Below, one piece after another: positions 1 through 64,000 of a stretch of 64,000 bases of DNA. Source of the DNA: Chloroflexota bacterium. Its GTDB lineage: Bacteria > Chloroflexota > Dehalococcoidia > Lucifugimonadales > Lucifugimonadaceae. The notes beneath the pieces are model-generated. The model was not told the origin of the DNA and did no database searches. It worked only from the letters and a program-made list of their open reading frames with translations. Each line of letters opens with the position of its first letter. The first letter of the stretch is position 1. A program made the position numbers and the translations under genes. The DNA is taken from positions 1-64,000 of the forward strand of contig JABMNO010000020.1 of the NCBI GenBank assembly GCA_013204555.1. Direction: 5' to 3'.

Positions 1-1496
1 ACCAAGATCGTGCCTTCGTACTCGGAAAGCGGATCTTCTACGGCCTCTCGGGCGGGGATGTCGAGGTGGTTTGTGGGCTCGTCTAGGATCAGGAAGTTCG
101 GCTTGAGCTTCATGAGACGGGCTAGTTGCAAACGATTTCGCTCGCCACCGGAGAGATCTGCGACTTTTTTGCGCAGGTCGTCGCGGTTGAACAGGAACTT
201 TCTCAGCAGGGCGAAGGCCGCGTTCTCGCCGAGTGGTGGCTCTGACTCCATGATCTCCCGAAGGATGGTGCGATCGCCTTCCAGCCCCTCCTGCTCCTGT
301 GCTGCGTACCCAAACTTGATGCTGGGTCCGATGCGGATGACATCGTTCTCCCAATCGCCACGCTCCACTATGTCGCGCAGCAGGGTGGTCTTGCCACTGC
401 CGTTGGGGCCTACGATAGCGACGCGTTCACCGCTTGTGATGTCGAAATTGACGTTCTCCAACAGCGAACGGTCGCCGTACGTTTTGCTGTAGTCGCGCAC
501 CTGCAACACGATATTGGCACGCGTCTTCTCCACTCCGAAATCGGCCTCGATGGCGGACTCATCCATCGTTGGTTTTTCCACGGCCCGGGCCTGTTCACGA
601 CTAAGTTGAGAACGCCGCGATCTGAGCCGTTTGCCCGCCGCCATGCTTGCGCGGGCGCGTGCAGTCAATTCAAGGCGCTTCACCAGCGCCTCAAGCTGGG
701 CCAGCCGCTTCTGATTCGCTCCGTAGTCGGCCTGCTGAGCGATCAACTCACGTAGCCTCGTCGCCCTGTAGGCGGAGTAGCCGCCCTCGTACCGGGTGAT
801 GCGACCGTCTTCCAGCATCAGGATGCCATGAACGACCCTGTCCAACGTGTGTCTGTTGTGGGAGATGACAAGCACGGCGCCCTTGAAGCTGATCAGAAAG
901 TTTTCGAGCCACGCCAGCCCCAGGAAATCGAGATGATTGCCCGGCTCGTCCAGCACCAGGAAATCTGGCTCTTCCATGAGGGCGCGGGCAAGTGAGAGGA
1001 TGTTTTTCTCCCCGCCGGATAGCGAGCCGATCTGCTGGTTTTCTTTCCCTTGTAGGCCCAGCGAGTCAAGAGTTCGTGTGGCCCTATCTGGCCATAGTTC
1101 AGCATCGCTCAGGTCGTACCTATCTAGAGCGTCCTGATACCCCTGCATTGCCGCTTCAATCTCGTTCTCGGCGGCGTTAGCGAGGGCCTCTTCACTCGCT
1201 CTCAGTGCTTCGCCCAGGGCGGCGTAATCGGCCAGGAGCCAGTCCATGACGATCTCATGGTCATTGGCTTCAACATACTGTGGGACGTAGCCGATACGAG
1301 TTCCCGCTGCGATGGATATCGTGCCTTCTTGCGGCTTTTCGCGACCGAGAAGGATGCGCAGAATGGTGGTCTTGCCAGCACCGTTCGCACCGATCAGGCC
1401 AAGGCGTTCACCCTCGTTTATGCCGAAGTTAACTCCACGCAACACAGGCGTTGCTGCGTAGCTGACGGCGATGTTTTGGAGGTTGGCGACACGCAT
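1..1496 (-). CDS. ABC-F family ATP-binding protein, 3' end cut by window edge
   Basis: Reading the minus strand from ATG at 1496 gives 498 open codons that run off the left edge. Two ABC nucleotide-binding domains are visible and there are no membrane segments, which is the ABC-F layout: soluble twin-ATPases that act on the ribosome (translation factors or antibiotic-resistance proteins). Domain 1 has Walker A GANGAGKTT near residue 40, signature LSGGEKN and Walker B ending DEPGNHLD. Domain 2 has GPNGSGKTT, LSGGERNR and DEPTNHLD. A charged, Lys/Arg-rich linker (around KRLELTARARASMAAGKR) separates them, as expected for the P-site tRNA-interaction motif region. Domain 1 has Gly where the family normally has Thr in DEPTNHLD. 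I cannot assign an EttA, Uup or YheS subgroup. No clear Shine-Dalgarno sequence precedes the ATG. Confidence 0.9.
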   Translation of the reverse strand, partial: MRVANLQNIAVSYAATPVLRGVNFGINEGERLGLIGANGAGKTTILRILLGREKPQEGTISIAAGTRIGYVPQYVEANDHEIVMDWLLADYAALGEALRASEEALANAAENEIEAAMQGYQDALDRYDLSDAELWPDRATRTLDSLGLQGKENQQIGSLSGGEKNILSLARALMEEPDFLVLDEPGNHLDFLGLAWLENFLISFKGAVLVISHNRHTLDRVVHGILMLEDGRITRYEGGYSAYRATRLRELIAQQADYGANQKRLAQLEALVKRLELTARARASMAAGKRLRSRRSQLSREQARAVEKPTMDESAIEADFGVEKTRANIVLQVRDYSKTYGDRSLLENVNFDITSGERVAIVGPNGSGKTTLLRDIVERGDWENDVIRIGPSIKFGYAAQEQEGLEGDRTILREIMESEPPLGENAAFALLRKFLFNRDDLRKKVADLSGGERNRLQLARLMKLKPNFLILDEPTNHLDIPAREAVEDPLSEYEGTIL

Positions 1497-1675
1497 TTGG
1501 GAACTATTGTGTCGCAGTATGGGGCGGATTGCTCGCTCTGATGCTCGTCACGGTGCGGGCTGGAAGCCCGCACTACGCCCGGGGATGCTTCCCACCGGTT
1601 AGGAGGCCCGTGACGTGCGTGACGAAGTGCGGCCTCCTAGCCCACACACGGCTTCCGGTCGAGGTACGAGCCTCG

Positions 1676-2260
1676 CTACGTCCAACTGCTACCGAACTCC
1701 CATGTCGGATAGCGCCCCTGAAGGTCGCGCAAATTGCGATCCCAATCCGACTCCTGGGAAGGCATCACTGGGAGGACCTCAACCTCGCCACTGAGCACCC
1801 TGTACCCCCACTTGAATCCTCTGATTGCGTTGACCTCGCGAGTTATCACACCATCGGGGCTGTGAACCAGAAATGTGTCAGCGTCCCATGTGACTTCCTG
1901 TTCCGTGAACCCTGGCGCGTCGAATATGGTGGGGCGAACGCCGAACGCAAAATATGGGACATCGGTATCACTGATCTGGGGAGCGACATCGAACACGATG
2001 ACCTGCTCATTTTTGTCGTGCAACTGATAGCGAACGACCTGAATCCACCCCATGTAGGCGCCGTACCCGACACCCTCGTAGGCCACGCTCGCTTGCATGA
2101 CCGGAAAGCCAAGCGCCATTTTCGACGGGTATGCCTCGCCAAGGACTGATTCGCCGAAACCCCACCTGGCGGGGTCATCGTTTATTCCGTGTTCCACGAT
2201 TACTTCGCCATCAAGACCGCGTAAACAAAAGGGAATCCTGGTGACAGTCATTGAGGCCAA
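1676..2260 (-). CDS. Conserved hypothetical protein, probable TTG start
   Basis: A protein of about 194 residues that I do not recognise. It is acidic, rich in aromatic residues and has no signal peptide or transmembrane segment; the composition suggests a soluble beta-rich fold. The frame is open further upstream to 2482, but that extension is Arg/Pro-rich and overlaps the DUF4097 gene, so it is a shadow. The start is chosen at TTG (2260-2258) because GAGGAG lies 8 nt upstream; the ATG three codons later (2251) is 17 nt from that site. It lies 38 nt downstream of the DUF4097 gene on the same strand and could be cotranscribed with it. Function unknown. Confidence 0.6.
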   Translation of the reverse strand: MASMTVTRIPFCLRGLDGEVIVEHGINDDPARWGFGESVLGEAYPSKMALGFPVMQASVAYEGVGYGAYMGWIQVVRYQLHDKNEQVIVFDVAPQISDTDVPYFAFGVRPTIFDAPGFTEQEVTWDADTFLVHSPDGVITREVNAIRGFKWGYRVLSGEVEVLPVMPSQESDWDRNLRDLQGRYPTWEFGSSWT

Positions 2261-2298
2261 AGCTTTATCTCCTCTACCGCTAGAAGCGATTGTTCGAA

Positions 2299-3123
2299 CT
2301 ATGACGCCCCTATGAGGGAGTGGGGCGAATCCTGGACCGTTGCCGGTTCTACTGCGCGGAGGATGTCTATGCTTCCGCTGACGGTACGGATTCGGATTGT
2401 GAGGTCGCGATTGTCGGGCGGGTTTGCGACGGTGTCCAGGCCGGTGTTGATTCTGCCAGAGGTCGAGTCGAGGTCCAGCCACACGCCGGTTCCGGGAGCT
2501 ACCCCCACCGAGGCTTTTCCGGACGCAGTCTTCATGATGATGATGCCTCGATGTGCTGCACCGACTTGCAAGCTTCCAGACGCGGACTGGGCTTTCACGT
2601 CGCCTCCAGCAGCGCCGATCTCTATCTTGCCGCTGGCGGTTTTCACGCCGATAGAACCACCGACGTCTGAAACCTCGAGTCTTCCTGATGCGGACCGGAA
2701 GGATAGTTGACCGCCAACGCTGGCGACACGCGTATCTCCACTAGCGGACTGAACTTCCAGATCGCCTGTGACATCGTCGATATCGACGTTCCCTGAGGCG
2801 GTTTTTACCTTCATCTGATCAAACTTACCGCGGCACTCGACTGAAGCAGAGGCGACACCGATTCTGGCCGTACTATCCAGCGGAGCAACCACCACTACAT
2901 CAACCTTGTTGTGGCGGCGGAACCATCCGCGGGAGCTGTCTGGGTAGGTGATCTCCAGGGTGTTGCCATTGAAACTTACTTCGGTGGCCTCGGCCGCGGC
3001 GCCATCATCGGGTGAGGTCACGTCAACGGCAACTGTGTCGCGGTCTTCGGTGGTTATCTTGATGCTACCCGCTGCGATGGATGTCTTGATGGTGATTGGG
3101 TCTGAGCATGGATACTCTGCCAT
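2299..3123 (-). CDS. DUF4097-type beta-strand repeat protein
   Basis: About 274 residues. The middle of the protein contains six to seven repeats of roughly 18-20 residues centred on [TS]ASG (KTASGNVDI, QSASGDTRV, RSASGRLEV, KTASGKIEI, QSASGSLQV, KTASGKASV, STSGRINT), the hallmark of DUF4097 parallel-beta/adhesin-like repeats. No signal peptide or membrane anchor is seen, so it is probably cytoplasmic. The start is ATG at 3123 (MAEYPCSD), with AGGA about 8 nt upstream; 13 further codons upstream are open but lack such a site. It lies 54 nt downstream of the ribbon-helix-helix gene and probably shares its operon. DUF4097 proteins next to an Arc/HicB-type regulator also occur in actinobacteria, from memory; the biochemical role is unknown. 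Confidence 0.8.
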   Translation of the reverse strand: MAEYPCSDPITIKTSIAAGSIKITTEDRDTVAVDVTSPDDGAAAEATEVSFNGNTLEITYPDSSRGWFRRHNKVDVVVVAPLDSTARIGVASASVECRGKFDQMKVKTASGNVDIDDVTGDLEVQSASGDTRVASVGGQLSFRSASGRLEVSDVGGSIGVKTASGKIEIGAAGGDVKAQSASGSLQVGAAHRGIIIMKTASGKASVGVAPGTGVWLDLDSTSGRINTGLDTVANPPDNRDLTIRIRTVSGSIDILRAVEPATVQDSPHSLIGAS

Positions 3124-3177
3124 TGGGGTTTCCTTTCGAGAAAATATGTTTGGGGATTGCATAACTTTGCGTTCCTG

Positions 3178-3669
3178 TTATGCCTGTGCGAAGCCAGTGA
3201 ACCTGCGGCCCAGCCTGGTTCCTCCGCGAGAGTTGAACGATGGGCCGCCATCCACGGTGCTGTTAATTGCTCGAACGAGCCACGCGTTCACGGAGATGTT
3301 TTCGGCGTTGGCGGCTTGTTCAACGGAGTCCTTGAGTGATTCGGGCAGGCGCAACGAAATTCGAGCCAGGTCGGCGGATGATTCAGGATTCGTGGTAGCG
3401 GGGGGGGCAGGAACCCCCTCTGGGTGGACGAGGTCGGTTACAACAAACTCGATCTCGCGACCGTGCAGTCGTGCCTCAACTGTCACCTCTTCGAGAGCGG
3501 CCGTAATCTCGTCCGATGCATCAGCCATGGCGTCCATCAGGCAGAGGCGTGCGGAGGGTTCAAGCGCCTCTGAGAGCAGGGCTGCGGCGTCAGCCACCTC
3601 TTTGCTGCCGGGCGCAGCTGCGGCGGTGAGCGATTTCTTTAAAGCGTCTATGTACGGTGAAAGTTCCAT
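3178..3669 (-). CDS. Ribbon-helix-helix (Arc/HicB-type) regulator
   Basis: 163 residues. The C-terminal part (about residues 104-142, ARISLRLPESLKDSVEQAA followed by ISVNAWLVRAI) matches the ribbon-helix-helix fold of Arc/HicB-type DNA-binding proteins: a beta-strand of alternating residues followed by two helices. The N-terminal 80 residues are Ala/Glu-rich and helical and have no motif I know. It is the first gene of a probable operon with the DUF4097 gene. A directly repeated, partly palindromic sequence immediately upstream of the start is a likely autoregulatory operator. No HicA-like toxin is adjacent, so a toxin-antitoxin role is not supported. Confidence 0.75.
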   Translation of the reverse strand: MELSPYIDALKKSLTAAAAPGSKEVADAAALLSEALEPSARLCLMDAMADASDEITAALEEVTVEARLHGREIEFVVTDLVHPEGVPAPPATTNPESSADLARISLRLPESLKDSVEQAANAENISVNAWLVRAINSTVDGGPSFNSRGGTRLGRRFTGFAQA

Positions 3670-3678
3670 GACGCCATT

Positions 3679-3699
3679 ATGACATCACTGATGACATCA
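3679..3699 (-). promoter_or_regulatory. Candidate operator of the RHH/DUF4097 operon
   Basis: ATGACATCA occurs twice with a 12-bp period (3679-3687 and 3691-3699). The second copy sits in the dyad TGATGACATCA (3689-3699), symmetric apart from its centre. It lies 10-30 bp upstream of the RHH start codon. RHH proteins bind short repeated operator half-sites and commonly autoregulate; binding here is inference. Confidence 0.45.
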
Positions 3700-3754
3700 T
3701 GCAAGCGTCATGGTGGTGGCATACGGGTTTCTGCAGTCGGCGCTACTCGCCAAG

Positions 3755-3914
3755 ATGTCACCCTGAGCCCCGCGTGAAGGTCTCTGCCGGTCAGAATGTT
3801 CGTGGGTCTTACATTGACCGAAAGATCGCACTCCGGTCGCAGGTTTAAGCGTTGATTCACCGCAATCTCTATTCACTACTGGCAGAGGCCCTCACGCGGG
3901 GCACAGGGTGACAT
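3755..3914. repeat. Inverted-repeat intergenic element (MITE-like)
   Basis: Arms 3755-3790 and 3879-3914 are reverse complements at 32 of 36 positions and enclose 88 bp of non-coding DNA. The arms begin ATGTCACCCTG and contain CCCCGCGTGA. The size (160 bp), terminal inverted repeats and intergenic position resemble a miniature transposable element or a large palindromic repeat. No target-site duplication is obvious. This accounts for most of the gene-free stretch 3670-4004. Confidence 0.6.
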
Positions 3915-4004
3915 ATCGAGATGAACCTGTTGATGGAACCGCTCTGCAAATATGGCGCGCCCTTACCCCAGCCCTCTCCCGAAATGGGCGAAGGGGTAAA
4001 TCAC

Positions 4005-5264
4005 TCAGCGGAAGGTTTCGTGGACGGGGAGGCCGGCGAGGTCTACTTCTGTGACTGTGGGGAGGAATCCGTTTGCTCGGGAGCGTTTGTAGGCATCCTG
4101 GACCCGCAGGCTTGAGACTGCGTAGTCCGTTGTGAGTACGAATTTCCCGGCGGCGGTGAAACGGAATAGCGCCTCTTCCAGTTCAAGAGTAATCGTCGGG
4201 TCTGTGAGTACGTTTTTGAATTCGTAGCCGTAGTAAACGCTTTCCATGCCGATGCCATCGACAACGTCCAGGTAGGCCGGGTCCTCACCCAATTCGGGGG
4301 CGTTTTGAGGCACGATCAAGAAATCTGGATTCTTGGATTTCGCATAGCGAGAAAGATCAGTGACGAAGTCGATCATGCGCTGTCGGGAGTCTGAGACGCC
4401 ACGTTCCTCGAAGAATTCGTAAGCGTCAATTATGTCCATGTAGACGCCATCGAAACCTGCTGCGAGGATCCGGTCCAGATAACTTTCGGGCTGTCCGAAT
4501 ATGGTCGCCTGCCAACCGGTATCCCAGAACTGGACTTTGAAGTTGCCTTCCCAGTTGGGATTCTCCTGAACAAGCCACTCCGGCGATCCAGGAGTCCAAT
4601 CCTCTTGCCAGTAGTAACGGTAATCCTCTGCCTCTCCAATGGACATGTAAGCAATCACTTTGGCGGGTGCGGTCATCGCAGATCGAAGGCTATCGATTTC
4701 CGAAGCGCTGAACGCGGTCTCGTCGGTACCGTCGAATGAGTAATCGATCACAGTCACTGACGGACGCGCCTCAGCGATAGCGTTGAGGTCAACGTCTGAG
4801 AGCCAGTAGATGTATGAATCAGCACCGGGGAGGCCGATTGGAATATCGATGATTTCGGCGGGCGGGACAGCGGTTGCAGTGCTGGCCATTGTGGCGGAGG
4901 CGGCCGCGTCGTGGACATGGTTGGCATCCGATGTCGGTGTGTGCCCCGGCTGATGCACCACAGGAGTGTTCGTCGCAATTGGCTCAAGTGATGGCGTTCC
5001 GGTGGGGGCTGGCGGTGGTGTTGCCGAAGGCGCGGGCATCACAGGCGGTTCAGCCGTCGGTTCAGGGATTGGCGTGGGTGTGGGAGGGAAGGGGCTCGAC
5101 GTCGGGGCAGCCGTTGAGGCCTGCGCGGTCGCGGGGCTACTCACGTCTGCCGATTCATCGTCGGCGCCACAGCCGATGGAGAGAATGACCAAACTGAAGG
5201 CGATGATTGAGAGAGTATTTCGGAGGATCAATGAGCACACTTTCGGATGTTGGAGAGGGCCCAA
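4005..5264 (-). CDS. GH114/TM1410-like glycoside hydrolase lipoprotein
   Basis: About 419 residues. The N-terminus is a lipoprotein signal: a hydrophobic stretch ending LSIGC (Cys near residue 32). A Pro/Thr/Ala-rich linker with PTPTP motifs follows to about residue 145, then a catalytic-type domain. Residues from about 150 to the end show the pattern of the GH114 / TM1410-MJ1477 family TIM barrel: VIAYMSIGEAEDYR, WDTGWQ, GFDGVYMDIIDAYEFF and LIVPQNAPEL. Members hydrolyse alpha-1,4-galactosaminide-type polysaccharides, but the substrate here cannot be read from sequence. It would be tethered outside the cytoplasmic membrane. The upstream-most start is TTG at 5264; GTG at 5240 is an equally plausible start that keeps the signal peptide. 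Monocistronic by context. Confidence 0.75.
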   Translation of the reverse strand: MGPLQHPKVCSLILRNTLSIIAFSLVILSIGCGADDESADVSSPATAQASTAAPTSSPFPPTPTPIPEPTAEPPVMPAPSATPPPAPTGTPSLEPIATNTPVVHQPGHTPTSDANHVHDAAASATMASTATAVPPAEIIDIPIGLPGADSYIYWLSDVDLNAIAEARPSVTVIDYSFDGTDETAFSASEIDSLRSAMTAPAKVIAYMSIGEAEDYRYYWQEDWTPGSPEWLVQENPNWEGNFKVQFWDTGWQATIFGQPESYLDRILAAGFDGVYMDIIDAYEFFEERGVSDSRQRMIDFVTDLSRYAKSKNPDFLIVPQNAPELGEDPAYLDVVDGIGMESVYYGYEFKNVLTDPTITLELEEALFRFTAAGKFVLTTDYAVSSLRVQDAYKRSRANGFLPTVTEVDLAGLPVHETFR

Positions 5265-5393
5265 TAGTGGGAGATCAGGGGCCTGGCGTGGGTAACGTTG
5301 ACGGCGTTCGTGGCTGAGATTCTTCGGCGGACCTCAGAATGACAACTCCAATTCGTCGTGATTGACTTCGCTGAGCGGTCGTTGAACGTTTGC

Positions 5394-6581
5394 TTAATTT
5401 ATCCTCTCAAATATCGTGGCGACGCCCTGGCCGCCACCAACACACATTGTGACGAGTCCTGTCTCCTGATCGCGGGCGGTCAGCTCTTCCATTAGCTTGA
5501 CGGTCATTATGGCTCCGGTTGCACCGACGGGGTGCCCAAGGCTTATTCCACTGCCGTTGACGTTGGTGGCATCGAGATCGAGATTCAGTTCGCGAATGCA
5601 GTAGAGCGCCTGCGATGCGAAGGCTTCATTGAGTTCGATCAGATCGAGATCGTTGATCTCCATTCCTGCCTTCTTCAGCACCTTCTGGACGGCGGGCACC
5701 GGGCCAATTCCCATGATCGCTGGTTCCACACCGGAGACGCCGCGGGCTTTCCATCTGAGGCGCGGCGTGACTCCAAGTTCGGCAGCTTTCTTCGCCGACA
5801 TCAGCACCACAGCGGCCGCACCATCATTGATGCTTGAGGCGTTGCCAGCTGTGACGGTACCGCCGGGTTTGAATATCGGTCGGAGTGAGGCAAGCCTGTC
5901 GAGGCTCGAATCTGGGCGTGGCCCTTCATCTGCGCTTACGACGATTGGGTCGCCCCTTCTCTGGGGGACGGTAACGGGCACGATTTGGGAGTCGAACCTG
6001 CCTGCAGCCGCGGCTGCCACGGCGCGCTGGTGGCTGATGAGTGCGAGTTCATCCTGATCCTCGCGAGATACCTCAAACCGGCTTGCGACGTTCTCCGCTG
6101 TGACGCCCATGTGGTATCGGTTCACGGGACAGCCGAGGCCCTCGACCAGAGAGTCGATCACCGTTGAATCACCCATACGAAAGCCATCGAATCGCGCCGA
6201 TGGGCCCAGCATATAGGGTGACTGGCTCATGTTCTCAATCCCGCCAGCTACGGCGACATCGACCTCGCCTGTGCGAATCAGTTGGGCGGCCATATTGATC
6301 GCTTCAAGGCCTGACGAGCACTGTCGATTGATGGCGATGGCGGTCGCTGAGTCCGGTATGCCAGCTTTTAGACCAGCCAGTCGAGCTGAGTACCCGGCTT
6401 CGGAGGCCTGAAGAGCGTTGCCCAGGACCACTTCTTCCACATCTTCTGGAGCGATTCCGGCGCGCTCAATTGCTTCCCTTATCGCCGTCGCACCAAGGTC
6501 AGATGCAAGCACGTCTTTTAGTGCTCCGCCGAAAGAGCCGACTGGAGTCCTGGCACCGCTTACAACTACAACATCCTGCAT
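5394..6581 (-). CDS. Acetyl-CoA acetyltransferase (thiolase)
   Basis: 395 residues from ATG at 6581 (MQDVVVVSGARTPVG), preceded by an AGG-containing site at good spacing. The frame is open further upstream, but that extension is not thiolase-like. All thiolase landmarks are present: nucleophilic Cys88 in NRQCSSGLEAI, the NEAFASQA block, the GISLGHPVGATGA block with the catalytic His near residue 350, and the second active-site Cys in CVGGGQG near residue 380. Length is typical of degradative/biosynthetic thiolases. The reaction is acyl-CoA + acetyl-CoA exchange or condensation in fatty-acid or short-chain metabolism; chain-length preference cannot be inferred. No beta-oxidation partners are adjacent. 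Confidence 0.95.
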   Translation of the reverse strand: MQDVVVVSGARTPVGSFGGALKDVLASDLGATAIREAIERAGIAPEDVEEVVLGNALQASEAGYSARLAGLKAGIPDSATAIAINRQCSSGLEAINMAAQLIRTGEVDVAVAGGIENMSQSPYMLGPSARFDGFRMGDSTVIDSLVEGLGCPVNRYHMGVTAENVASRFEVSREDQDELALISHQRAVAAAAAGRFDSQIVPVTVPQRRGDPIVVSADEGPRPDSSLDRLASLRPIFKPGGTVTAGNASSINDGAAAVVLMSAKKAAELGVTPRLRWKARGVSGVEPAIMGIGPVPAVQKVLKKAGMEINDLDLIELNEAFASQALYCIRELNLDLDATNVNGSGISLGHPVGATGAIMTVKLMEELTARDQETGLVTMCVGGGQGVATIFERIN

Positions 6582-6727
6582 AAGAGACCTCGCTAAAGAG
6601 AATATTCGCGCTCTGAGAGTACACGCTGTTAGCCCGTTGCGAGTATTATCCCCGCCAGAATCGCTCCGTATATTCAGGATATATTTGGGCCGCATGCCCA
6701 GGAATCTATGTAAGGGACAAAAATCAT

Positions 6728-7438
6728 ATGCCGCACAAAGTAGCCGACGCTATCCAGGTTTTCGTTTCACCCGGCCCGAAGCCTAACGGTCTCCAGGCCG
6801 CGGACGATGGACTCTGGTACATCGATCAGGGCGATAATCACATGTACAAGTTGGATTGGCAGACTGGCGCGACGTTGCTGGATGTGCCGACTGACACGAT
6901 CCACTCCAGCGGCATCACGCTGGGCGGTGGCTATGCCTGGATCGCCTCCACCTATTCATGTGAGATTTTCTGCGTGGAGATGGACACGGGAAAAACAGTT
7001 GAGAAGTACGCCTCGCCGGGTGCGGGCATCAACGCGACTCGAGAGCACCTGGATGCCGCCGCTGGCAGGAAATCGGAGCCGACGGGTGACCACGGTCTTG
7101 AGTGGAAAGACGGGAACCTGTATGTGGCGTCGCCGCCGTCGCAATTCGTGCACGTAATCGACGTCTCTACCTGGCAAGAAGTGCACCGGTTCAAGGCCCC
7201 TGGCTTCCGGGTACATGGCATTGCGTGGGCCGAAGAGGAGGGCCACATGTGGGTGGCAGATACGTCGCTTGGGACGGTTACTCGACATCGAGTTGAGGAC
7301 GGCCGTGCTTACGATGCCTTCCGTGTTCTGGACCCGGTGCAGGTGCACGGAATGACAATCAAAGATAACGTCCTCTGGTACGCGGACGACCGCGGCCCAA
7401 TCGGCCGCCTCTCAGTGAGCATGGAGCCAGACTTCTAG
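6728..7438 (+). CDS. Beta-propeller (SMP-30/NHL-like) protein
   Basis: 236 residues, ATG at 6728, AAGGGA about 10 nt upstream. Repeated short blades are visible (GLWYIDQGDNHMYKLDW, YAWIASTYSCEIFCVEMDTGK, GNLYVASPPSQFVHVIDV, GHMWVADTSLGTVTRHRV, NVLWYADDRGPIGRL), each a W/Y-hydrophobic strand followed by a D-rich turn, typical of a six-bladed propeller. There is no signal peptide, so it is probably cytosolic. Such proteins include lactonases and sensor-like propellers; I see no decisive catalytic set. It is transcribed divergently from the thiolase, with about 145 bp between the starts. Confidence 0.7.
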   Translation: MPHKVADAIQVFVSPGPKPNGLQAADDGLWYIDQGDNHMYKLDWQTGATLLDVPTDTIHSSGITLGGGYAWIASTYSCEIFCVEMDTGKTVEKYASPGAGINATREHLDAAAGRKSEPTGDHGLEWKDGNLYVASPPSQFVHVIDVSTWQEVHRFKAPGFRVHGIAWAEEEGHMWVADTSLGTVTRHRVEDGRAYDAFRVLDPVQVHGMTIKDNVLWYADDRGPIGRLSVSMEPDF

Positions 7439-7616
7439 GGCGCTGTGATGGCGTTTTATGCGCTGGGAGCGAGGGGCAGGTGGAGAGGGAAAGTCGAGTT
7501 GATGTGGCACATCACTACCGGCCCATCATGCCGCAATTACTTGATATTCGACTGAGACCCGGTCATGAAATAGTCGTGCTGAATGCTGCGGGCAATGGTA
7601 AATTGCAGGTAGCGCA

Positions 7617-7721
7617 ATGAATCTTACGTACCGCAACATACTTTTCTGGCTGCTCGCCTTGGCGATCTTGATCCTGCTGACGCTCTTGCCCGCACTGGGT
7701 GAGGGCGATGTGCCGCTCTAG
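7617..7721 (+). CDS. Small single-span membrane peptide (34 aa)
   Basis: A short open frame starting at ATG 7617 with AGGT 7 nt upstream. The product begins MNLTYRNILFWLLALAIL and is one uninterrupted hydrophobic segment (about residues 9-26) with a polar N-terminus and a short acidic tail ending GEGDVPL. It resembles the small holin-like or leader-like membrane peptides seen in many genomes, but I recognise no family. Its stop overlaps the stop of the convergent dGTPase gene by 4 bp. The composition (consecutive Leu/Ile/Ala codons flanked by polar ends) argues for real coding, but no comparison was possible. Confidence 0.4.
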   Translation: MNLTYRNILFWLLALAILILLTLLPALGEGDVPL

Positions 7722-8791
7722 AGCCGACCTTCGAACGCACCTGCTGATATCCCAGGTTGGATTGTCTCGGCGGATCTGAACGCGAATTCATCGGTCATTC
7801 CACAGACCATGTCGGCTGCAATTCTCTCAATCTCCTCGTCAGACTCCCTGAATTCGGGAGTGATTTCATTCGGATGAGAGACGTAGTGCTCGAATAACGC
7901 TTGAGTGATCCGCATCGCGGACTTACCTTGCTGAGAGTCGGATAACGGCAGGTAGACGCGCTCGAACATGAAGTCCCTGAGCAGCGTTGTGACTTCGCCG
8001 AGTTCCTCTGACATCGAGATGATCGGCTCATCCCCGCCTGCCTCCGCGTCAGCGAGTGAAGTTGTTGAGGTGACAACCACATCCGTTATCAGGGCATTGG
8101 CGCGCTGCGAGTGGCGACGGCCGAGGAGGTCGATAGCTCTTTGCGGAAGGTCATCTACCGTGATCTGCCCGGATCTGATCGCGTCGTTGATATCGTGGGC
8201 GAGGTAGGCGATAGCGTCTGAGATTCGGACGATCTGTGCCTCCAGAGACATCCCCTCAACGGCTTCGCGGCCAAGGAAATTGCCCTGTGGCTTTGAATGG
8301 CGGCGGATGCCTTCGATTACCTCATGCGTGAGGTTGAGTCCGCGTCCATCGCGCTCAAGTCTTTCGACGATCCGAACACTGTGGCGACTGTGATGAAACC
8401 CGCCTTCAAGCAGCTCATCCAGGACTTTTTCGCCAACGTGACCGAACGGTGTGTGACCCAGATCGTGGGCAAGGGAGGTCGCTTCGACGAGGTCTTCATT
8501 GAGATTCAGGGAACGCGCGATTGTGCGAGCTACTTGCTGGACTTCAATCGTGTGCGTTAAGCGGGTTGTGTAGTGGTCGCCCTTGGGAGCGAGGAAAACC
8601 TGGCTTTTGTGCTTGAGCCGCCGGAAAGAGTTGGTGTGGATCACGCGATCCCTGTCGCGCTGAAATTCAGTGCGGTAAGGGTGGGGTTCTTCCGGGTTGG
8701 CCCTGCCTTTCGATTCGACCACGCGAGTGGCGAAGGGAGACAGGCTGGCCTCGCGGAGTTCGAGGCGTTCTCTGATGTATGTCAGGTCCAT
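7718..8791 (-). CDS. dgt: dGTPase-like HD-domain triphosphohydrolase
   Basis: 357 residues, ATG at 8791. The HD phosphohydrolase signature is clear: HTNSFRRLKHKSQVF, then RLTHTIEVQQVARTIAR, AHDLGHTPFGHVGE and LNLTHEVIEGIRRHSK, which supply the metal-binding His/Asp set of the Dgt family. It converts dNTP to deoxynucleoside plus triphosphate, controlling dNTP pools. The length is that of the shorter dNTPase-like group (about 350 residues) rather than the 500-residue E. coli enzyme. Convergent with the small membrane peptide gene; upstream is the tandem MFS pair on the same strand, whose stop lies about 60 bp from this start. Confidence 0.93.
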   Translation of the reverse strand: MDLTYIRERLELREASLSPFATRVVESKGRANPEEPHPYRTEFQRDRDRVIHTNSFRRLKHKSQVFLAPKGDHYTTRLTHTIEVQQVARTIARSLNLNEDLVEATSLAHDLGHTPFGHVGEKVLDELLEGGFHHSRHSVRIVERLERDGRGLNLTHEVIEGIRRHSKPQGNFLGREAVEGMSLEAQIVRISDAIAYLAHDINDAIRSGQITVDDLPQRAIDLLGRRHSQRANALITDVVVTSTTSLADAEAGGDEPIISMSEELGEVTTLLRDFMFERVYLPLSDSQQGKSAMRITQALFEHYVSHPNEITPEFRESDEEIERIAADMVCGMTDEFAFRSAETIQPGISAGAFEGRL

Positions 8792-8852
8792 ATGCGTGTA
8801 GGAAAGGATACTGTCGCAGTGAACTCGCAGGCGCTAGCGGGTGAGGAGTAGT

Positions 8853-10127
8853 TTAATCGTCCGCAACGGGGCGGCCATCTAGATTCCGCAGTTCACGTTG
8901 CGTTGTCATCATGATCAGCGCCGCAGCGATCACAATAACCGGACCAATGAGCATGCCTGTCTTCACTCCGAACGCTGCCGCCATCGACCCGGTGAACAGG
9001 CCGCTAAGAACGAACAGGCTGTTGGTGATCGCAACAATCCCCATCACGCGTCCTCGCACATGATCTTCGACCCGAAGCTGAATGGCTGTCCTGCTGCTCA
9101 TCATGAACAGCCCATTGCCAAGGTGAGCAACATATGCGGCAGGAATCGACACCGCCATTCCGGGTGATATTGCAATTACGAGTAGGGATGTTGAGAACAG
9201 CAAACATGCGCCGATGATCACCCGGCCAACGTATTGGGTTGAATTGAGCCGGCCTGAGAGGATTATCCCGGTTAAGGCGCCAAGGCCGGCAGCCGAGAAC
9301 AGGAAGCCGACCTGTGTAGCGTCGCCGTCGAAACGGTCCACGTAGGCCGGAAGGATTTGAATCCATCCCGCGCCGAAGAAGATGTTGGCGAATGAAAGTC
9401 CAATAATCGCGAGAAACACGCGTCGCTGGGCGATGTATCTGACACCTTCAGAGAGGTCCTTGATCGGGTTTCGAGAGGCTGAAATAACGTGTCGCGAAGG
9501 GAGAAATAGCAGAGTGGCAAGCATCAAACCCCATGCTCCGGCGGCGATGAAGAACGCGGCGGAAAGTCCGGCTATGGAAATGATCACGCCACCAAGGGTG
9601 GGCATGAGCACAGAGTTGGAGGCCCTCAGCGCACCGTTGTTGGTTACAGCGCTGCGCAGAGCAACTTTCGGGATCAGGGATGTGAAGTAAGTTTCACGGG
9701 CTGGTTCGTCCATGCCCAACGCCACACCATTTAGCGCTGCCAGCGCAAATACGTGCCAGAGCTCGATTGAGTTGGTGATAACAAGCACTGCGATTACCGA
9801 GAGAACCGTCGCGATAATGGACGTGGAGAAAGCCAGAACCATGCGGGTGTTCAGCCGGTCTGCGAGCACACCACCGAACATAGACACGATGATTGTTGGC
9901 AACGCAGTTGAAGCGGCCAGAACACCGAGGTCGAGGGCATTTCCAGTGATGTCGAATACCAGGACCGTGAGCGAGACCTGATTCAGGCGAACGCCCGCCG
10001 CTGCGGCAAAGGAACCGGCCCACCAGATTCGGAACTTCCCGTAGCGAAAAGCGCTGGTGGACTGAGCCAACGCACCATCAGGTGTATCGATGGCTAGAGG
10101 GGAGGATTCCGTACGTTCGCCTGCCAT
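8853..10127 (-). CDS. MFS transporter (EntS/MFS_3-like), second of a tandem pair
   Basis: About 424 residues with around 11-12 hydrophobic segments. The N-terminal region FRYGKFRIWWAGSFAAAAGV and the loop GGVLADRLNTRMVL are typical of the MFS_3 / enterobactin-exporter-like drug-proton antiporters; GRVMGI is a matching motif in the second half. ATG at 10127 overlaps the upstream gene's TGA as TGATG, implying translational coupling. The product is about as long as its upstream paralog and aligns with it along its length by eye. Substrate unknown; export of a small molecule is the family expectation. Confidence 0.88.
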   Translation of the reverse strand: MAGERTESSPLAIDTPDGALAQSTSAFRYGKFRIWWAGSFAAAAGVRLNQVSLTVLVFDITGNALDLGVLAASTALPTIIVSMFGGVLADRLNTRMVLAFSTSIIATVLSVIAVLVITNSIELWHVFALAALNGVALGMDEPARETYFTSLIPKVALRSAVTNNGALRASNSVLMPTLGGVIISIAGLSAAFFIAAGAWGLMLATLLFLPSRHVISASRNPIKDLSEGVRYIAQRRVFLAIIGLSFANIFFGAGWIQILPAYVDRFDGDATQVGFLFSAAGLGALTGIILSGRLNSTQYVGRVIIGACLLFSTSLLVIAISPGMAVSIPAAYVAHLGNGLFMMSSRTAIQLRVEDHVRGRVMGIVAITNSLFVLSGLFTGSMAAAFGVKTGMLIGPVIVIAAALIMMTTQRELRNLDGRPVADD

Positions 10128-11398
10128 CAATCCTCGACCAGGCTACGGCCATCAAGGGACCTGATCTGCGGCTGAGTGATCGCCACGAAGATCACGATCA
10201 ATGCCAGGATGACGGAGCCGGTAGCGATCGCCACTCGCACCGATGTGAAATCGGCGATCACGCCGCCAAAAAAGCCGCCGAGTGCAATCAGGCTGAACGT
10301 GATCGTGTATATTCCCATCACTCGGCCTCTTAGCCCATCGGGAACGCGAATTTGTAGCACGGTCATTGAGCTAATCATGTACGTCGAATTGAAGAATCCT
10401 GCCACTAGCGCAAGCACGATGGATAGCCAGTAGACAGGGGACAGAGCGAAGAGAAAGATCATCACTGCGAACGCGAAGGCGCCACTGAGGATCATCCAGC
10501 CCAGTCGCTCTACCTGCTGGTACTTTCCGACAACGAATGTGCCGGTCACGGCGCCAATTCCAACTCCGGTGAAGATGAAGCCAATTTCGCGGGGCCCACC
10601 ACCGAACAAATCGACATACGCGGGCATTAACTGCATGTAGATCATGCCGAAGAACATGTTGGCAAATGTGAGTGGGATGAGAATGGCGAAGAGTCGTGTT
10701 CGCGCTATGAAGGCGATGCCTTCGGTGAACTCTTTGAGTGGATTGCGCCCAGGTTGTTTCTGGATGACTGGCATCTTCAGGGTGATCAGAGTGGCGAACA
10801 TGACCATGAACGCCGCTGCAGCGATGTAGAAGGTGAGTGACGGCCCAAAGGCGGCAATGATGAACCCGCCAGTTGTGGGGACGATGATTCGTGAGCCCTG
10901 CCAGAGGATGGACGATAGCGCCACGGCGCTCATCATCTGGGATTTATCATCGAGTAGCGATGGGAACATAGCATTCCGGGTCGGCCAATCGAGTCCCGTC
11001 GCGAGGCCCGTGAAGAACGCGATGGTGTATACGTGCCACACCTGAATGACGTCGATGACCACCAGAGTGGCCAGCAGGGCGAGCAGGCCTGCCAGGGCCA
11101 CTTGCGTACCCATGAGGAGTTTTCTGCGGTCAATTCGGTCGGCCAACACTCCGCCGAAGAGCGTGACCATAATCGTAGGAGCAGCGGTCGCCAGGCCCAG
11201 AGTGCCGAGATCGAGCGCTGAGCCAGTGAGGTCATATACCAGCACGCCCTGAGCGAGTTGGTTCAGATTGAACGCACCTACTGCGGCGATGGAGCCGAGC
11301 CAGAACCGCCGGAAGGGCGCGTACTTGAGAGCACCGAAGCGCGTCGGAGCGGCGACCAAAGGGTCGGCGTCTGACACGGCTACTCGGGATGCGCTCAA
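10127..11398 (-). CDS. MFS transporter (EntS/MFS_3-like), first of a tandem pair
   Basis: 423 residues, about 12 hydrophobic segments, with the same motifs as its neighbour (FGALKYAPFRRFWLGSIAAVGAFNLNQ, FGGVLADRIDRRKLL, GLRGRVMGIYTI). The only start in frame at the 5' end is TTG at 11398; a GTG six codons later is an alternative. A third related MFS protein lies at 52.6-53.8 kb. Coupling to the downstream paralog by a one-base stop/start overlap suggests equimolar synthesis, so the two could work as a pair, though MFS proteins usually act as monomers. The region upstream holds repeats rather than a recognisable promoter. Confidence 0.88.
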   Translation of the reverse strand: MSASRVAVSDADPLVAAPTRFGALKYAPFRRFWLGSIAAVGAFNLNQLAQGVLVYDLTGSALDLGTLGLATAAPTIMVTLFGGVLADRIDRRKLLMGTQVALAGLLALLATLVVIDVIQVWHVYTIAFFTGLATGLDWPTRNAMFPSLLDDKSQMMSAVALSSILWQGSRIIVPTTGGFIIAAFGPSLTFYIAAAAFMVMFATLITLKMPVIQKQPGRNPLKEFTEGIAFIARTRLFAILIPLTFANMFFGMIYMQLMPAYVDLFGGGPREIGFIFTGVGIGAVTGTFVVGKYQQVERLGWMILSGAFAFAVMIFLFALSPVYWLSIVLALVAGFFNSTYMISSMTVLQIRVPDGLRGRVMGIYTITFSLIALGGFFGGVIADFTSVRVAIATGSVILALIVIFVAITQPQIRSLDGRSLVED

Positions 11399-11498
11399 TA
11401 CCGGTGGTCCATGGCTAGTTGGCGAATGAGGGAGGAGGGTAGGGGAGGAATGTTACTCCGGGTGTGGGTAGCCGAGTGCTGAGCGCGCCCGGTCGCAC

Positions 11499-11557
11499 CT
11501 CGCCGCGTCATCCCGGACATCCTCGCAAAGCCTCCGATTCCGGGATGACGCGGCGAG
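11499..11557. repeat. 19-bp perfect inverted repeat (intergenic hairpin)
   Basis: Arms 11499-11517 and 11539-11557 are exact reverse complements (outer end CTCGCCGCGTCATCCCGGA) with a 21-nt loop. No T-tract follows, so it is not a standard terminator for the MFS operon, which also runs the other way. It lies in the 512-bp gene-free stretch 11399-11910 and is part of a dispersed repeat: its loop and right arm recur at 11741-11775. Confidence 0.7.
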
Positions 11558-11740
11558 GCCGGCAGTTGGGGGTGGACTTACCGATGGAGAGTGAGGCCTA
11601 CAACTGGCAATATGTCACTCTGGACGCCGATAGACGATCCGGGATCTCAGCGTCGCCATTGACCACGGCTGATCGACCGCAACCGTCACAACCTGCGATG
11701 GCGTGGCGTTCTAATGTCATGCGTGCGTGCCTGGGGCCTG

Positions 11741-11775
11741 GACATCTCCGCGAAGCCTACGATTCCGGGATGACG
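11741..11775. repeat. Second copy of the intergenic repeat
   Basis: Identical at 31 of 35 positions to 11516-11550 (GACATC...GATTCCGGGATGACG). Here the left hairpin arm is degenerate. Both copies contain GGATGAC/GTCATCC, a signature also present, in part, in the element at 21618-21816. Confidence 0.6.
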
Positions 11776-11910
11776 GGTGTTTTCGGGCCGTCCCTTCGTG
11801 TCGGTAATGACGGATGTGGTGTGGCGATCACCTCCACATCCAGGGTGAAGGGTTGGGATGGGCAGTCGCCTCTCTGTTCGGAATGACGAGTGTGGGTTCC
11901 TGCCAGGGAT

Positions 11911-12933
11911 CTAGTCGCGGCTAATGACGGCGTCACTTTCGCCGTCACGATAGGCGATCGCTTCCCTGACCGCTTCTTCGAAGCCAACCTGTGGGTTGTA
12001 GCCGAAGTCGTTTTTCGAGGCGCTGAGATCGTACTCGTAGAAGGTCGGAGATGTTCCTCCGAGATTGATGCGGCAGTAGGGCAGATCGAGTTGCTGGGCG
12101 AGGTGTGGTATCGCCGTATCCCAGTTGAATGGTCCGGGCCCAGCCAGCTGATACGTCTTCCCGAAGGTTGATTCCTTGCTAAACGCAGCCTCGAAGCCAT
12201 GTACCAGGTCGCGCACTTCCACGTTGTGCTTTTTCCACGGCCGGCCATTCTCGTCGCAGGCGATTATCAGCTTGTCGGAGCCACCATCTTCGGCCTTCAG
12301 CGACTCAAATGTGGAGCGGCCCACATCGTCAGTCCGGTTCTCGAAGTTGCCGAGGAAGGTCTTCAGGTAGAACTGCGGCCAGTTCAGGATTTCACCGGCT
12401 CCCCACACGTTGGCGAAGCGAATTACCGTGGCTGGCATGTTCTCATGGCGCACATAGCGATCAACGAGGTTTTCACCGAGGACCTTGGTGTAGCCGTACC
12501 AGTCTGTGGAAACGAGAGGCAGGGAATCCTCCCGAATTGGCTTGGCGATTCCACCAGCCGGGTACTTGAACATCGTGGCGTCGGTGCTCGTCCAGATCAG
12601 GTGTTTCAGCTCGTCGCCCAACGACAATCCTGCCTCAAGCACGTTGAACAGTCCTTTGACGTTGATGTCGAAGTACTGTTCCGATGTGAAGGGACCACCG
12701 GCCTGGAATGCGGCGCCAAGGTGGAAGATCGCGTCGACTCCATTAGCAGCGCGCATCACATCGCCCTGGTTGATCAGATCACCCTCAGCGATGTCTGCGC
12801 CCAGTTTCGCCATCGTCTCAGCCTTCCGGTCGCCCGGCCAGACGAATCCCCGGACATCGTGGCCATTGTCGATGAAGCGTCGTGCGATGTTGGCGCCAAC
12901 ACGTCCAGTAATGCCGGTGATCAGAATCTTCAA
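11911..12933 (-). CDS. NAD-dependent epimerase/dehydratase (extended SDR)
   Basis: 340 residues from TTG at 12933, chosen because GAGGGG lies 8 nt upstream and the protein then begins with the family-standard KILITGITGRVGANIAR. Thirteen further upstream codons are open but unlike the family. GITGRVG is the Rossmann dinucleotide motif; DAIFHLGAAF, a central Ser/Thr (IWTSTD) and YGYTKVLGE supply the SDR catalytic Ser/Thr-Tyr-Lys. Extended SDRs of this type act on nucleotide sugars or related ketones/alcohols. A KKHNVEVRDLVHGFEAAF block matches the C-terminal substrate region. It is divergent from the alcohol dehydrogenase gene, with 136 bp between starts that must hold both promoters. Substrate unknown. 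Confidence 0.88.
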   Translation of the reverse strand: MKILITGITGRVGANIARRFIDNGHDVRGFVWPGDRKAETMAKLGADIAEGDLINQGDVMRAANGVDAIFHLGAAFQAGGPFTSEQYFDINVKGLFNVLEAGLSLGDELKHLIWTSTDATMFKYPAGGIAKPIREDSLPLVSTDWYGYTKVLGENLVDRYVRHENMPATVIRFANVWGAGEILNWPQFYLKTFLGNFENRTDDVGRSTFESLKAEDGGSDKLIIACDENGRPWKKHNVEVRDLVHGFEAAFSKESTFGKTYQLAGPGPFNWDTAIPHLAQQLDLPYCRINLGGTSPTFYEYDLSASKNDFGYNPQVGFEEAVREAIAYRDGESDAVISRD

Positions 12934-13069
12934 TAGATGTCCCCTCAGAAAAACGTTGGTGCGCGCAAGCACCGTTTGTTTGGCGAATTATCACAGGTAT
13001 GTGGTGACTGATATAGAGCTATACTCGCAAAAGTCCCAATTTTGCACAAAAGTGAAAGGTGTCTGGCAT

Positions 13070-14101
13070 ATGCGAGGCCTAGTTTTCGCTGGTGATCGGC
13101 GAGCAGAAGTACGCGATTTCGATCAACTGGATCCCGGACCAGGAGAAGTGCGAGTCAAGGTCAGATCATCAGGAATGTGCGGTAGTGACCTGCACACATA
13201 TCGTGGCCCGGCAAAAGATCCAACTGGTCCGGTGAAACGGCCCGGACACGAGCCCTGCGGAGAGATCGCAGCGGTTGGTGCAGGCGTAACAAACGTACAT
13301 GTGGGTGATCGGGTGATTGTGCACCACTATCTGGGCTGTGGATACTGCAAATACTGTCGGCTGGGATACAACCAGCTTTGTCTGAACCCCGGACCCAACA
13401 ACTTGTACTACGGCGGGTCAGAACACGGCGGGCACGGTGAATCACTCATCTGCGCTGCCCGTGTATGTGTGCCACTTGCGGACGAACTCACTTTTGATGA
13501 AGGCGCGATGATCGCCTGCGGGACATCCACGGCCTATCTCGGCCTGATAAAAATGGACATCTCAGGTCGAGACACCGTCGCGATCTTTGGACAGGGCCCG
13601 GTCGGCCTCGCTGGAACGATGCTCGCCAAGGCGATGGGTTCACGTGTGATCGCAGTGGACCTCTCGGAACCTCGGCTTCAACTGGCGCGAGACGCCGGAG
13701 CGGACGAACTGGTCAATCCGAACGATGGGGATGTGACTGAGCAGATCAGGACTTTGACCCACGGCGAAGGCGCTGATGCGGCACTTGAAGCCGCCGGAGC
13801 ACAGGCGACACGTAAGGCATCCTGTACGGCAGTGAAAGTATTTGGACGAACGTCCTGGGTTGGGGAGCAGGGCGAGGTAGTGCTGCAACCGACGCCCGAT
13901 ATCATTCACAGGCACCTCACGCTGTACGGCTCATGGACGGTGAGTATCTTTGGCATGGAGGAGACAGCGCAGTTCGTCATCGATAGAAAGGTGCCCCTGC
14001 AGAGCATGGTCACAGAGCGCCTCAATATCGAGAACGTCCCCGAGGCATACCAGCGCTTCGATAAGCAGGACACCGGCAAGATGGTGATTTCCTGGGACTA
14101 G
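13070..14101 (+). CDS. Zinc-dependent medium-chain alcohol dehydrogenase
   Basis: 343 residues, ATG at 13070, AAAGGTG about 10 nt upstream. The long open frame to 12506 is a shadow of the divergent SDR gene. Catalytic zinc ligands are Cys in SSGMCGSDLHTY and the His/Glu of RPGHEPCGEI; the structural zinc loop is GCGYCKYCRLGYNQLC. GQGPVGLAGTMLAKAMG is the NAD(P)-binding motif. The closest families by eye are threonine/sorbitol dehydrogenase-like enzymes that oxidise secondary alcohols; the substrate is not determined. The cohesin-like gene starts 11 nt downstream on the same strand, but with an unrelated function. Confidence 0.92.
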   Translation: MRGLVFAGDRRAEVRDFDQLDPGPGEVRVKVRSSGMCGSDLHTYRGPAKDPTGPVKRPGHEPCGEIAAVGAGVTNVHVGDRVIVHHYLGCGYCKYCRLGYNQLCLNPGPNNLYYGGSEHGGHGESLICAARVCVPLADELTFDEGAMIACGTSTAYLGLIKMDISGRDTVAIFGQGPVGLAGTMLAKAMGSRVIAVDLSEPRLQLARDAGADELVNPNDGDVTEQIRTLTHGEGADAALEAAGAQATRKASCTAVKVFGRTSWVGEQGEVVLQPTPDIIHRHLTLYGSWTVSIFGMEETAQFVIDRKVPLQSMVTERLNIENVPEAYQRFDKQDTGKMVISWD

Positions 14102-14115
14102 GGAGGCTCCCAACG
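14102..14115 (+). promoter_or_regulatory. Shine-Dalgarno site placing the start at ACG
   Basis: GGAGG at 14102-14106 lies 6 nt before ACG (14113-14115), the ideal distance for initiation. No ATG, GTG or TTG in this frame lies between the preceding stop at 14101 and GTG 14164. The ACG is either a non-standard start or a single-base change from ATG. Confidence 0.5.
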
Positions 14116-15312
14116 AGACGACGATTTATTCGGCTCACGCTCCCGATCATCGCGGTCGGGGTAGTGGTCGCGGTAATTTTCACGCCTGGCTGGAGCGGTG
14201 ATGCGCGTGGCGCCGGCGGATCGCTCACGTTCGCCCCAGACATCGTTGTGCTAGCAAACAGCGGGGATACCGCTGACGTCAGCGTGGTCCATTCAGGACT
14301 TGGTGCGCCCGCGGACGGTGTGCAACTCCACTTGCGGCATGATGCAACAATCAAGATAACTGGATTTGTCTGCGCTGGTCCATTCGCGGGAACAGGGACA
14401 TTCACCTTGCCAATCGCAACCACATCGATCGGCTCTCTCGTTGGTTGTGTGAAGATCGGTAGCAACATCCCTGATATTTCCGGCACGATCGCGGTTCTGA
14501 CGATAAAACGGACTGTACCGGGAGACTCGCAGGTGGTCCTTGATGATAGTGGTCTCTCTCCGACCCTGTTTACATTAGCGGGCGGTAAAATCGCGCCTGG
14601 CACACTTGGAAGCCTATCAGTCATCACCTCCGTTGGATCGCCACCTCCAACGGCGACCGCAATTCCCGTTGCGACTCCGACTCAGGCACCCGCGCCCACT
14701 CCGCTGCCCACTGCAACCAGAACTCCCACAACAACTCCAAGCCCCACGCCCACACCTGCTCCGGGTTCGACCCCAACCCCAACCCCGACCCCTACACCAA
14801 CTCAGCCCCCAAGCCCCACGGCCACCCCATCTTCCGAGCCGACCTCGTCCCCGATGCCAGGAGCTACGGTGCTGCCCACTGCGACAAAGGCACCGTCGCC
14901 GGCCGGTGGCCCTGAAGCTACCCCCACCCCTGTTGCGAATGTAACGGTCGTTCCGGTGGTCGCCACGGCCACCCAGGTTCCACGGACGTCATTGGAACCC
15001 ACGGCGACACTGCATCCAACGGTCACGGTATCACCGGTGGCAGCATCTACCGAAGTGACAGTTTTGGCAGACGTACCCACGGCCACGGTGGCCCCAACTC
15101 CTGGCGCTGCACCAACCCCCGTACCTGCACCGACGCCGACCCTGGTGCCCTCAAACGAGTCGTTCGAGCCGGAAGTTACGCCTGTTCTGGTGGAGCAACG
15201 GACCAACACGGGAACGTGTAATTCGACAGATGGCGGAGTCAACATGGGAATACTGGGAATGCTCATCATCCCTGCGCTCGCAGGCGCCCAAACGCTTAAA
15301 CGCCGGTTGTAG
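14113..15312 (+). CDS. Cell-surface protein with cohesin-like domain and C-terminal anchor; apparent ACG start
   Basis: Reading from ACG at 14113 gives 399 residues. The first 24 residues (RRRFIRLTLPIIAVGVVVAVIF) form a textbook signal peptide; the first conventional start in frame, GTG at 14164, would remove its basic n-region and most of its hydrophobic core. GGGAGG ends 6 nt upstream of the ACG. Residues about 38-174 look like a cohesin domain: DIVVLANSGDTADVSVVHSG, a DGVQLHLRHD strand, a GTIAVLTIKR strand and a closing FTLAGGKI. A Pro/Thr-rich linker follows (about 175-345, PTPTPTP repeats), then a C-terminal hydrophobic segment (GILGMLIIPALAG) and TLKRRL, a membrane anchor. It sits 48 nt upstream of a dockerin-bearing gene, implying a scaffold/enzyme pair. 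Cohesin assignment is by pattern, not by search. Confidence 0.65.
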   Translation, partial: TRRRFIRLTLPIIAVGVVVAVIFTPGWSGDARGAGGSLTFAPDIVVLANSGDTADVSVVHSGLGAPADGVQLHLRHDATIKITGFVCAGPFAGTGTFTLPIATTSIGSLVGCVKIGSNIPDISGTIAVLTIKRTVPGDSQVVLDDSGLSPTLFTLAGGKIAPGTLGSLSVITSVGSPPPTATAIPVATPTQAPAPTPLPTATRTPTTTPSPTPTPAPGSTPTPTPTPTPTQPPSPTATPSSEPTSSPMPGATVLPTATKAPSPAGGPEATPTPVANVTVVPVVATATQVPRTSLEPTATLHPTVTVSPVAASTEVTVLADVPTATVAPTPGAAPTPVPAPTPTLVPSNESFEPEVTPVLVEQRTNTGTCNSTDGGVNMGILGMLIIPALAGAQTLKRRL

Positions 15313-15360
15313 TCGTGGAACGGCGACCGAAGAAAGACCAATACTCAGGCCTGACCACTG

Positions 15361-18300
15361 ATGAAACCGTTGTCGAACAGCGTTAGGCTCGTCGTCATAT
15401 TCATACTGACGGCGTGCATCTTCGTGTGGCTGGGAGCAGGTCCACCCCGGTCGCTCAGTGCCGCCGGTCCGTTCGTTGTCAACGTTACTGATGACATAAG
15501 TGATGGTGTCTGTGACGCAGCTCATTGCAGCCTTCGCGACGCTATTGAAGCCGTGAACTCATCCGGGGAGCTATCGCGAGTCGAATTCAACGTTCCGATT
15601 GACGATCCTGGCTACTCCGCGACCACGGAGACATTTCTCATCCGGCCAACGGCGCCGCTCCCGGCGATTACGGCTCCCGTGACGATCGACGGATATACAC
15701 AGCCCGGTTCTGTGATGAATACCGGCCTCCTCGCCATCGGACCGAGCACTCAGTTGAAGATCGAATTGAATGGAACTGGAGTTGGCACGACAACGCCTGG
15801 CCTCGTTCTCACGGCTGGTTCCAGCATTGTGAGCGGACTGGTCCTGACCGGGTTCCCTGAAGAGGCGATACGGATTGACGGGGGAAGCGGTTCGATCATT
15901 TCCGGAAACTTCATTGGGATCAATCCTGCGGGTGATAAGGCTGCTCCAAATGCCATAGGCGTAAGAATCGTTGAATCCACAGGCAACACAATTGGCGGCT
16001 CTGCTGCCGCGGCCACCAACCTGATATCTGGAAACTCAGATAGCGGGATCGTGATCTTTGGCGGCGGAAGCCACGCAAATCGCGTGATTGGTAATCAGAT
16101 CGGCACTGAGCGGTTCGGGCTCGGCAAGATCGGCAATGGAATCAATGGAATAGCGATCTTTGAGGCTCCGAATAATCAGATCGGAGCGCCCAGCGCCAGA
16201 AACGTAATCTCGGGCAACCGTACTGGAATCCAGATCGTTGGAACTGGCTCGATCGGGAATATCGTGCAATCGAACCTCATCGGCGTAACTGGAACCGGAT
16301 TGAGCGCCCTTGGCAACTTCTGGGCGGGCGTGATGATCATAGGTGCTCCGAGCAATATCATCGGCGGCACAGGGGTGGATGAGGGGAACGTTATCTCGGG
16401 CAATCAGGCTGAGGGAATCTCAATGTTCAACCCTGAATCTATCGGCAACAAGATTGAAGGAAATCTGATCGGTCTGTCCAGCGATGGATCCGGCGCGATC
16501 GGAAATTTTCTGCAGGGCGTTGCGATCTGGGCGAACGCGTCCCAGAACGCGGTAGGCGGTCTATCTGCGGGGCAGGGGAACACGATCGCCAACAACGGAG
16601 CTGGTGGCATTCGGATCGAGTCGGGCGACCGAAATTCGATTCTTGGAAACCTGATCTACGACAACGCAAACATAGGGATTGATCTCAATTTCGACGGAGT
16701 CACTTTGAACGACGCGATTGACGCTGATGGCGGCGCCAATCTGACGCAAAATTTTCCAATACTTGTCGGTGCGTCACGCAAGGGTTCGGGGATGGCGGTG
16801 CGGGGGACGTTGAACACAGCGCCATCAGAGACCTTCACTGTTCAGTACTACTCGGCAAGCACATGTGACATCGCTCTACACGGTGAGGGTGAAGTGTTAC
16901 TGGACACGGTCTCCGTCAACACAGACGTCCGGGGTGCAGCGACGCTCGACCAAACAATTCCAGCGAGCCTGACCGTGGGCACGTCGATTTCAGCAATCGC
17001 CACCGACAGTCAGGGGAATAGTTCCGAGTTTGGGCGTTGTGTGCAGGTGATCGCCGAGCCGACTTCAAGTGTTGGGGGAGTGGTAAGCAGCGAATCGGTT
17101 GGCAGTGCTGAGTTCGCATCGGTCTCGCCGACTCTCACAGTGGAGATCGAAGGTGGTGGGACTCAACAGGTATCTGCGGATATTGATGGCCGATACTGGC
17201 TCGTCGGCCTCCCGATCGGTCGGCACAATTTTATCGCCGATTCAAATAGCCACTTACCTGCGCGAATCGCGAACGTAACCATCGACGGTGGTGTCTTTCG
17301 ACTACCAGATATTCAGCTGGTGAGTGGCGATCTGGACGACTCCAATGGAATCGATATTGCTGACATCATCATCCTTGCCACCTCGTTTGGCGCGCCGACT
17401 TCAACCCGAACCGATTCAAGTGGCAGGCTGGTCGATTTCAATGGTGATGGCGTCGTGGACATACTCGATGTCTCAGCGCTTGCTGGCAAAGTGGGCTTGT
17501 CCGGCGATCAATCGTGGACCGGCTCGATCATTACCCCGGACCCGAGATACGGTGCGGTGCTCCACACGGTAGACCCGACGGAACAGGACGAGCTGATATC
17601 GCGAATTGGCAACGCATGGTTCCTCGACGCCGGCTACGATCCGATACTGCCGGCTCTTGCCAACAAGGTCATGTGGGTTGGCAGCCTCGATGGCTTGAAC
17701 GCGTCTGAGCCTGGCCCAACTCCGGCGGAACTGGCGGAGGCGGCCAACCTTCACCGCGGTGCGGCGTGGCTCCTGGCGAACGAACCCAACCGACGCGCTC
17801 CGTACGCTGTCGCTAACGTAATCGACGAACTTCACGACTCGTGGGAAGCGATCAAACTCGCAGACCCGACCGCGCTGATCATCAGCCCACCAGTTTTGAA
17901 CTTTCTCTTTACATGCGTTGGCTGCGAGCCATTTACGATGGGGCAGGTGTGGTGGGATGAGTTCATTGCGGAGTACGCCGTACGGTATAGCGAAGAACCA
18001 CCGATAGATATCTGGGCAGTCAACGCGTATCCCCTGAACCTGCTCGCTCTACCCACCGTTGATTCTCTTGCGACCGTGAGGCAGGTGATCGGATTCCGGT
18101 CGTGGCTGGATAGCCGTCTCGCATCAAGAGGGAAGCCAATATGGGTCACGGAGTTTGGGTCGCAGTGGGGGTTCAACCAGCGGGTATTCGACGCAGCAGG
18201 ATGTGTGGGGCGAGCGGCTCCCGGTGGGACCTTCCAGACAGATGCGGTGAACCAGTTCCTCACAGAGGTTTACGACTGGTTCGAAGCAAACGCCACCGAC

Positions 18301-18462
18301 CAAAATATCCAGCGATGGTTCCAGTACATCGCGTACCAGGACACCTCTACGTGCAACGCGGACTCGTACACCGGGCCTACGCTCTTTGATGGGCCCGCGA
18401 CCAATGCGAACCTGACGGCGGCAGGGGAGTTGTACCGGAACAGGATTGTGGGTTTGAAATGA
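15361..18462 (+). CDS. Secreted beta-helix / dockerin / glycosidase-like protein
   Basis: 1033 residues, ATG at 15361. Domains in order: signal peptide (about 1-36, VVIFILTACIFVWLGAGPP...LSAAG); a CSLRDAIEAVN motif (CSLREA-type) near 55; a long right-handed beta-helix (about 90-460) built from N-x-I-x-G-N repeats such as NVISGNRTGIQI, NLISGNSDSGIVI and NLIGLSSDGSGAIGN; beta-sandwich modules to about 650; a dockerin-type calcium-binding duplication (GDLDDSNGIDIADI at about 656 and VDFNGDGVVDILDV at about 692); and a C-terminal TIM-barrel-like glycosidase domain (about 740-1033). The last has N807-E808-P (acid/base candidate) and WVTEFG with Glu931 (nucleophile candidate), as in clan-A and Asl1-like hydrolases. 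With the cohesin-like gene upstream it suggests surface display of a polysaccharide-active enzyme. The substrate is unknown. Confidence 0.85.
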   Translation: MKPLSNSVRLVVIFILTACIFVWLGAGPPRSLSAAGPFVVNVTDDISDGVCDAAHCSLRDAIEAVNSSGELSRVEFNVPIDDPGYSATTETFLIRPTAPLPAITAPVTIDGYTQPGSVMNTGLLAIGPSTQLKIELNGTGVGTTTPGLVLTAGSSIVSGLVLTGFPEEAIRIDGGSGSIISGNFIGINPAGDKAAPNAIGVRIVESTGNTIGGSAAAATNLISGNSDSGIVIFGGGSHANRVIGNQIGTERFGLGKIGNGINGIAIFEAPNNQIGAPSARNVISGNRTGIQIVGTGSIGNIVQSNLIGVTGTGLSALGNFWAGVMIIGAPSNIIGGTGVDEGNVISGNQAEGISMFNPESIGNKIEGNLIGLSSDGSGAIGNFLQGVAIWANASQNAVGGLSAGQGNTIANNGAGGIRIESGDRNSILGNLIYDNANIGIDLNFDGVTLNDAIDADGGANLTQNFPILVGASRKGSGMAVRGTLNTAPSETFTVQYYSASTCDIALHGEGEVLLDTVSVNTDVRGAATLDQTIPASLTVGTSISAIATDSQGNSSEFGRCVQVIAEPTSSVGGVVSSESVGSAEFASVSPTLTVEIEGGGTQQVSADIDGRYWLVGLPIGRHNFIADSNSHLPARIANVTIDGGVFRLPDIQLVSGDLDDSNGIDIADIIILATSFGAPTSTRTDSSGRLVDFNGDGVVDILDVSALAGKVGLSGDQSWTGSIITPDPRYGAVLHTVDPTEQDELISRIGNAWFLDAGYDPILPALANKVMWVGSLDGLNASEPGPTPAELAEAANLHRGAAWLLANEPNRRAPYAVANVIDELHDSWEAIKLADPTALIISPPVLNFLFTCVGCEPFTMGQVWWDEFIAEYAVRYSEEPPIDIWAVNAYPLNLLALPTVDSLATVRQVIGFRSWLDSRLASRGKPIWVTEFGSQWGFNQRVFDAAGCVGRAAPGGTFQTDAVNQFLTEVYDWFEANATDQNIQRWFQYIAYQDTSTCNADSYTGPTLFDGPATNANLTAAGELYRNRIVGLK

Positions 18463-18522
18463 GGTGGCGTCTTTATGCGTCCGCACCGTCGTTGTTTGGA
18501 GAGGAGCGTCGGTTGCCGCTCG

Positions 18523-18545
18523 TCCTTCGAGACCCTCAGGATGGC
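18523..18545. repeat. Short dispersed intergenic repeat, copy 1
   Basis: TCCTTCGAGA-CCCTCAGGATGGC, matching 22 of 23 bases with 20391-20413. Both copies lie just after the end of a gene in non-coding DNA. Confidence 0.6.
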
Positions 18546-18647
18546 TGACTTTCAATCGGGAGCCTGGGGCTGGTTGGTTATTGAGTAGTGTCGGGAATGT
18601 TCTGCAAATACGGTGAAGAATAAGACCACAGCGGCTCGAACGATTAA

Positions 18648-18839
18648 CTAATCGAGTTCGTAGGCTCCGTGGCAAAGATCGCGGAGTACTATCTGATCCC
18701 CGTACTTGAAGCGCTTATCACCGCATTCGCCTTCACCATTCATGGCTTCCATACCGACAATGAAGCCGCCAAACAGCTCAATCAGGCACGCAACAAACTG
18801 TTCAATGACATGGAAAAACCCCAAGCTCCGGCAGCCTGA
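18648..18839 (+). pseudogene. Transposase/integrase-core (rve) remnant
   Basis: One frame between a TAA at 18645 and the TGA at 18837 reads SVAKIAEYYLIPVLEALI, then AFAFTIHGFHTDN, which matches the catalytic core of IS481/IS3-like DDE transposases (typically ...LEPVLEALL...F.I.GFHTDNGSE...). After the catalytic-Asp HTDN the match fades and the frame soon ends. No start, no N-terminal DNA-binding part and no terminal repeats are present, so this is a decayed fragment. With the flanking non-coding DNA it fills the gene-free stretch 18463-19029. Confidence 0.5.
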
Positions 18840-18962
18840 ACACCCTCACCTAAAACCGCCGTTCAGACTCATCTCTGGATTGGAAACAACTGTTGTGGAT
18901 GTGAAAGAACGTCTGAGTGACGAGTCCATCAGCTAATGAGGATAGATCAAATAGTTGTTTGC

Positions 18963-18981
18963 CGCGCTTTGACGCGGCGGG
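18963..18981. other. GC-rich hairpin
   Basis: GCCGCG and CGCGGC face each other across a short TTTGA-type loop, just upstream of the DinB-like gene. There is no T-tract, so terminator function is doubtful; it may be a structured 5' leader. Confidence 0.3.
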
Positions 18982-19029
18982 TATGCTCATTGAAAGGTGC
19001 CAATATCTACCGTTCAAACGGACCTAACG

Positions 19030-19458
19030 ATGCCAATTGATCCTGAAATTCTCGCAGCTAATACTCATCAGCTAAAGTGTCTCAAGACACTTGTAATGTC
19101 AGATTCTGATTACGGTGTTGATCTGGGGGGCGGATGGACGGTCTCCGTCGCGTTCGCACATATGGGGTTCTGGGATCGTCGACAGGCGGAGTTGCTTCGT
19201 AATTGGGAGATTGACGACCCTATACCGGAATCCCAAACCGATGATCAGCTCAATCTGGTTCTTGAGCGGTACTGGCAACAGATCACCCCCAATGTATCCG
19301 GCCACATGGCTGTTGATGTGGCTGAAGAGGTCGATGGGATCATAGCTTCGCTTCCTGATGAAAAGATCAATGCGTTCCTCGACCTTGGTACGCGGTTCAT
19401 GTTGGCACGCGGTGATCATCGTGAGGAACACATCGACCAGATCATGCGTGAACTCTGA
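19030..19458 (+). CDS. DinB-like (maleylpyruvate-isomerase fold) protein
   Basis: 142 residues from ATG at 19030; a GTG at 18997 is a possible longer start. AFAHMGFWDRRQ near the N-terminus and RGDHREEHIDQI at the C-terminus supply three His residues in the positions of the DinB four-helix-bundle metal site. DinB-family proteins include thiol-dependent isomerases and transferases and stress-induced proteins of unknown function. No signal peptide or membrane segment. The next gene (YaaA) follows after 51 nt on the same strand, so cotranscription is possible. Confidence 0.7.
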   Translation: MPIDPEILAANTHQLKCLKTLVMSDSDYGVDLGGGWTVSVAFAHMGFWDRRQAELLRNWEIDDPIPESQTDDQLNLVLERYWQQITPNVSGHMAVDVAEEVDGIIASLPDEKINAFLDLGTRFMLARGDHREEHIDQIMREL

Positions 19459-19509
19459 TAGTTTCAACCGTCCACATTCGGAACAACAACTAGAGCAAAC
19501 GGAACGTTA

Positions 19510-20328
19510 TTGACGCCCACCGCCCCACTAATCCTGCTCCCGCCGTCCGAAGGCAAGGCCTCCGGTGGTGATGGCGCGGCGCTTGAACTTGGTTCACTGT
19601 CATTTGGCGCTCTCAACCCGACTCGCACGAGGATGGCGAAGGCTCTTGTCGAACTCAGTGGGCGACCTCGGGTTGCCCGGAAGATTTTGGGTGTGAAAGA
19701 CGCGGCTCTGGAGCAGGCCAAGGCTGAGAACGCGAGCCTTGAGACCGCTCCTACGATGCGTGCGATCGACCGGTATACGGGTGTGATGTACGGGGCTATC
19801 GACTACCCATCGCTTGACGATATTGCTCGCGAATCGTTCTCCCAAAATGTGATCATTATGTCGGGACTTTTCGGAGTGGTTCGGCCGTTCGACATGATTC
19901 CGGCTTACAAGCTGAAGATGGGTGCGAAGTTGATCCGCAGTAAGTCGTGTGCTGCGGTGTGGAAGCCATTGATTTCGAAGTCGCTGTCGTCTGAAGAAGA
20001 CTACGGCGTGATCTGGGATCTGCTGCCGGGCGAGCACAGCGCGGCGTGGGATCCGACAAAGGTTCCGCACGAGGCTCGGTTCACGGTCAAGTTCCTGGAG
20101 CGACACGCCGACGGGCAGATCAAAACGGTTACGCATTTTTCCAAGCTGCTGAAAGGCGCGTTGGTCCGGCATCTCGTCGAGAACACTACCGCAGCAGGTT
20201 CGACTGAATCGGCACTGGAGTTGGCTGCGGGGTTCTCACATCCAGAGGGTCATGAGTTTCGGGCGGAGATGACATCTGAAATCGGCGGGGCTACGGAACT
20301 CGTGTTTCTCAAGGATGTGGGCGGTTAA
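19510..20328 (+). CDS. yaaA: YaaA family (UPF0246) peroxide-stress protein
   Basis: 272 residues from TTG at 19510; no ATG or GTG lies in frame near the 5' end, and the family motif LILLPPSEGKASGGDG begins at residue 7, so the start must be close. Other YaaA blocks: MRAIDRYTGVMYGAIDY, IIMSGLFGVVRPFDMIPAYKLKMG and the C-terminal THFSKLLKGALVRHL. YaaA limits intracellular free iron and protects DNA during hydrogen peroxide stress in E. coli (258 residues there). The function here is inferred from family membership. Confidence 0.9.
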   Translation: MTPTAPLILLPPSEGKASGGDGAALELGSLSFGALNPTRTRMAKALVELSGRPRVARKILGVKDAALEQAKAENASLETAPTMRAIDRYTGVMYGAIDYPSLDDIARESFSQNVIIMSGLFGVVRPFDMIPAYKLKMGAKLIRSKSCAAVWKPLISKSLSSEEDYGVIWDLLPGEHSAAWDPTKVPHEARFTVKFLERHADGQIKTVTHFSKLLKGALVRHLVENTTAAGSTESALELAAGFSHPEGHEFRAEMTSEIGGATELVFLKDVGG

Positions 20329-20390
20329 GGGGGACGAGCGGGTCGTGTTGTTGTTGAGTCGATGGAGCTTTGCCCGCGTCTGGAGGGGGA

Positions 20391-20413
20391 TCCTTCGAGA
20401 GCCTCAGGATGGC
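20391..20413. repeat. Short dispersed intergenic repeat, copy 2
   Basis: Matches 18523-18545 at 22 of 23 bases, including GGATGGC at the end. Non-coding; it lies between yaaA and the acetamidase gene. Confidence 0.6.
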
Positions 20414-20604
20414 GTGGTGATGAGTGGCAGACGCGTTACTGGAGCCATACCCGCAATCGGCGAGTACAGATCCTACTGCTATGCCTATCAGCTTCGTCCT
20501 GCGTGACATAGGAAGCCAGGGAGACCAGCCAATCGCCACTCGCCGTGCTAGGCTTGCGCCCCGTGTGGCGAGTGTCGGTTAGAACGAATTGAGAGGAGAT
20601 TCGC

Positions 20605-21555
20605 GTGAGTCAGGTCCATGAGGTTGTTGCTGAGACTTATTACCGAACTTTTTCACGGTCGTATCCCGTTCTGGCGCGAATTGCGGCTGGCGATACGGTG
20701 GTTACAAAGACGCTGGACTCAGGTGGGCAGGATCTGCATGGCGAGCATCTTCACGAGTCGGGCAACCCCCTCACAGGGCCTTTCTACATCGAGGGTGCCG
20801 AGCCGGGAGACTCGATTTCAGTTCACCTAAAGAAGATCCGGCTGAACAGGGATTGGGGTTACACGTCATACCGGCTTGGGCTGGTTTCACTGAATCCGGA
20901 TCATATTGAGAAGGTCTACTCCGACCAGTACGAGATGGATCTTGTGCGTGATGGTCGTGCCAACATGCTGCCCTGGGACATCGACCTGGAGCGCAAAACC
21001 GTACGTGCCCGCAAGCCCGGCAGCGATACGTCAGGATTGGAGTTTGATGCTGATCCGATGCTGGGATGTATCGGAGTGGCGCCTGAGGGTGATTTCACTC
21101 CGACTTCTGGTCCGTCTGGTCCCTACGGCGGCAATATCGACTACAACCAGATTCGTGAGGGAGCCACTGTGCATCTGCCCGTGTATCAGCCGGGCGCGCT
21201 TCTGTACGTGGGAGACGGTCACGCGCTGCAGGCGGATGGCGAACCGCTGGGCACCGGAATCGAGACGTCAATGGACGTTGAGTTCTCAGTGACCCTTCAT
21301 AAGGGCCGTGTGCTTAGCGGGCCTCGGGTGGAGTCGACGGAATACGTAATAAGCCTCGGTAGCCAGCCAGAGTTCTCAAGCGCGCTCAACCGCGGCCTGC
21401 AGATGGCGACGAGCGATATGGCGAGCTGGCTTGTGGCTGACTACAACATGGAAGAGTGGGCTGCCCACATGTTGATCGGGATGGTCGGCATCTACGACGT
21501 GGTCACCGTGGCAGGTTCCATGGCGCTAAGGGTGCCGAAGGCGAACTTGCGGTAG
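20605..21555 (+). CDS. Acetamidase/formamidase family protein
   Basis: 316 residues from GTG at 20605, with GAGAGGAG about 8 nt upstream deciding the start. FmdA/AmdA landmarks: GEHLHESGNPLTGPFYIEGAEPGD, DPMLGCIGVAPEG, SGPYGGNIDYNQIREGATVHLPVYQPGALLYVGDGHALQADGE and the late MEEWAAHMLIGMVGIYDV. These enzymes hydrolyse formamide, acetamide or related short amides to ammonia and acid; the His/Asp-rich motifs hold the metal/active site. Length is near the usual 300-330. The downstream gap contains the inverted-repeat element at 21618. No amide transporter is adjacent. Confidence 0.9.
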   Translation: MSQVHEVVAETYYRTFSRSYPVLARIAAGDTVVTKTLDSGGQDLHGEHLHESGNPLTGPFYIEGAEPGDSISVHLKKIRLNRDWGYTSYRLGLVSLNPDHIEKVYSDQYEMDLVRDGRANMLPWDIDLERKTVRARKPGSDTSGLEFDADPMLGCIGVAPEGDFTPTSGPSGPYGGNIDYNQIREGATVHLPVYQPGALLYVGDGHALQADGEPLGTGIETSMDVEFSVTLHKGRVLSGPRVESTEYVISLGSQPEFSSALNRGLQMATSDMASWLVADYNMEEWAAHMLIGMVGIYDVVTVAGSMALRVPKANLR

Positions 21556-21617
21556 GGGGCAGCGAGGCAAATAGCACTCGGAATTGTCCGACGGCCAGAC
21601 GCGATCCAACGCCCATG

Positions 21618-21816
21618 TCATCCAGAGCGAAGCGGCCAGCGGAGTCGAAGGATCTGGAGCGCGTGACAGCGATGTGCGCCAATTGGAGCCATTACTTTGC
21701 AACGTGCCCGATTGATTCTCCGGTGCCGCTGCATGGCAGAGCGAGTTGAGCGTTAGCGACAGACGCCTGTTTCAGATCCTTCGACTACGGCGCGGAGCCG
21801 CCTCCGCTCTGGATGA
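21618..21816. repeat. 199-bp nested inverted-repeat element (MITE-like)
   Basis: Outer arms 21618-21629 and 21805-21816 (TCATCCAGAGCG / CGCTCTGGATGA) are perfect. A second, inner pair 21644-21656 and 21773-21785 (GTCGAAGGATCTG / CAGATCCTTCGAC) is also perfect. The region between the inner arms is unique and non-coding. It fills most of the gene-free stretch 21556-21867. The inner arm shares ATCCTTCGA with the short repeats at 18.5 and 20.4 kb. Confidence 0.65.
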
Positions 21817-21867
21817 TATATCGGTCAAGCTGTGGAGAGATGAAGGAAGGCAATTCGTGAATTGCCA

Positions 21868-22350
21868 CTACGCGTTCAAGGCCTCCGCAAACTGCTCAAG
21901 GCAGCGTTCTGCAAAGAGCGTCATGTTGGCGTCGCGATCGGTAAGGCCTGTTTCAAGCGTGGAGACTCGATCTATCGGTCCGGACACGGCAACACAGGTG
22001 TGGCCTGCCGCGTCGCCGTAACTGTTGCCGATTGGGCCGGCAGCTCCGGTTTCGCTGATGCCCCACGTTGTGTTGAGCTTTTCTCGGATGGTGGATGCGG
22101 TTAGCGCGGCGTAAGGCTCAGAGGACGAGCGGACGCCGGGATGATCATCGAGGTCGATTTCCAGAAGCTCATCGCGCGCGGTTCCCGTGTACGCGACTAC
22201 CCCACCCATGTAGTACGCCGAGGCGCCCGGGATCGCCAGTAGCGCAGCTGAAATCAGCCCGCCGCCAGATGTCTCGGCGACGGCCACTGTCTCACCGCGC
22301 TGCTTCAGAATGGCGGCAACGTCATTTGCGAGTTCGTCTAGTTTGCTCAT
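21868..22350 (-). CDS. CinA C-terminal family nicotinamide-nucleotide amidase
   Basis: 160 residues, ATG at 22350, stand-alone amidase domain without the N-terminal MoCF-like part of full CinA. Motifs: VAVAETSGGGLISAALLAIPGAS, GGVVAYTGTARDELL and GISETGAAGPIGN with DAAGHTCVAVSGP. PncC-type enzymes deamidate nicotinamide mononucleotide to nicotinate mononucleotide in pyridine-nucleotide recycling. It lies 18 bp downstream of the MMPL gene's upstream-strand partner arrangement (its start is 18 bp from the MMPL stop) but transcription of both runs leftward, so the MMPL gene precedes it and they may share a transcript. Confidence 0.85.
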   Translation of the reverse strand: MSKLDELANDVAAILKQRGETVAVAETSGGGLISAALLAIPGASAYYMGGVVAYTGTARDELLEIDLDDHPGVRSSSEPYAALTASTIREKLNTTWGISETGAAGPIGNSYGDAAGHTCVAVSGPIDRVSTLETGLTDRDANMTLFAERCLEQFAEALNA

Positions 22351-22368
22351 CTAACTAACCTTGCCGCC

Positions 22369-24615
22369 CTAATCTCCTGCTGGCAAAGACTCTGGAAGTG
22401 GCATGTCCCCATCCGCATCCCCAAGATCAACACGCAGATCCGGTAGCCATGTCATGAACGACGGCAGGTACCAGTTCCACTTGCCCAGCATCTTCATACT
22501 TGCTGGAACCATGATCATCCGCACGATCGTGGAGTCGATCAATATAGCGGTTCCGAGTCCGAATCCCATCTGCTGGAGACCGATCAGGTCACCCATGGCG
22601 AAACCCCAGAATACGGCGACCATGATCAAGGCTGCTCCTGTGATCAATCGGCCGGTGGAGCGCACGCCAAATGCCACGGACTCAGTATTGTCACCGGTCA
22701 CATCGAATCGCTCGCGAATCCTGCTCAACAGGAACACGTGGTAGTCCATTGAGAGACCAAACAAGATGGTAAACAGGAACAGTGGGATCCATGCCTCAAT
22801 GATGTCGAACTCGCGAAGCAGTCCCAGATCACTACCCACGCCCTTCTGGAACATGAGCACCAGCAGGCCGTAAGTTGCTGCTACCGAGAGCAGGTTAAGG
22901 AGTATCGCTTTGATGGGTACGATGATCGAGCGGAATACGATCATGAGAAGGATGAAGCTCATTCCAAGGACGAACGGGAGTACCACCTTAATGCCGTCCT
23001 TGGCCGCTTGGAAGAAGTCCATATTGAACGCCGTTTCGCCAGTAACAGCCACCTCCGCCCCGCTACCAGCGAACGCGGCGGGAACGTGGGTGTCCCGAAG
23101 GTTCCTCACAGCATCCTGCGCTGGCTTTTCAGCAGCATCTCCTGCGATAGGAACCTCAATCAACGCTATAGTGCGAGCAGGATTCAACTCTGCCTCTTTT
23201 GGCGGACCGTAAGCTCCGGCAGCGTCTGATTCCATTGCCGCAAAGAGGGCGTCAATTCCGCCCTGGACTGCGGGCGAATCGTAGTCACCGGCAATGACGA
23301 TCAGCGCGGGGGTCGCTCCCCCGGCCGAGAATTCCTCATCCAGGATGATGAATCCCTGTTTCGCCTGAATATCGTCAGATAGTGTGCTCACCCCTGCGAA
23401 TCCGATGTGCAAATCCAGCAGCGGCAGTGCGGCCAGGATCAGCACTCCTCCTCCAAGAAAGAGGCTAATCAGTGGATACCGCATCACCTGACGTGATGCG
23501 CTGTCCCAGAATCCTCCCTCTCGAGTCTCGTCCATCTGTTTCTGGGCGCGCCCAATGCGTCCAACTTTCAGGCGCTCCAGTTTTGCTCCCAACAAACTCA
23601 GCAGCGCGGGCAACAGGGTCAGTGACGCCAGCACCGCCGCGACTACGACTACTATGGCTCCAATCCCAAGTCCTTGAAAGACGTTGAACGGGATTAGAAG
23701 CATTCCGAGCAGCGCCAGGACCACAGTGATTCCGCTGAACAGTACCGCCCTTGAAGCGGTGTTCCCTGCCCGCTCAATCGCGTCTAGTTTCATGAATCCC
23801 TTCCGTCGTTCTTCGAGGTATCGGTCAACGATGAACAGGGAATAGTCGACGCCGACAGCAAGCCCGACCATGAAGATGATGTTCATGACGAAAAACGAGA
23901 GTGGGAATATCTGGCCAATGAGGGCAGCGGCGCCAATGGCAATCATGATTGAGATGATCGCCACCACTATTGGCACGAAGGCGGCCACGATAGTTCCGAA
24001 AACGATCACCAGGATGATCAGGGCAACTGGTATTCCAATTGACTCACCTCTGAGGAAATCATCCTGTCCAACCTTTTCAAATGCGTTGCCAACCGTGGCC
24101 TGGCCAGTCATTAAGATCGTGAAAGGTCCTGCGGCGTTGCGAGCCTCAACAATCTCAAGGATCAGGGGCGCATTGTCGGTCGCATCGTCAAACTCGCCCG
24201 CCATAACGAGCGGCATGATTGTGGTATGTCGATCTTGCGACACGAAGTTTGGGATGCCGGACTTATAAAAATTGGTGAATGATCCCGATCGAATTATTTT
24301 TGGTCCGAGGGCGTTGATTTCATCGTAGAGACTCTCCACCTCGGTCTGGAACTCGGCATCATCGACCGTAAGTGTGTCGGAACGTACGATCACCACTTCG
24401 TTGGTGCTGAAGGGTTCGCCCCGCATTTCTTCAATGAGATCTATGCCGCGTTGCGACTCAGGGGTGTTCGTGAACCCAAACTTGGTGGTCAGTGCAGATT
24501 CGAGAAGCGTCGCATTAAAGGCGAAAGCGATAACCAGAGCAACAATCCACACCGCGATTGTGGTTTTGGGCTTCTCCGCGGCTTTGCGGGCGATTGTGCG
24601 TGTAGATAGCGTCAT
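22369..24615 (-). CDS. MMPL/RND-family transporter
   Basis: 748 residues from ATG at 24615, with GGAG about 6 nt upstream; 27 further upstream codons are open but lack a site. The topology is that of MMPL exporters: one N-terminal helix (TIAVWIVALVIAFAFNATLL), a large exterior domain, a block of about five to six helices (IPVALIILVIVFGTIVAAF onward), a second exterior domain and a final helix block. GVDYSLFIVDRYLEERRKG and GLSMDYHVFLLSRIRERFD are the two conserved D-Y motifs used in proton relay. Members export lipids, hopanoids or siderophores; the substrate here is unknown. A small inverted repeat lies upstream (24750-24766). Confidence 0.92.
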   Translation of the reverse strand: MTLSTRTIARKAAEKPKTTIAVWIVALVIAFAFNATLLESALTTKFGFTNTPESQRGIDLIEEMRGEPFSTNEVVIVRSDTLTVDDAEFQTEVESLYDEINALGPKIIRSGSFTNFYKSGIPNFVSQDRHTTIMPLVMAGEFDDATDNAPLILEIVEARNAAGPFTILMTGQATVGNAFEKVGQDDFLRGESIGIPVALIILVIVFGTIVAAFVPIVVAIISIMIAIGAAALIGQIFPLSFFVMNIIFMVGLAVGVDYSLFIVDRYLEERRKGFMKLDAIERAGNTASRAVLFSGITVVLALLGMLLIPFNVFQGLGIGAIVVVVAAVLASLTLLPALLSLLGAKLERLKVGRIGRAQKQMDETREGGFWDSASRQVMRYPLISLFLGGGVLILAALPLLDLHIGFAGVSTLSDDIQAKQGFIILDEEFSAGGATPALIVIAGDYDSPAVQGGIDALFAAMESDAAGAYGPPKEAELNPARTIALIEVPIAGDAAEKPAQDAVRNLRDTHVPAAFAGSGAEVAVTGETAFNMDFFQAAKDGIKVVLPFVLGMSFILLMIVFRSIIVPIKAILLNLLSVAATYGLLVLMFQKGVGSDLGLLREFDIIEAWIPLFLFTILFGLSMDYHVFLLSRIRERFDVTGDNTESVAFGVRSTGRLITGAALIMVAVFWGFAMGDLIGLQQMGFGLGTAILIDSTIVRMIMVPASMKMLGKWNWYLPSFMTWLPDLRVDLGDADGDMPLPESLPAGD

Positions 24616-24749
24616 TGATATCTCCGAATAGTGAGCGTTGCCAGTCCGAGTGGCTTCCGCACCGCCCTTTGGTGTGTACGAAAGTAACTTTGCCATACCC
24701 CGCGTATTATCGCTATCGATAAGGGGGTAAGGAAGACCGGCCGATATAA

Positions 24750-24766
24750 AGAAGTGTACGTCTTCT
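24750..24766. promoter_or_regulatory. Possible operator upstream of the MMPL gene
   Basis: AGAAG and CTTCT are inverted around a GTAC-containing centre, 135 bp upstream of the MMPL start and just past the end of the DsbA-like gene. An AT-rich tract follows. It resembles a repressor half-site pair; no regulator gene is adjacent. Confidence 0.2.
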
Positions 24767-24828
24767 AATTACTTAATTACAAGATTACAGGCAGCGAAAC
24801 GGTGAGAGTCCTCGCACTTTCAGCGGAT

Positions 24829-25506
24829 TTACTCAGGAATATCGCAAGCGGCGTCCAGATCGCCGAATTCAGGGCCACCCCGGCGGACGCGTTTCAGTTC
24901 CCAGAAGGCTGGATTTTCGACCAGTTCTACCATCGCATCGAACGCCTTACCAGCCGCCTCACCGGTTGGAGCGGGTGAAAGTACTGGGCCGAATATGGCG
25001 TGCCGCTTATTATTCCATGTGATCACGGGCGTACCGGTGTCTGGGCCTACGAGCGATCTCGCTTCGTCCAGAGAAGCGCGCACCGCGGCGTCCCAGGATT
25101 CATCTTCCGCAACGTCCAGCTTATCGTCGACACCCACTTCTTTGGCCGAGTCGATCATTAGCTGGTCAGATGCAGCGATCCCCATCACGTGGAACCGAGT
25201 CCCCATCTCCGTGTAGAAGCGACCTATCTGATCATTACGGCCCTCCAGTTCCAGTGCCTCAATCATCCGGAGAGCTTTTTTAGCCATCGCCCGCTTATCG
25301 ACGAACTCAGGGTTATCGTGTCCTTCGTTGAGCATACCAAGGCTGTAAGACCGCCAGTGAACGCTGACATCTCGGACAGCCATGACCTCGTGTATCCAAC
25401 GGGAAGTGATCCACGCCCACGGACAGCCTGGGTCGAAGTAGAAATCAACGGACATGGTGCCAGAATCTGTCGCGCCGTTGGCGCTGGCTTGAGTGGAAGT
25501 TGTCAC
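24829..25506 (-). CDS. DsbA-family (Rv2466c-like) thioredoxin-fold oxidoreductase
   Basis: 225 residues, ATG at 25506; residues 1-17 are a low-complexity tail and the fold begins MSVDFYFDPGCPWAWITSRWIHEV. A single active-site Cys in DPGCPWAW (CPWA in place of CxxC) and ITSRW resemble the actinobacterial mycothiol-dependent DsbA-like proteins of the Rv2466c type. GTPVITWNNKRHAIFGPVLSPAP is the cis-Pro region. It probably reduces or conjugates thiol-linked substrates in the cytoplasm; which low-molecular-weight thiol this organism uses is not known from the window. Confidence 0.8.
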   Translation of the reverse strand: MTTSTQASANGATDSGTMSVDFYFDPGCPWAWITSRWIHEVMAVRDVSVHWRSYSLGMLNEGHDNPEFVDKRAMAKKALRMIEALELEGRNDQIGRFYTEMGTRFHVMGIAASDQLMIDSAKEVGVDDKLDVAEDESWDAAVRASLDEARSLVGPDTGTPVITWNNKRHAIFGPVLSPAPTGEAAGKAFDAMVELVENPAFWELKRVRRGGPEFGDLDAACDIPE

Positions 25507-25708
25507 GGCGAACTCTGCTCCGGTGGCTCAAAGGTGGATCGCAGTATGGTCGCACGTTTGAGATTTCATGCAAACTGACGGCGTCGGGGTGACTTCATGA
25601 GATACAGCCGCTGTTAGAATTCGCGATTCAATTCACTCTCCATTTCTAGTGGAATGGGCAGGTGTCAAACCCGCCCCCTACCGGTAACTCCACGAAAGCC
25701 GTGCATCT

Positions 25709-28700
25709 GTGACCTCCCCTCCAACTTCCTCACGCGTACGACGTTCTCGTCGTGGCGGTGGTGATCGTGAGCGTCGAATTATCACGGTCCTGTTCTGTGA
25801 TGTTGTCGGCTCCACGTCCATGGCGGAACAACTCGACCCGGAGGATTGGGCCGAGATCATGGACGAGGCGTTCGGGTACATGACTGAGCCTGTTGAGCGG
25901 TATGGCGGGACCCTTGGCCGTTTCATGGGTGATGCAATAGTCGCGTTCTTTGGAGCGCCGGTCTCCCATGAAGACGACCCTGAGCGCGCTGTGCGGGCCG
26001 GGCTGGAAATCATTTCAGGCACGCGTGAGTTCGCTACGGATATATCTCAGGAGTTTGGGCTGGAGTTTAACGTCCGTGTTGGTATCAACACCGGGCCGGT
26101 GGTGGTTGGGATGGTGGGGTCGGAAGATCCCGGCGATTACACCGCCATGGGTGACACGGTGAACGTTGCAGCGCGCATGGAGCAGTCGGCAGAAGCTGGC
26201 GCCGTTCAAGTTTCAGAATCGACTCACTCGCTCACATCTCACGCCTTCGAATACGAAAGCCTTGGCGGCATTTCGGTCAAAGGCAAACTTGAGCCCGTCC
26301 ATACATACAGAAGCCTGTCTCTTAAAGAGGAACGGTCCTCTCTTCGGGGTCAGTTTGGGGCGGATGCACCTCTGGTTGGGCGTGAAGCTGAGCTTGGCGC
26401 CCTGCGCGATGCGGCCCTTCAGGTCGTAGAAGGGCAGGGTCAAATTGTGGGGCTGGTGGGCCAAGCCGGAATGGGGAAGTCCCGAATGATCCACGAGCTC
26501 CGCGATCTGTGGGTGGAACTAACCGACGGTCAGGGTGGCTGGTCTGAGATGAGCGGCGTCTCTTTCGGTGAATTGCTCCCGTACGGAGTGTTCATTCCGC
26601 GTATCCAGCAGATGTTTGGGGTTCACGATCAGGATGACCATGAGTCAACCGGAATAAAAGTCAGCGAAATTCTTGAAAACGCTCCTCCTGAATCGAAGGA
26701 TCTCGTTAAAGATTCCGCTGACGTCCTCTGTTCGTTGATACCGCACGATCATGAGCCGGTGCTTGAGGGTGAGGTGTTACAGCAGACCATTCAGCAGACA
26801 GCGGCGGATTTCTGGAGACAGGACTCATCTGCTGCGCCAACTGTGCTGATTCTGGATGACTTGCAGTGGATCGACGCTGCATCGCAGGAGCTACTAATTC
26901 ACCTCCTTGGGTTGGTGAAAACCGAGAAGATATTGATCGTATGCGCCTTCCGTCCGGAAAAGGACTCTGGCGCATGGGGAGTTAAAGAGAGCGCCGAAAA
27001 CGACTACGGTGAGTTGTATACGGAAATCAACCTGACGCCTCTCTCTTCCGCCGACAGCAGTTCGCTGATCGACGCCATCTTGTCGGTCGATGGGATGCCC
27101 CGCAATATTCACGCTCAGATTCGGAGCCGTGCCGACGGCAACCCATTCTTCCTGGAAGAAGTCGTGAGAGCTCTCGTTGAGAGCGATGCAATCCGGGAAA
27201 ATGAATCTGGTCTGCATTGGGACAGCGAATCGGCAGCCGGAACCGTCACGGTCCCTGACAACGTGCAGGCCCTGGTTGTAAGCAGGCTTGACCGACTGCC
27301 ACCGGCATCCCGGCTCACTCTACAACTGGCATCTGTGATTGGGCGGTCGTTTGATCTGTCGGTCCTCCAACAGATATCAAATGCCAATGGAACGCTGGAT
27401 AGCCAACTCGATCAATTCCAGCAAATGGAACTGATCGATGTGACCGCCACGGTTCCAACGATGGAGTTCAAGTTCCGCCATCAACTGACCCGAGACGCAG
27501 CCTATAACTCGATTCTCCGCAGAGAGCGCAGACGATTCCATCAGTCCATAGCTGAAGCTCTAGAAAAGTCAGGGAAAGGCTCTGACGATCCGAATCGCCT
27601 GGCATATCACCACGCTCAAGCTGGCAATCATGCGCAAGCGATCGACTATTACAAATCTGCGGCAGAGTCTGCGGCCCGCCTCTTTGCCAAGATAGACGCA
27701 ACTCTTCTTTACACATCTGCCATCGATCTCGCTGAGAAATCCGAGGTCCCTCCGGAACTTCTGGTTGATCTCTACACCGGACGCGGAAGAGTCCTTGAAA
27801 TAGCTGGCGACTATCAAGCAGCACTCAGCAACTACGAGAAGCTGGAAGCCATAGGTCGAGAGCGATCAGACGATGGGATCCGATTGGGTGCATTGCTACC
27901 GCAGGCAACAGCCTATTCGACGCTAAGTAGCGAGATTGATCCCATCAAAGGTCGGAAGATATCCGAACAGACCGTATTGCTGGCACGTGAACTCGGTGAC
28001 CACCGTGCCGAGGCGCGGGCCTACTGGAATCTGATGCTCCTGGAAGCCTACTCTGGAACCCACGTATCGAAGGCCGTTGAATACGGCGAGCGCTCTGTGG
28101 AGATTGCCCGCGAGCATGGACTGAAAGCAGAGCTCGCCTACTCACTCAACGATCTTGTTCGCCCATATCTCGCAATGGGGCGAAAAGATGAATCGCTGGC
28201 CTCACTGGATGAGGCGGTTAGATTGCTTCGAGAGCTTGATGATCGGCTAATGCTGGCGGATAGTCTCACAAAGAATTGTGATATTCGGACCGTGCTGGGC
28301 GACTTTGACGCAGCGATGAATTCGGCCAATGAGGCGCTTGAGGTGAGCCGGAATAACCGCAATCGCTTTGGTGAAGCCGTTGCGTTCATTCGATTGGGCG
28401 TCCTCTATGACGAGCTTGGACTTCCGGAAAAAAGTCTAGAAGCGATCCGCATAGGAAAAGACGCCTCCAAAGGATCGGGATTTGCCGCCGCCCGCGTGTT
28501 CCCAACGCGACTTGCCCTGGCGATGGCTGACGCAGGCGATTATTCGGGCGATGATCTCGCTGTGGAATCGCTAAAAGAGACGACCGAGCTTCCGTTACTT
28601 CGACGATTCGCTCTCGGGGGGCAAGCGAAGATAAAGCTTCTCCAGGGTAATCATGAGGAAGCTGCCGGATCTATTGACGAAGCGCTGGCGTTGCCGGAGA

Positions 28701-29143
28701 TGGAGATTTCACACCCCATTTCGGGATTTGGACTGAGCCACCTCGTGGAATTAGGTGTTCTGTACGGACTTGGACGGATGGACGCGGTTATCGAAACGGC
28801 GGACCGTTATCTTGAAGGACTCGACTCTGCCCAAACTGTCTTTAGACGATATGACGTCCTGAGGTTCAAGGGCATGGCGCATGACGCGCAGGGACAAGTG
28901 GAAGCGGCTCGATCATCTCTTGAACAGGCTTGCGAGAGTGCGGCCAAAGCTGGGTCAAAGCGAGGCCGGTGGCAGGCGCTATCAGCCCTTGGACGATTCC
29001 GCTCACACATCAGAGAATCCGGCGACGCCGAGGCGGGTGAAGCTCGCATTATTGTCGATGAAATTGCAGCGGCAATAGGCGACGAGAAACTGCGCGAACT
29101 ATTCGAACAACACGCCGGGAAGATTCTGGCTCCTACCGGCTAG
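25709..29143 (+). CDS. Class III adenylate/guanylate cyclase - ATPase - TPR regulator
   Basis: 1144 residues from GTG at 25709. Residues about 23-205 are a class III cyclase domain: ITVLFCDVVGST with metal-binding Asp31, GRFMGDAIVAFFGAP with Asp75, then VRVGINTGPVVVGMVG and DTVNVAARME. An AAA/STAND-type ATPase follows (about 225-560), with Walker A GQAGMGKS near 250 and Walker B VLILDDLQWIDA near 378. The C-terminal half is helical TPR-like repeats (for example AYYHHAQ-type LAYHHAQAGNHAQAIDYYKSA region and YEKLEAIGRERSD). This three-part layout is common in actinobacteria and Chloroflexota and is thought to link ATP-dependent oligomerisation to signalling. Monocistronic. The gene is convergent with the DrrB-like permease, 41 bp away. 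Confidence 0.9.
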   Translation: MTSPPTSSRVRRSRRGGGDRERRIITVLFCDVVGSTSMAEQLDPEDWAEIMDEAFGYMTEPVERYGGTLGRFMGDAIVAFFGAPVSHEDDPERAVRAGLEIISGTREFATDISQEFGLEFNVRVGINTGPVVVGMVGSEDPGDYTAMGDTVNVAARMEQSAEAGAVQVSESTHSLTSHAFEYESLGGISVKGKLEPVHTYRSLSLKEERSSLRGQFGADAPLVGREAELGALRDAALQVVEGQGQIVGLVGQAGMGKSRMIHELRDLWVELTDGQGGWSEMSGVSFGELLPYGVFIPRIQQMFGVHDQDDHESTGIKVSEILENAPPESKDLVKDSADVLCSLIPHDHEPVLEGEVLQQTIQQTAADFWRQDSSAAPTVLILDDLQWIDAASQELLIHLLGLVKTEKILIVCAFRPEKDSGAWGVKESAENDYGELYTEINLTPLSSADSSSLIDAILSVDGMPRNIHAQIRSRADGNPFFLEEVVRALVESDAIRENESGLHWDSESAAGTVTVPDNVQALVVSRLDRLPPASRLTLQLASVIGRSFDLSVLQQISNANGTLDSQLDQFQQMELIDVTATVPTMEFKFRHQLTRDAAYNSILRRERRRFHQSIAEALEKSGKGSDDPNRLAYHHAQAGNHAQAIDYYKSAAESAARLFAKIDATLLYTSAIDLAEKSEVPPELLVDLYTGRGRVLEIAGDYQAALSNYEKLEAIGRERSDDGIRLGALLPQATAYSTLSSEIDPIKGRKISEQTVLLARELGDHRAEARAYWNLMLLEAYSGTHVSKAVEYGERSVEIAREHGLKAELAYSLNDLVRPYLAMGRKDESLASLDEAVRLLRELDDRLMLADSLTKNCDIRTVLGDFDAAMNSANEALEVSRNNRNRFGEAVAFIRLGVLYDELGLPEKSLEAIRIGKDASKGSGFAAARVFPTRLALAMADAGDYSGDDLAVESLKETTELPLLRRFALGGQAKIKLLQGNHEEAAGSIDEALALPEMEISHPISGFGLSHLVELGVLYGLGRMDAVIETADRYLEGLDSAQTVFRRYDVLRFKGMAHDAQGQVEAARSSLEQACESAAKAGSKRGRWQALSALGRFRSHIRESGDAEAGEARIIVDEIAAAIGDEKLRELFEQHAGKILAPTG

Positions 29144-29184
29144 CACCGGTCGGATCGCTTGAAGCTGTATCACCACAATCGGCT

Positions 29185-30015
29185 TCACGACACCCGGCGG
29201 TACTGCCATATAGCCCACGGCGCGCATACCAGGGTTATCCCGGCTATCCAGGCCATGGTCAGCAAAACATCGTCTACTAAGGGACCGCCCTGCGCCATCG
29301 CCCTGCCAGCGTCTACCGCTCTGGTTATTGGATTGTGTTCTGCGATTGGACGGAGCCAGTCGGGCATCGTCTCTACAGGAACAAATGCAGAACTCATGAA
29401 CGTCAACGGAAAGATGTAGACGAACCCGACGGAGTTCGCCGTTTCGACGTTCCTAACGGACGCTCCGATCACGGCTGCAACCCATGAAAAGGCGATACCA
29501 AAGCCGACCACGAGGAAGGGTACCCAGAATCCGGGCCAAAAGCCGCCGTGGAATCTGAAGCCGATCGCCATTCCGACTCCGATCATCAGATAGACCACAA
29601 AAACGTTTCGGATGGTGTCCGCCAGGATCCGGCCGGCCAGAACCGCCGATCTGGCCATGGGCATGGACCTGTATCGGTCAACCATGCCCTTCTGGAGATC
29701 TTCTGCTAGCCCGATACCAGTCTGAGTGGAGCCAAACAGCGTTGTCTGAACAAGGATTCCCACTAGGATGAAATCTGTATAACTGATCGGCCCCGTGGAA
29801 ATAGCTCCTCCGAATACGTAGACGAAGAGCAGTACGAACATAACCGGCGAGACCGTTGAGAAGAGAAGAAGTTCCGGCGACCGACGGTATTTGAGCAGGT
29901 TCCTCCACGCCATCACTACCGAGTCGCCAACGACATACCTAGCCTCAGTGACGATTCCGGCTACCAGCCCGTCTGAGAAGGTGCCTGGGGATGTCGTGCG
30001 CTCGTTAGTCGCCAT
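29185..30015 (-). CDS. ABC-2 type transporter permease (DrrB-like)
   Basis: 276 residues with about six hydrophobic segments and the ABC-2 permease pattern: SVVMAWRNLLKYRRSPELLLFSTVSPVMFVLLF at the N-terminus, DFILVGILVQTTLFGSTQTGIGLAEDLQKG, MARSAVLAGRILADT, and a C-terminal FMSSAFVPVETMPDWLRPIAEHNPITRAVDAGR that is characteristic of DrrB/NodJ permeases. It overlaps the ATPase gene by 11 bp and is translated with it. Together they form an exporter, probably of a hydrophobic small molecule or glycolipid. Confidence 0.9.
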   Translation of the reverse strand: MATNERTTSPGTFSDGLVAGIVTEARYVVGDSVVMAWRNLLKYRRSPELLLFSTVSPVMFVLLFVYVFGGAISTGPISYTDFILVGILVQTTLFGSTQTGIGLAEDLQKGMVDRYRSMPMARSAVLAGRILADTIRNVFVVYLMIGVGMAIGFRFHGGFWPGFWVPFLVVGFGIAFSWVAAVIGASVRNVETANSVGFVYIFPLTFMSSAFVPVETMPDWLRPIAEHNPITRAVDAGRAMAQGGPLVDDVLLTMAWIAGITLVCAPWAIWQYRRVS

Positions 30016-30997
30016 CGACGGATTCTCCTTCTCTAGACGTTGCAGCGTCCTCCGCCGTTCTGCCAGTTAGCGCCAGAAACACGTCATCAAGCGTGGGTTG
30101 CCGCAATCCCAGATCTGAGATGACAACATTTTCTGCATCCAGTGCCCTCACCACCTCGACCAGGAGCGATGAGCCGTTGGCCACGGAAATCGTCGCAGTA
30201 TTCTCGTGTTCGTCCAACTGAGGTTCTTCCTCGCTGAACCTCAATAACACGTTCGCTGCTTGCGGAAGCATCCCCTTCTCCAGAACACGCACCATGATGA
30301 ACTCAGACCCTGCTCTTTTCTTGAGTTCAGATGCCGTGCCTCTGGCAATGACAGCACCGTGATCGATCACCGCAATCTGATCCGCCAGCCGATCAGCTTC
30401 CTCCAAATACTGAGTGGTAAGCAACACCGTCGTGCCCTCGCGTACTAGCTCCATGATGACTGCCCAGAGATCCAAACGGCTCCTCGGATCCAATCCAGAG
30501 GTCGGCTCATCGAGGAACAGCACTTGTGGCGTCGAGACCAGGCTTGCGGCCAGATCCAATCTACGGCGCATCCCGCCCGAGTACTCTTTCGATTGCCGAT
30601 CGGCCGATTCAACAAGAGAGAAACGATCGAGCAGCTCATCGGCCCGATGCTTCGCCACCTTGCCCCCCAGATGATAGAGACGTCCAACCATCTCCAGGTT
30701 CTCTCTGCCGGTCAGCAGTTCGTCTATGGCGGTGCTTTGACCGGCCAGGCCAATCACATTGCGAAGCTGCCGAGCCTGCCGTTGTACGTCAAACCCAAGC
30801 ACAGACGCCCTGCCTGAAGTCGGTTTCAACAAGGTCGTAAGGATCTTGACCAGTGTGGTCTTGCCAGCCCCGTTGGGTCCCAGAAGGCCCGTCACAGTGC
30901 CTCGCTGCACCTCAAGATCCACATCAATTAGCGCGTGGACGCTGCCAAACGACTTACAAACGTCGTGAACCGCAATCGCTTCACCGTTCGCTGACAC
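30005..30997 (-). CDS. ABC transporter ATP-binding protein (DrrA-like)
   Basis: 330 residues, ATG at 30997. Walker A is GPNGAGKTT (about 40-48), signature EYSGGMRRRLDLAASL, Walker B VLFLDEPTSGLDPRSR, with the switch His in LLTTQYLEEADRLAD-type position replaced by Gln-Tyr as in DrrA proteins. The C-terminal extension with LRQPTLDDVFLALTGR is specific to the daunorubicin-resistance DrrA subfamily. It drives the ABC-2 permease encoded immediately downstream with an 11-bp overlap. Export of antibiotics is proven only for distant relatives. Confidence 0.93.
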   Translation of the reverse strand: MSANGEAIAVHDVCKSFGSVHALIDVDLEVQRGTVTGLLGPNGAGKTTLVKILTTLLKPTSGRASVLGFDVQRQARQLRNVIGLAGQSTAIDELLTGRENLEMVGRLYHLGGKVAKHRADELLDRFSLVESADRQSKEYSGGMRRRLDLAASLVSTPQVLFLDEPTSGLDPRSRLDLWAVIMELVREGTTVLLTTQYLEEADRLADQIAVIDHGAVIARGTASELKKRAGSEFIMVRVLEKGMLPQAANVLLRFSEEEPQLDEHENTATISVANGSSLLVEVVRALDAENVVISDLGLRQPTLDDVFLALTGRTAEDAATSREGESVDGD

Positions 30998-31381
30998 TCA
31001 ACCTCTTTTCACACCGGGACTGGAATGTGATTCATATGTCTAGATTAGAAGGGCGTGAAACAAAGTAACGGATATCAAGAAAAAAATCCTGCCACTGTGT
31101 CACCTCAATACTGCACTTACCGCAGCCCAACTTGACTTGGCGAGTGCCTGTTATCAGTCCCCATCAACCTTGACGGGAACCAAACCTGACCATTCACCAG
31201 AGACCGTCACGGCCATGACGCCGCGGCGTGACCACCTTTGTGTCAGTCGATGATAATTTGCGGGAATTGTTTGTGCACCGCGCCGAGGAACACTTCACGG
31301 CGAAGTTGGAATCACACCTTTGCATTCATTCTCGGGTAATATCCGCCTATCGCGGCTATGCAGCGGAAAGAAGGTGGAGAT
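30998..31381. other. Gene-free stretch between divergent genes
   Basis: This 384-bp region separates the DrrAB operon (minus) from the DUF4389 gene (plus) and should hold both promoters, but I could not fix -35/-10 boxes. The only notable structure is a 12-bp perfect palindrome ACGCCGCGGCGT at 31218-31229. No open frame with coding character. Confidence 0.4.
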
Positions 31382-31993
31382 ATGAGCACGGAATCCTCGC
31401 CCGCGTACCCAGTCGTCCTGACCGGAGAACTATCGTCTGAGTTGAGCCGCTGGCTCTGTCTCATCAAATTGATCCTGATCATTCCCCACGTGTTGCTCCT
31501 GTTCTTGATCTGGATCGGGGTAGGACTATCGGTAATCGGAGCGTTCTTCGCCATCCTGGTCACCGGTCGCTATCCCAGAGGCCTGTTCGACTTCAATCTT
31601 GGCGCCATGCGATACACGTGGCGTGTGGGCTTTTACTCTTTCGCCGCATTTGCTACTGACCAGTACCCGCCTTTCAGCATGGACCGTGAGGATGACTATC
31701 CAGCAACGCTGGACATCCCGTACCCGGAACGCCTCTCACGTGGACTTGTCCTCGTGAAGTGGATTCTGGCAATCCCTCACATGATCATCGTTTCGCTGAT
31801 TAGTGGTCCTACGGGGGGCTGGAGCGTTGTTGGTGTTCTCGCTGTAGTGGCCGGAATTCTGATGTTGGTGAAGCGACCGTACCCGGAAGATATCTTCGAG
31901 CTTTTGATGGATCTGAATGGCTGGAGTTACCGCGTCACTGCCTATGTGGCTCTCATGACTGATGAATATCCGCCTTTCAGGTTGAAGCCGTAG
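31382..31993 (+). CDS. DUF4389 membrane protein
   Basis: 203 residues from ATG at 31382, with AGGTGGAG a few bases upstream. Two copies of the DUF4389 unit are visible: LSRWLCLIKLILIIPHVLLLF...FAILVTGRYPRGLFDFNLGAMRYTWRVGFYSFAAFATDQYPPF and LSRGLVLVKWILAIPHMIIVSLI...LMLVKRPYPEDIFELLMDLNGWSYRVTAYVALMTDEYPPF. Each unit has two hydrophobic helices and the RYP and DQYPPF/DEYPPF motifs. Integral membrane protein of unknown function, common in actinobacteria and Chloroflexota. Monocistronic or leading into the ASST-like gene 84 bp downstream. Confidence 0.85.
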   Translation: MSTESSPAYPVVLTGELSSELSRWLCLIKLILIIPHVLLLFLIWIGVGLSVIGAFFAILVTGRYPRGLFDFNLGAMRYTWRVGFYSFAAFATDQYPPFSMDREDDYPATLDIPYPERLSRGLVLVKWILAIPHMIIVSLISGPTGGWSVVGVLAVVAGILMLVKRPYPEDIFELLMDLNGWSYRVTAYVALMTDEYPPFRLKP

Positions 31994-32077
31994 TTCGATC
32001 ACCGACCCATCTGCTAATGAAGCCACGTGTAATATCGGGCCAGAATTCGAGCGCCTACACCCAAGGAAGAATCGCAC

Positions 32078-33268
32078 ATGGCCTCAGCATTTCAGAAAAC
32101 GGGCCTTACTCACCACGATAGAAGCAAGTCGTTCCACGGCTACACGCTCGTCTCGCCATCGGGCGGTCAGGACACGCTGCTGCTCGACATGGGCGGCTCG
32201 GTCGTCCATCGCTGGGCCTTCGGTGACGACTTCACGCCCGGGTATGGACGATTGCTGGATAACTGCAACCTGCTGATTCGCGGTACCGACCCCGCCGTCA
32301 AAGTTGGCGATCGGTCGAAAGCGGCGGAAATGCCGCTTTCGGAGCGCTTGCGCGTGCTGGGTGGCAACTCCTCTCGCATGTATGAAGTCGACTGGGACGG
32401 CAACCTGATCTGGAGCTACGAAAACGAGGCCATCCACCACGATTTCCAGCGCCTGGATAACGGCAACACGCTGCTGGTGCAGTGGGTTGAGATGACGGAG
32501 GACGAGACAAAAGCCGTCCGGGGTGGCGGACGTCGAAAACGAGGCGCACCCAACATGCTGGGCGACGAATTCATCGAAGTGAACCCGAAGGGCGAGATAG
32601 TTTGGCGAGCCGCGCTTCATCACCTTTTGAGTCCCACGCGAGACCCGATCTGCCCGCTGGAGCCTCGTCTTGAGTGGACGCACGTCAACTCACTGCAACT
32701 CAACGATGACGATCAGTTGCTCTTCTCATGCCGAGCGAACCACGCCGTTGGTGTAATCGACAGGACATCCGGTGAGCTCACATGGCAGCTGCCGTACGGC
32801 ATCGCCCACCACCAGCACCATGCTCAGTGGCAGGATGGCGGAAAGATCCAGATCTTCGACAACGGCATGCACAAGCCCGGCATGCCCAGCTCACGCATCA
32901 TCGAAGTCGACCCCGCCGACAACAGTGTTGAGGTGAAGTACGAAGCCGTGCCCGCGCTCCAGTTCTTCAGCCCGTTCATCTCAAGCTCAGACCGCCTGCC
33001 CAACGGCAACATCCTCATCTGCGAGGGCGCCACGGGCCGGGTCTTTGAGGTGACCAACCGGCAAGAAGTCGTCTGGGAGTGGATCAGCCCCTTCATCAAC
33101 GGCAAAGACAACGCCCGAACCAGCCAGATCTTCCGCGCCCACCGCTACGCAGACACACACCCGGCACTTCGGGATCGCGACCTCCTACCAATGGCCGACC
33201 GCGAACTAAACCACTCCTACGGCCTAATGCGCGGCCGCTGCGGCTGGGGCGGCGGACGGCGAGGGTAG
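32078..33268 (+). CDS. Arylsulfotransferase-like (ASST) beta-propeller protein
   Basis: 396 residues, ATG at 32078, AAGGA about 10 nt upstream. Repeats of the type GNLIWSYENEAIHHDFQRLDNGNTLL, GEIVWRAALHHLL...EWTHVNSLQLNDDDQLLFSCR, GELTWQLPYGIAHHQHHAQWQDGGKIQIFDNG and QEVVWEWISPF are the blades of arylsulfotransferase-type propellers; the His-rich blade loops correspond to the active-site His of ASST enzymes. There is no signal peptide, unlike periplasmic AssT, so a cytosolic role is likely and the sulfotransferase activity is unproven. The C-terminus ends in a Gly/Arg-rich tail (RGRCGWGGGRRG). The 3' end is partly duplicated at 34265-34322. Confidence 0.8.
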   Translation: MASAFQKTGLTHHDRSKSFHGYTLVSPSGGQDTLLLDMGGSVVHRWAFGDDFTPGYGRLLDNCNLLIRGTDPAVKVGDRSKAAEMPLSERLRVLGGNSSRMYEVDWDGNLIWSYENEAIHHDFQRLDNGNTLLVQWVEMTEDETKAVRGGGRRKRGAPNMLGDEFIEVNPKGEIVWRAALHHLLSPTRDPICPLEPRLEWTHVNSLQLNDDDQLLFSCRANHAVGVIDRTSGELTWQLPYGIAHHQHHAQWQDGGKIQIFDNGMHKPGMPSSRIIEVDPADNSVEVKYEAVPALQFFSPFISSSDRLPNGNILICEGATGRVFEVTNRQEVVWEWISPFINGKDNARTSQIFRAHRYADTHPALRDRDLLPMADRELNHSYGLMRGRCGWGGGRRG

Positions 33269-33314
33269 GCGAAGAGCGCGGGCCATCTCTTCCCTATAAT
33301 GCGCCAAACTTTGT
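33214..33314. repeat. Direct repeat copy A (3' end of ASST-like gene plus leader motif)
   Basis: 33214-33271 matches 34265-34322 at 50 of 58 positions with no gaps. Further on, the motif CTATAATGCG with AAACTTTGT (33294-33314) recurs at 34362-34382 (19 of 21). The motif contains a perfect TATAAT and may be the promoter of the following gene in each case. Confidence 0.65.
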
Positions 33315-33354
33315 CGGTGATGATGCATTTAACCCCGCTATGTAGAATTCGGGC

Positions 33355-34155
33355 ATGCGTGGACTAATCGGGGATTTTCGAGAAGCAGCTGGATACTCAT
33401 TCGAGCCTTGGAAGTGGCTTGATAATTTGCTCGGATGGGCAACGGTGATCTATCTGGCAGTTATGGGCGGAGTATCGTTTCTCGTTGGAAATTACTCCCC
33501 CCTCGGAGTTACTACCCACAAAACTGTCACACCGGAAGGCGTTGTTCTTTCTGAGATAACGCTTGAGCCGCCCTCATGGCTTATAGGTATAGCAGTGTTC
33601 TTTTTCCTCGCTTTTGCGACGTTTGCAGTCGCATTGGTTCGGCGTGTGAGGGCGGACCGACTTGCGACGACGACTGAAAAAGTTGATACGACGGCCATCC
33701 TCGCCGTCGCAAGTGATTTTGTTCAGCATGGGCAGGACCGTATCGATGAACGCGTTGCTCGCCGAGATCGGCGAGCAACGTCACTTGCGACCATTGGGCT
33801 TTCAAAAAAAATAGTGGTCACCAAGCGTCGCCTACTCAGGGAAAGCCTCATACAAGGCAGCCAAATTCGTAGAGTCGTTCAATTGTTTATCGACGACTGT
33901 ATGGAAATCTACAATCGAGATGATTTGTCAGACCAGGCCTCGGCCAAGCAGCAATTGGTGGATGTTTTTGAGAGCCTTCGGGGCGATTTAGAGGCAGATG
34001 GCGACCCCCGAATACGAACATTGGAAGATGAGGTCGAAGCGCTGAAGGCGAAGGTACCGCCAAATGCGCCTCTAAGCGGGAAACCTGCGATACGAAAGAG
34101 TGGGCACGCTTGGGTAATCGAAGACGATGATGGAACTGTTACGACGCTGACGTGA
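33355..34155 (+). CDS. Hypothetical two-helix membrane protein
   Basis: 266 residues, ATG at 33355; not recognised. Two transmembrane segments are evident (about 24-46, NLLGWATVIYLAVMGGVSFLV; about 75-95, WLIGIAVFFFLAFATFAVALV) with a short exterior loop between. The long C-terminal part is cytosolic, charged and helical (about 95-240, DRIDERVARRDRRATS and IRTLEDEVEALKAKV), suggesting coiled coil, and ends in a small beta-like tail GHAWVIEDDDGTVTTLT. It lies between two copies of a duplicated sequence, and the downstream copy is a truncated ASST-like 3' end, so this gene may have been inserted or brought in by rearrangement. Confidence 0.7.
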   Translation: MRGLIGDFREAAGYSFEPWKWLDNLLGWATVIYLAVMGGVSFLVGNYSPLGVTTHKTVTPEGVVLSEITLEPPSWLIGIAVFFFLAFATFAVALVRRVRADRLATTTEKVDTTAILAVASDFVQHGQDRIDERVARRDRRATSLATIGLSKKIVVTKRRLLRESLIQGSQIRRVVQLFIDDCMEIYNRDDLSDQASAKQQLVDVFESLRGDLEADGDPRIRTLEDEVEALKAKVPPNAPLSGKPAIRKSGHAWVIEDDDGTVTTLT

Positions 34156-34264
34156 GTTCTTCAAACGTCAGACGATCAGCCTTCCCAAACTTCCTAAAGG
34201 CGTCCCTGAATATCAATGGGTTATTCCGATTGTTGAACCTGAATTCAACCTCATCCATCAACTG

Positions 34265-34382
34265 CTCCTACGGTCTAATACGCGGCCGCGGTGGCTGGGG
34301 CGGCGGATGCCGCAGGTAGGCGTTCGAACAGGTGACTGCTCTCCCCATACTCACTCCTTCGCTATACTGCGCAAAACTTTGT
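34265..34382. pseudogene. Direct repeat copy B: 3' remnant of a second ASST-like gene
   Basis: 34265-34319 in frame reads SYGLIRGRGGWGGGCRR then TAG, against SYGLMRGRCGWGGGRRG then TAG at the end of the intact gene. Several of the differences are third-position. The similarity begins abruptly at 34265, so the rest of the copy is gone. The stretch between the remnant and the BBE oxidase carries the same leader motif as copy A. Confidence 0.6.
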
Positions 34383-34406
34383 TGACTGGTAGTCGGGGAG
34401 TTCCAG

Positions 34407-35801
34407 ATGGCGGCGGTAAGTGTTCTCACAAATGGCGGCGGTTCGTTAGACGTTTCTGAGGAGCAGATAGCCGAGTTGCAGCGTGTCCTGCGCGGCGACC
34501 TGCTGGTTGACGGCGATGCTGGCTATGAAGAGGGTCGTTCTGTCTGGAACGGCATGATCGACAAACGGCCTGCGTTGATCGCGATGTGCGAGGGCACTTC
34601 CGATGTGGTCGCAATGGTCAAACTTGCCAGCGCGCATGATCTTGTTTTGTCAGTGCGTGGCGGTGGGCACAACGCATCGGGGATCGCCACCAACGACGGT
34701 GGTCTGATCATCAACCTCACCCGCATGAACGGCGTCCACGTCGATACCGCAAACCGCACCGCTCGCGCCGAGGGCGGTTGCGTCTGGAGCGATGTCGACA
34801 AGGAGACGCTGCTCCACGGACTCGCCACCACTGGCGGCACGGTCACCAACACCGGCATTGCCGGGCTGACCCTGGGCGGTGGCCTTGGCTGGGCGATGGC
34901 GGAGCACGGCATCACGGCCGACAATCTTTTGTCCGCAGACCTTGTCACCGCAACCGGAGAAGTGGTCACAGCCAGCGAAAGCCAGAATCAGGACTTGCTC
35001 TGGGGCCTGCGGGGTGGTGGCGGAAACTTTGGGGTCGTCACCTCATTTGAATACCGCCTGCACGAGCAAGGAAACGTCTACGGCGGCCTGTTGCTTTACC
35101 CGCGTGCCATGGCTCGAGAAGTGATGAAGTTCTACGCGGAATTCACGTCGGATTTGCCGGATAACCTGACCGTCTTCTGCGGCCTGCTGTCATCCCCGGA
35201 AGGCGACCCGATGATTGCCCTGATCATCGGCTACTTCGGAGATATTGCGGACGGCGAGGTAGCCGTTAAACCGATGCGCGATTTCGCTGAGCCTGCGGCG
35301 GATATGGTTGGCGAGATTCCTTACACGGTCCTTCAGAGCTTCTTCGATGAGAACGCTGCGCCACATGGAACACGCCGATACTGGAAGTCCGGATACATCC
35401 CTGAGTTGACCGATGAATTCATCGATATCGTGGTCGAGAAAGCAGAGTCGATGACGGCTCCAAAGTCTGCCGTGGTTCTGTTCCACATGCACGGCGAGGC
35501 GACTCGCGTGGCAGCCGATGCCACAGCCTTCAGCATGCGTGACAACGTGTACGACTTCGACGTGATCTCCCAGTGGGACGATGCTTCCGAAGACGATCAC
35601 TGGCGGGATTGGACACGCGACTACTGGGAGTCGGTTGAGAAGTTCGCCGCTGAAATTAGCTATATCAACCACCTGATGACGGACGATGTTGAGCGCGTTC
35701 GCCCATCGTTTGGACCGAACTACGGGCGTCTGGTGGAACTGAAGCGAACGTGGGATCCCAACAACCTGTTCCGGCTGAATCCAAACATCAATCCAGCTTA
35801 A
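34407..35801 (+). CDS. FAD-linked oxidase with BBE domain
   Basis: 464 residues, ATG at 34407. The FAD-binding half has RPALIAMCEGTSDVVAMVK, VRGGGHNASG with His88 positioned for 8-alpha covalent flavin attachment, GGTVTNTGIAGLTLGGGLGWAMAEHG and LLWGLRGGGGNFGVVTSFEYRL. The C-terminal berberine-bridge (BBE) motif is NYGRLVELKRTWDPNNLFRLN. The Cys that gives bicovalent flavin in some members is absent (Thr/Asn in GTVTNTG), so monocovalent FAD is likely. Family enzymes oxidise sugars, alcohols or alkaloid-type substrates with O2. The substrate is unknown. It precedes an enolase-superfamily enzyme by 100 bp, which could act in the same catabolic route. Confidence 0.92.
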   Translation: MAAVSVLTNGGGSLDVSEEQIAELQRVLRGDLLVDGDAGYEEGRSVWNGMIDKRPALIAMCEGTSDVVAMVKLASAHDLVLSVRGGGHNASGIATNDGGLIINLTRMNGVHVDTANRTARAEGGCVWSDVDKETLLHGLATTGGTVTNTGIAGLTLGGGLGWAMAEHGITADNLLSADLVTATGEVVTASESQNQDLLWGLRGGGGNFGVVTSFEYRLHEQGNVYGGLLLYPRAMAREVMKFYAEFTSDLPDNLTVFCGLLSSPEGDPMIALIIGYFGDIADGEVAVKPMRDFAEPAADMVGEIPYTVLQSFFDENAAPHGTRRYWKSGYIPELTDEFIDIVVEKAESMTAPKSAVVLFHMHGEATRVAADATAFSMRDNVYDFDVISQWDDASEDDHWRDWTRDYWESVEKFAAEISYINHLMTDDVERVRPSFGPNYGRLVELKRTWDPNNLFRLNPNINPA

Positions 35802-35901
35802 TTTCCGACTGTAGGCCAGTTGACCGGCAATGCAGATTTGTCCCGATCTTGCCCGTTGGGAGTTCCAGTAACGGAGTCACCCGGTTACAGTTCTTCAGCA
35901 T

Positions 35902-37044
35902 ATGAAGATCACAGATGTTGAAGTCATAGTTCTGGAACAGCCTCAAGCGTATGCCGCCCCCAAGGGGTCTGAGGAATCTGCTGGCGTCAAGTTCCTGTGC
36001 CTGGTCAGAGTCTCAACCGACGAGGGCATTACTGGCTATGCCGATGTTGAGACGCAGCCCCACGTGGCGAAAGCGGCGGCCGAGGCGCCATACTCAGGCA
36101 GTGATGCGTTTGAGGGTCTGCGCAACCTGGCAATCGGCGAAGATCCGTTCGAGACCGAAAAACTGTGGGACAAGATGTACCGCGGCAGCATCTACTACGG
36201 TCGACGGGGCGTCGCCATCCAGGTGATGAGCGGGATCGATATCGCCTGCTGGGACATCAAGGGCAAGGCCACTGGCCTCCCGGTCTACAAGCTGCTGGGC
36301 GCAGGATATCGAGACAAAGTGCGCGCCTATGCCAGCACTCTTTTCCGGCCCACACCTGACGATATGCGCAGGGCTGTCGACTACTACCTTGAGCGCGGTT
36401 TCACCGCCATCAAGTTTGGCTGGGGAGTCTTCGGGCAGGACCCAAAGTTGGACGTCCAGCTGGTGAAAGCCGCTCGCGAGCAGGCGGGGCCGGACGTGGA
36501 AGTGCTGGTGGACGCCGGATGGAAGGTCCACCGCACGCCGTTCGAGGCGGTCGAGATGGTGCGCAGCATCGAAGAGTTCGAGCCGTACTGGGTTGAAGAT
36601 TTCATGCATCCGGAAGACTACGCGGGGTACGCCTACGTGTCAGACCGCGTCGAAACCCGCGTGGCGGCTGGAGAGCAGGAAGCCACCATCTGGGGGTTCG
36701 AACGGCTGATCGACGAGGGTAAGGTGGATGTGGCGCAGCCAGATATCTCGCGCTGCGGTGGCCTGACCGTTGCAAAGAAGATTGCCGACTATGCAGAGCT
36801 GCGCAATCGATCTGTCTGCCCGCATGCCTGGCTATCTGACATTCTTACCTCGGCCTCGCTCCACGTGAATGCCTATCTGAAGAAGTCTTTGTTCCTGGAG
36901 TACAACGTCTCATCCGGACCACTCGCTCGCGATCTGTGCGCCAACCCGATAGAGCTCAAAGACGGTTATATAGATGTGCCGCAAGGACCTGGGTTGGGAG
37001 TCGAGATCGACCCGGCGGCGATTGCGAAGTACCGGGTTGCCTGA
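35902..37044 (+). CDS. Mandelate racemase/muconate lactonizing enzyme family (enolase superfamily)
   Basis: 380 residues, ATG at 35902. Active-site set: Lys171 (TAIKFGWG), metal ligands Asp204 (VLVDAGWKV), Glu232 (WVEDFMHPED) and Glu258 (AAGEQEA), Asp281 (AQPDISRCGG) and His308 (VCPHAW); this is the mandelate-racemase subgroup with a Lys/His pair. The first Lys of the usual K-x-K is Ala here. Enzymes of this subgroup dehydrate or racemise sugar acids and hydroxyacids. It could follow the BBE oxidase in a sugar-acid pathway (inference). SAR202 genomes are known to carry many such paralogs. The serine hydrolase follows 9 nt downstream. Confidence 0.92.
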   Translation: MKITDVEVIVLEQPQAYAAPKGSEESAGVKFLCLVRVSTDEGITGYADVETQPHVAKAAAEAPYSGSDAFEGLRNLAIGEDPFETEKLWDKMYRGSIYYGRRGVAIQVMSGIDIACWDIKGKATGLPVYKLLGAGYRDKVRAYASTLFRPTPDDMRRAVDYYLERGFTAIKFGWGVFGQDPKLDVQLVKAAREQAGPDVEVLVDAGWKVHRTPFEAVEMVRSIEEFEPYWVEDFMHPEDYAGYAYVSDRVETRVAAGEQEATIWGFERLIDEGKVDVAQPDISRCGGLTVAKKIADYAELRNRSVCPHAWLSDILTSASLHVNAYLKKSLFLEYNVSSGPLARDLCANPIELKDGYIDVPQGPGLGVEIDPAAIAKYRVA

Positions 37045-37053
37045 TGCTCACTC

Positions 37054-38166
37054 ATGACGGTCGATGATCTGAGTCAGTTCCCCAAAACGCTGGGTGTGAT
37101 CAAGTCCGGAATGGCAGACGGCCTTCACCTTGGAGCGCAGGCCTACGCCGTCATTCACGGCGACGTAGCGATGTCCATCGCTATTGGAGATTCTGAACCC
37201 GGAAAACCTCTGACCGTGAACTCGATTGTCCCGTGGATGTCGAATACCAAACCGCTGGGCGCGATTGCCATCGGGCAGCTTGTTGAAGCGGAGGAGTTGG
37301 ACTGGGATCTGCCAGTAGTGGAGGTGATCCCGGAGTTTGAGGCTAACGGCAAGTCTGCGATAACTATCAAGCATATCCTCACTCACACTGCGGGTCTGAA
37401 CGGCGCGCTTGAAACACGCCCCGGCGAAGCCAAACAGTCTTATGAAGAGTCGGTTGCTACGGTCTGTCGCCGCCAACTGGCAGATGACTGGGTGATTGGT
37501 GAGTCAGCTGCATACGATCCCTATTCAAGCTGGTACATCGTGTCGGAGATCGTGCAGCGAACCGCTGAACAAGATTATGCGGACTACGTCCAGCACGAGA
37601 TATTTGAGCGGCTGGGCATCGAGACGAGTTGGCTCAAGATGACCGATGCCGAATATGAGACGAACGCAGATAACGTGGTCGCCATACCCTCCCCATCTGG
37701 CACACAGGCCAGCGCAGAAAGACTTCGCCACACCGCCACTCAGACCGTGCCGCACGGTGGCGCCAGGGGACCAATCAGCGAACTGGGACGCGTCTACCAG
37801 TCGCTCCTCAACGCTCACATGTGGGCGAAGGGTGATCTGATTTCTGGCGGAACAATCAGGCACATGGCCTCTCGACACCGCGAGGGACGCCAGGATCTCA
37901 CGATGGGATTCATGATGGACTGGGGACTTGGCTTCACCCTGGACTCAAAGCGGTATGGCCTCCCGCATCCGTATGGATTTGGCCGGCATGCGTCAGATGC
38001 TTCGTTTGGACACGGTGGAATGCAGTCATCGGGCGCATTCGCCGATCCTGACAACGACATAGTCGTTGCGTACTACTTCAACGGCATGCCCGGAGAAGCG
38101 GCGCATCACAAACGGTCGCAATCGATCTGCGCGGCGATATATGAAGATCTGGGTGTGGCGGGTTAA
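37054..38166 (+). CDS. Beta-lactamase-family serine hydrolase (class C / EstB-like)
   Basis: 370 residues, ATG at 37054, 9 nt after the enolase-superfamily gene, so probably cotranscribed. The nucleophile motif S-x-x-K is Ser63-NT-Lys66 (WMSNTKPLGA); the second motif is Tyr157-SS (YDPYSSWYIVSEI), and HGGMQSSGAFADPD near the C-terminus is the HGG-type third motif. IKHILTHTAGL is typical. No signal peptide, so a cytosolic esterase or amidase is more likely than a penicillin-binding protein. The actual substrate is unknown, but the operon suggests an ester or lactone linked to the dehydratase pathway. Confidence 0.88.
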   Translation: MTVDDLSQFPKTLGVIKSGMADGLHLGAQAYAVIHGDVAMSIAIGDSEPGKPLTVNSIVPWMSNTKPLGAIAIGQLVEAEELDWDLPVVEVIPEFEANGKSAITIKHILTHTAGLNGALETRPGEAKQSYEESVATVCRRQLADDWVIGESAAYDPYSSWYIVSEIVQRTAEQDYADYVQHEIFERLGIETSWLKMTDAEYETNADNVVAIPSPSGTQASAERLRHTATQTVPHGGARGPISELGRVYQSLLNAHMWAKGDLISGGTIRHMASRHREGRQDLTMGFMMDWGLGFTLDSKRYGLPHPYGFGRHASDASFGHGGMQSSGAFADPDNDIVVAYYFNGMPGEAAHHKRSQSICAAIYEDLGVAG

Positions 38167-38339
38167 GTCCCCCCTGTTCAATGTCGTCATAAGCGCATGT
38201 GTAGTGCGTGATCGGGCTGCTGTCACAACGCCTTTTACTAATCGAATTGTGAACGTGCTGCCAATAGCCTGAGAAGACGAGGGTTAGAGAGCTTCTTCAG
38301 GGGGCACGCGTAGGGATGGGAATCCCCCCAGGGCACTTC

Positions 38340-40085
38340 ATGAGTGACGTTGCGAGCGTTTTCAGTTCGCGCAAGCAAGCCTATTTGCATGGGTCGTTGT
38401 TTGTCGCGTCTCTTGCGGTCTACTTTGCTGGCCTGTTTTTCATCGCTCCATCGGCGGGCGAAGGTGCAGAAGTTCTGGTGCTATTTCCGGTCGTTATGAG
38501 CGCGTTCATTTGGAATTGGAAGGGCGGACTGGGTGCATCTTTCGTTCTTGTTCCGCTGAACATTTTGCTAATTGAAACTCTGGCGGAGAATGCTTCCTCC
38601 GCAGGGTTTGCGGAACTTCCGCGCCACCTACTCATCGTTATTGCGGGAGTTGGAGCGGGAATCATTGCACAGTTACGGGAGCAACTTAACCAGACCTCTG
38701 TCCAGAGAAAAGAGGCCCAGCAATCTCTGGAAGCGGAGTATCAGTTGCGTGGCCAGTTGGCCGAAATATCGCGTTCCCTCTCTGAGACTCGCACGCTGGA
38801 TGATCTCGTAGCATCACTCAATCTCTCACTCAATGGAGTTGCGGAGTTCGATCACTTGCTGATGGGCATCAGGAAGAGCACAGTTGACGATCTGAAGATT
38901 TCTCACTCCATCGGAAAGCATTCTGCAGACTTACCGCTTGATACCAAATTGCCACGGATAAGTTGTGATGTGTCGATTATTTCCAGCGCCGTTGGTGACC
39001 TCAATCCCGAAGACTTCCAGGAGGTATCTCTGCTTTCGGCTGAATTCCAGCGGAGCGGCCTTCAATCCTGGGTCATCACCCCGCTGCACTCACGTCACCG
39101 ACAAGTTGGCCTCCTCATTATCGCGAGTGAAAACCCCGAGGTCTATGAATCGCGGATCGCCCAGGTTCTGAATGGCATAGGAGCTCAGATTGCGCCGGTC
39201 CTGGACAACGCGATCACAATTGAAATCGAACGAGTCCTTTTCCACCGTATGGAGACACAGAATTGGGACTTGCTACAGGCAAAGGCCGAATTGCAAGCGA
39301 CGGCGAATGAGCTCCAGGCCAAGAATGAAGCGCTTGAGGAGGCCAGCGAGGCCAGAACAGCGTTTCTCTCGATGATCTCGCACGAACTACGCACCCCTCT
39401 GACGATCATGAACGGCTTCGCTGAATACCTGACCATAAATTCGGAAAAAAACTTGACCGACGCCCAGTTGCAGTACGTAGGTGTGATGCAGAAGAACGGC
39501 ATGCAACTGAGCCGACTCGTAGATGATCTATTAGATGTCGCTCGCTTGGAAAGCGGCCGTTTCGAACTCGAAATTGGTGAAGTTAACGCCATCGCTCATG
39601 CTAGGGAAGTCCTTCGAGGCTTCAAGACGATCGCATCAGCGAAGCAGCAGACCCTCAACATCAATATCCCTGACGAAGTGGCATGGGTCTCAGCGGACCG
39701 TGCAAGGCTGACACAGGTGATTACCAACCTGCTGTCAAACGCCTCAAAATATTCTGCCGAGGGAACGGACATCGACCTCACAGTGTCCGCTGATGATGAA
39801 AAATTCACGTGCTCTGTGCGCGATCACGGCATTGGTATGTCAGACGATGCCCTCAACAACATTTTTCATCAGTTCTATCGCGCGCCAGAGCTGAAATCAC
39901 AAAACATACCGGGCACTGGACTGGGACTGGTCATCGCTCGATCGATCATTGATCAACACGGTGGAGAGATCAGCGTAGAGAGCACGCCAGACGAGGGCTC
40001 CGAGTTCACGTTCTGGCTACCGCTCTCAACCGCTGAACCGTGGGCCAACTCCGCCTCTGAACCCGCAACGCACGAAGCCGCTTAG
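38340..40085 (+). CDS. Sensor histidine kinase with N-terminal membrane domain and GAF
   Basis: 581 residues from ATG at 38340, chosen because AGGG lies about 7 nt upstream; ATG 38316 in the same frame is an alternative. Three to four hydrophobic helices (about 12-110) form a small DUF4118-like membrane sensor, followed by coiled coil, a GAF-like domain (about 145-290), a second coiled coil, the dimerisation/phosphoacceptor domain with His348 (FLSMISHELRTPLT), and the HATPase domain (NLLSNASKYS N box, DHGIGM G1, GTGLGL G2). Membrane-bound kinase that should phosphorylate the response regulator encoded 19 nt downstream. The signal is unknown. Confidence 0.93.
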   Translation: MSDVASVFSSRKQAYLHGSLFVASLAVYFAGLFFIAPSAGEGAEVLVLFPVVMSAFIWNWKGGLGASFVLVPLNILLIETLAENASSAGFAELPRHLLIVIAGVGAGIIAQLREQLNQTSVQRKEAQQSLEAEYQLRGQLAEISRSLSETRTLDDLVASLNLSLNGVAEFDHLLMGIRKSTVDDLKISHSIGKHSADLPLDTKLPRISCDVSIISSAVGDLNPEDFQEVSLLSAEFQRSGLQSWVITPLHSRHRQVGLLIIASENPEVYESRIAQVLNGIGAQIAPVLDNAITIEIERVLFHRMETQNWDLLQAKAELQATANELQAKNEALEEASEARTAFLSMISHELRTPLTIMNGFAEYLTINSEKNLTDAQLQYVGVMQKNGMQLSRLVDDLLDVARLESGRFELEIGEVNAIAHAREVLRGFKTIASAKQQTLNINIPDEVAWVSADRARLTQVITNLLSNASKYSAEGTDIDLTVSADDEKFTCSVRDHGIGMSDDALNNIFHQFYRAPELKSQNIPGTGLGLVIARSIIDQHGGEISVESTPDEGSEFTFWLPLSTAEPWANSASEPATHEAA

Positions 40086-40104
40086 TCCAAGGAGAATTTC
40101 TTAG

Positions 40105-40674
40105 ATGGCAAGGATATTAGTAGTAGAAGACAATCCGGAGATGCGCATGATGATGATGGCGCTTCTGGGCACGATGGGCCATGAGATCGTAGAGGCGGTT
40201 GATGGCAGTAACGTCCTCCGGTGGGCGCTAGAGGAAGAGCCAGATGTTGTAATGCTGGATGTAATGATGCCTAACGTTGATGGCTGGGAGGCGCTAACCG
40301 AGTTACAGGCCGATCACCGCACGTCGGGTATCCCCGTAATCATGGTCACAGCCAGAAAGTCTGCTGAGGACATGGAGAAGGCTGAAGAGCTTGGTGCTTC
40401 TGACTACGTAGCGAAGCCGTGGTCACCGGGAGAGCTTGAAACGCGCGTCAATTGGGCGCTCCGAAAGAAGGCTGTTCCTCAGCTAAGTGGTGAGTTTGGC
40501 CCGCCGAATGGTTACTTCGAGTGCGGTTGCCCACGTCCATATGATCAGACCGATGAGGACCACGTGGCGCCCGAGGCCTGCTTCGGTTATCAGATTGTCA
40601 GCGACAGCGACAGCGATGTCGATATCGATAGCGATGAGGAATACAGCGAGACGTTGGACGAAGTAGCCAGCTAG
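40105..40674 (+). CDS. Response regulator: receiver domain with Cys motif and acidic tail
   Basis: 189 residues, ATG at 40105, AAGGAG about 10 nt upstream, in operon with the kinase. The receiver domain (1-118) is complete: Asp9, phosphoacceptor Asp52 (MLDVMMPN), Thr82 and Lys104 (YVAKPW). There is no DNA-binding output domain. Instead residues about 130-160 contain FECGCPRP and EACFGY (possible metal-binding Cys), and the tail is strongly acidic and repetitive (DSDSDVDIDSDEE). The tail has near-perfect GAC/AGC/GAT codon repeats. How it signals is unclear; protein-protein output is likely. Its stop overlaps the hemL stop by 4 bp. Confidence 0.9.
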   Translation: MARILVVEDNPEMRMMMMALLGTMGHEIVEAVDGSNVLRWALEEEPDVVMLDVMMPNVDGWEALTELQADHRTSGIPVIMVTARKSAEDMEKAEELGASDYVAKPWSPGELETRVNWALRKKAVPQLSGEFGPPNGYFECGCPRPYDQTDEDHVAPEACFGYQIVSDSDSDVDIDSDEEYSETLDEVAS

Positions 40675-41954
40675 ACGCTCTTCAGCGCCTCCGCTGCCCC
40701 ATCGATAGTCGCCTGAATGTCTGACTCGGTATGGGCGGTGGAGATGAACCACGCCTCGTAGTCAGACGGTGCAATATAGATCCCATTCGCCAGAAGGCCG
40801 TGGAACCATCGGCCAAAGGCATCATGGTCTCCGGCAGACGCATCAGCCATGTCTTTGACCGGGCTACCTGTAAAAAATGCGGTCAGCAACGATCCGACGC
40901 GGTTGATCGTCACGGGAACTTCCGCGTCGTTGAAGACACGACGCAGTCCGGCCTGCAACAGAGCGCCCAGACGCTCCAGTTCATCGTATACGCCGGGCTC
41001 TCTTAGCCGCTCCAGCGTTGCCACTCCAGCAGCCATCGCCAGAGGATTTCCTGAGAGCGTGCCTGCCTGGTACATCGGTCCAAGCGGTGCAACGGTTTGC
41101 ATGATGTCCCTGCGGCCGCCGTACGCGCCTACCGGCAATCCTCCGCCAACGATCTTCCCCAGGCAGGTAAGGTCAGGCGTGACGCCGTAAATGCCCTGCG
41201 CACCGTCCAGACCAACCCTGAATCCTGAAATAACTTCGTCGAATATCAGCAGCGCACCATCCTGCGCTGTCACCTGGCGTAGTGCCCCCAGATACCCCGG
41301 CTCAGGCAACACAACTCCCATGTTCCCGGCAATCGGCTCGACGATGACCGCTGCGATCTCGCCAGCGTGCGCCGCGAACGCCTTTTCGAGCGCCTCACTA
41401 TCGTTGTACGGCAGAACTATCGTGTCTTGAGCCAGCCCAGGGTGGATTCCGGCACTGGTCGGGATGCCCGTCGAAGCCAGTCCCGAGCCAGCTTTCACTA
41501 GCAGTGCGTCACCATGACCGTGGTATCCGCCGTCGAACTTCACGATTTTTGAACGGCCGGTGAATGCCCGAGCAAGCCGCAGAGCGCTCATAGTTGCTTC
41601 GGTGCCCGAGTTTACGAATCGAACGACTTCGATTGATGGCACTGAATCGATCACAAGTTCTGCCAGCCGCACTTCGCTCTCGGTGGGAGCGCCGTATGAG
41701 GTGCCCTTTTCAGCGGCTCGGGTAACAGCGGCTACAACATCCGGGTGGGCATGGCCAAGGATCATTGGCCCCCAGGAGCAGACGTAGTCAATGAACTCAT
41801 TCCCGTCAGCATCCCATATTCGGGAGCCAGCGGCCCGACTAATAAAAAGAGGATTGCCACCCACGCTGCCCCAGGACCTTGCGGGGCTGTTCACCCCACC
41901 CGGAATAAGTTCCTTCGCCCTCTGAAACAGCTCCTGAGAGTTGGCGGTGTTCAA
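40671..41954 (-). CDS. hemL: Glutamate-1-semialdehyde 2,1-aminomutase
   Basis: 427 residues, ATG at 41954. PLP-binding Lys267 lies in CLGKIVGGGLPVGAYGG; NSGTEATMSALRLAR, FDGGYHGHGDALLVKAGSG and LLIFDEVISGFRVG are the family blocks. It converts glutamate-1-semialdehyde to 5-aminolevulinate, the second step of the C5 pathway of tetrapyrrole synthesis. hemA is upstream on the same strand, 120 bp away, so both steps from glutamyl-tRNA to ALA are encoded together. hemB, hemC and hemD are not between them or elsewhere in the window. Confidence 0.97.
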   Translation of the reverse strand: MNTANSQELFQRAKELIPGGVNSPARSWGSVGGNPLFISRAAGSRIWDADGNEFIDYVCSWGPMILGHAHPDVVAAVTRAAEKGTSYGAPTESEVRLAELVIDSVPSIEVVRFVNSGTEATMSALRLARAFTGRSKIVKFDGGYHGHGDALLVKAGSGLASTGIPTSAGIHPGLAQDTIVLPYNDSEALEKAFAAHAGEIAAVIVEPIAGNMGVVLPEPGYLGALRQVTAQDGALLIFDEVISGFRVGLDGAQGIYGVTPDLTCLGKIVGGGLPVGAYGGRRDIMQTVAPLGPMYQAGTLSGNPLAMAAGVATLERLREPGVYDELERLGALLQAGLRRVFNDAEVPVTINRVGSLLTAFFTGSPVKDMADASAGDHDAFGRWFHGLLANGIYIAPSDYEAWFISTAHTESDIQATIDGAAEALKSV

Positions 41955-42074
41955 CTACTGGTCTCCTGATCTCGCCCGTGTGGATGTGGTCCTATTATGG
42001 CGCGGAAAAATAGCGCGCCAATGAGGATACGTGGAGGAATGACTGGATGCCAGTTAGAAACGACAGGAATCGTT

Positions 42075-43346
42075 CTAGTGAGCTTCTGAGTCCTCTGGCA
42101 AATCAAAGGCTCTGGCAACCGCTGATGATGATTCAAGATCATCAGTCTCGCGCAGGTATGCGATGGGGTCGGCCAGAAGCTTTTTGACTATGGCGCGAGA
42201 CATCGCGTCAATCACCGCACGGTCGGCGTCAGTCAGGTTTGGCAAGCGTTTCAGCGCTCGGGCCATTTCCGCTTCCCGCATGGAATCTGCTTGCTCGCCC
42301 AGAGCCTTGATGAGTGGTTCAGAGGCGGCACCCACCAGCAACTCTTTGAAGTGCTGGAGCTCGTCTTCAACAATCGTCTCGGCATCATCTGCTGCGTTTC
42401 GACGCTCATTACGGTGTACTTCCGCAATCTCCGTCAGGTCGCCTAGCCCAAACACTGTGACACCGCTGATCTCGCGGACACCTGCCTCCACATCAGCAGG
42501 CATCGCCAGATCAAGGAAGAATAAGCCTCGTCCATCCCGGGCTGACATCGCGTCGCGCACGATCTCCGTGGAGATGATGCTCGTCTCTGCTGCGGTGCAC
42601 GTCACGATCGCATCGACGGTTTTCAGCGTGCTCTGAATATCTTCAAAGTCGACATAGTTGCTGCCCAGTTCTGCCGCAGCTTCCATTGCTCGATCACTCC
42701 TGCGGGAGGTCACGATAATGTCGCCAACTCCGTTTCTGCGGAGGGCGCGGGCAGCTTGCATACCGGTTTCGCCAGCTCCAACCACGAGGACCGAATGGTC
42801 CTCCAGGGAGCCGAGTGAACGGGTGAGCAGGTCCACACCAATTGAGCTAACAGATACCCGCGCACGCCCAATGTCTGTTGAACTGCGGACTTTGCGTGAT
42901 GTCCTGATGGCGTGGTGGAACAGGCGGGATAGGTGTGGAGAGATTGATTTTGCTTCGCCAGCCGCCCTCAAAGCGTACGAGACCTGACCGACGATCTCCG
43001 GCTCGCCTAGTACCAGCGCGTCCAGGCCGGAGGTTACCCGGAACAGATGCCTGATGGCCTCATCGTCAGAGAGCGAGAAGACATACGGAGAAAGTGGAGC
43101 AGCGCCTGGGTCTAGTCGCTGATCAATTATCTCCAGAAATTCCAATAATTGCCGCTCTCCCGCTTCTTTGTCCGGGTTGTAGGAGTAGATCTCCGTCCTG
43201 TTGCATGTGGAGAGAATAGCGATATCACCAGCATGCAAAGTGCCCTGCTGAATGAGATCAGGCAGAGATCGACGATTAATTGCCAATCTTTGTAGGCGCT
43301 CTATCGGCGCCGAGTTATGACTTACACCTGCAACCAGGAAGTGCAA
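42075..43346 (-). CDS. hemA: Glutamyl-tRNA reductase
   Basis: 423 residues, ATG at 43346. Catalytic Cys48 sits in LSTCNRTEIYSY; GVSHNSAPIE at the N-terminus, VLGEPEIVGQV, VLVVGAGETGMQAARALRRNGV (NADPH Rossmann motif) and TSRRSDRAMEAA are as in GluTR. The C-terminal dimerisation helices end near LLADPIAYLRE. It reduces the glutamyl group of Glu-tRNA(Glu) to glutamate-1-semialdehyde, the committed step of heme synthesis. In operon order it precedes hemL. Upstream is a 433-bp gene-free stretch. Confidence 0.97.
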   Translation of the reverse strand: MHFLVAGVSHNSAPIERLQRLAINRRSLPDLIQQGTLHAGDIAILSTCNRTEIYSYNPDKEAGERQLLEFLEIIDQRLDPGAAPLSPYVFSLSDDEAIRHLFRVTSGLDALVLGEPEIVGQVSYALRAAGEAKSISPHLSRLFHHAIRTSRKVRSSTDIGRARVSVSSIGVDLLTRSLGSLEDHSVLVVGAGETGMQAARALRRNGVGDIIVTSRRSDRAMEAAAELGSNYVDFEDIQSTLKTVDAIVTCTAAETSIISTEIVRDAMSARDGRGLFFLDLAMPADVEAGVREISGVTVFGLGDLTEIAEVHRNERRNAADDAETIVEDELQHFKELLVGAASEPLIKALGEQADSMREAEMARALKRLPNLTDADRAVIDAMSRAIVKKLLADPIAYLRETDDLESSSAVARAFDLPEDSEAH

Positions 43347-43779
43347 TATTTTCTCCTGTGGGACAACCGTCTAAACATAGCACGATGTGATTATTCTCAC
43401 AAAGCTTAATTTCGTGTGGGGCTTGTCCATGAGAATTTCGTGATGACGGACTCGGCACCAGTACCCAGGCAACTAAGCGTGGGAGAGCCCGGCATGTTGT
43501 GAACCGTCCCCTACACATCGGGTCTTTTGAGGGCTGAGATAGGAAGGTCTTCATGTTGCCGTTGTTAAAGGCTCAATGTTGGTGCTCCGCATCCAGCTTC
43601 AAAATCGTAGGGGTGCCAAACGCCCTGGCCATGCTCATAACTGGTACACAGGCCGTTGACATCTCGGTTCTGTTGGATGGAATACAAAGCAGCGTGATAC
43701 GCCCGAACGCTGTGCTAGCATCGACATCTCTAACTACGGATAATGAAGGCGTATCGCCTTAGCAAATCGGAATCCGCGA
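43347..43779. other. Gene-free stretch between hemA and the rhodanese gene
   Basis: 433 bp between divergent genes. Open frames here (for example 43553-43762) have no coding character or Shine-Dalgarno site. I see no RNA gene, riboswitch fold or clear promoter by eye; it must hold the hemA and rhodanese promoters. Confidence 0.35.
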
Positions 43780-44625
43780 ATGAGCGAATCTAGTACTCCC
43801 ATTGAAGATCGCGGGTACGCTCATCCTGAGTACCTCGCATCCACCGAATGGCTTGCAAGCCACATAGATGACTCAGATGTACGCGTGGTCGACTGCAACT
43901 TCCCGGGCGAATTTGAAGACGGACATATCCCGGGGGCGGCCCAACCGGAAAACAACTGGTACAAAGGATCTTCCGCCAGTACCCTAATCGCTCCGCCTGA
44001 TGAATTTGAGCGGATGATGTCAGTACTTGGCATCTCGAACGATTCCACCGTTGTGGCCTACGATTCCGATAGCAATCATCTTGCTCCCAGACTTTTCTGG
44101 GCATTGCGCTACTACGGACACGCCAACGTTAAAGTCCTGGACGGCGGATATCCGGCGTGGCTGGCCGAGAATCGGACCGTCGAGACAGGTGCTGCCAGTG
44201 TGGAAGCCGGTTCGTTCAAAGCATCCACACATGCGGAAGTAATCGCCCTGCGAGAGGACATACTCGCTGATATTGGAGCGACGGGCACGCAGTTCTGGGA
44301 CGTCCGAACAGATGAAGAGTGGACAGGCGAAAACGCTCGAGGGACAGCTCGTGGTGGGCGAATTCCCGGAGCAACTCACCTGGAATGGAAAACCTTAATC
44401 ACGGGAGGAGACGTACCAGTCTTCAGGTCGAGTGACGAACTCATGTCGATCCTCACAAGCGTGGGAGTCACGCTGGACAAGAATATTGTCCCCTACTGAC
44501 AGGGGGGCATCCGTGCGGCGCACGGGTTCTTTGTTCTGAATTTGCTTGGCTTCCCAAACGTGAGGTTATACGACGGCTCATGGGCAGAGTGGGGTAACGA
44601 TTTGTCGTGCCCCGTAGAGCGGTAG
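43780..44625 (+). CDS. Rhodanese-type sulfurtransferase with in-frame TGA (selenocysteine candidate) at the catalytic Cys
   Basis: 281 residues if TGA at 44497-44499 (codon 240) is read through; 239 if it is a stop. Two rhodanese domains: an N-terminal non-catalytic domain (VVDCNFPGEFEDGHIPGAAQ, VAYDSDSNHLAPRLFWALRYYGHANVKVLDGGYPAW) and a catalytic domain (QFWDVRTDEEW, GRIPGATHLEW). The latter should end in the active-site loop C-x-G-G-[IV]-R. Here the frame reads NIVPY-TGA-QGGIRAAHGFFVLNLLGF, then PNVRLYDGSWAEWGNDL and a TAG at 44623. The TGA replaces exactly the persulfide-forming Cys of thiosulfate/3-mercaptopyruvate sulfurtransferases (SseA-like: YCGGGIRA...VYDGSWSEWGN). A hairpin follows the TGA at SECIS distance. 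Two thioredoxin-fold lipoproteins follow. Alternatives: nonsense mutation or sequencing error. The readthrough identity of the protein is near certain; selenocysteine is strong inference. Confidence 0.85.
44500..44530 (+). promoter_or_regulatory. Candidate bacterial SECIS hairpin after UGA
   Basis: Stem CCGTG (44511-44515) / CACGG (44521-44525) closes a 5-nt loop CGGCG; T-G and A-T pairs extend the stem below, with further G-C/G-T pairs beyond one mismatch. The loop starts 17 nt after the TGA and has G in its first two positions. Bacterial SECIS elements are described as hairpins whose apical loop lies about 16-37 nt downstream of UGA with a G among the first two loop bases; this one fits. 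Confidence 0.6.
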
Positions 44626-44651
44626 TCGTACTCACCGACAATTAAATAGGC

Positions 44652-44681
44652 GAATAAGCGCGGTCTCGACCTCGCTTATTC
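44652..44681. terminator. Long hairpin between the rhodanese and TlpA-like genes
   Basis: GAATAAGCG and CGCTTATTC form a perfect 9-bp stem; inside, GGTC/GACC pair around TC after one mismatch. The hairpin follows the rhodanese stop (TAG 44625) by 26 bp. No long T-tract follows, so it is a weak terminator candidate; a regulator-binding palindrome ahead of the next gene is an alternative. Confidence 0.45.
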
Positions 44682-44729
44682 AACACATACTTGTACCACT
44701 AGACGTGGACTCAACTAAGCCGGATTACT

Positions 44730-45956
44730 ATGCCCAAACTCAACACCTCTTTGCGTCCGATTCTGATCGTCATTTTTGGTGTCGTCCTATTGCTGGCGAT
44801 CGCCTGCGGCTCTGACAGTTCCAGCGCTGAACCCACGAGTCCTGTCGACTTCGTGGCGCCGACTGTCAACGTGCCAGAGGATCTTCCTCCCGCCAGACCT
44901 ACGTCGACTCCTGAACTGGCTGCCGACGGCTTGATCATCAACGCTGGCGGACCAGAGCTCACCAATAACCAGAAGTGGTTCAACTCAGAGCCAACGTCTA
45001 TCGGCACACTGAACAATCAGGGACAGGTGGTGCTGATCGACTTCTGGACCTACACCTGTATCAACTGCATTCGCACGCTTCCCTTCTTGCTGGAGTGGGA
45101 CGAGAAATATGGAGGTCGTGGTCTGACGATTCTTGGCGTTCATGCACCTGAGTTCGAGTTCGAGAAGGTGGCGGATAACGTTCAGGCGGCTATCGATCGG
45201 TATGGAATTCAGTACCCCGTTGTCCAGGACAACGAGATGGGCACATGGGATGCCTTTCAGAACCGCTTCTGGCCGGGTAAATATCTTTTGGACACCAGCG
45301 GCAAAGTGATCTACTCCCACTTTGGCGAGGGCGATTACGTTGACACAGAGCGAGAGATCAGGCGGGCCCTTGAGGCGGCAGGCCACGATATCTCAGGCAT
45401 ACCTATCGGTACTGAAGAGGGTGCCGCTCGTGACCCACAGGCGGCCGGGCAAACCCGCGAGCTTTACGGCGGCTGGGGCCGAAACTACTCCAATCAGGGC
45501 CTGTATGCAGGACAGCCTGAGTACTACGACGAGGCTGATACGGAATACCTGTATGAGGACAACATCCCGCATCGCGATGGGCAATGGTACGTACAGGGTG
45601 CCTGGCTGAATACTCGTGAAGCGATCATCCATGCCCGCGAAACGACCGACTATGAGGACTATCTGGCCTTCAAATTTCAAGGCCGATCTGTGAATGTAGT
45701 CATAGATCCCGAGGGGGCGTCCGAGCCGTTCAAAGTCTTAATAGAGCTTGAAGGCCGCCCGGTCAAAATGGAGGACGCAGGCGAAGATATTGAGTATGAC
45801 GCGGACGGAAAAAGCTACATCACCGTGGACGCCAGCAAAGAGTACAGAGTGATTGAGCTGGAGAAGTGGGGTGAGCGCGAGATAAAGATATTTGCTAACA
45901 GCCCATTTTTCGGAATGTCCGCCGTCACATTCGGCAGCAATCTGGTCGGTGCATAG
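44730..45956 (+). CDS. TlpA/DipZ-like thioredoxin lipoprotein
   Basis: 408 residues, ATG at 44730. Lipoprotein signal with lipobox LLLAIAC (Cys near 26), a Ser/Pro/Thr linker, then a thioredoxin domain (about 75-220) with the active site WTYTCINCIRTLP (CINC) and AAIDRYGIQYPVVQDNE as in DipZ/CcdA-linked TlpA-like proteins. The C-terminal 160 residues (GWGRNYSNQGLYAGQPEYY..., YLAFKFQGRSVNVVIDPEG) correspond to the beta-sandwich module found at the end of DipZ proteins. It sits outside the membrane and should carry out thiol-disulfide exchange; no CcdA membrane partner is in the window. The next gene begins directly after its stop. Confidence 0.9.
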   Translation: MPKLNTSLRPILIVIFGVVLLLAIACGSDSSSAEPTSPVDFVAPTVNVPEDLPPARPTSTPELAADGLIINAGGPELTNNQKWFNSEPTSIGTLNNQGQVVLIDFWTYTCINCIRTLPFLLEWDEKYGGRGLTILGVHAPEFEFEKVADNVQAAIDRYGIQYPVVQDNEMGTWDAFQNRFWPGKYLLDTSGKVIYSHFGEGDYVDTEREIRRALEAAGHDISGIPIGTEEGAARDPQAAGQTRELYGGWGRNYSNQGLYAGQPEYYDEADTEYLYEDNIPHRDGQWYVQGAWLNTREAIIHARETTDYEDYLAFKFQGRSVNVVIDPEGASEPFKVLIELEGRPVKMEDAGEDIEYDADGKSYITVDASKEYRVIELEKWGEREIKIFANSPFFGMSAVTFGSNLVGA

Positions 45957-46958
45957 ATGGTGAATATCAACATGAGAATTGCCGTCTTACTAACGGCGGT
46001 GTCGATCTTCGCTATCGCTTGCGGTTCCGACAGCGAAGGTACGGCGCCGGTGGTCGTAGCGACTGAAGCCTCTGCGGATGTCGAGCCTGCTGAGGAGCGT
46101 GAAGAACCACGGACCCTGCAGGAGAGCCTCGAACAATATCCAAGGCATAATGATGATGAATCCGGGTTCGGCGTAATCCTTGGAACGCCAGATCTTGGCG
46201 TTGGGCAGAATCGCGTCGCCTTTGTGATGACGGATAACGACTTCGGCATAGTGAAGACCCCATTTGCCCGCGTTGAGACATTCTTCGTCCCCAAAAGTGG
46301 AGAAACTGAAGGCCCCGTGGAATCTGTCACGGCCCAGTTCTTCGACTTCCCCCTCAAGGTACGTGGTCTATACGTTTCTAATCTGAACCTTGATCGCGAG
46401 GGCACGTGGGAGATCAACGTCACGGTCCCCGACACGAGCGGCGAAAGAGTAGGGATCCGATTTCCTGTGGAGGTAGCAGCAAAGCCAAAGTCTGTTGCGC
46501 TTGGTGCAAAAGTGCCGCCAACTTCCAACGGTACCTTGAGCGATGTTGCCTCGGTATTTGAACTCACGACCGCAAGCCAGCCGGACAACTCTCTTTACGA
46601 TGCCAAGATCGATGATCTAGTGGCTGCGGGAACCCCGTTCGTGGTGACATTTGCCAGCCCCGCGTTCTGCACGAACGCTCTTTGCGGTCCACAGGTAGAG
46701 GTCCTCAGCGAAGTTGGCGCAGAGTTCGGAGACCTTGCAGAGTACGTTCACATTGACCTGTACGAGAATCCCGATGAGATCAAAGGCGACCTCAGCCGTG
46801 GCCAACGCACTTCAATCCTGAAGGACTGGGGAGTCCACACTGACGAGTGGACGTTCATCGTCGATGGGAAGGGCGAAGTCATCGCCAAATTCGAGGCGTT
46901 CGTACCGAGGGAAGAGCTTTCAGCGGCCGTTCAGAAGTACCTTGGCGCTGGCGTCTGA
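45957..46958 (+). CDS. Thioredoxin-fold lipoprotein
   Basis: 333 residues; its ATG (45957) directly follows the TAG of the TlpA-like gene, so the two are cotranslated. Lipobox FAIAC (Cys near 22). The middle (about 60-205) is beta-rich with no motif I know. The C-terminal domain (about 215-330) is thioredoxin-like: PFVVTFASPAFCTNALCGPQVEVLSEV with two Cys spaced C-x4-C in place of CxxC, then YVHIDLYENP, WGVHTDEWTFIVDGKGEVIAKFEAFV. This Cys spacing is found in some SCO1/thioredoxin-like lipoproteins. Likely partner of the TlpA-like protein in extracytoplasmic redox or metal delivery; function inferred. Confidence 0.8.
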   Translation: MVNINMRIAVLLTAVSIFAIACGSDSEGTAPVVVATEASADVEPAEEREEPRTLQESLEQYPRHNDDESGFGVILGTPDLGVGQNRVAFVMTDNDFGIVKTPFARVETFFVPKSGETEGPVESVTAQFFDFPLKVRGLYVSNLNLDREGTWEINVTVPDTSGERVGIRFPVEVAAKPKSVALGAKVPPTSNGTLSDVASVFELTTASQPDNSLYDAKIDDLVAAGTPFVVTFASPAFCTNALCGPQVEVLSEVGAEFGDLAEYVHIDLYENPDEIKGDLSRGQRTSILKDWGVHTDEWTFIVDGKGEVIAKFEAFVPREELSAAVQKYLGAGV

Positions 46959-46968
46959 TCGAATCGTT

Positions 46969-47934
46969 CTAACTCTTCCGGGACTGGTCGGTGTTCGCGC
47001 CTGGCAGAGAATACGTTGGTGGCAAAAAGATAATTGGATTGCGGCTATGCCTGACAAGCCGGAACACGCTTGGCCCTAGGACGCGTCGCATGATTCCGAA
47101 CCGGCGCCTAGCTGTTGTCACGACGATGTGATCTGGTAATTCGTTAGCGGCGCGCAATACGGCGTCGAAAGCCGACTCTGGACGGCGCAACACTGTGACT
47201 TCAAGTCCTGCGTCCCGAAGCCGATCAGCGCGCTCACCCAGATATTCAAACGGCTCGTCGGCATAGAGGATGGCGTTTGCGTCGCCAGCAAGCGGCAATG
47301 ACCGGGCCGCCTTGGCCCCCACGATTGTCACGTCTGCTCCGATTCCGATCGCCAGTTTCCCTGCGTACCCCAGCGCCGCGTCTGATCTTGTGGAGCCGTT
47401 GATTGGCACCACCACTCGCTGTGGGAGGCCCCTTTTTTCGGAATCATCAGGATTCATGTTGGGCGGAATAAACAACATTGGCGTGTTGGTGTTCGTCCAT
47501 ACGGTCTCCGTAATGCTCTCTCGGAACCAGCGAAGGTACTGCGGTCTTGGTCTGGAGCCAATTGCGATCAGTCCGTATTCGCCCTGTCCAGAATGAGCAA
47601 GCACCATCTCTGACACCCGGCCCGCGGCAACGACTACACGAGAACGCGCCTTGTCTTGAACAAGATGGCGGGCGACTTCCGTTAGGTAGTCGGTCGCGAC
47701 CGTTCGTGTTCTATCGTGCAGAGCGTCGGGATAGTTGATCTCACCGGGGCGCGCGGGATTGCTGTTCCTGGGCAGTAGAACGTGGAGAAAGGTCAATTCC
47801 GACCCGAGCCGCTCTGCGAGCGGAACGACGAGGTTCAGAATCTCTTCCGAACGCGCGGAACCATCCAGAGGAACGATGATCCTCTCAAGAATGTGATGTC
47901 CCGTTTCCGGTAACTTGTCGGTCTGTAAGGCCAA
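46969..47934 (-). CDS. Tandem universal stress protein (two UspA domains)
   Basis: 321 residues, first codon TTG at 47934; no ATG lies close to the domain start (ILERIIVPLDGSARSEE). Domain 1 (about 14-150) has the Usp pattern VPLDGSARSEEIL...ELTFLHVL...GEYGLIAIGSRP; domain 2 (about 165-310) has QRVVVPINGSTRSDAAL...DHIVVTTARRRFGIMRRVLGPSVFRLVRHSRNPIIFLPP. In domain 2 the GSVAxxVLRxAxxPVLVV-type ATP-binding region is recognisable (GPSVFRLVRHSRNPIIFL). Cytosolic, stress-related nucleotide-binding protein. Convergent with the thioredoxin lipoprotein gene, separated by 10 bp. Confidence 0.88.
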   Translation of the reverse strand: MALQTDKLPETGHHILERIIVPLDGSARSEEILNLVVPLAERLGSELTFLHVLLPRNSNPARPGEINYPDALHDRTRTVATDYLTEVARHLVQDKARSRVVVAAGRVSEMVLAHSGQGEYGLIAIGSRPRPQYLRWFRESITETVWTNTNTPMLFIPPNMNPDDSEKRGLPQRVVVPINGSTRSDAALGYAGKLAIGIGADVTIVGAKAARSLPLAGDANAILYADEPFEYLGERADRLRDAGLEVTVLRRPESAFDAVLRAANELPDHIVVTTARRRFGIMRRVLGPSVFRLVRHSRNPIIFLPPTYSLPGANTDQSRKS

Positions 47935-48116
47935 CGTCTCTGTATTCGCTTGCTGCTCAACCTGTGGTTGAACATTCTAGTCACCCGGCCCGATCTATTC
48001 ATTCGAGGACGTCACCGTAGTTGACCCAAAACAAGTGGGACGTTGATCTGCTACGGCGCACCATAATGCCGGTGATAGAGTTGGCGACCACACCCACTCC
48101 GGAGGTCCTGATAGCC

Positions 48117-49781
48117 ATGCCAATGATGAGCGGAAAAATCGCGCTAATGGAGAGTCTTCGCGCTGAGGGGATCCGATATATATTCGGCAACCCCGGCACA
48201 AGCGAAGCTCCAATCATGAGCGCTCTCGAAGGGTACCCGGACCTGGAATATGTGCTCGCCGTCCAGGAAGGTGTCGCCATGGGTATGGCTGACGGTTACG
48301 CCCGACGCACCGGTGAGCCAGCGTTCATCAATTTACACATACATACCGGGTTGGCCAACGGAATCAGTCTGCTGACGGATTCGTTTTCAGCAGGGGTTCC
48401 ACTGGTGCTCACGGCGGGAAACCAGGACGCGAGAAAGCTATCCGAAGGCCGACCGGATCTCCTGCGAATGGTGGAAGCCAACACAAAGTGGAGCGCCGAA
48501 GTTACACACGCAGGCCAGATGGCCAGCGTGATGAGACGCGCATTTACCGAAGCGCGAACTGCCCCAACGGGCCCTGTGTTTGTTGGATTTGCGGCCAACG
48601 CGTTGGAAGAGATCGCTGAACAAGAGATATTTCCTTCAACCACACCCCGTCAGGCAAACTTGCCCGCACCAGGTGTGGTCTCGGAAATCGCAGACATGCT
48701 TACCGATTCCGCGCGCCCGCTGATGCTTGTTGGCGATCGCGTCAGCCAGACCGGTGCGACGACCGCAGCTGTCGCCGTGGCTGAACAGATTGGCGCACGT
48801 GTCTACTCCACCGGATACACGCAGGTGGTGTTCCCAACGTCTCATCCGCAGTACATGGGCATGATGAGCATGCGCTCCCCGGCTATCCGTGAAGACGTTA
48901 AGCGCGCAGATGTCGTTCTTGCTGTTGGCACGCGGCCGTTCGCCGATTTCTTTCACATGGATGGCGGTCCCCTTGATGAGGGCACCAGGTTCATCCACAT
49001 CGACTCAAACGCAGATGAACTGGGTCGGTCGGTGCGAACTGACCTGGCCGTGCTGGCAAGTCCGCTGGGGGCGCTGTTGGAACTATCCCGAGAGCTTGAT
49101 GCCAATGCTCCTAGTTCGTTCACGGATGCTGCAAAGGCCCGTTCAGCGAGCATCGGCGCGTTGACGAAAGCAGCTCGCGATTCGTTCATCGAAGACATGC
49201 GGAATGACAACGGTTCAATTCCCATGAGCCCGGCCCGAATGATGTACGAACTTTCCCGCGCCTGGCCTGAAAACGGCATCATGGTGGACGACTCCATTTC
49301 GTCGCGCGGCGCTCTGTACTCAGCGTTCACATTTGATCAGCCGGGAGACCTTGAAGGCGAATATGGGTCTGCCATCGGATGGGGGATGGGTGCCGCAATC
49401 GGCGTAAAACTCGGATCTCCACACCGCCCCGTCATCGCCGTTATGGGAGATGGCACGGCGATGATGACGGTGCAGGCGCTCTGGACGGCAGCGTCTCGTG
49501 ATATTCCAGTCGTGTTCGTGATCTGCAACAACAGCATGTACCGCATCTTGCGGGTCAACATGAACGTCTACCTGGATCAGGTGACGGAGCAGTCCGACAA
49601 GCCGAGTGAGTACCTGGGAACCGGGTTCGATCCGTCATTCAACTTCGCGGCCATTGCCAATGCTTTTGGCGTGCAATCGAAGCGCATCGAAGATCCGGCA
49701 GACATCGTTCTCGCGCTCCAAACAGCAGTCGCGGCCAATGCCCCATACGTTCTGGACATCGCTATTGATGGAGCGCTGTAG
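48117..49781 (+). CDS. ThDP-dependent enzyme (benzoylformate decarboxylase/acetolactate synthase-like)
   Basis: About 554 residues from ATG 48117, with GGAGGT about 10 nt upstream; the frame is open from TTG 48021 but that extension is not family-like. Three ThDP domains: the Pyr domain with GIRYIFGNPGTSEAPIMSAL and the activating Glu of LAVQEGVAMGMADGYAR; a central domain (RPLMLVGDRVSQTGATTAAV); and the PP domain with GDG...NN motif VMGDGTAMMTVQALW and FVICNNSMYRIL. The order and lengths match benzoylformate decarboxylase and related 2-oxoacid decarboxylases. It decarboxylates or carboligates a 2-oxo acid; the substrate is unknown. The kinase gene follows after 6 nt. Confidence 0.9.
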   Translation: MPMMSGKIALMESLRAEGIRYIFGNPGTSEAPIMSALEGYPDLEYVLAVQEGVAMGMADGYARRTGEPAFINLHIHTGLANGISLLTDSFSAGVPLVLTAGNQDARKLSEGRPDLLRMVEANTKWSAEVTHAGQMASVMRRAFTEARTAPTGPVFVGFAANALEEIAEQEIFPSTTPRQANLPAPGVVSEIADMLTDSARPLMLVGDRVSQTGATTAAVAVAEQIGARVYSTGYTQVVFPTSHPQYMGMMSMRSPAIREDVKRADVVLAVGTRPFADFFHMDGGPLDEGTRFIHIDSNADELGRSVRTDLAVLASPLGALLELSRELDANAPSSFTDAAKARSASIGALTKAARDSFIEDMRNDNGSIPMSPARMMYELSRAWPENGIMVDDSISSRGALYSAFTFDQPGDLEGEYGSAIGWGMGAAIGVKLGSPHRPVIAVMGDGTAMMTVQALWTAASRDIPVVFVICNNSMYRILRVNMNVYLDQVTEQSDKPSEYLGTGFDPSFNFAAIANAFGVQSKRIEDPADIVLALQTAVAANAPYVLDIAIDGAL

Positions 49782-49787
49782 CCCCGC

Positions 49788-50897
49788 ATGATCCATACCC
49801 CTTCCATCCCAATGAGCCTGGGTGAGGTGACCGCGGAGTGGCTCACTGAAGCCCTCAGATCTGGTGGATCACCGGCAAATACGCGGGTCACATCTGTCGA
49901 TGTGCAGCCCTTTGCCGTTGGCCGAAGTCGTACCGGCGAGATCGCCCTTTTGACCCCCGTCTATGAAACTGGCGATGCCGGGTTGCCCAACGAAATTATC
50001 GCCAAGATTGTCTCCCAGAGTGATGCGAACCGGCAGAACGCGGTGGAGATGAGCGCGTTCCCTCGGGAGGTCCAGTTCTATCGTTCCATGGCGTCAGAAG
50101 TGCCCTTCGCGATTCCTCGAATGATCTATGGCGATTTTGATCCAGCGACGCGAGATGGCATCCTGCTTCTAAACCGGGTTGACGGCGCGACCAGGGACGA
50201 ACTGACGCCAGAACGCCAAACTGAGATCGAAGCCGACGTGACTGAACTGCTGACCAATCTTGCCCGGATGCACGCGCGCTGGTGGGGCGGTGACTCGTTG
50301 CCTGAAACCGGCTTCATGCTGAACGTCCGTGATGAGCACTTCGGTCATGTCCTCAATGGCCACGAGGCTTCACTCGCAAATCTGAAGCCGCTACTTGAGA
50401 AGTCGTTCTCTGTAGATGTGATCAGAAATCTTGAACGATTGACCGGTTACCGGGAAAAGTTTTTGCCCGTGGCGCGAGACATGCCACGAACGTTTTGCCA
50501 CGGCGATTTCCATGCCCAGAATATCCTCTGGAATCGGGAATCGAAGTCGCCGCGCGCCTGGGTTCTGGATTGGCAGATGGTCACTCTCGGGCCGGGAGTG
50601 CTTGATCTCTCAACTTACCTTGCCATCGCGATTCAGAAGCAACGGACATCTGAGCTTCTGCTACCCGCAATCAAGTCCTACCACCGCGAACTCACGGCAA
50701 ACGGAGTGCAGGGATACGGCTTAACCCAACTTATCGAAGACTACCGCCACGCGGCGCTCGCCACGCTTGGGGTGATGGTGTTCGCGCTGGGATCACTGGA
50801 ATTCATTGGCCCCGCGTTTGATGCCATCGTTTCCGAGGTCATCGGCAATGCTGTGGCCGGAGTGGAAGCCGTCAACGGTTTCGCTCTGCTTAGCTGA
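49788..50897 (+). CDS. EcKL/APH-like small-molecule kinase
   Basis: 369 residues, ATG at 49788, 6 nt after the ThDP enzyme stop. The kinase core has the catalytic Brenner motif FCHGDFHAQNILW (HGDFHxxN) and the metal motif VLDWQMVTLGPGVLDLSTYLA (Asp in LDWQ), as in choline/ethanolamine, aminoglycoside and ecdysteroid-kinase-like (DUF1679) proteins. GILLLNRVDGATRDEL is the hinge region. In SAR202-like and actinobacterial genomes such kinases often accompany steroid or lipid catabolism genes, which is only a suggestion here. The C-terminus overlaps the convergent serine hydrolase stop by 8 bp. Confidence 0.82.
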   Translation: MIHTPSIPMSLGEVTAEWLTEALRSGGSPANTRVTSVDVQPFAVGRSRTGEIALLTPVYETGDAGLPNEIIAKIVSQSDANRQNAVEMSAFPREVQFYRSMASEVPFAIPRMIYGDFDPATRDGILLLNRVDGATRDELTPERQTEIEADVTELLTNLARMHARWWGGDSLPETGFMLNVRDEHFGHVLNGHEASLANLKPLLEKSFSVDVIRNLERLTGYREKFLPVARDMPRTFCHGDFHAQNILWNRESKSPRAWVLDWQMVTLGPGVLDLSTYLAIAIQKQRTSELLLPAIKSYHRELTANGVQGYGLTQLIEDYRHAALATLGVMVFALGSLEFIGPAFDAIVSEVIGNAVAGVEAVNGFALLS

Positions 50898-52023
50898 TCC
50901 CATCCCGAATCAACTGAGCCACGCGATACGCGGTGCTCCGCAGCGGGTCCGTTTCTCCGGTGATCAGGAGATTCTTCGTCAGGCCAAACGAAAGTCCAAA
51001 ATCCGGGTCAGCGAAACCCAGCGACCCTCCGTAGCCACCATGGCCGAACGCATTCTCGCCACCCGATGCAACGTGCCCGCCAGACTCCAGTGTGCCACCC
51101 ATGAAATATCCGAGCGCCCGACGAGGCGCAGCGCCAATCTTCAGATCGTGTTCCTGATGCTCAAACGTCCCTGCTCGGCGCGCTGCCTCCTCCGACATCA
51201 CCCGCACACCGTCCAACTCACCGCCGCCGATGAACATCGCGTAGTGTCGTGAAATTGCTCTGGCGCTCATGATTCCTCCAGCGCCGGGCACGGATCCCCT
51301 GCGAAACAACAGACTATTGATTGCGTCATCCAGATCCATACCGCTCGGCACGATGAAGACGTCGTTGGGATTGGTCTCAAATATCGCGGGCGAATCAGAA
51401 GGCGCGTGGCGGAGTCTCCCTACCCGCATCAATTCCGCATCGGGAATTCCCAGATAGAAATCGGTGATGCCAAGTGGCCCACAGAGTTCAGATTGGGCGA
51501 ACTCAGCAATTGGCATGCCGCTGGCCCGTCCGACAAGTTCGCCAACCACCCAGCCAAAAGTGAACGCATGGTACGCGGTCTCCTCATGTGGATTGATCTG
51601 CGGTGGCTCCGAGGCCAACGCGTTCGCCATGTGATCCCAGTCAACAAGATTCGCCAGCGTAGTCCCTGCTGGAAGATTTGGAACCCCCGTGCGATGAGTC
51701 AAAGCATCTCGAACGGTCACTTTATCTTTGCCGTGCGCGCCAAATTCCGGCCAGTAGCGAGTCATAGGCGCGTCCAGATCGAGATCTCCGCGATCGATCA
51801 AGATATGCGCACACGTGGCGGTGAACCCCTTGGTAGTGGACCACGATGTAAACATCGTGTCGCCAGTCACAGGCGCTCCGGTTTGCTCGTCGGCGATGCC
51901 AGACCAGGCGTCCACAATCTGCTCGCCATTGAGATAAGCAGCGGCCTGGAGTCCAACCTCCGCTCCACTTCCGGTCAACTCGTCGAGAAGTGCGGTTACC
52001 TGGTCGTTGAGTTGCTGATTCAT
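50890..52023 (-). CDS. Beta-lactamase-family serine hydrolase (EstB-like)
   Basis: 377 residues, ATG at 52023, AGGAAG about 6 nt upstream. Nucleophile motif Ser62-TT-Lys65 (SWSTTKGFTATC), Tyr151-HA (YHAFTFGWVVGELV), and HGGYGGSLGFADPD as the third motif. TVRDALTHRTGVPNLP and the Gly-rich C-terminus are typical of carboxylesterase/EstB-type class C enzymes, and the C-terminal FGHGGYGG block is conserved. No signal peptide. It is 7 bp downstream of the SRPBCC gene and probably cotranscribed. A second serine hydrolase lies at 37 kb; the two share family but not close sequence. Confidence 0.88.
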   Translation of the reverse strand: MNQQLNDQVTALLDELTGSGAEVGLQAAAYLNGEQIVDAWSGIADEQTGAPVTGDTMFTSWSTTKGFTATCAHILIDRGDLDLDAPMTRYWPEFGAHGKDKVTVRDALTHRTGVPNLPAGTTLANLVDWDHMANALASEPPQINPHEETAYHAFTFGWVVGELVGRASGMPIAEFAQSELCGPLGITDFYLGIPDAELMRVGRLRHAPSDSPAIFETNPNDVFIVPSGMDLDDAINSLLFRRGSVPGAGGIMSARAISRHYAMFIGGGELDGVRVMSEEAARRAGTFEHQEHDLKIGAAPRRALGYFMGGTLESGGHVASGGENAFGHGGYGGSLGFADPDFGLSFGLTKNLLITGETDPLRSTAYRVAQLIRDGIS

Positions 52024-52030
52024 GTTCTTC

Positions 52031-52483
52031 CTATTCCTTCTCGATCTGCGCCTTTAGCTCAATGAGTTCGCTGCCAAGTTGCCGACGCATCATCCACCTG
52101 ATGACTGGTCGGCCTATAGTCCACATCACTGAGACACACTTGTGATCGGATCCCGCTGAGATTGTGTTGTAGACGCGGGTTCCGCCATCAACCGACTCAA
52201 ATCTGATCCGGCCATCAAATGGAAACGGCCCATCCTTAGCCCGCACAGCGTGAAGTTTTGGGGGTTTCCATGCCGTGACCACGTATCGCATCTCAGTGAC
52301 GCCGCGGTACTCATAGTCACTGGTGAGCACCGTTCCTATGCCGTACTTGCCGGGCGTGAGGATCTGCACATTGGATATGCCTTTGACCCACTTATCCCAG
52401 TTTTTGGGCGTGGCTGCAAACTCAAATACCTCTTTGATCGGCTTCGAGATGATGATGTCAGCTGTGGCTTCCATCGTTTGCAA
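52031..52483 (-). CDS. SRPBCC (START/Bet v1-like) protein
   Basis: About 150 residues. Start taken as TTG at 52483 because AGGAGG lies 9 nt upstream; ATG at 52474 is three codons later. SRPBCC features: ATADIIISKPIKEVFEFAATPKNWDKWVKGI at the N-terminus, the YGIGTVLTSDYEYRG strand pair, FDGRIRFESVDGGTRVYNTI, and a long C-terminal helix RRQLGSELIELKAQIEKE. The fold binds hydrophobic ligands; the ligand is unknown. It lies between the MFS and serine hydrolase genes on the same strand, with 7 bp to the latter. Confidence 0.82.
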   Translation of the reverse strand: MQTMEATADIIISKPIKEVFEFAATPKNWDKWVKGISNVQILTPGKYGIGTVLTSDYEYRGVTEMRYVVTAWKPPKLHAVRAKDGPFPFDGRIRFESVDGGTRVYNTISAGSDHKCVSVMWTIGRPVIRWMMRRQLGSELIELKAQIEKE

Positions 52484-52564
52484 CGGCACAATCCTCCTGC
52501 GACAAATCTCCCGCAACGTTAGCGATGCGTGGGGCTTGGTGCAATGGGTGCGTCCCGACTGGCG

Positions 52565-53824
52565 CTAGTCTGCCGGGTTTGGAACTCCTGCCTCAGAGCC
52601 AGCGAGAACACCGCGGCCAAGAATTACTATTGAGCCGATCGCTATCGCTCCAGCACATATCGCACCGCCAAGCCCAAGCGCGAATTGGACGTCAACTGCG
52701 GAAGCAAGCGCTCCCAGAATGAGTCCACCGATTGCCGATGAGCCCCAGATGAGCTGATGAATACTCATTACGCGCCCCAGGTACCTATCTTCAGTAGCGA
52801 GTTGGACTATTGTGCCGCGAGCGGTCTGGTGCAGCGTTCCTGTTATCCCGATGGCTGTCATTGCGATTATCGCGATGGGAAGAGAGTTGGACCACGCGAG
52901 GGTCATCAGAGCAGCGCCAAAGCCAACGCCCATGAAGAGAAGAATCTGTCCCATCCTCTCAGGCTTACCCCACCATGCCATGGCGAATGCCCCGATACTC
53001 GCCCCAACGCCACTACCCAGCAACAGCCCTCCGAAATCTTCGATGTCGCCTGCGATGACATCCTCCACTAACACCGGCAGTAGCGTCTGGTAGGGGGCGC
53101 CGAACACTCCCACGAAAATGCCCATAATCAACAGGCCAAAGACGACCTTGCTTCGCTTCACATACGCAAAACCATCTTTCAGGTCCTGGAATATCGGCCG
53201 AGACTCGCCAGTTGAAGCGTTTGGTGTCGTTCTCATCATCGCCATCATCCCAACGGTTGCGATGTATGAGATCCCAATGATGTAGAACAGCCCTTCAATC
53301 CCTGCAGCCTTCACTAACGGTGCGAAAAAGATCGGCCCCATGATGGCGGAACCAGTCGTGACGAAGGAGTACATGGCGATAGCACCCGGTAGGTGCTCCC
53401 TCCCCACCAGCGACGGCATCATCGCCTGCCGGGACGGGATGTCGAACGACAATAAGAACCCGTTGACAAGTGATATCGCAATCAGCTGCCACGGCGTGAT
53501 GAGGTCCGTTGCGACGAGCACCCCGGTGAGCAGCGCCGTGACGGCGAACATGCCGCGGGTAAACATGACGAGGCGCAGTCGGTTGACTCGGTCTGCGACC
53601 ACTCCACCCCACACGGAGAAGATGAGTATTGGCCCAAGGCTGGAGAGGGTCACCAATCCCAGCGCGACCGGCGAATCCGTGAGTTCGTGCATCAGCCACA
53701 GGCGGCCTGCCGTCAGCGTCCACATACCTACATTGGAAAACGCCGCCGCCGCCCAAAACAGACGGTATTCGCGATAGCCAAATGCTGCGAATCCCGGTCG
53801 TTTCTTTATGTAATCAGGTATCAC
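52565..53824 (-). CDS. MFS transporter (EntS/MFS_3-like), third paralog
   Basis: About 419 residues from GTG at 53824, with AGGA about 7 nt upstream; the frame is open 12 codons further. Twelve hydrophobic segments, N-terminal FGYREYRLFWAAAAFSNVGMWTLTAGRLWLM and loop VWGGVVADRVNRLRLVMF are like the tandem MFS pair at 8.9-11.4 kb. A matching LGRVMSIHQLIWGSSAIGG motif is in the second half. Exporter of an unknown small molecule. The SRPBCC gene begins 81 bp downstream; an operon of three genes (MFS, SRPBCC, hydrolase) is possible. Confidence 0.88.
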   Translation of the reverse strand: MIPDYIKKRPGFAAFGYREYRLFWAAAAFSNVGMWTLTAGRLWLMHELTDSPVALGLVTLSSLGPILIFSVWGGVVADRVNRLRLVMFTRGMFAVTALLTGVLVATDLITPWQLIAISLVNGFLLSFDIPSRQAMMPSLVGREHLPGAIAMYSFVTTGSAIMGPIFFAPLVKAAGIEGLFYIIGISYIATVGMMAMMRTTPNASTGESRPIFQDLKDGFAYVKRSKVVFGLLIMGIFVGVFGAPYQTLLPVLVEDVIAGDIEDFGGLLLGSGVGASIGAFAMAWWGKPERMGQILLFMGVGFGAALMTLAWSNSLPIAIIAMTAIGITGTLHQTARGTIVQLATEDRYLGRVMSIHQLIWGSSAIGGLILGALASAVDVQFALGLGGAICAGAIAIGSIVILGRGVLAGSEAGVPNPAD

Positions 53825-53905
53825 GGCGATTCCTGATTTCCCGATCGGGCGGACGCACAAACCACATACAACCCTGGATCTTCGGATAGCGAGCAGACAT
53901 TGCCC

Positions 53906-54940
53906 TCAGGTCGCATAGATGCAGGCGACCCGATGCCCCACGGAAAGCTCACGGAACTCAGGCACATCACGGCTGCACTCTTCCGTAGCAATGGGACACC
54001 TGGTCCTGAACACGCAGCCAGACGGCGGATTCAGAGGACTTGGGATGTCGCCTCTGAGCACAATCCGCTCACGCTGAGATTCCACTGCCGGATCGGGAAT
54101 AGGAACGGCTGAAAGCAACGCCTGCGTATACGGGTGCTTGGGATTTGTGTACAACTCCCGGCGGTCAGCGATTTCGACGATTTTGCCAAGGTACATGACT
54201 GCGACCCGCTCGCTGATGTGCCGCACCACGGAGAGATCGTGTGCGATGAACAGGTACGCGACGCCAGACTGGGCCTGAAGATCCTGTAAGAGATTAATGA
54301 TCTGTGCCTGAATTGACACATCGAGTGCCGATACGGGCTCATCGGCAACAATGAAATCCGGATCAGCGGCAAGCGCTCGAGCAATGCCAATTCGCTGGCG
54401 CTGCCCACCACTGAATTCGTGAGGAAATCGATTCGCCATAGAGGGGTTGAGGCCAACCGTTGATAATAGTTCCTCGACTCGCTGACGGTATTCGACCTTC
54501 GAATGGGTGAGTTTGTGTACGATCAGCGGCTCACCAACAATGTCCCCGGCCGTCATACGTGGGTTCAGCGATCCGTAAGGGTCCTGGAAAATTATCCCGA
54601 GTTTTTTCCGGGCACTTCTTAATTCTTTACGTGGCAACGTGGTGAGATCGCTGCCGTGGAAGAGAATCTGCCCGCTTGTTGCAGGTAGCAGGCGCATGAT
54701 CGCCCGACCAATGGTCGTCTTGCCGGAGCCGCTCTCGCCAACGAGTCCCAGCGTCTCGCCCGGAGCGACTCTGAATGAGACGCCATCGACCGCTTTCACC
54801 GCTCCGACTTTTCTCTTAATTACGAATCCACGGGAAACCGGGAAGTGAACCTTCAAGTCGTTGACTTCAAGCACCGGCTGCGGCGCACTCAGGGACGATT
54901 CCTCAGGAGTGCCTTGTGTCACGTCTATGGAAGTGGTCAC
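53906..54940 (-). CDS. Oligopeptide/dipeptide ABC transporter ATP-binding protein (OppF/DppF-like)
   Basis: 344 residues from GTG at 54940, which overlaps the TGA of the upstream ATPase gene as GTGA; the frame is open further upstream within that gene. Walker [10 protein letters not shown], signature [15 protein letters not shown], Walker [17 protein letters not shown], and the C-terminal Opp/Dpp extension with [23 protein letters not shown]. Its Cys-rich tail is the oligopeptide-family [4Fe-4S]-like motif. It pairs with the OppD-like ATPase. Neither the permeases nor a substrate-binding protein are in the window. Confidence 0.93.
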
Positions 54941-55959
54941 GTGACGGTCGCTTCTGATTCTGATCGAACCCGCTGCCACTCATAACAGGCAGACGTGTGG
55001 CCGTCGGAGACAGTCTCAAACGATGGTGACTCGTCCGCGCAGCGTTCTACGGCCCATTGGCAACGATTGCGAAACGCACAGCCGCTTGGGAGATTGGTCC
55101 CGTCCGGAATCTCGCCGTCGATTGGAATCAAACGGTCTGTGGTACCGATGTCCAGGCGGGGTACCGATCGCAGCAGGCCAACGGTGTACGGATGCCGTGG
55201 CGTGGCGTAGAGATCAATTGACGAAGCACTTTCTCTGATCTTTCCTGCGTACATGACATTCACACGGTTCGCGTAGCGAGCCACAACGCCGAGGTTGTGC
55301 GTGATTATGAGAAGTGAGGTGCCGAGTTCAGAAGCCAGCGACTTCAGCAGCTCCAGAATTTGCGCCTGGATGGTCACGTCCAGCGCCGTTGTAGGCTCGT
55401 CCGCTATGAGGAGCTTAGGATTGCAGCTAAGCGCGATAGCGATCATCACCCGTTGCCGCTGCCCGCCGCTCAACTGGTGTGGATGGGTCCGGAGTCGATC
55501 CTCGGCATCCGGCAAACCAACCATTTCCAGCAGTTCCGCTGCCCTGGTGTTGGCCTGAGACTTCGTCATCTTCAGGTGCAGTTCCAGCGTCTCAGTAAGT
55601 TGACGACCGATGGTCAGCACCGGATTCAGGGACGTCATTGGCTCCTGGAAGATCATGCCGATGGAGCTGCCCCGAATGCGCCGCATATCCTGTTCAGAAA
55701 TGGCGAGCAGGTCCGTGCCCTGGTACCAGATCTGGCCGCCAACAATCTTTCCCGGTGGCGACTGGATCAGTCGCATGATCGATAGTGCAGTCACACTCTT
55801 CCCGCACCCAGACTCGCCTACGAGGCCAAGCGTCTCGCCCTCGTCGATATAAAGAGAAACATCATCGACTGCGCGCAACGCTCCAGACTCAGTGTCGAAC
55901 TGAGTCTCAAGCCCGCGTACGTCCAGCAGGTGGTCAGATGTGTTTATGGATGTGGGCAT
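54937..55959 (-). CDS. Oligopeptide/dipeptide ABC transporter ATP-binding protein (OppD/DppD-like)
   Basis: 340 residues, ATG at 55959. Walker [10 protein letters not shown], signature [15 protein letters not shown], Walker [17 protein letters not shown], and the C-terminal motif [18 protein letters not shown]. Usual order is permease-permease-OppD-OppF with a binding protein; here only the two ATPases are present. Upstream are about 450 bp of repeat-bearing non-coding DNA, so the missing subunits must be elsewhere or shared. Confidence 0.93.
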
Positions 55960-56192
55960 TGAGATTGATATGTCAGCGTGAACTCTCTCAACTGGTACGG
56001 CATCTTCACGCCATATGGTTCAAGCAGAATAATCCTAACCTACCCGTCATTGCTTGCCTCGTGGTGGCGGGGTCGCCGATGAATTCCCCGGCGGCATTGG
56101 TCACGCCTGGCAACACTCCACAGCCGGGAGTGAACCGAATCGTCAGCGGAAACGAACTAGTAGGTACTTGGGGGCGTTCCCCAACTCGCGCA

Positions 56193-56222
56193 GCGGGTTC
56201 CGTCCTTCGGGATGGAACCCGT
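56193..56222. terminator. Strong hairpin with UUCG tetraloop
   Basis: GGGTTCCGTCC and GGATGGAACCC (with G-U) close a TTCG loop; C-G and G-U pairs extend the base. A short T-run follows on the plus strand. It lies 230 bp upstream of the OppD-like start, in the gene-free stretch 55960-56413. No plus-strand gene ends here, so its role (terminator, repeat or RNA fold) is open. Confidence 0.45.
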
Positions 56223-56328
56223 TTCAGGTTAAGCTGCCGCCACCTGATTCAACCAGATCTCAGTGAACGCACGCTGCCCGTTATCTTCCGGCGGTTCGAC
56301 GTTTCATATATTCCCCAGCCATAGCAGT

Positions 56329-56382
56329 CGCGTCACCCTGCGCTGCAGCGGCCTTTGGGTACCCAGAATGACGCGGGGGTGA
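56329..56382. repeat. Degenerate intergenic repeat with GTCA...TGAC ends
   Basis: CGCGTCA (56329-56335) and TGACGCG (56369-56375) face each other; CGTCACCCTG matches the start of the element arms at 3755, and CAGAATGACG is similar to their far ends. It looks like a decayed copy of the same repeat family. Confidence 0.4.
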
Positions 56383-56413
56383 TTGTAGTGCGCTGGTCTG
56401 TTGCAAACAGCCA

Positions 56414-56833
56414 CTACCCGATATCACAGTGTGCAGCGCCATCGGGCGAGATGCTCACTTCAACGACTGTGCGAGTAGGTGAAAACGCGTAGCGCCAGCC
56501 GTTCGTGTTCTGAACCAGCCGGGTGCCATCTTCCAGCGTGAGTTCAGCGGTCGTGTCGGTCACCCTGGAGCGCGAGTCCCAAAACACGTTCGGAATCTCG
56601 TCGAGGTGAACCGAGAGTCCATTACAAATATCGATCGGACTTACGCCTGCGTCAAATTGGGGCGTTGGCAGGGGCGTGCCATTCACCTCCTTGACGAGCG
56701 GGATTCTGCCAGGCGGTAACGGTTCTAAGAGCGGGACTCTGCCAGGTGGCAGCGGCTCGGGTTCTGGGTAACATCCTACAAGAACAACGAGAAATACCGA
56801 CAGGTCCAACGCAACAAGTCTGATATTAACCAT
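56414..56833 (-). CDS. Small hypothetical lipoprotein
   Basis: 139 residues from ATG at 56833; a longer start at 56869 would break the signal peptide. N-terminus MVNIRLVALDLSVFLVVLVGC with lipobox LVGC. A short tandem repeat follows (EPLPPGRVPLL / EPLPPGRIPLV), then a domain of about 90 residues (DICNGLSVHLDEIPNVFWDSRSRVTDTTAELTLEDG...VVEVSISPDGAAHCDIG) with two Cys that could pair. No family recognised. Monocistronic, upstream of tRNA-Gly on the same strand in the sense that the tRNA precedes it. Confidence 0.6.
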   Translation of the reverse strand: MVNIRLVALDLSVFLVVLVGCYPEPEPLPPGRVPLLEPLPPGRIPLVKEVNGTPLPTPQFDAGVSPIDICNGLSVHLDEIPNVFWDSRSRVTDTTAELTLEDGTRLVQNTNGWRYAFSPTRTVVEVSISPDGAAHCDIG

Positions 56834-56894
56834 AAACACCAGTACAACAGAATGTGTTTCGCCTGGCAATCAGACATTTACCCGGAAACGCGAA

Positions 56895-56918
56895 GAGGCC
56901 CCGCTGGTGCGGAGCCTC
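56895..56918 (-). terminator. Hairpin downstream of tRNA-Gly
   Basis: GAGGC/GCCTC plus CCGC/GCGG stem with a TGGT loop, 16 bp beyond the 3' end of the tRNA. The T-tract is short and interrupted, so this is a moderate terminator candidate. Confidence 0.5.
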
Positions 56919-56933
56919 TCGTTTATGTATTCA

Positions 56934-57008
56934 TGGAGCGGAAGACGAGATTCGAACTCGCGACCCTCACCTTGGCAAGGTGATGCTCTACCACTGAGCC
57001 ACTTCCGC
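56934..57008 (-). tRNA. tRNA-Gly (anticodon GCC)
   Basis: Reverse complement reads GCGGAAG acceptor stem, D-arm with GTGGTAGAGC, anticodon stem-loop CACCTTGCCAAGGTG (anticodon GCC), T-arm with GTTCGAATC, closing CTTCCGC, discriminator T and an encoded CCA. All arms pair. 75 nt including CCA. Decodes GGC/GGU glycine codons. Confidence 0.97.
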
Positions 57009-57392
57009 TTGTGTACTCAAGATAGCGATAAACGCGCCAGTAGGTCAAGTCACTAAATTATTTCGTGCCCCTCTGGGGCATGTGCCAGTTACAACTGATT
57101 TCCAATATTCAGTGGCATTGTTAGCAGCAGGCGATAACAATCTCTCCAACAGAGTGCTCAGCCCGTTGGGAATCCCCTGTATTCGGGTCAAGCGTATCGA
57201 AATCACCAGAGGATGGGATTTCCTGAGACCTGAATTCCGGGTACTATTTTGCCCCCAGTGTTGGACCGGTTTTACGGCCAAGTTGCCACTTCAGGGATCC
57301 CCGATTAGGCAACTGCACGGTAGAATGGCCCGCACTCGCTAAATTCCTAATACGTAGACCCAATCTGGACGCCACGACGGAGAATCATCTTA
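57009..57392. other. Gene-free stretch upstream of the xanthine-dehydrogenase-type gene
   Basis: 384 bp between tRNA-Gly (minus) and the molybdoenzyme gene (plus). Short open frames here lack coding character. I see no clear promoter or RNA fold; it should contain the promoters for both. Confidence 0.35.
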
Positions 57393-59684
57393 ATGGTCGC
57401 AACTCACGAACCCGGCAAGCAGTACAAAGTAATTGGCACGCGCCCGATCCGGCACGATGGTTACGACAAGGTGACTGGCCGAGCACAGTACGGCGCTGAC
57501 ATCCGCCTTCCCGGACTCCTCTGGGGTGATGTGTTGCGGTCGCCGTATGCCCACGCCCGCATCAAGAGCATCGACACATCTGCCGCTGATGCCATGCCCG
57601 GCGTATACGCAACGGTCACCCACGCCGATTTCCCAACTGTTGAGGACAGGACGATCGACGCCGGTGAGGGCACGGTCAACTTTGTTCGCCAGTCGCAGAA
57701 CGTCATTGCCGACAAGAAGGTCCACTACAGGGGCCACGTTGTGGCAGCGATAGCAGCGACAGACAAGAACACGGCTCTTGAGGCGCTTGGCAAGATCAAG
57801 GTGGAGTACGAACAACTTCCAGTGATTACCAACGTCACGGACGCTATTGCCGATGACGCCACGATCATCATTGAAGACCTTGTTGGCTCTGACCTTGGGA
57901 ACGATGTCCACAACACGAATATCGCAAACCACTTCCGACACGAGTTTGGTGACCCCGAAAAAGGTTTCGCCGACTCAACTCTTGTTATTGAGCGTGAGTT
58001 CAACATGTCCATGGTCCACCAGGGCTACATTGAGCCGCACAACGCAACAGCGATCTGGACCAACGATGGTCGCGTGACGATCTGGTCCAGCACGCAGGGC
58101 GCATTCGGCGTGCGATCTCAGACAGCCGGCCTCCTGAATCTGGCGGAATCACAGATCAAGGTGAATCCGGTTGAGATTGGTGGCGGTTTCGGTGGAAAGA
58201 CCGTGGCATACCTGCCACCCATTGCGGCCCTCCTTGCCGGTAAGGCGGGACGGCCGGTCAAGGTCCAGATGGACCGCAAGGGAGTTTTTGAGGGCACAGG
58301 CCCGGCGCCCGGTGGCAAAATGGGCATCAAGATTGGTGTCGACAGCGCAGGTAAAATCCAGGCCGCTACAGCCGACTTCAAGTTCGAGGCTGGCGGTTTC
58401 CCCGGCTCAGCAGTCGGCGCAGCCGCTATCTGCGTCATGGGCTCATACAAAATCGCCAATACACGTATCGACGGCTACGACATCATCGTCAACAAGCCAA
58501 AGTCGGCCGCTTATCGTGCGCCCGGCTCGCCGCAGGCCGCTTACGCTTTTGAGTCCGTGGTAAATGAGATCTGTGAACAGGGTGGTTTCGACAAACTCCA
58601 GTTCCGTCTCGACAACGCATCCCACGAGGGAGACCGCAGGGCTGATGGGCCGATCTTCCCGCTAATAGGCACAGAAGAAACCGTTCAGGCGGCGATGGAT
58701 TCCGATCACTGGAATAGTCCGCTCGATAAGAACCCGGGCAACGGCAAGGTCCGGGGGCGCGGAGTCGCATCCGGTTTCTGGATGAATGGCGGCGGCAAGT
58801 CTAGCGCCGAACTGTCACTGGACGCTGATGGGCAGGTCTTCATGAACGAAGGCTCCGCTGACATTGGCGGAACCCGTGCTTCGATCGCGATGCAGGCGGC
58901 CGAGTACCTTGGCATCGCCGCGGAGGATATCCACCCATCGATTCCTGACACCGACAGCATTGGCTTCACCGGCGTAACCGGCGGTAGCCGAACTACGTAT
59001 GCCACGGGCCACGCTGCCTACAACGCAGCGGTTGCCATGGTTGAAGAACTTAAGGTGCGAGCATCAATGCTATGGGGTATTGACGCTAGTGACGTTGAGT
59101 TCAACGACAGTTCCTTCAGCTCAAAATCCGATCCCGAATTGAAACTCGGCTGGAAGGAACTTGCAGCACGACTCGACGAGACCGGCGGCCCAGTCCAGAC
59201 GGCTGGATCCGTCAACCTGTCAGCCGCGGGCAATGGCACAGCGACTCACATTGTAGACCTCGAAATAGACCCTGAAACCGGCAAGACTGACGTTCTCCGC
59301 TACACGGCGGTCCAGGATGTTGGAAAGGCGATCCACCCCGCATACGCCGAAGGGCAGATCGAGGGCGGCGCAGTTCAGGGCATTGGCTGGGCGCTCAACG
59401 AGGAGTACTTCATCACCGACGATGGAACGATGGCGAACTCAAGCTTCCTGGACTACAGGATGCCCACATCGCTGGACCTGCCGATGATCGACACAATCAT
59501 GGTAGAAGTCCCAAGCCCATTCGGTCCTTACGGCGTGCGTGGCGTGGGTGAAGTGCCATTGGCGCCGCCACTCGCGGCTTGCCGAGACGCCATCTACGAC
59601 GCACTTGGTATCCACCTCTACTCAACGCCAATGAAGCCAGGCCGAATCCTGGAAGCGCTGGAAGAGAAGAAAAAGAACAGCTAA
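57393..59684 (+). CDS. Xanthine dehydrogenase family, molybdopterin-binding large subunit
   Basis: 763 residues, ATG at 57393. Start DKVTGRAQYGADIRLPGLLWGDVLRSPYAHARI is the family N-terminus; QGAFGVRSQTAGLL, EIGGGFGGK and YRAPGSPQAAYAFE are molybdenum-cofactor contact blocks, and the catalytic Glu720 lies in GVRGVGEVPLAPP. Members hydroxylate aldehydes, purines or N-heterocycles with water as oxygen donor. The FAD and [2Fe-2S] subunits that usually flank the large subunit are not in the window, so this is an orphan large subunit or relies on partners elsewhere. A perfect bidirectional hairpin terminator follows. Confidence 0.93.
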   Translation: MVATHEPGKQYKVIGTRPIRHDGYDKVTGRAQYGADIRLPGLLWGDVLRSPYAHARIKSIDTSAADAMPGVYATVTHADFPTVEDRTIDAGEGTVNFVRQSQNVIADKKVHYRGHVVAAIAATDKNTALEALGKIKVEYEQLPVITNVTDAIADDATIIIEDLVGSDLGNDVHNTNIANHFRHEFGDPEKGFADSTLVIEREFNMSMVHQGYIEPHNATAIWTNDGRVTIWSSTQGAFGVRSQTAGLLNLAESQIKVNPVEIGGGFGGKTVAYLPPIAALLAGKAGRPVKVQMDRKGVFEGTGPAPGGKMGIKIGVDSAGKIQAATADFKFEAGGFPGSAVGAAAICVMGSYKIANTRIDGYDIIVNKPKSAAYRAPGSPQAAYAFESVVNEICEQGGFDKLQFRLDNASHEGDRRADGPIFPLIGTEETVQAAMDSDHWNSPLDKNPGNGKVRGRGVASGFWMNGGGKSSAELSLDADGQVFMNEGSADIGGTRASIAMQAAEYLGIAAEDIHPSIPDTDSIGFTGVTGGSRTTYATGHAAYNAAVAMVEELKVRASMLWGIDASDVEFNDSSFSSKSDPELKLGWKELAARLDETGGPVQTAGSVNLSAAGNGTATHIVDLEIDPETGKTDVLRYTAVQDVGKAIHPAYAEGQIEGGAVQGIGWALNEEYFITDDGTMANSSFLDYRMPTSLDLPMIDTIMVEVPSPFGPYGVRGVGEVPLAPPLAACRDAIYDALGIHLYSTPMKPGRILEALEEKKKNS

Positions 59685-59718
59685 ACCACCGGGTAACCTG
59701 ATCTAATAGACAAAACGT

Positions 59719-59746
59719 AATCGGCCCCGAATCATCGGGGCCGATT
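59719..59746. terminator. Bidirectional rho-independent terminator
   Basis: AATCGGCCCCGA and TCGGGGCCGATT form a perfect 12-bp stem with an ATCA loop, between the convergent molybdoenzyme gene and the 59.8-kb gene. A short T-run (ACGTTTTG) follows on the minus strand. Confidence 0.8.
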
Positions 59747-59768
59747 CGCGTCTGCCAACACCATCGCT

Positions 59769-60143
59769 TTATGCCCCGGCCGGTCGCCAATCGGGATCAT
59801 CCAACGGCACTTTTAGCCACGAGACTATGGCCTTGAGCGATCTGTACGCCTCAAGACGCGCCTCATCTGAGCCTGCCAACTCCGCCGTTTGAACAATGGC
59901 ATCCATCTGGCCAATAACTCGCGGTCCGACCTCTAGCAGCGCAGCGCTTCCAGACGCGCTGTACTGACCGACTATGAACGCTACGAGTGCGCCGATTGGA
60001 ATGCTCTTATTGCGACTGAGCACATCGAGTGTCGCAAGCCCGTCCAAACGTGAGTACTCCGCCACGGTGGAGCGGAAACCACCGTCGGGATCATCGTCTG
60101 GCCACGTGTCCGCATACGGTTCAAGCGTAATAGTTCTGCTCAT
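59769..60143 (-). CDS. Hypothetical protein
   Basis: 124 residues from ATG at 60143, with GGAGG upstream at short spacing. Soluble, helical, no signal or membrane segment: FRSTVAEYSRLDGLATLDVLSRNKSIPIGALVAFIVGQYSASGSAALLEVGPRVIGQMDAIVQTAE. I recognise no family. Monocistronic; convergent with the molybdoenzyme gene across a shared terminator. Confidence 0.6.
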   Translation of the reverse strand: MSRTITLEPYADTWPDDDPDGGFRSTVAEYSRLDGLATLDVLSRNKSIPIGALVAFIVGQYSASGSAALLEVGPRVIGQMDAIVQTAELAGSDEARLEAYRSLKAIVSWLKVPLDDPDWRPAGA

Positions 60144-60245
60144 ACATCCTCCCTGAGGCCACAATACTCACGGACCGGAACAGGCGCAAGGTGCCGATCA
60201 CATGAAGGCGGCAATGCGCGATCTGGACCCCGCCACGATTACAAC

Positions 60246-61766
60246 TTAGTCAGAGGCTAAGCCCTGAGTCGGCGCGGCCAGGAAGAAAGGAATATTGAGT
60301 TGAGGCCAATCTTCAGCATGGCGGGTGAGTTCCAGCGCCGTGGCGTCGACCGTGAACATTCCCCGCTCGCTCAGCGGTAGATCCCCTGCAGTTGATGGCA
60401 ACAGGTATAGCTCATCACCATCTTTGCTCTGAACCATGCCATCCACAGGCACCGGAAGATGGAGTTCCTTGACGACTATGAGTGAGTTGGCGTCGAGGGA
60501 CCAAAGCATGTCTTCCCAGGCTACGAAGACATAATCGCCGTCGATGGAAGACTGAACGTACCCCCTGTCACCACGTCCCGCCGTGGCAAGAGGTACCGAT
60601 ACGCGATCGCTCATGGATATGACTGAATGGCGCTCCCCCGGTCCGATTTCCCACCTGTACAAAATGAGATCTGTGTTCAGTACCTGCGTATGGTCATCCA
60701 CCACAGTGCGTTCGATTTCTGGATACAGGCCGAATAGCCAATCTCCGTCAGGGGATACCGTCAGAGAGGCGCCACCTGTCCGAGGCCATCCCAGATCGTC
60801 CGGGGCATACGGCGTCGGACTGGTAATAGTCCCGACCAGGGATAAATCTTCTGCTCTCAGAGCGGCTACGAACTCCCGGCACTGAACGTAGACCTCAGGG
60901 CCATTGGGAAGTCCGGCCATGCCGCCAATCTCCACATTGCAATCATCAATCTCAAAGGGAGCCTCAGATACGAACTCAAGTCGCCCGGTATCGAACACCT
61001 GCGTCCAACCAATCGCTCGTTCGAAATCGAAGAACCTCACGATGAGCCACCGGCCATCTGGTGATAGAGATATCGGATTGCCACCCAACAAATGAGCTCG
61101 AAGGGGTACCGGCTCACGATGAGTCACTTGCCACGTCGCCGTATCAAAGACGCGCAACTGGCCGCCCTGGGGCCCGTCATCAACCACATACAAACGGCTG
61201 CCATCTGGTGAGATGGCCATCCCGGCTTGTTGAGCGACCACCGGTATTTGCTGCAACGCGTGGCCGCTCGCCGGGTCTACAACGCTGATGAAACCGTTCT
61301 GAAACGCGGTTAAATAAAGCCGCGTCTCGCTTACTGACGCCTCCTCGGTCGGACTGAGAGTCGGCAGCGGTTGTGATGGCCATGGATTAGATCCAACCAC
61401 ACGGCTCGAATCCGCGACAATGGTCGAAGGTGGAGTCGCGGTTAACGCCGGTTGATCGAGTTCCCGACCTGGTGATATCACGCCTTCATCACGATCTCCA
61501 GTGTTGATCAAGACGGCATAGGTGATCACCAGAAACGCGATCAGAATACTCGCCCCCGCCACATAGAAATGACTGGACTGCAAGGTGAATCCTGATCTGT
61601 CCAGAATTCCTAATGCCCACTCCCATGGTCGTCTGGATAGCTGGCTTTCCAGCTTGCTCGAAACTAGTGGCCAGAGTCGGTGCGATGGGTTGCGGCGCAA
61701 TTGCGTCTGAAACAGATCCTCAAGTTGAACATCTAGTTGGCGATCGAATTCTTGCGGTGAGTTCAT
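60246..61766 (-). CDS. Membrane-anchored WD40/YVTN-like propeller, putative anti-sigma partner
   Basis: 506 residues, ATG at 61766 overlapping the sigma-factor stop (ATGA). The N-terminal 60 residues are cytosolic and charged (EFDRQLDVQLEDLFQTQLRRN), a single transmembrane helix follows (about 66-90, FYVAGASILIAFLVITYAVLI), then an extracytoplasmic propeller (about 145-500) with blades such as RLYLTAFQNGFISVVDPASGHALQQIP, SRLYVVDDGPQGGQLRVFDTATWQVTHREP and GRWLIVRFFDFERAIGWTQVFDTGRLEFV. Overlap with an ECF sigma gene and this topology suggest it senses and restrains the sigma factor, although the N-terminus lacks a clear anti-sigma zinc motif (HxxxCxxC). Confidence 0.75.
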   Translation of the reverse strand: MNSPQEFDRQLDVQLEDLFQTQLRRNPSHRLWPLVSSKLESQLSRRPWEWALGILDRSGFTLQSSHFYVAGASILIAFLVITYAVLINTGDRDEGVISPGRELDQPALTATPPSTIVADSSRVVGSNPWPSQPLPTLSPTEEASVSETRLYLTAFQNGFISVVDPASGHALQQIPVVAQQAGMAISPDGSRLYVVDDGPQGGQLRVFDTATWQVTHREPVPLRAHLLGGNPISLSPDGRWLIVRFFDFERAIGWTQVFDTGRLEFVSEAPFEIDDCNVEIGGMAGLPNGPEVYVQCREFVAALRAEDLSLVGTITSPTPYAPDDLGWPRTGGASLTVSPDGDWLFGLYPEIERTVVDDHTQVLNTDLILYRWEIGPGERHSVISMSDRVSVPLATAGRGDRGYVQSSIDGDYVFVAWEDMLWSLDANSLIVVKELHLPVPVDGMVQSKDGDELYLLPSTAGDLPLSERGMFTVDATALELTRHAEDWPQLNIPFFLAAPTQGLASD

Positions 61767-62347
61767 CTTTTACCCGCCTTCACATCTGCATCACCGAAAA
61801 GCGTTAGATCCACCGTCTGGCGGAGAGTCACCATACCCCTCGAAAGTCGAGACCTGACCGTTCCTTGAGCCCACCCGGTCGATTGGGCAATTTCAGGTGT
61901 TGAATAGCCCAGGTAGTACCTGAGAACCAGCGCTATTCGCTGTTCTTGAGGCAATGCCCGAACCTGATCCCAGAGATGCGCCGATAATTCAGCATCAAGT
62001 ACCCGCTGCGCCGGCGATCTGCCGGTATCAGGCAACGGGTATGCCTCATCGATTGGCGCCTCTGGATGCCGGGCACGTCTACCCTGCTTCTTGATCTCGT
62101 TCAACAGGATGCGATTGAGCCAGGGGCTGAGTTTCGCCCTCACCCTGAACCTCTTGATGTGCCGCCACGCCTTGAGCAACGCCTCCTGCGCAGCATCCTC
62201 AGCACGACCACGATCATTCAGGATCAGAAACGCGATGCCGTACAGCCGCTCGCCGTGAAAATCGGCGATCAGCCTGAACGATTGCTTGTCACCGGCCTGA
62301 CACCGCACGATGGCATGCGCCAGGTTCGGTTCATCCATCTTTGGCAT
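61763..62347 (-). CDS. ECF RNA polymerase sigma factor
   Basis: 194 residues, ATG at 62347. Region 2 (SFRLIADFHGERLYGIAFLILNDRGRAEDAAQEALLKAWRHIKRF) and region 4 (QEQRIALVLRYYLGYSTPEIAQSTGWAQGTVRSRLSRGM) are clear; there is no region 3, as usual for ECF factors. It is translationally coupled to the membrane propeller protein downstream, the probable regulator. Its target promoter is unknown; the 332-bp gap upstream may contain an autoregulated promoter. Confidence 0.93.
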   Translation of the reverse strand: MPKMDEPNLAHAIVRCQAGDKQSFRLIADFHGERLYGIAFLILNDRGRAEDAAQEALLKAWRHIKRFRVRAKLSPWLNRILLNEIKKQGRRARHPEAPIDEAYPLPDTGRSPAQRVLDAELSAHLWDQVRALPQEQRIALVLRYYLGYSTPEIAQSTGWAQGTVRSRLSRGMVTLRQTVDLTLFGDADVKAGKR

Positions 62348-62679
62348 GACGTCCTAGCTAACTCGTTCGTATCCAGTCAAATTGAGATCGGGAGTGAGTC
62401 CCTCACAATAATAACTATCCAACTAAACGCGAAAGTGTTCCCTGGGGCTGAAATAGCGGTGCGCAGATGGCTGCGCTGGTGTGTGGCGATTGTGCAGCAG
62501 TGTGGATGGATCACGAAGTCCAACCCCATCCGTCGTTCTGAGGAGCGATGCTCCGGGAGCGACGTGAGAATCTCATCTCCGCCGCCGCAACCAATCGATT
62601 ACACCACTCGGGAACAAAACCCCTCTTCGCGCCGTCTGTCTTAACGTAGGCCACAAGAGCTCACCCAGGGGACCCCGCC
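62348..62679. other. Gene-free stretch upstream of the sigma factor and lipoprotein genes
   Basis: 332 bp between divergent genes. It contains a repeat-like stretch around 62534-62575 (GTTCTGAGGAGCGATGCTCC, then GGGAGCGACGTGAGAATCTC) of the kind seen as dispersed intergenic repeats in related genomes, from memory. Open frames here lack coding character. Confidence 0.35.
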
Positions 62680-63879
62680 ATGACGCTACGCGCAAACAGA
62701 CTCCTCCCCCTCGCCACAGTCACCATGTTGGTGTTCGCTATCGCGTGCGGCACCGAAGAAGATCAGAACACTGACCAGCAAGGCGTTGGGGCAGCTCCCA
62801 CGCCAACTCAATCCGGGGTGATTGAGCCGACGCCAGTATCATTCCCGTTTCCGGTGGTCGAACTGATCGTGGGTGATGAGCGATACCCCTCCGCCCAGGG
62901 TAGCTACTGCTGGCCTGACGCGGTCGACGGCGCTTCAGTCATCTCCATTTGCGCAGACATGGCGCTTGATTGGGAACTGGACGAGCGCATTCCCGTCCCG
63001 CGCGGCACAACCCCAGTGATTGACATCGAATTTTCTTAGGCGGCTACGTCTCTTTATGCCAACTTCTACCGCGACCCCCAAATCAGGGCGGATGTGGATC
63101 AGCTCGATATCCTTGCCGAAGAAGATCGTGCGCTCGATCTCTCCGCGTACATCGTTGACGATGTCTACCTCCGAATCTCTGGCAACTGGCCCACGGGGCA
63201 GGCAGACTTCCTTTTCCGAGTCCAGCCAGTGCCGTCTGGTGAGGCGCTCAAGGCAACATGCTTCGCCACAGAAGCGGAGCCACTTCCGCTGGAATACCAA
63301 GTCCTGAACGACCCCACACCCACCGGTTTCGACGGCCGCAACAACGGATCCTGCACGTTCTCCAAACCGATCACCAGCATCCTTGTAACGCTCAATGATG
63401 GCCCGGGCGGGTCATTCCACGGCGAGACATTCCACTTCAATGAGCCAATGTATGAAGTCGAGTTCCCGCTGAAGGAGTGGGATGAATCGGTGTCGACAGC
63501 GGAACTTCTCGCGCCCGGCCAATATGCGAGAACAATGATGGCCGAATCAGCGGATGGGGATCAGTGGGTGATCACGGACCATGTGAGCGCTGCGTTGAAG
63601 GAAGTCACAGTGATCCTCAGCGATGAGCCAACCCCGATGCCAGCGCGTGAATGGAATATCGAAGACGTGAACGTTGATGGCTCAACCGTCACGGTGAGCG
63701 TACGGGTCTATTCCACAGCCGACTACACGGTCGTGATCGACGGCATTGAGCCAGATGAAATGATCACTGAACTCCCCTTGATTCGCCACGTCTTCAAGAA
63801 CGTTGCTTCAGGCGCGCATGAGCTCTCGGTATTTGACGTGGTGGGCCACGCAGACGGGCAAGTAGTGCAGGTTCCGTAA
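62680..63879 (+). pseudogene. Hypothetical lipoprotein interrupted by an in-frame TAG
   Basis: A lipoprotein signal (MTLRANRLLPLATVTMLVFAIAC, ATG 62680) leads a Pro/Thr linker and a beta-rich domain to residue 119, where TAG occurs (63037-63039). The same frame continues at once (AATSLYANFYRDPQIRADVDQLDILAEEDRALDLSAYIVDDVYLRISGNWP...) to a TAA at 63877-63879, 399 codons in all. Coding character is equal on both sides of TAG, so the gene is either a recent amber pseudogene or has a read-through. The distal part ends in a beta-sandwich-like module (VDGSTVTVSVRVYSTADYTVVIDGIEPDEM). A separate start at GTG 63094 is possible but would lack a signal peptide. Function unknown. Confidence 0.65.
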
Positions 63880-64000
63880 ACACAATCGGTTGAGCTATTG
63901 CTGTCGGCTAATAACGACATGGCCAGCGAACTCCCCTCTCGCCTGTTGTGCAGGCTCCAACCCCCTGTCAAAAATTACCCATCAAAGACACCTGAATTGA

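Follow-up and report, generated by a model that had tools for sequence, protein, structure and literature searches.

A predicted selenocysteine form of a two-domain rhodanese in Chloroflexota, with a conserved hairpin after its in-frame TGA and cysteine forms among its relatives

A selenocysteine (Sec) form of the rhodanese-related sulfurtransferases of COG2897 (SseA) has been known as a printed prediction since 2005, when three sequences followed by a predicted SECIS were described from the Sargasso Sea as 'Rhodanese-related sulfurtransferase' (PMC1088965), and because of that prediction the gene described here belongs to a known kind. The GOS survey counted Sec forms of cd01449 (8 sequences) and COG2897 (1 sequence) (PMC2398784), and reviews from 2022 (PMC9312934) and 2026 (PMC13188914) list the COG2897 Sec form as predicted, the later one as 'form 4, UxxG'. 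As far as the available excerpts of these papers go, the published COG2897 Sec forms are computational predictions made from few sequences, with the host lineage unnamed. In the available excerpts of the open-licence PMC literature we found no paper tying the COG2897 Sec form to Chloroflexota, no experimental test of it, and no description of a Sec-substituted EanB; searches of open-licence PMC for SAR202 selenoproteins, Chloroflexota rhodanese selenoproteins, or a Sec-mutant rhodanese returned nothing. The accessible portions of neighboring literature offer some context. A 2006 survey reports 3 Chloroflexi selenoproteins, their family unnamed in the excerpt, together with 15 Sec-to-Cys events in four families, some of which have left remnant SECIS-like structures (PMC1794560). 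The 2026 review describes Sec-to-Cys replacement as rare and mainly confined to FdhA and SelD (PMC13188914), and SelA together with SelB is reported from most sponge-symbiont bins in a paper whose accessible text does not mention rhodanese (PMC5649159).

The window, by which we mean the whole 64,000-nucleotide stretch of a Chloroflexota genome that was analysed, contains on its plus strand a rhodanese-type sulfurtransferase gene of 281 codons with one in-frame TGA (43780..44625). The frame opens with ATG at 43780, runs for 239 codons to the TGA at 44497-44499, and continues for 41 codons (codons 241-281, 44500..44622) to a TAG at 44623-44625; if the TGA is read as Sec, this becomes a single open frame of 281 residues whose sole interruption is codon 240. 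Pfam Rhodanese (PF00581) matches the product at 123.2 bits against a curated cut-off of 22.2, in two stretches that correspond to two domains, and residue 240, the predicted Sec, aligns with the active-site-loop Cys of 1uar (YCRIAER), 8k55 (YCRIGER), and 1urh (SCGSGVT). The Thermus rhodanese 1uar is both the top sequence match among solved structures and the best PDB match (TM 0.89, with 36% of residues identical when aligned by Foldseek) of an AlphaFold model that was built from 29 aligned sequences with Cys substituted for Sec and has a mean pLDDT of 95. Assignments to narrower families fall short: the NCBIfam mercaptopyruvate sulfurtransferase (MST) equivalog PRK11493 scores 159.4 bits, below its cut-off of 250, the MST loop CG(S/T)G given in the available part of PMC3276061 is absent from the protein, and the model for the ExtH selenite/tellurite reduction rhodanese (NF040901) scores 75.6 bits, below its cut-off of 200. 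The other match to the query in the same genome is 36% identical and is a Cys form with the loop CQTAVR. When the window was scanned mechanically for frames reading through TGA, 18 candidates emerged including this gene, which is the only one of them with an extension past the TGA that is convincing by eye.

Our preferred reading, which we consider well supported, is that the gene encodes a two-domain rhodanese in which TGA 240 is read as Sec by way of a SECIS-type hairpin, with selenium as the carrier in sulfur transfer. UGA 240 would be read by the cell's own Sec machinery with the aid of the downstream hairpin, and Sec240 would then sit in the six-residue loop U-Q-G-G-I-R. There it would accept a sulfane sulfur from a donor, forming a selenenyl-sulfide (Se-S) intermediate that would hand the sulfur on to a thiol acceptor in an otherwise ordinary rhodanese cycle. 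We infer that one-centre transfer through such an Se-S intermediate is the likeliest mechanism because no second Cys is conserved and the rhodanese residues are retained. In the family alignment no column other than 240 is near-invariant for Cys/Sec, a candidate resolving Cys occurs at position 39 in just 43 of 84 TGA forms and at position 277 in 28 of 84, and R176, R187, and R245 are near-invariant in TGA and Cys forms alike.

If the protein is a true selenoprotein, Sec240 could instead serve in redox chemistry, reducing peroxides or disulfides, or could deliver selenium to SelD rather than transfer sulfur, a reading that we think unlikely. The available excerpts of a 2022 review (PMC9312934) state that selenoproteins of known function nearly all act in antioxidant defence and that most predicted selenoproteins are homologs of thiol oxidoreductases, and a Cys rhodanese is described, in the accessible part of a review, as carrying selenium in the form of perselenide in vitro. 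The genomic neighborhood also lends a redox role some plausibility. Downstream of the rhodanese on the plus strand is a gene for a ResA/TlpA-like thioredoxin-fold protein (44730..45956; Pfam Thioredoxin_10, AhpC-TSA, and Redoxin above their cut-offs), whose product by eye has an N-terminus like that of a lipoprotein and carries a CINC motif, and the corresponding ORF cluster occupies the downstream flank in at least 41 of 123 loci. This thioredoxin-fold protein is a possible candidate for a redox partner of the rhodanese, but by eye it looks membrane-anchored whereas the rhodanese has no obvious signal peptide, and a redox role fits poorly with the unconserved resolving Cys and the conserved rhodanese residues described above. 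On the other side of the rhodanese is a divergent glutamyl-tRNA reductase (HemA) gene on the minus strand (42075..43346; Pfam GlutR_N and others), and the upstream minus-strand ORF cluster to which it belongs was found in at least 43 of 123 loci; these neighbor counts are lower bounds because the flanks were about 2 kb or shorter. The thioredoxin-fold gene is followed by an ORF at 45957-46958 for a lipoprotein-like product of 333 residues, for which neither Pfam nor NCBIfam gives a match at 1e-3 and which an ORF cluster present in 19 of 123 loci resembles by eye.

The relatives of this gene bear on whether the TGA is simply a stop, with the locus a pseudogene or the source of a 239-residue truncated product. 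Of 250 genomes from the window's order, 222 contain a match to the rhodanese, and we read 110 loci from this order: that of the window, 29 others, and 80 fetched by hand, the last comprising 25 without a stop and a spread of TGA loci, so that 26 of the 27 stop-free cases among the matches listed were covered. Codon 240 is TGA in 84 of these loci, TGC in 17, and TGT in 9, with no other stop in any of the 110, although the share of Cys is over-represented because Cys cases were deliberately sought. This TGA-or-Cys pattern is the one that the original prediction had said would support it if present in related genomes. At least 325 of 400 genomes in a sample of the phylum also have a match, and, among the matches listed, the 8 TGA cases that lie outside the order but within the class or phylum all place the TGA at codon 240 and have a hairpin of the same type after it, one of these loci (L220) ending with its contig at residue 253; the 5 Cys rows collected alongside them are all TGC. 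Among the best 80 loci from genome_contigs, 74 have Cys at this position, 4 another residue, and 2 TGA, the last being Dehalococcoidia records that are apparently repeats of genomes already counted. Viral contigs yielded 2 pattern matches and no confirmed relatives at the search sensitivity used. The Cys loci are unevenly distributed, 18 of the 26 belonging to the genera g5, g6, g11, and g65, which have small AT-rich genomes and a locus GC of 0.27-0.38; the genus g2 also has Cys at a GC of 0.57-0.59, and selA is kept in 5 of the 6 g2 genomes read.

A genuine stop would agree with the 26 of 120 database hits, among the matches listed, that are 238-240 residues long and apparently end at the TGA. 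However, the same codon is found in 92 loci from 24 families with the frame continuing beyond it, truncation would remove the catalytic residue, and the sequence after the TGA is under purifying selection in relatives, with a pN/pS of 0 to 0.21 for codons 251-274 in 15 of 15 hand-chosen pairs, similar to the 0 to 0.30 of the 60 codons 5' of the TGA in the same pairs. We therefore regard a true stop as very improbable. The original prediction had placed the TGA at the codon of the catalytic Cys, had read the 41 codons beyond it as the C-terminus of a sulfurtransferase, and had expected annotation to truncate the protein at 239 residues; the structural alignments, the open and selected downstream frame, and the presence of the window's own database entry among the short ones are in accord with it on each of these points. 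In practical terms, the family seems to have many database entries that are cut just 5' of the active-site codon.

The host assembly, a draft of 3.73 Mb in 82 contigs that is about 93% complete with 3.8% contamination, contains all four of the genes that the original prediction had named as the Sec machinery to look for. A tRNA-Sec gene (selC) with anticodon TCA scores 68.8 bits against a gathering score of 47, two weaker matches to the tRNA-Sec model above that score being tRNA-Ser according to ARAGORN, and selA, selB, and selD exceed their cut-offs in the same genome at 541, 320, and 380 bits, respectively, with Pfam confirming the winged-helix domains of SelB and the SelA domain. The selD gene has an in-frame TGA of its own near the start (L021:1531-1533, on contig C36 of the host genome), after which a hairpin with a loop of three bases is predicted, and an ORF near the tRNA-Sec gene (L001:2329-3033) resembles by eye the C-terminus of a molybdopterin oxidoreductase of the formate dehydrogenase-like type. 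Across the order, a selA match above cut-off was found in 77 of 83 genomes with the TGA form and in 16 of 26 with the Cys form (Fisher p 3.8e-4), and the six TGA genomes that have no such match are 56-82% complete; another genome of this order (G144) has two selA matches above cut-off, on contigs C15 and C16. With a dedicated tRNA-Sec in the genome, Cys rather than Trp at codon 240 in relatives, TGA terminating two ORFs of the window, and the same codon common to many separate assemblies, it is scarcely credible that the TGA encodes some other amino acid through an altered genetic code, as the stops of 10 window ORFs (TAG 7, TGA 2, TAA 1) might hint, or that it is a sequencing or assembly error. 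The preference for TAG among the 10 ORFs inspected in 37054-50897 of the window may itself be unusual.

A short way 3' of the TGA, on the plus strand, folding and the comparison of loci predict a bacterial-type SECIS hairpin at 44510..44526, with a 7-bp stem (5' arm 44510-44516, 3' arm 44520-44526) and the triloop GGC at 44517-44519. The stem begins with a T44510-G44526 wobble and continues as CCGTGC/GCACGG, and the small apical loop with a guanosine agrees with what the available part of PMC1088965 gives as a common feature of bacterial SECIS elements. A lone sequence is insufficient to settle such a structure, because the fold beats dinucleotide shuffles only moderately, with z of -1.9 and -2.0 in two windows and 8 of 200 and 7 of 200 shuffles folding as well as the native hairpin. 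Rfam likewise gave nothing above threshold for 44450-44650, its two matches being sub-threshold (the better one ClpQY_promoter, 15.4 bits versus 42). What settles the hairpin is the comparison of 84 TGA with 26 Cys loci, which needed a codon-usage-matched control because 18 of the Cys loci are AT-rich. The TGA forms have on average 6.67 of 7 stem pairs compared with 4.41 in codon-usage-matched synonymous shuffles, whereas the Cys forms have 3.19 in both native and shuffled sequences; 6 or 7 pairs are found in 81 of 84 TGA forms and in none of the 26 Cys forms, whose maximum is 5. The 8 Cys loci at a GC of 0.57-0.63 have 2 to 5 stem pairs, and the single locus with 5 (L043) is nested among TGA relatives, so its stem is perhaps a remnant of the hairpin. 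Taken one sequence at a time, 62 of 84 TGA forms surpass 95% of their synonymous shuffles in stem pairs, and just 36 of 84 do so in fold energy.

The 92 TGA loci (84 from the order and 8 others) share the consensus TGACAGGgnGGcATCCGTGCGgCGCACGGa, and the triloop in the 84 is GGC in 71, GTC in 12, and TGC in 1. The inner six pairs are intact in 86 of the 92, the exceptions being L039, L052, L139, and L168 with five and L193 and L201 (family f36) with three. In the last two the central pairs are lost and an alternative stable hairpin is predicted farther downstream, perhaps a shifted SECIS. Compensatory changes occur in the stem among the 92 loci: pair 15-29, mostly C-G, is G-C in L186, L194, L203, L216, and L221 (families f2, f47, and f108) and a compensatory A-T in L208, and pair 19-25 is a compensatory T-A in L197 and L198, from two families, so that residues 246 and 248 change jointly in these two from Ala/His to Ser/Asn. 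In 15 hand-chosen pairs, codons 241-249, which hold the hairpin, have no amino-acid change at all, and in 14 of the 15 their synonymous change is also below that of the upstream codons. The conserved, covarying stem and its GGC or GTC loop in relatives bear out the original prediction of a G-loop hairpin at SECIS distance. The hairpin is very likely an in-gene SECIS element in its predicted function, and the Sec machinery, the conservation of the codon, and a paired hairpin specific to TGA forms together make it very likely, at the level of sequence, that TGA 240 is decoded as selenocysteine.

The distribution of Sec and Cys over the family suggests how the two forms may have arisen. In a tree of 125 rows, with columns 239-251 excluded, the 121-row ingroup (91 TGA and 30 Cys) requires 6 Sec/Cys changes, at least 5 of them forced by well-supported branches, and constraining the 30 Cys rows to a single group lowers the log-likelihood by 279 units (p-AU 9e-53), in a test whose group was defined after inspection of the first tree and from which 13 distant or diverging rows were removed beforehand. 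The trees come from a quick search; many of their forks are weak and some of their branches long, and the first tree took in 14 of the 80 genome_contigs loci. Because the hairpin is nearly one sequence throughout, a single origin of Sec followed by repeated replacement is likelier than repeated gain, and Sec was probably ancestral in this Chloroflexota clade, with several replacements by Cys accompanied by loss of the hairpin. The 16 Cys-form genomes with selA imply that Sec is dispensable here, and Cys forms inside Sec-decoding genomes show that the switch is possible without loss of the machinery. The broader proposal, that this is an ancestral natural selenium-based sulfurtransferase in which a near-fixed 15-base SECIS core constrains the protein near its active site and which has switched repeatedly to Cys, seems to us reasonably probable.

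Selenoenzymes have mostly been explained by redox chemistry. If Sec does occupy the sulfur-carrying residue of this enzyme, selenium would be catalysing the transfer of its neighbor element, and the family would offer a set of natural Sec and Cys forms with which to ask what a sulfur-moving enzyme gains from employing selenium. Matched Sec and Cys orthologs within one lineage would permit a direct kinetic comparison. In this lineage Sec also seems to have given way to Cys repeatedly, a direction of change that reviews, in their accessible parts, call uncommon in bacteria.

Other rhodanese selenoproteins (the COG0607 forms, NF041203, and TsoB) likewise have Sec in a rhodanese domain according to the available excerpts of reviews, but their motifs UxxS, CxU, and UxxxxU differ from that of the window protein, which at 23 bits stays below the NF041203 cut-off of 115; the COG0607 'form 2' is also UxxG (PMC13188914, in part). 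The gene is closest to the COG2897 Sec forms of the Sargasso Sea and GOS surveys, sharing with them the COG and domain family, a predicted Sec where homologs have Cys, a TGA followed by a predicted SECIS, a U-x-x-G motif (here U-Q-G-G), and widespread Cys homologs, and with AACY01016424, MQG53192.1, and MCY3690685.1 of the published COG2897 Sec form it agrees in family and motif by description. What appears to be new, relative to the excerpts of the literature available to us, is the distribution of this form across Chloroflexota, the near-fixed state of its SECIS, and the 5 or more Sec/Cys switches on the tree. With the Cys rhodaneses and mercaptopyruvate sulfurtransferases of Thermus (1uar), Azotobacter (1e0c), and E. 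coli (SseA, 1urh), it has the fold and the position of the active site in common; where 1uar and 1urh carry Cys in the loops CRIAER and CGSGVT, the window gene would carry a predicted Sec in the loop UQGGIR.
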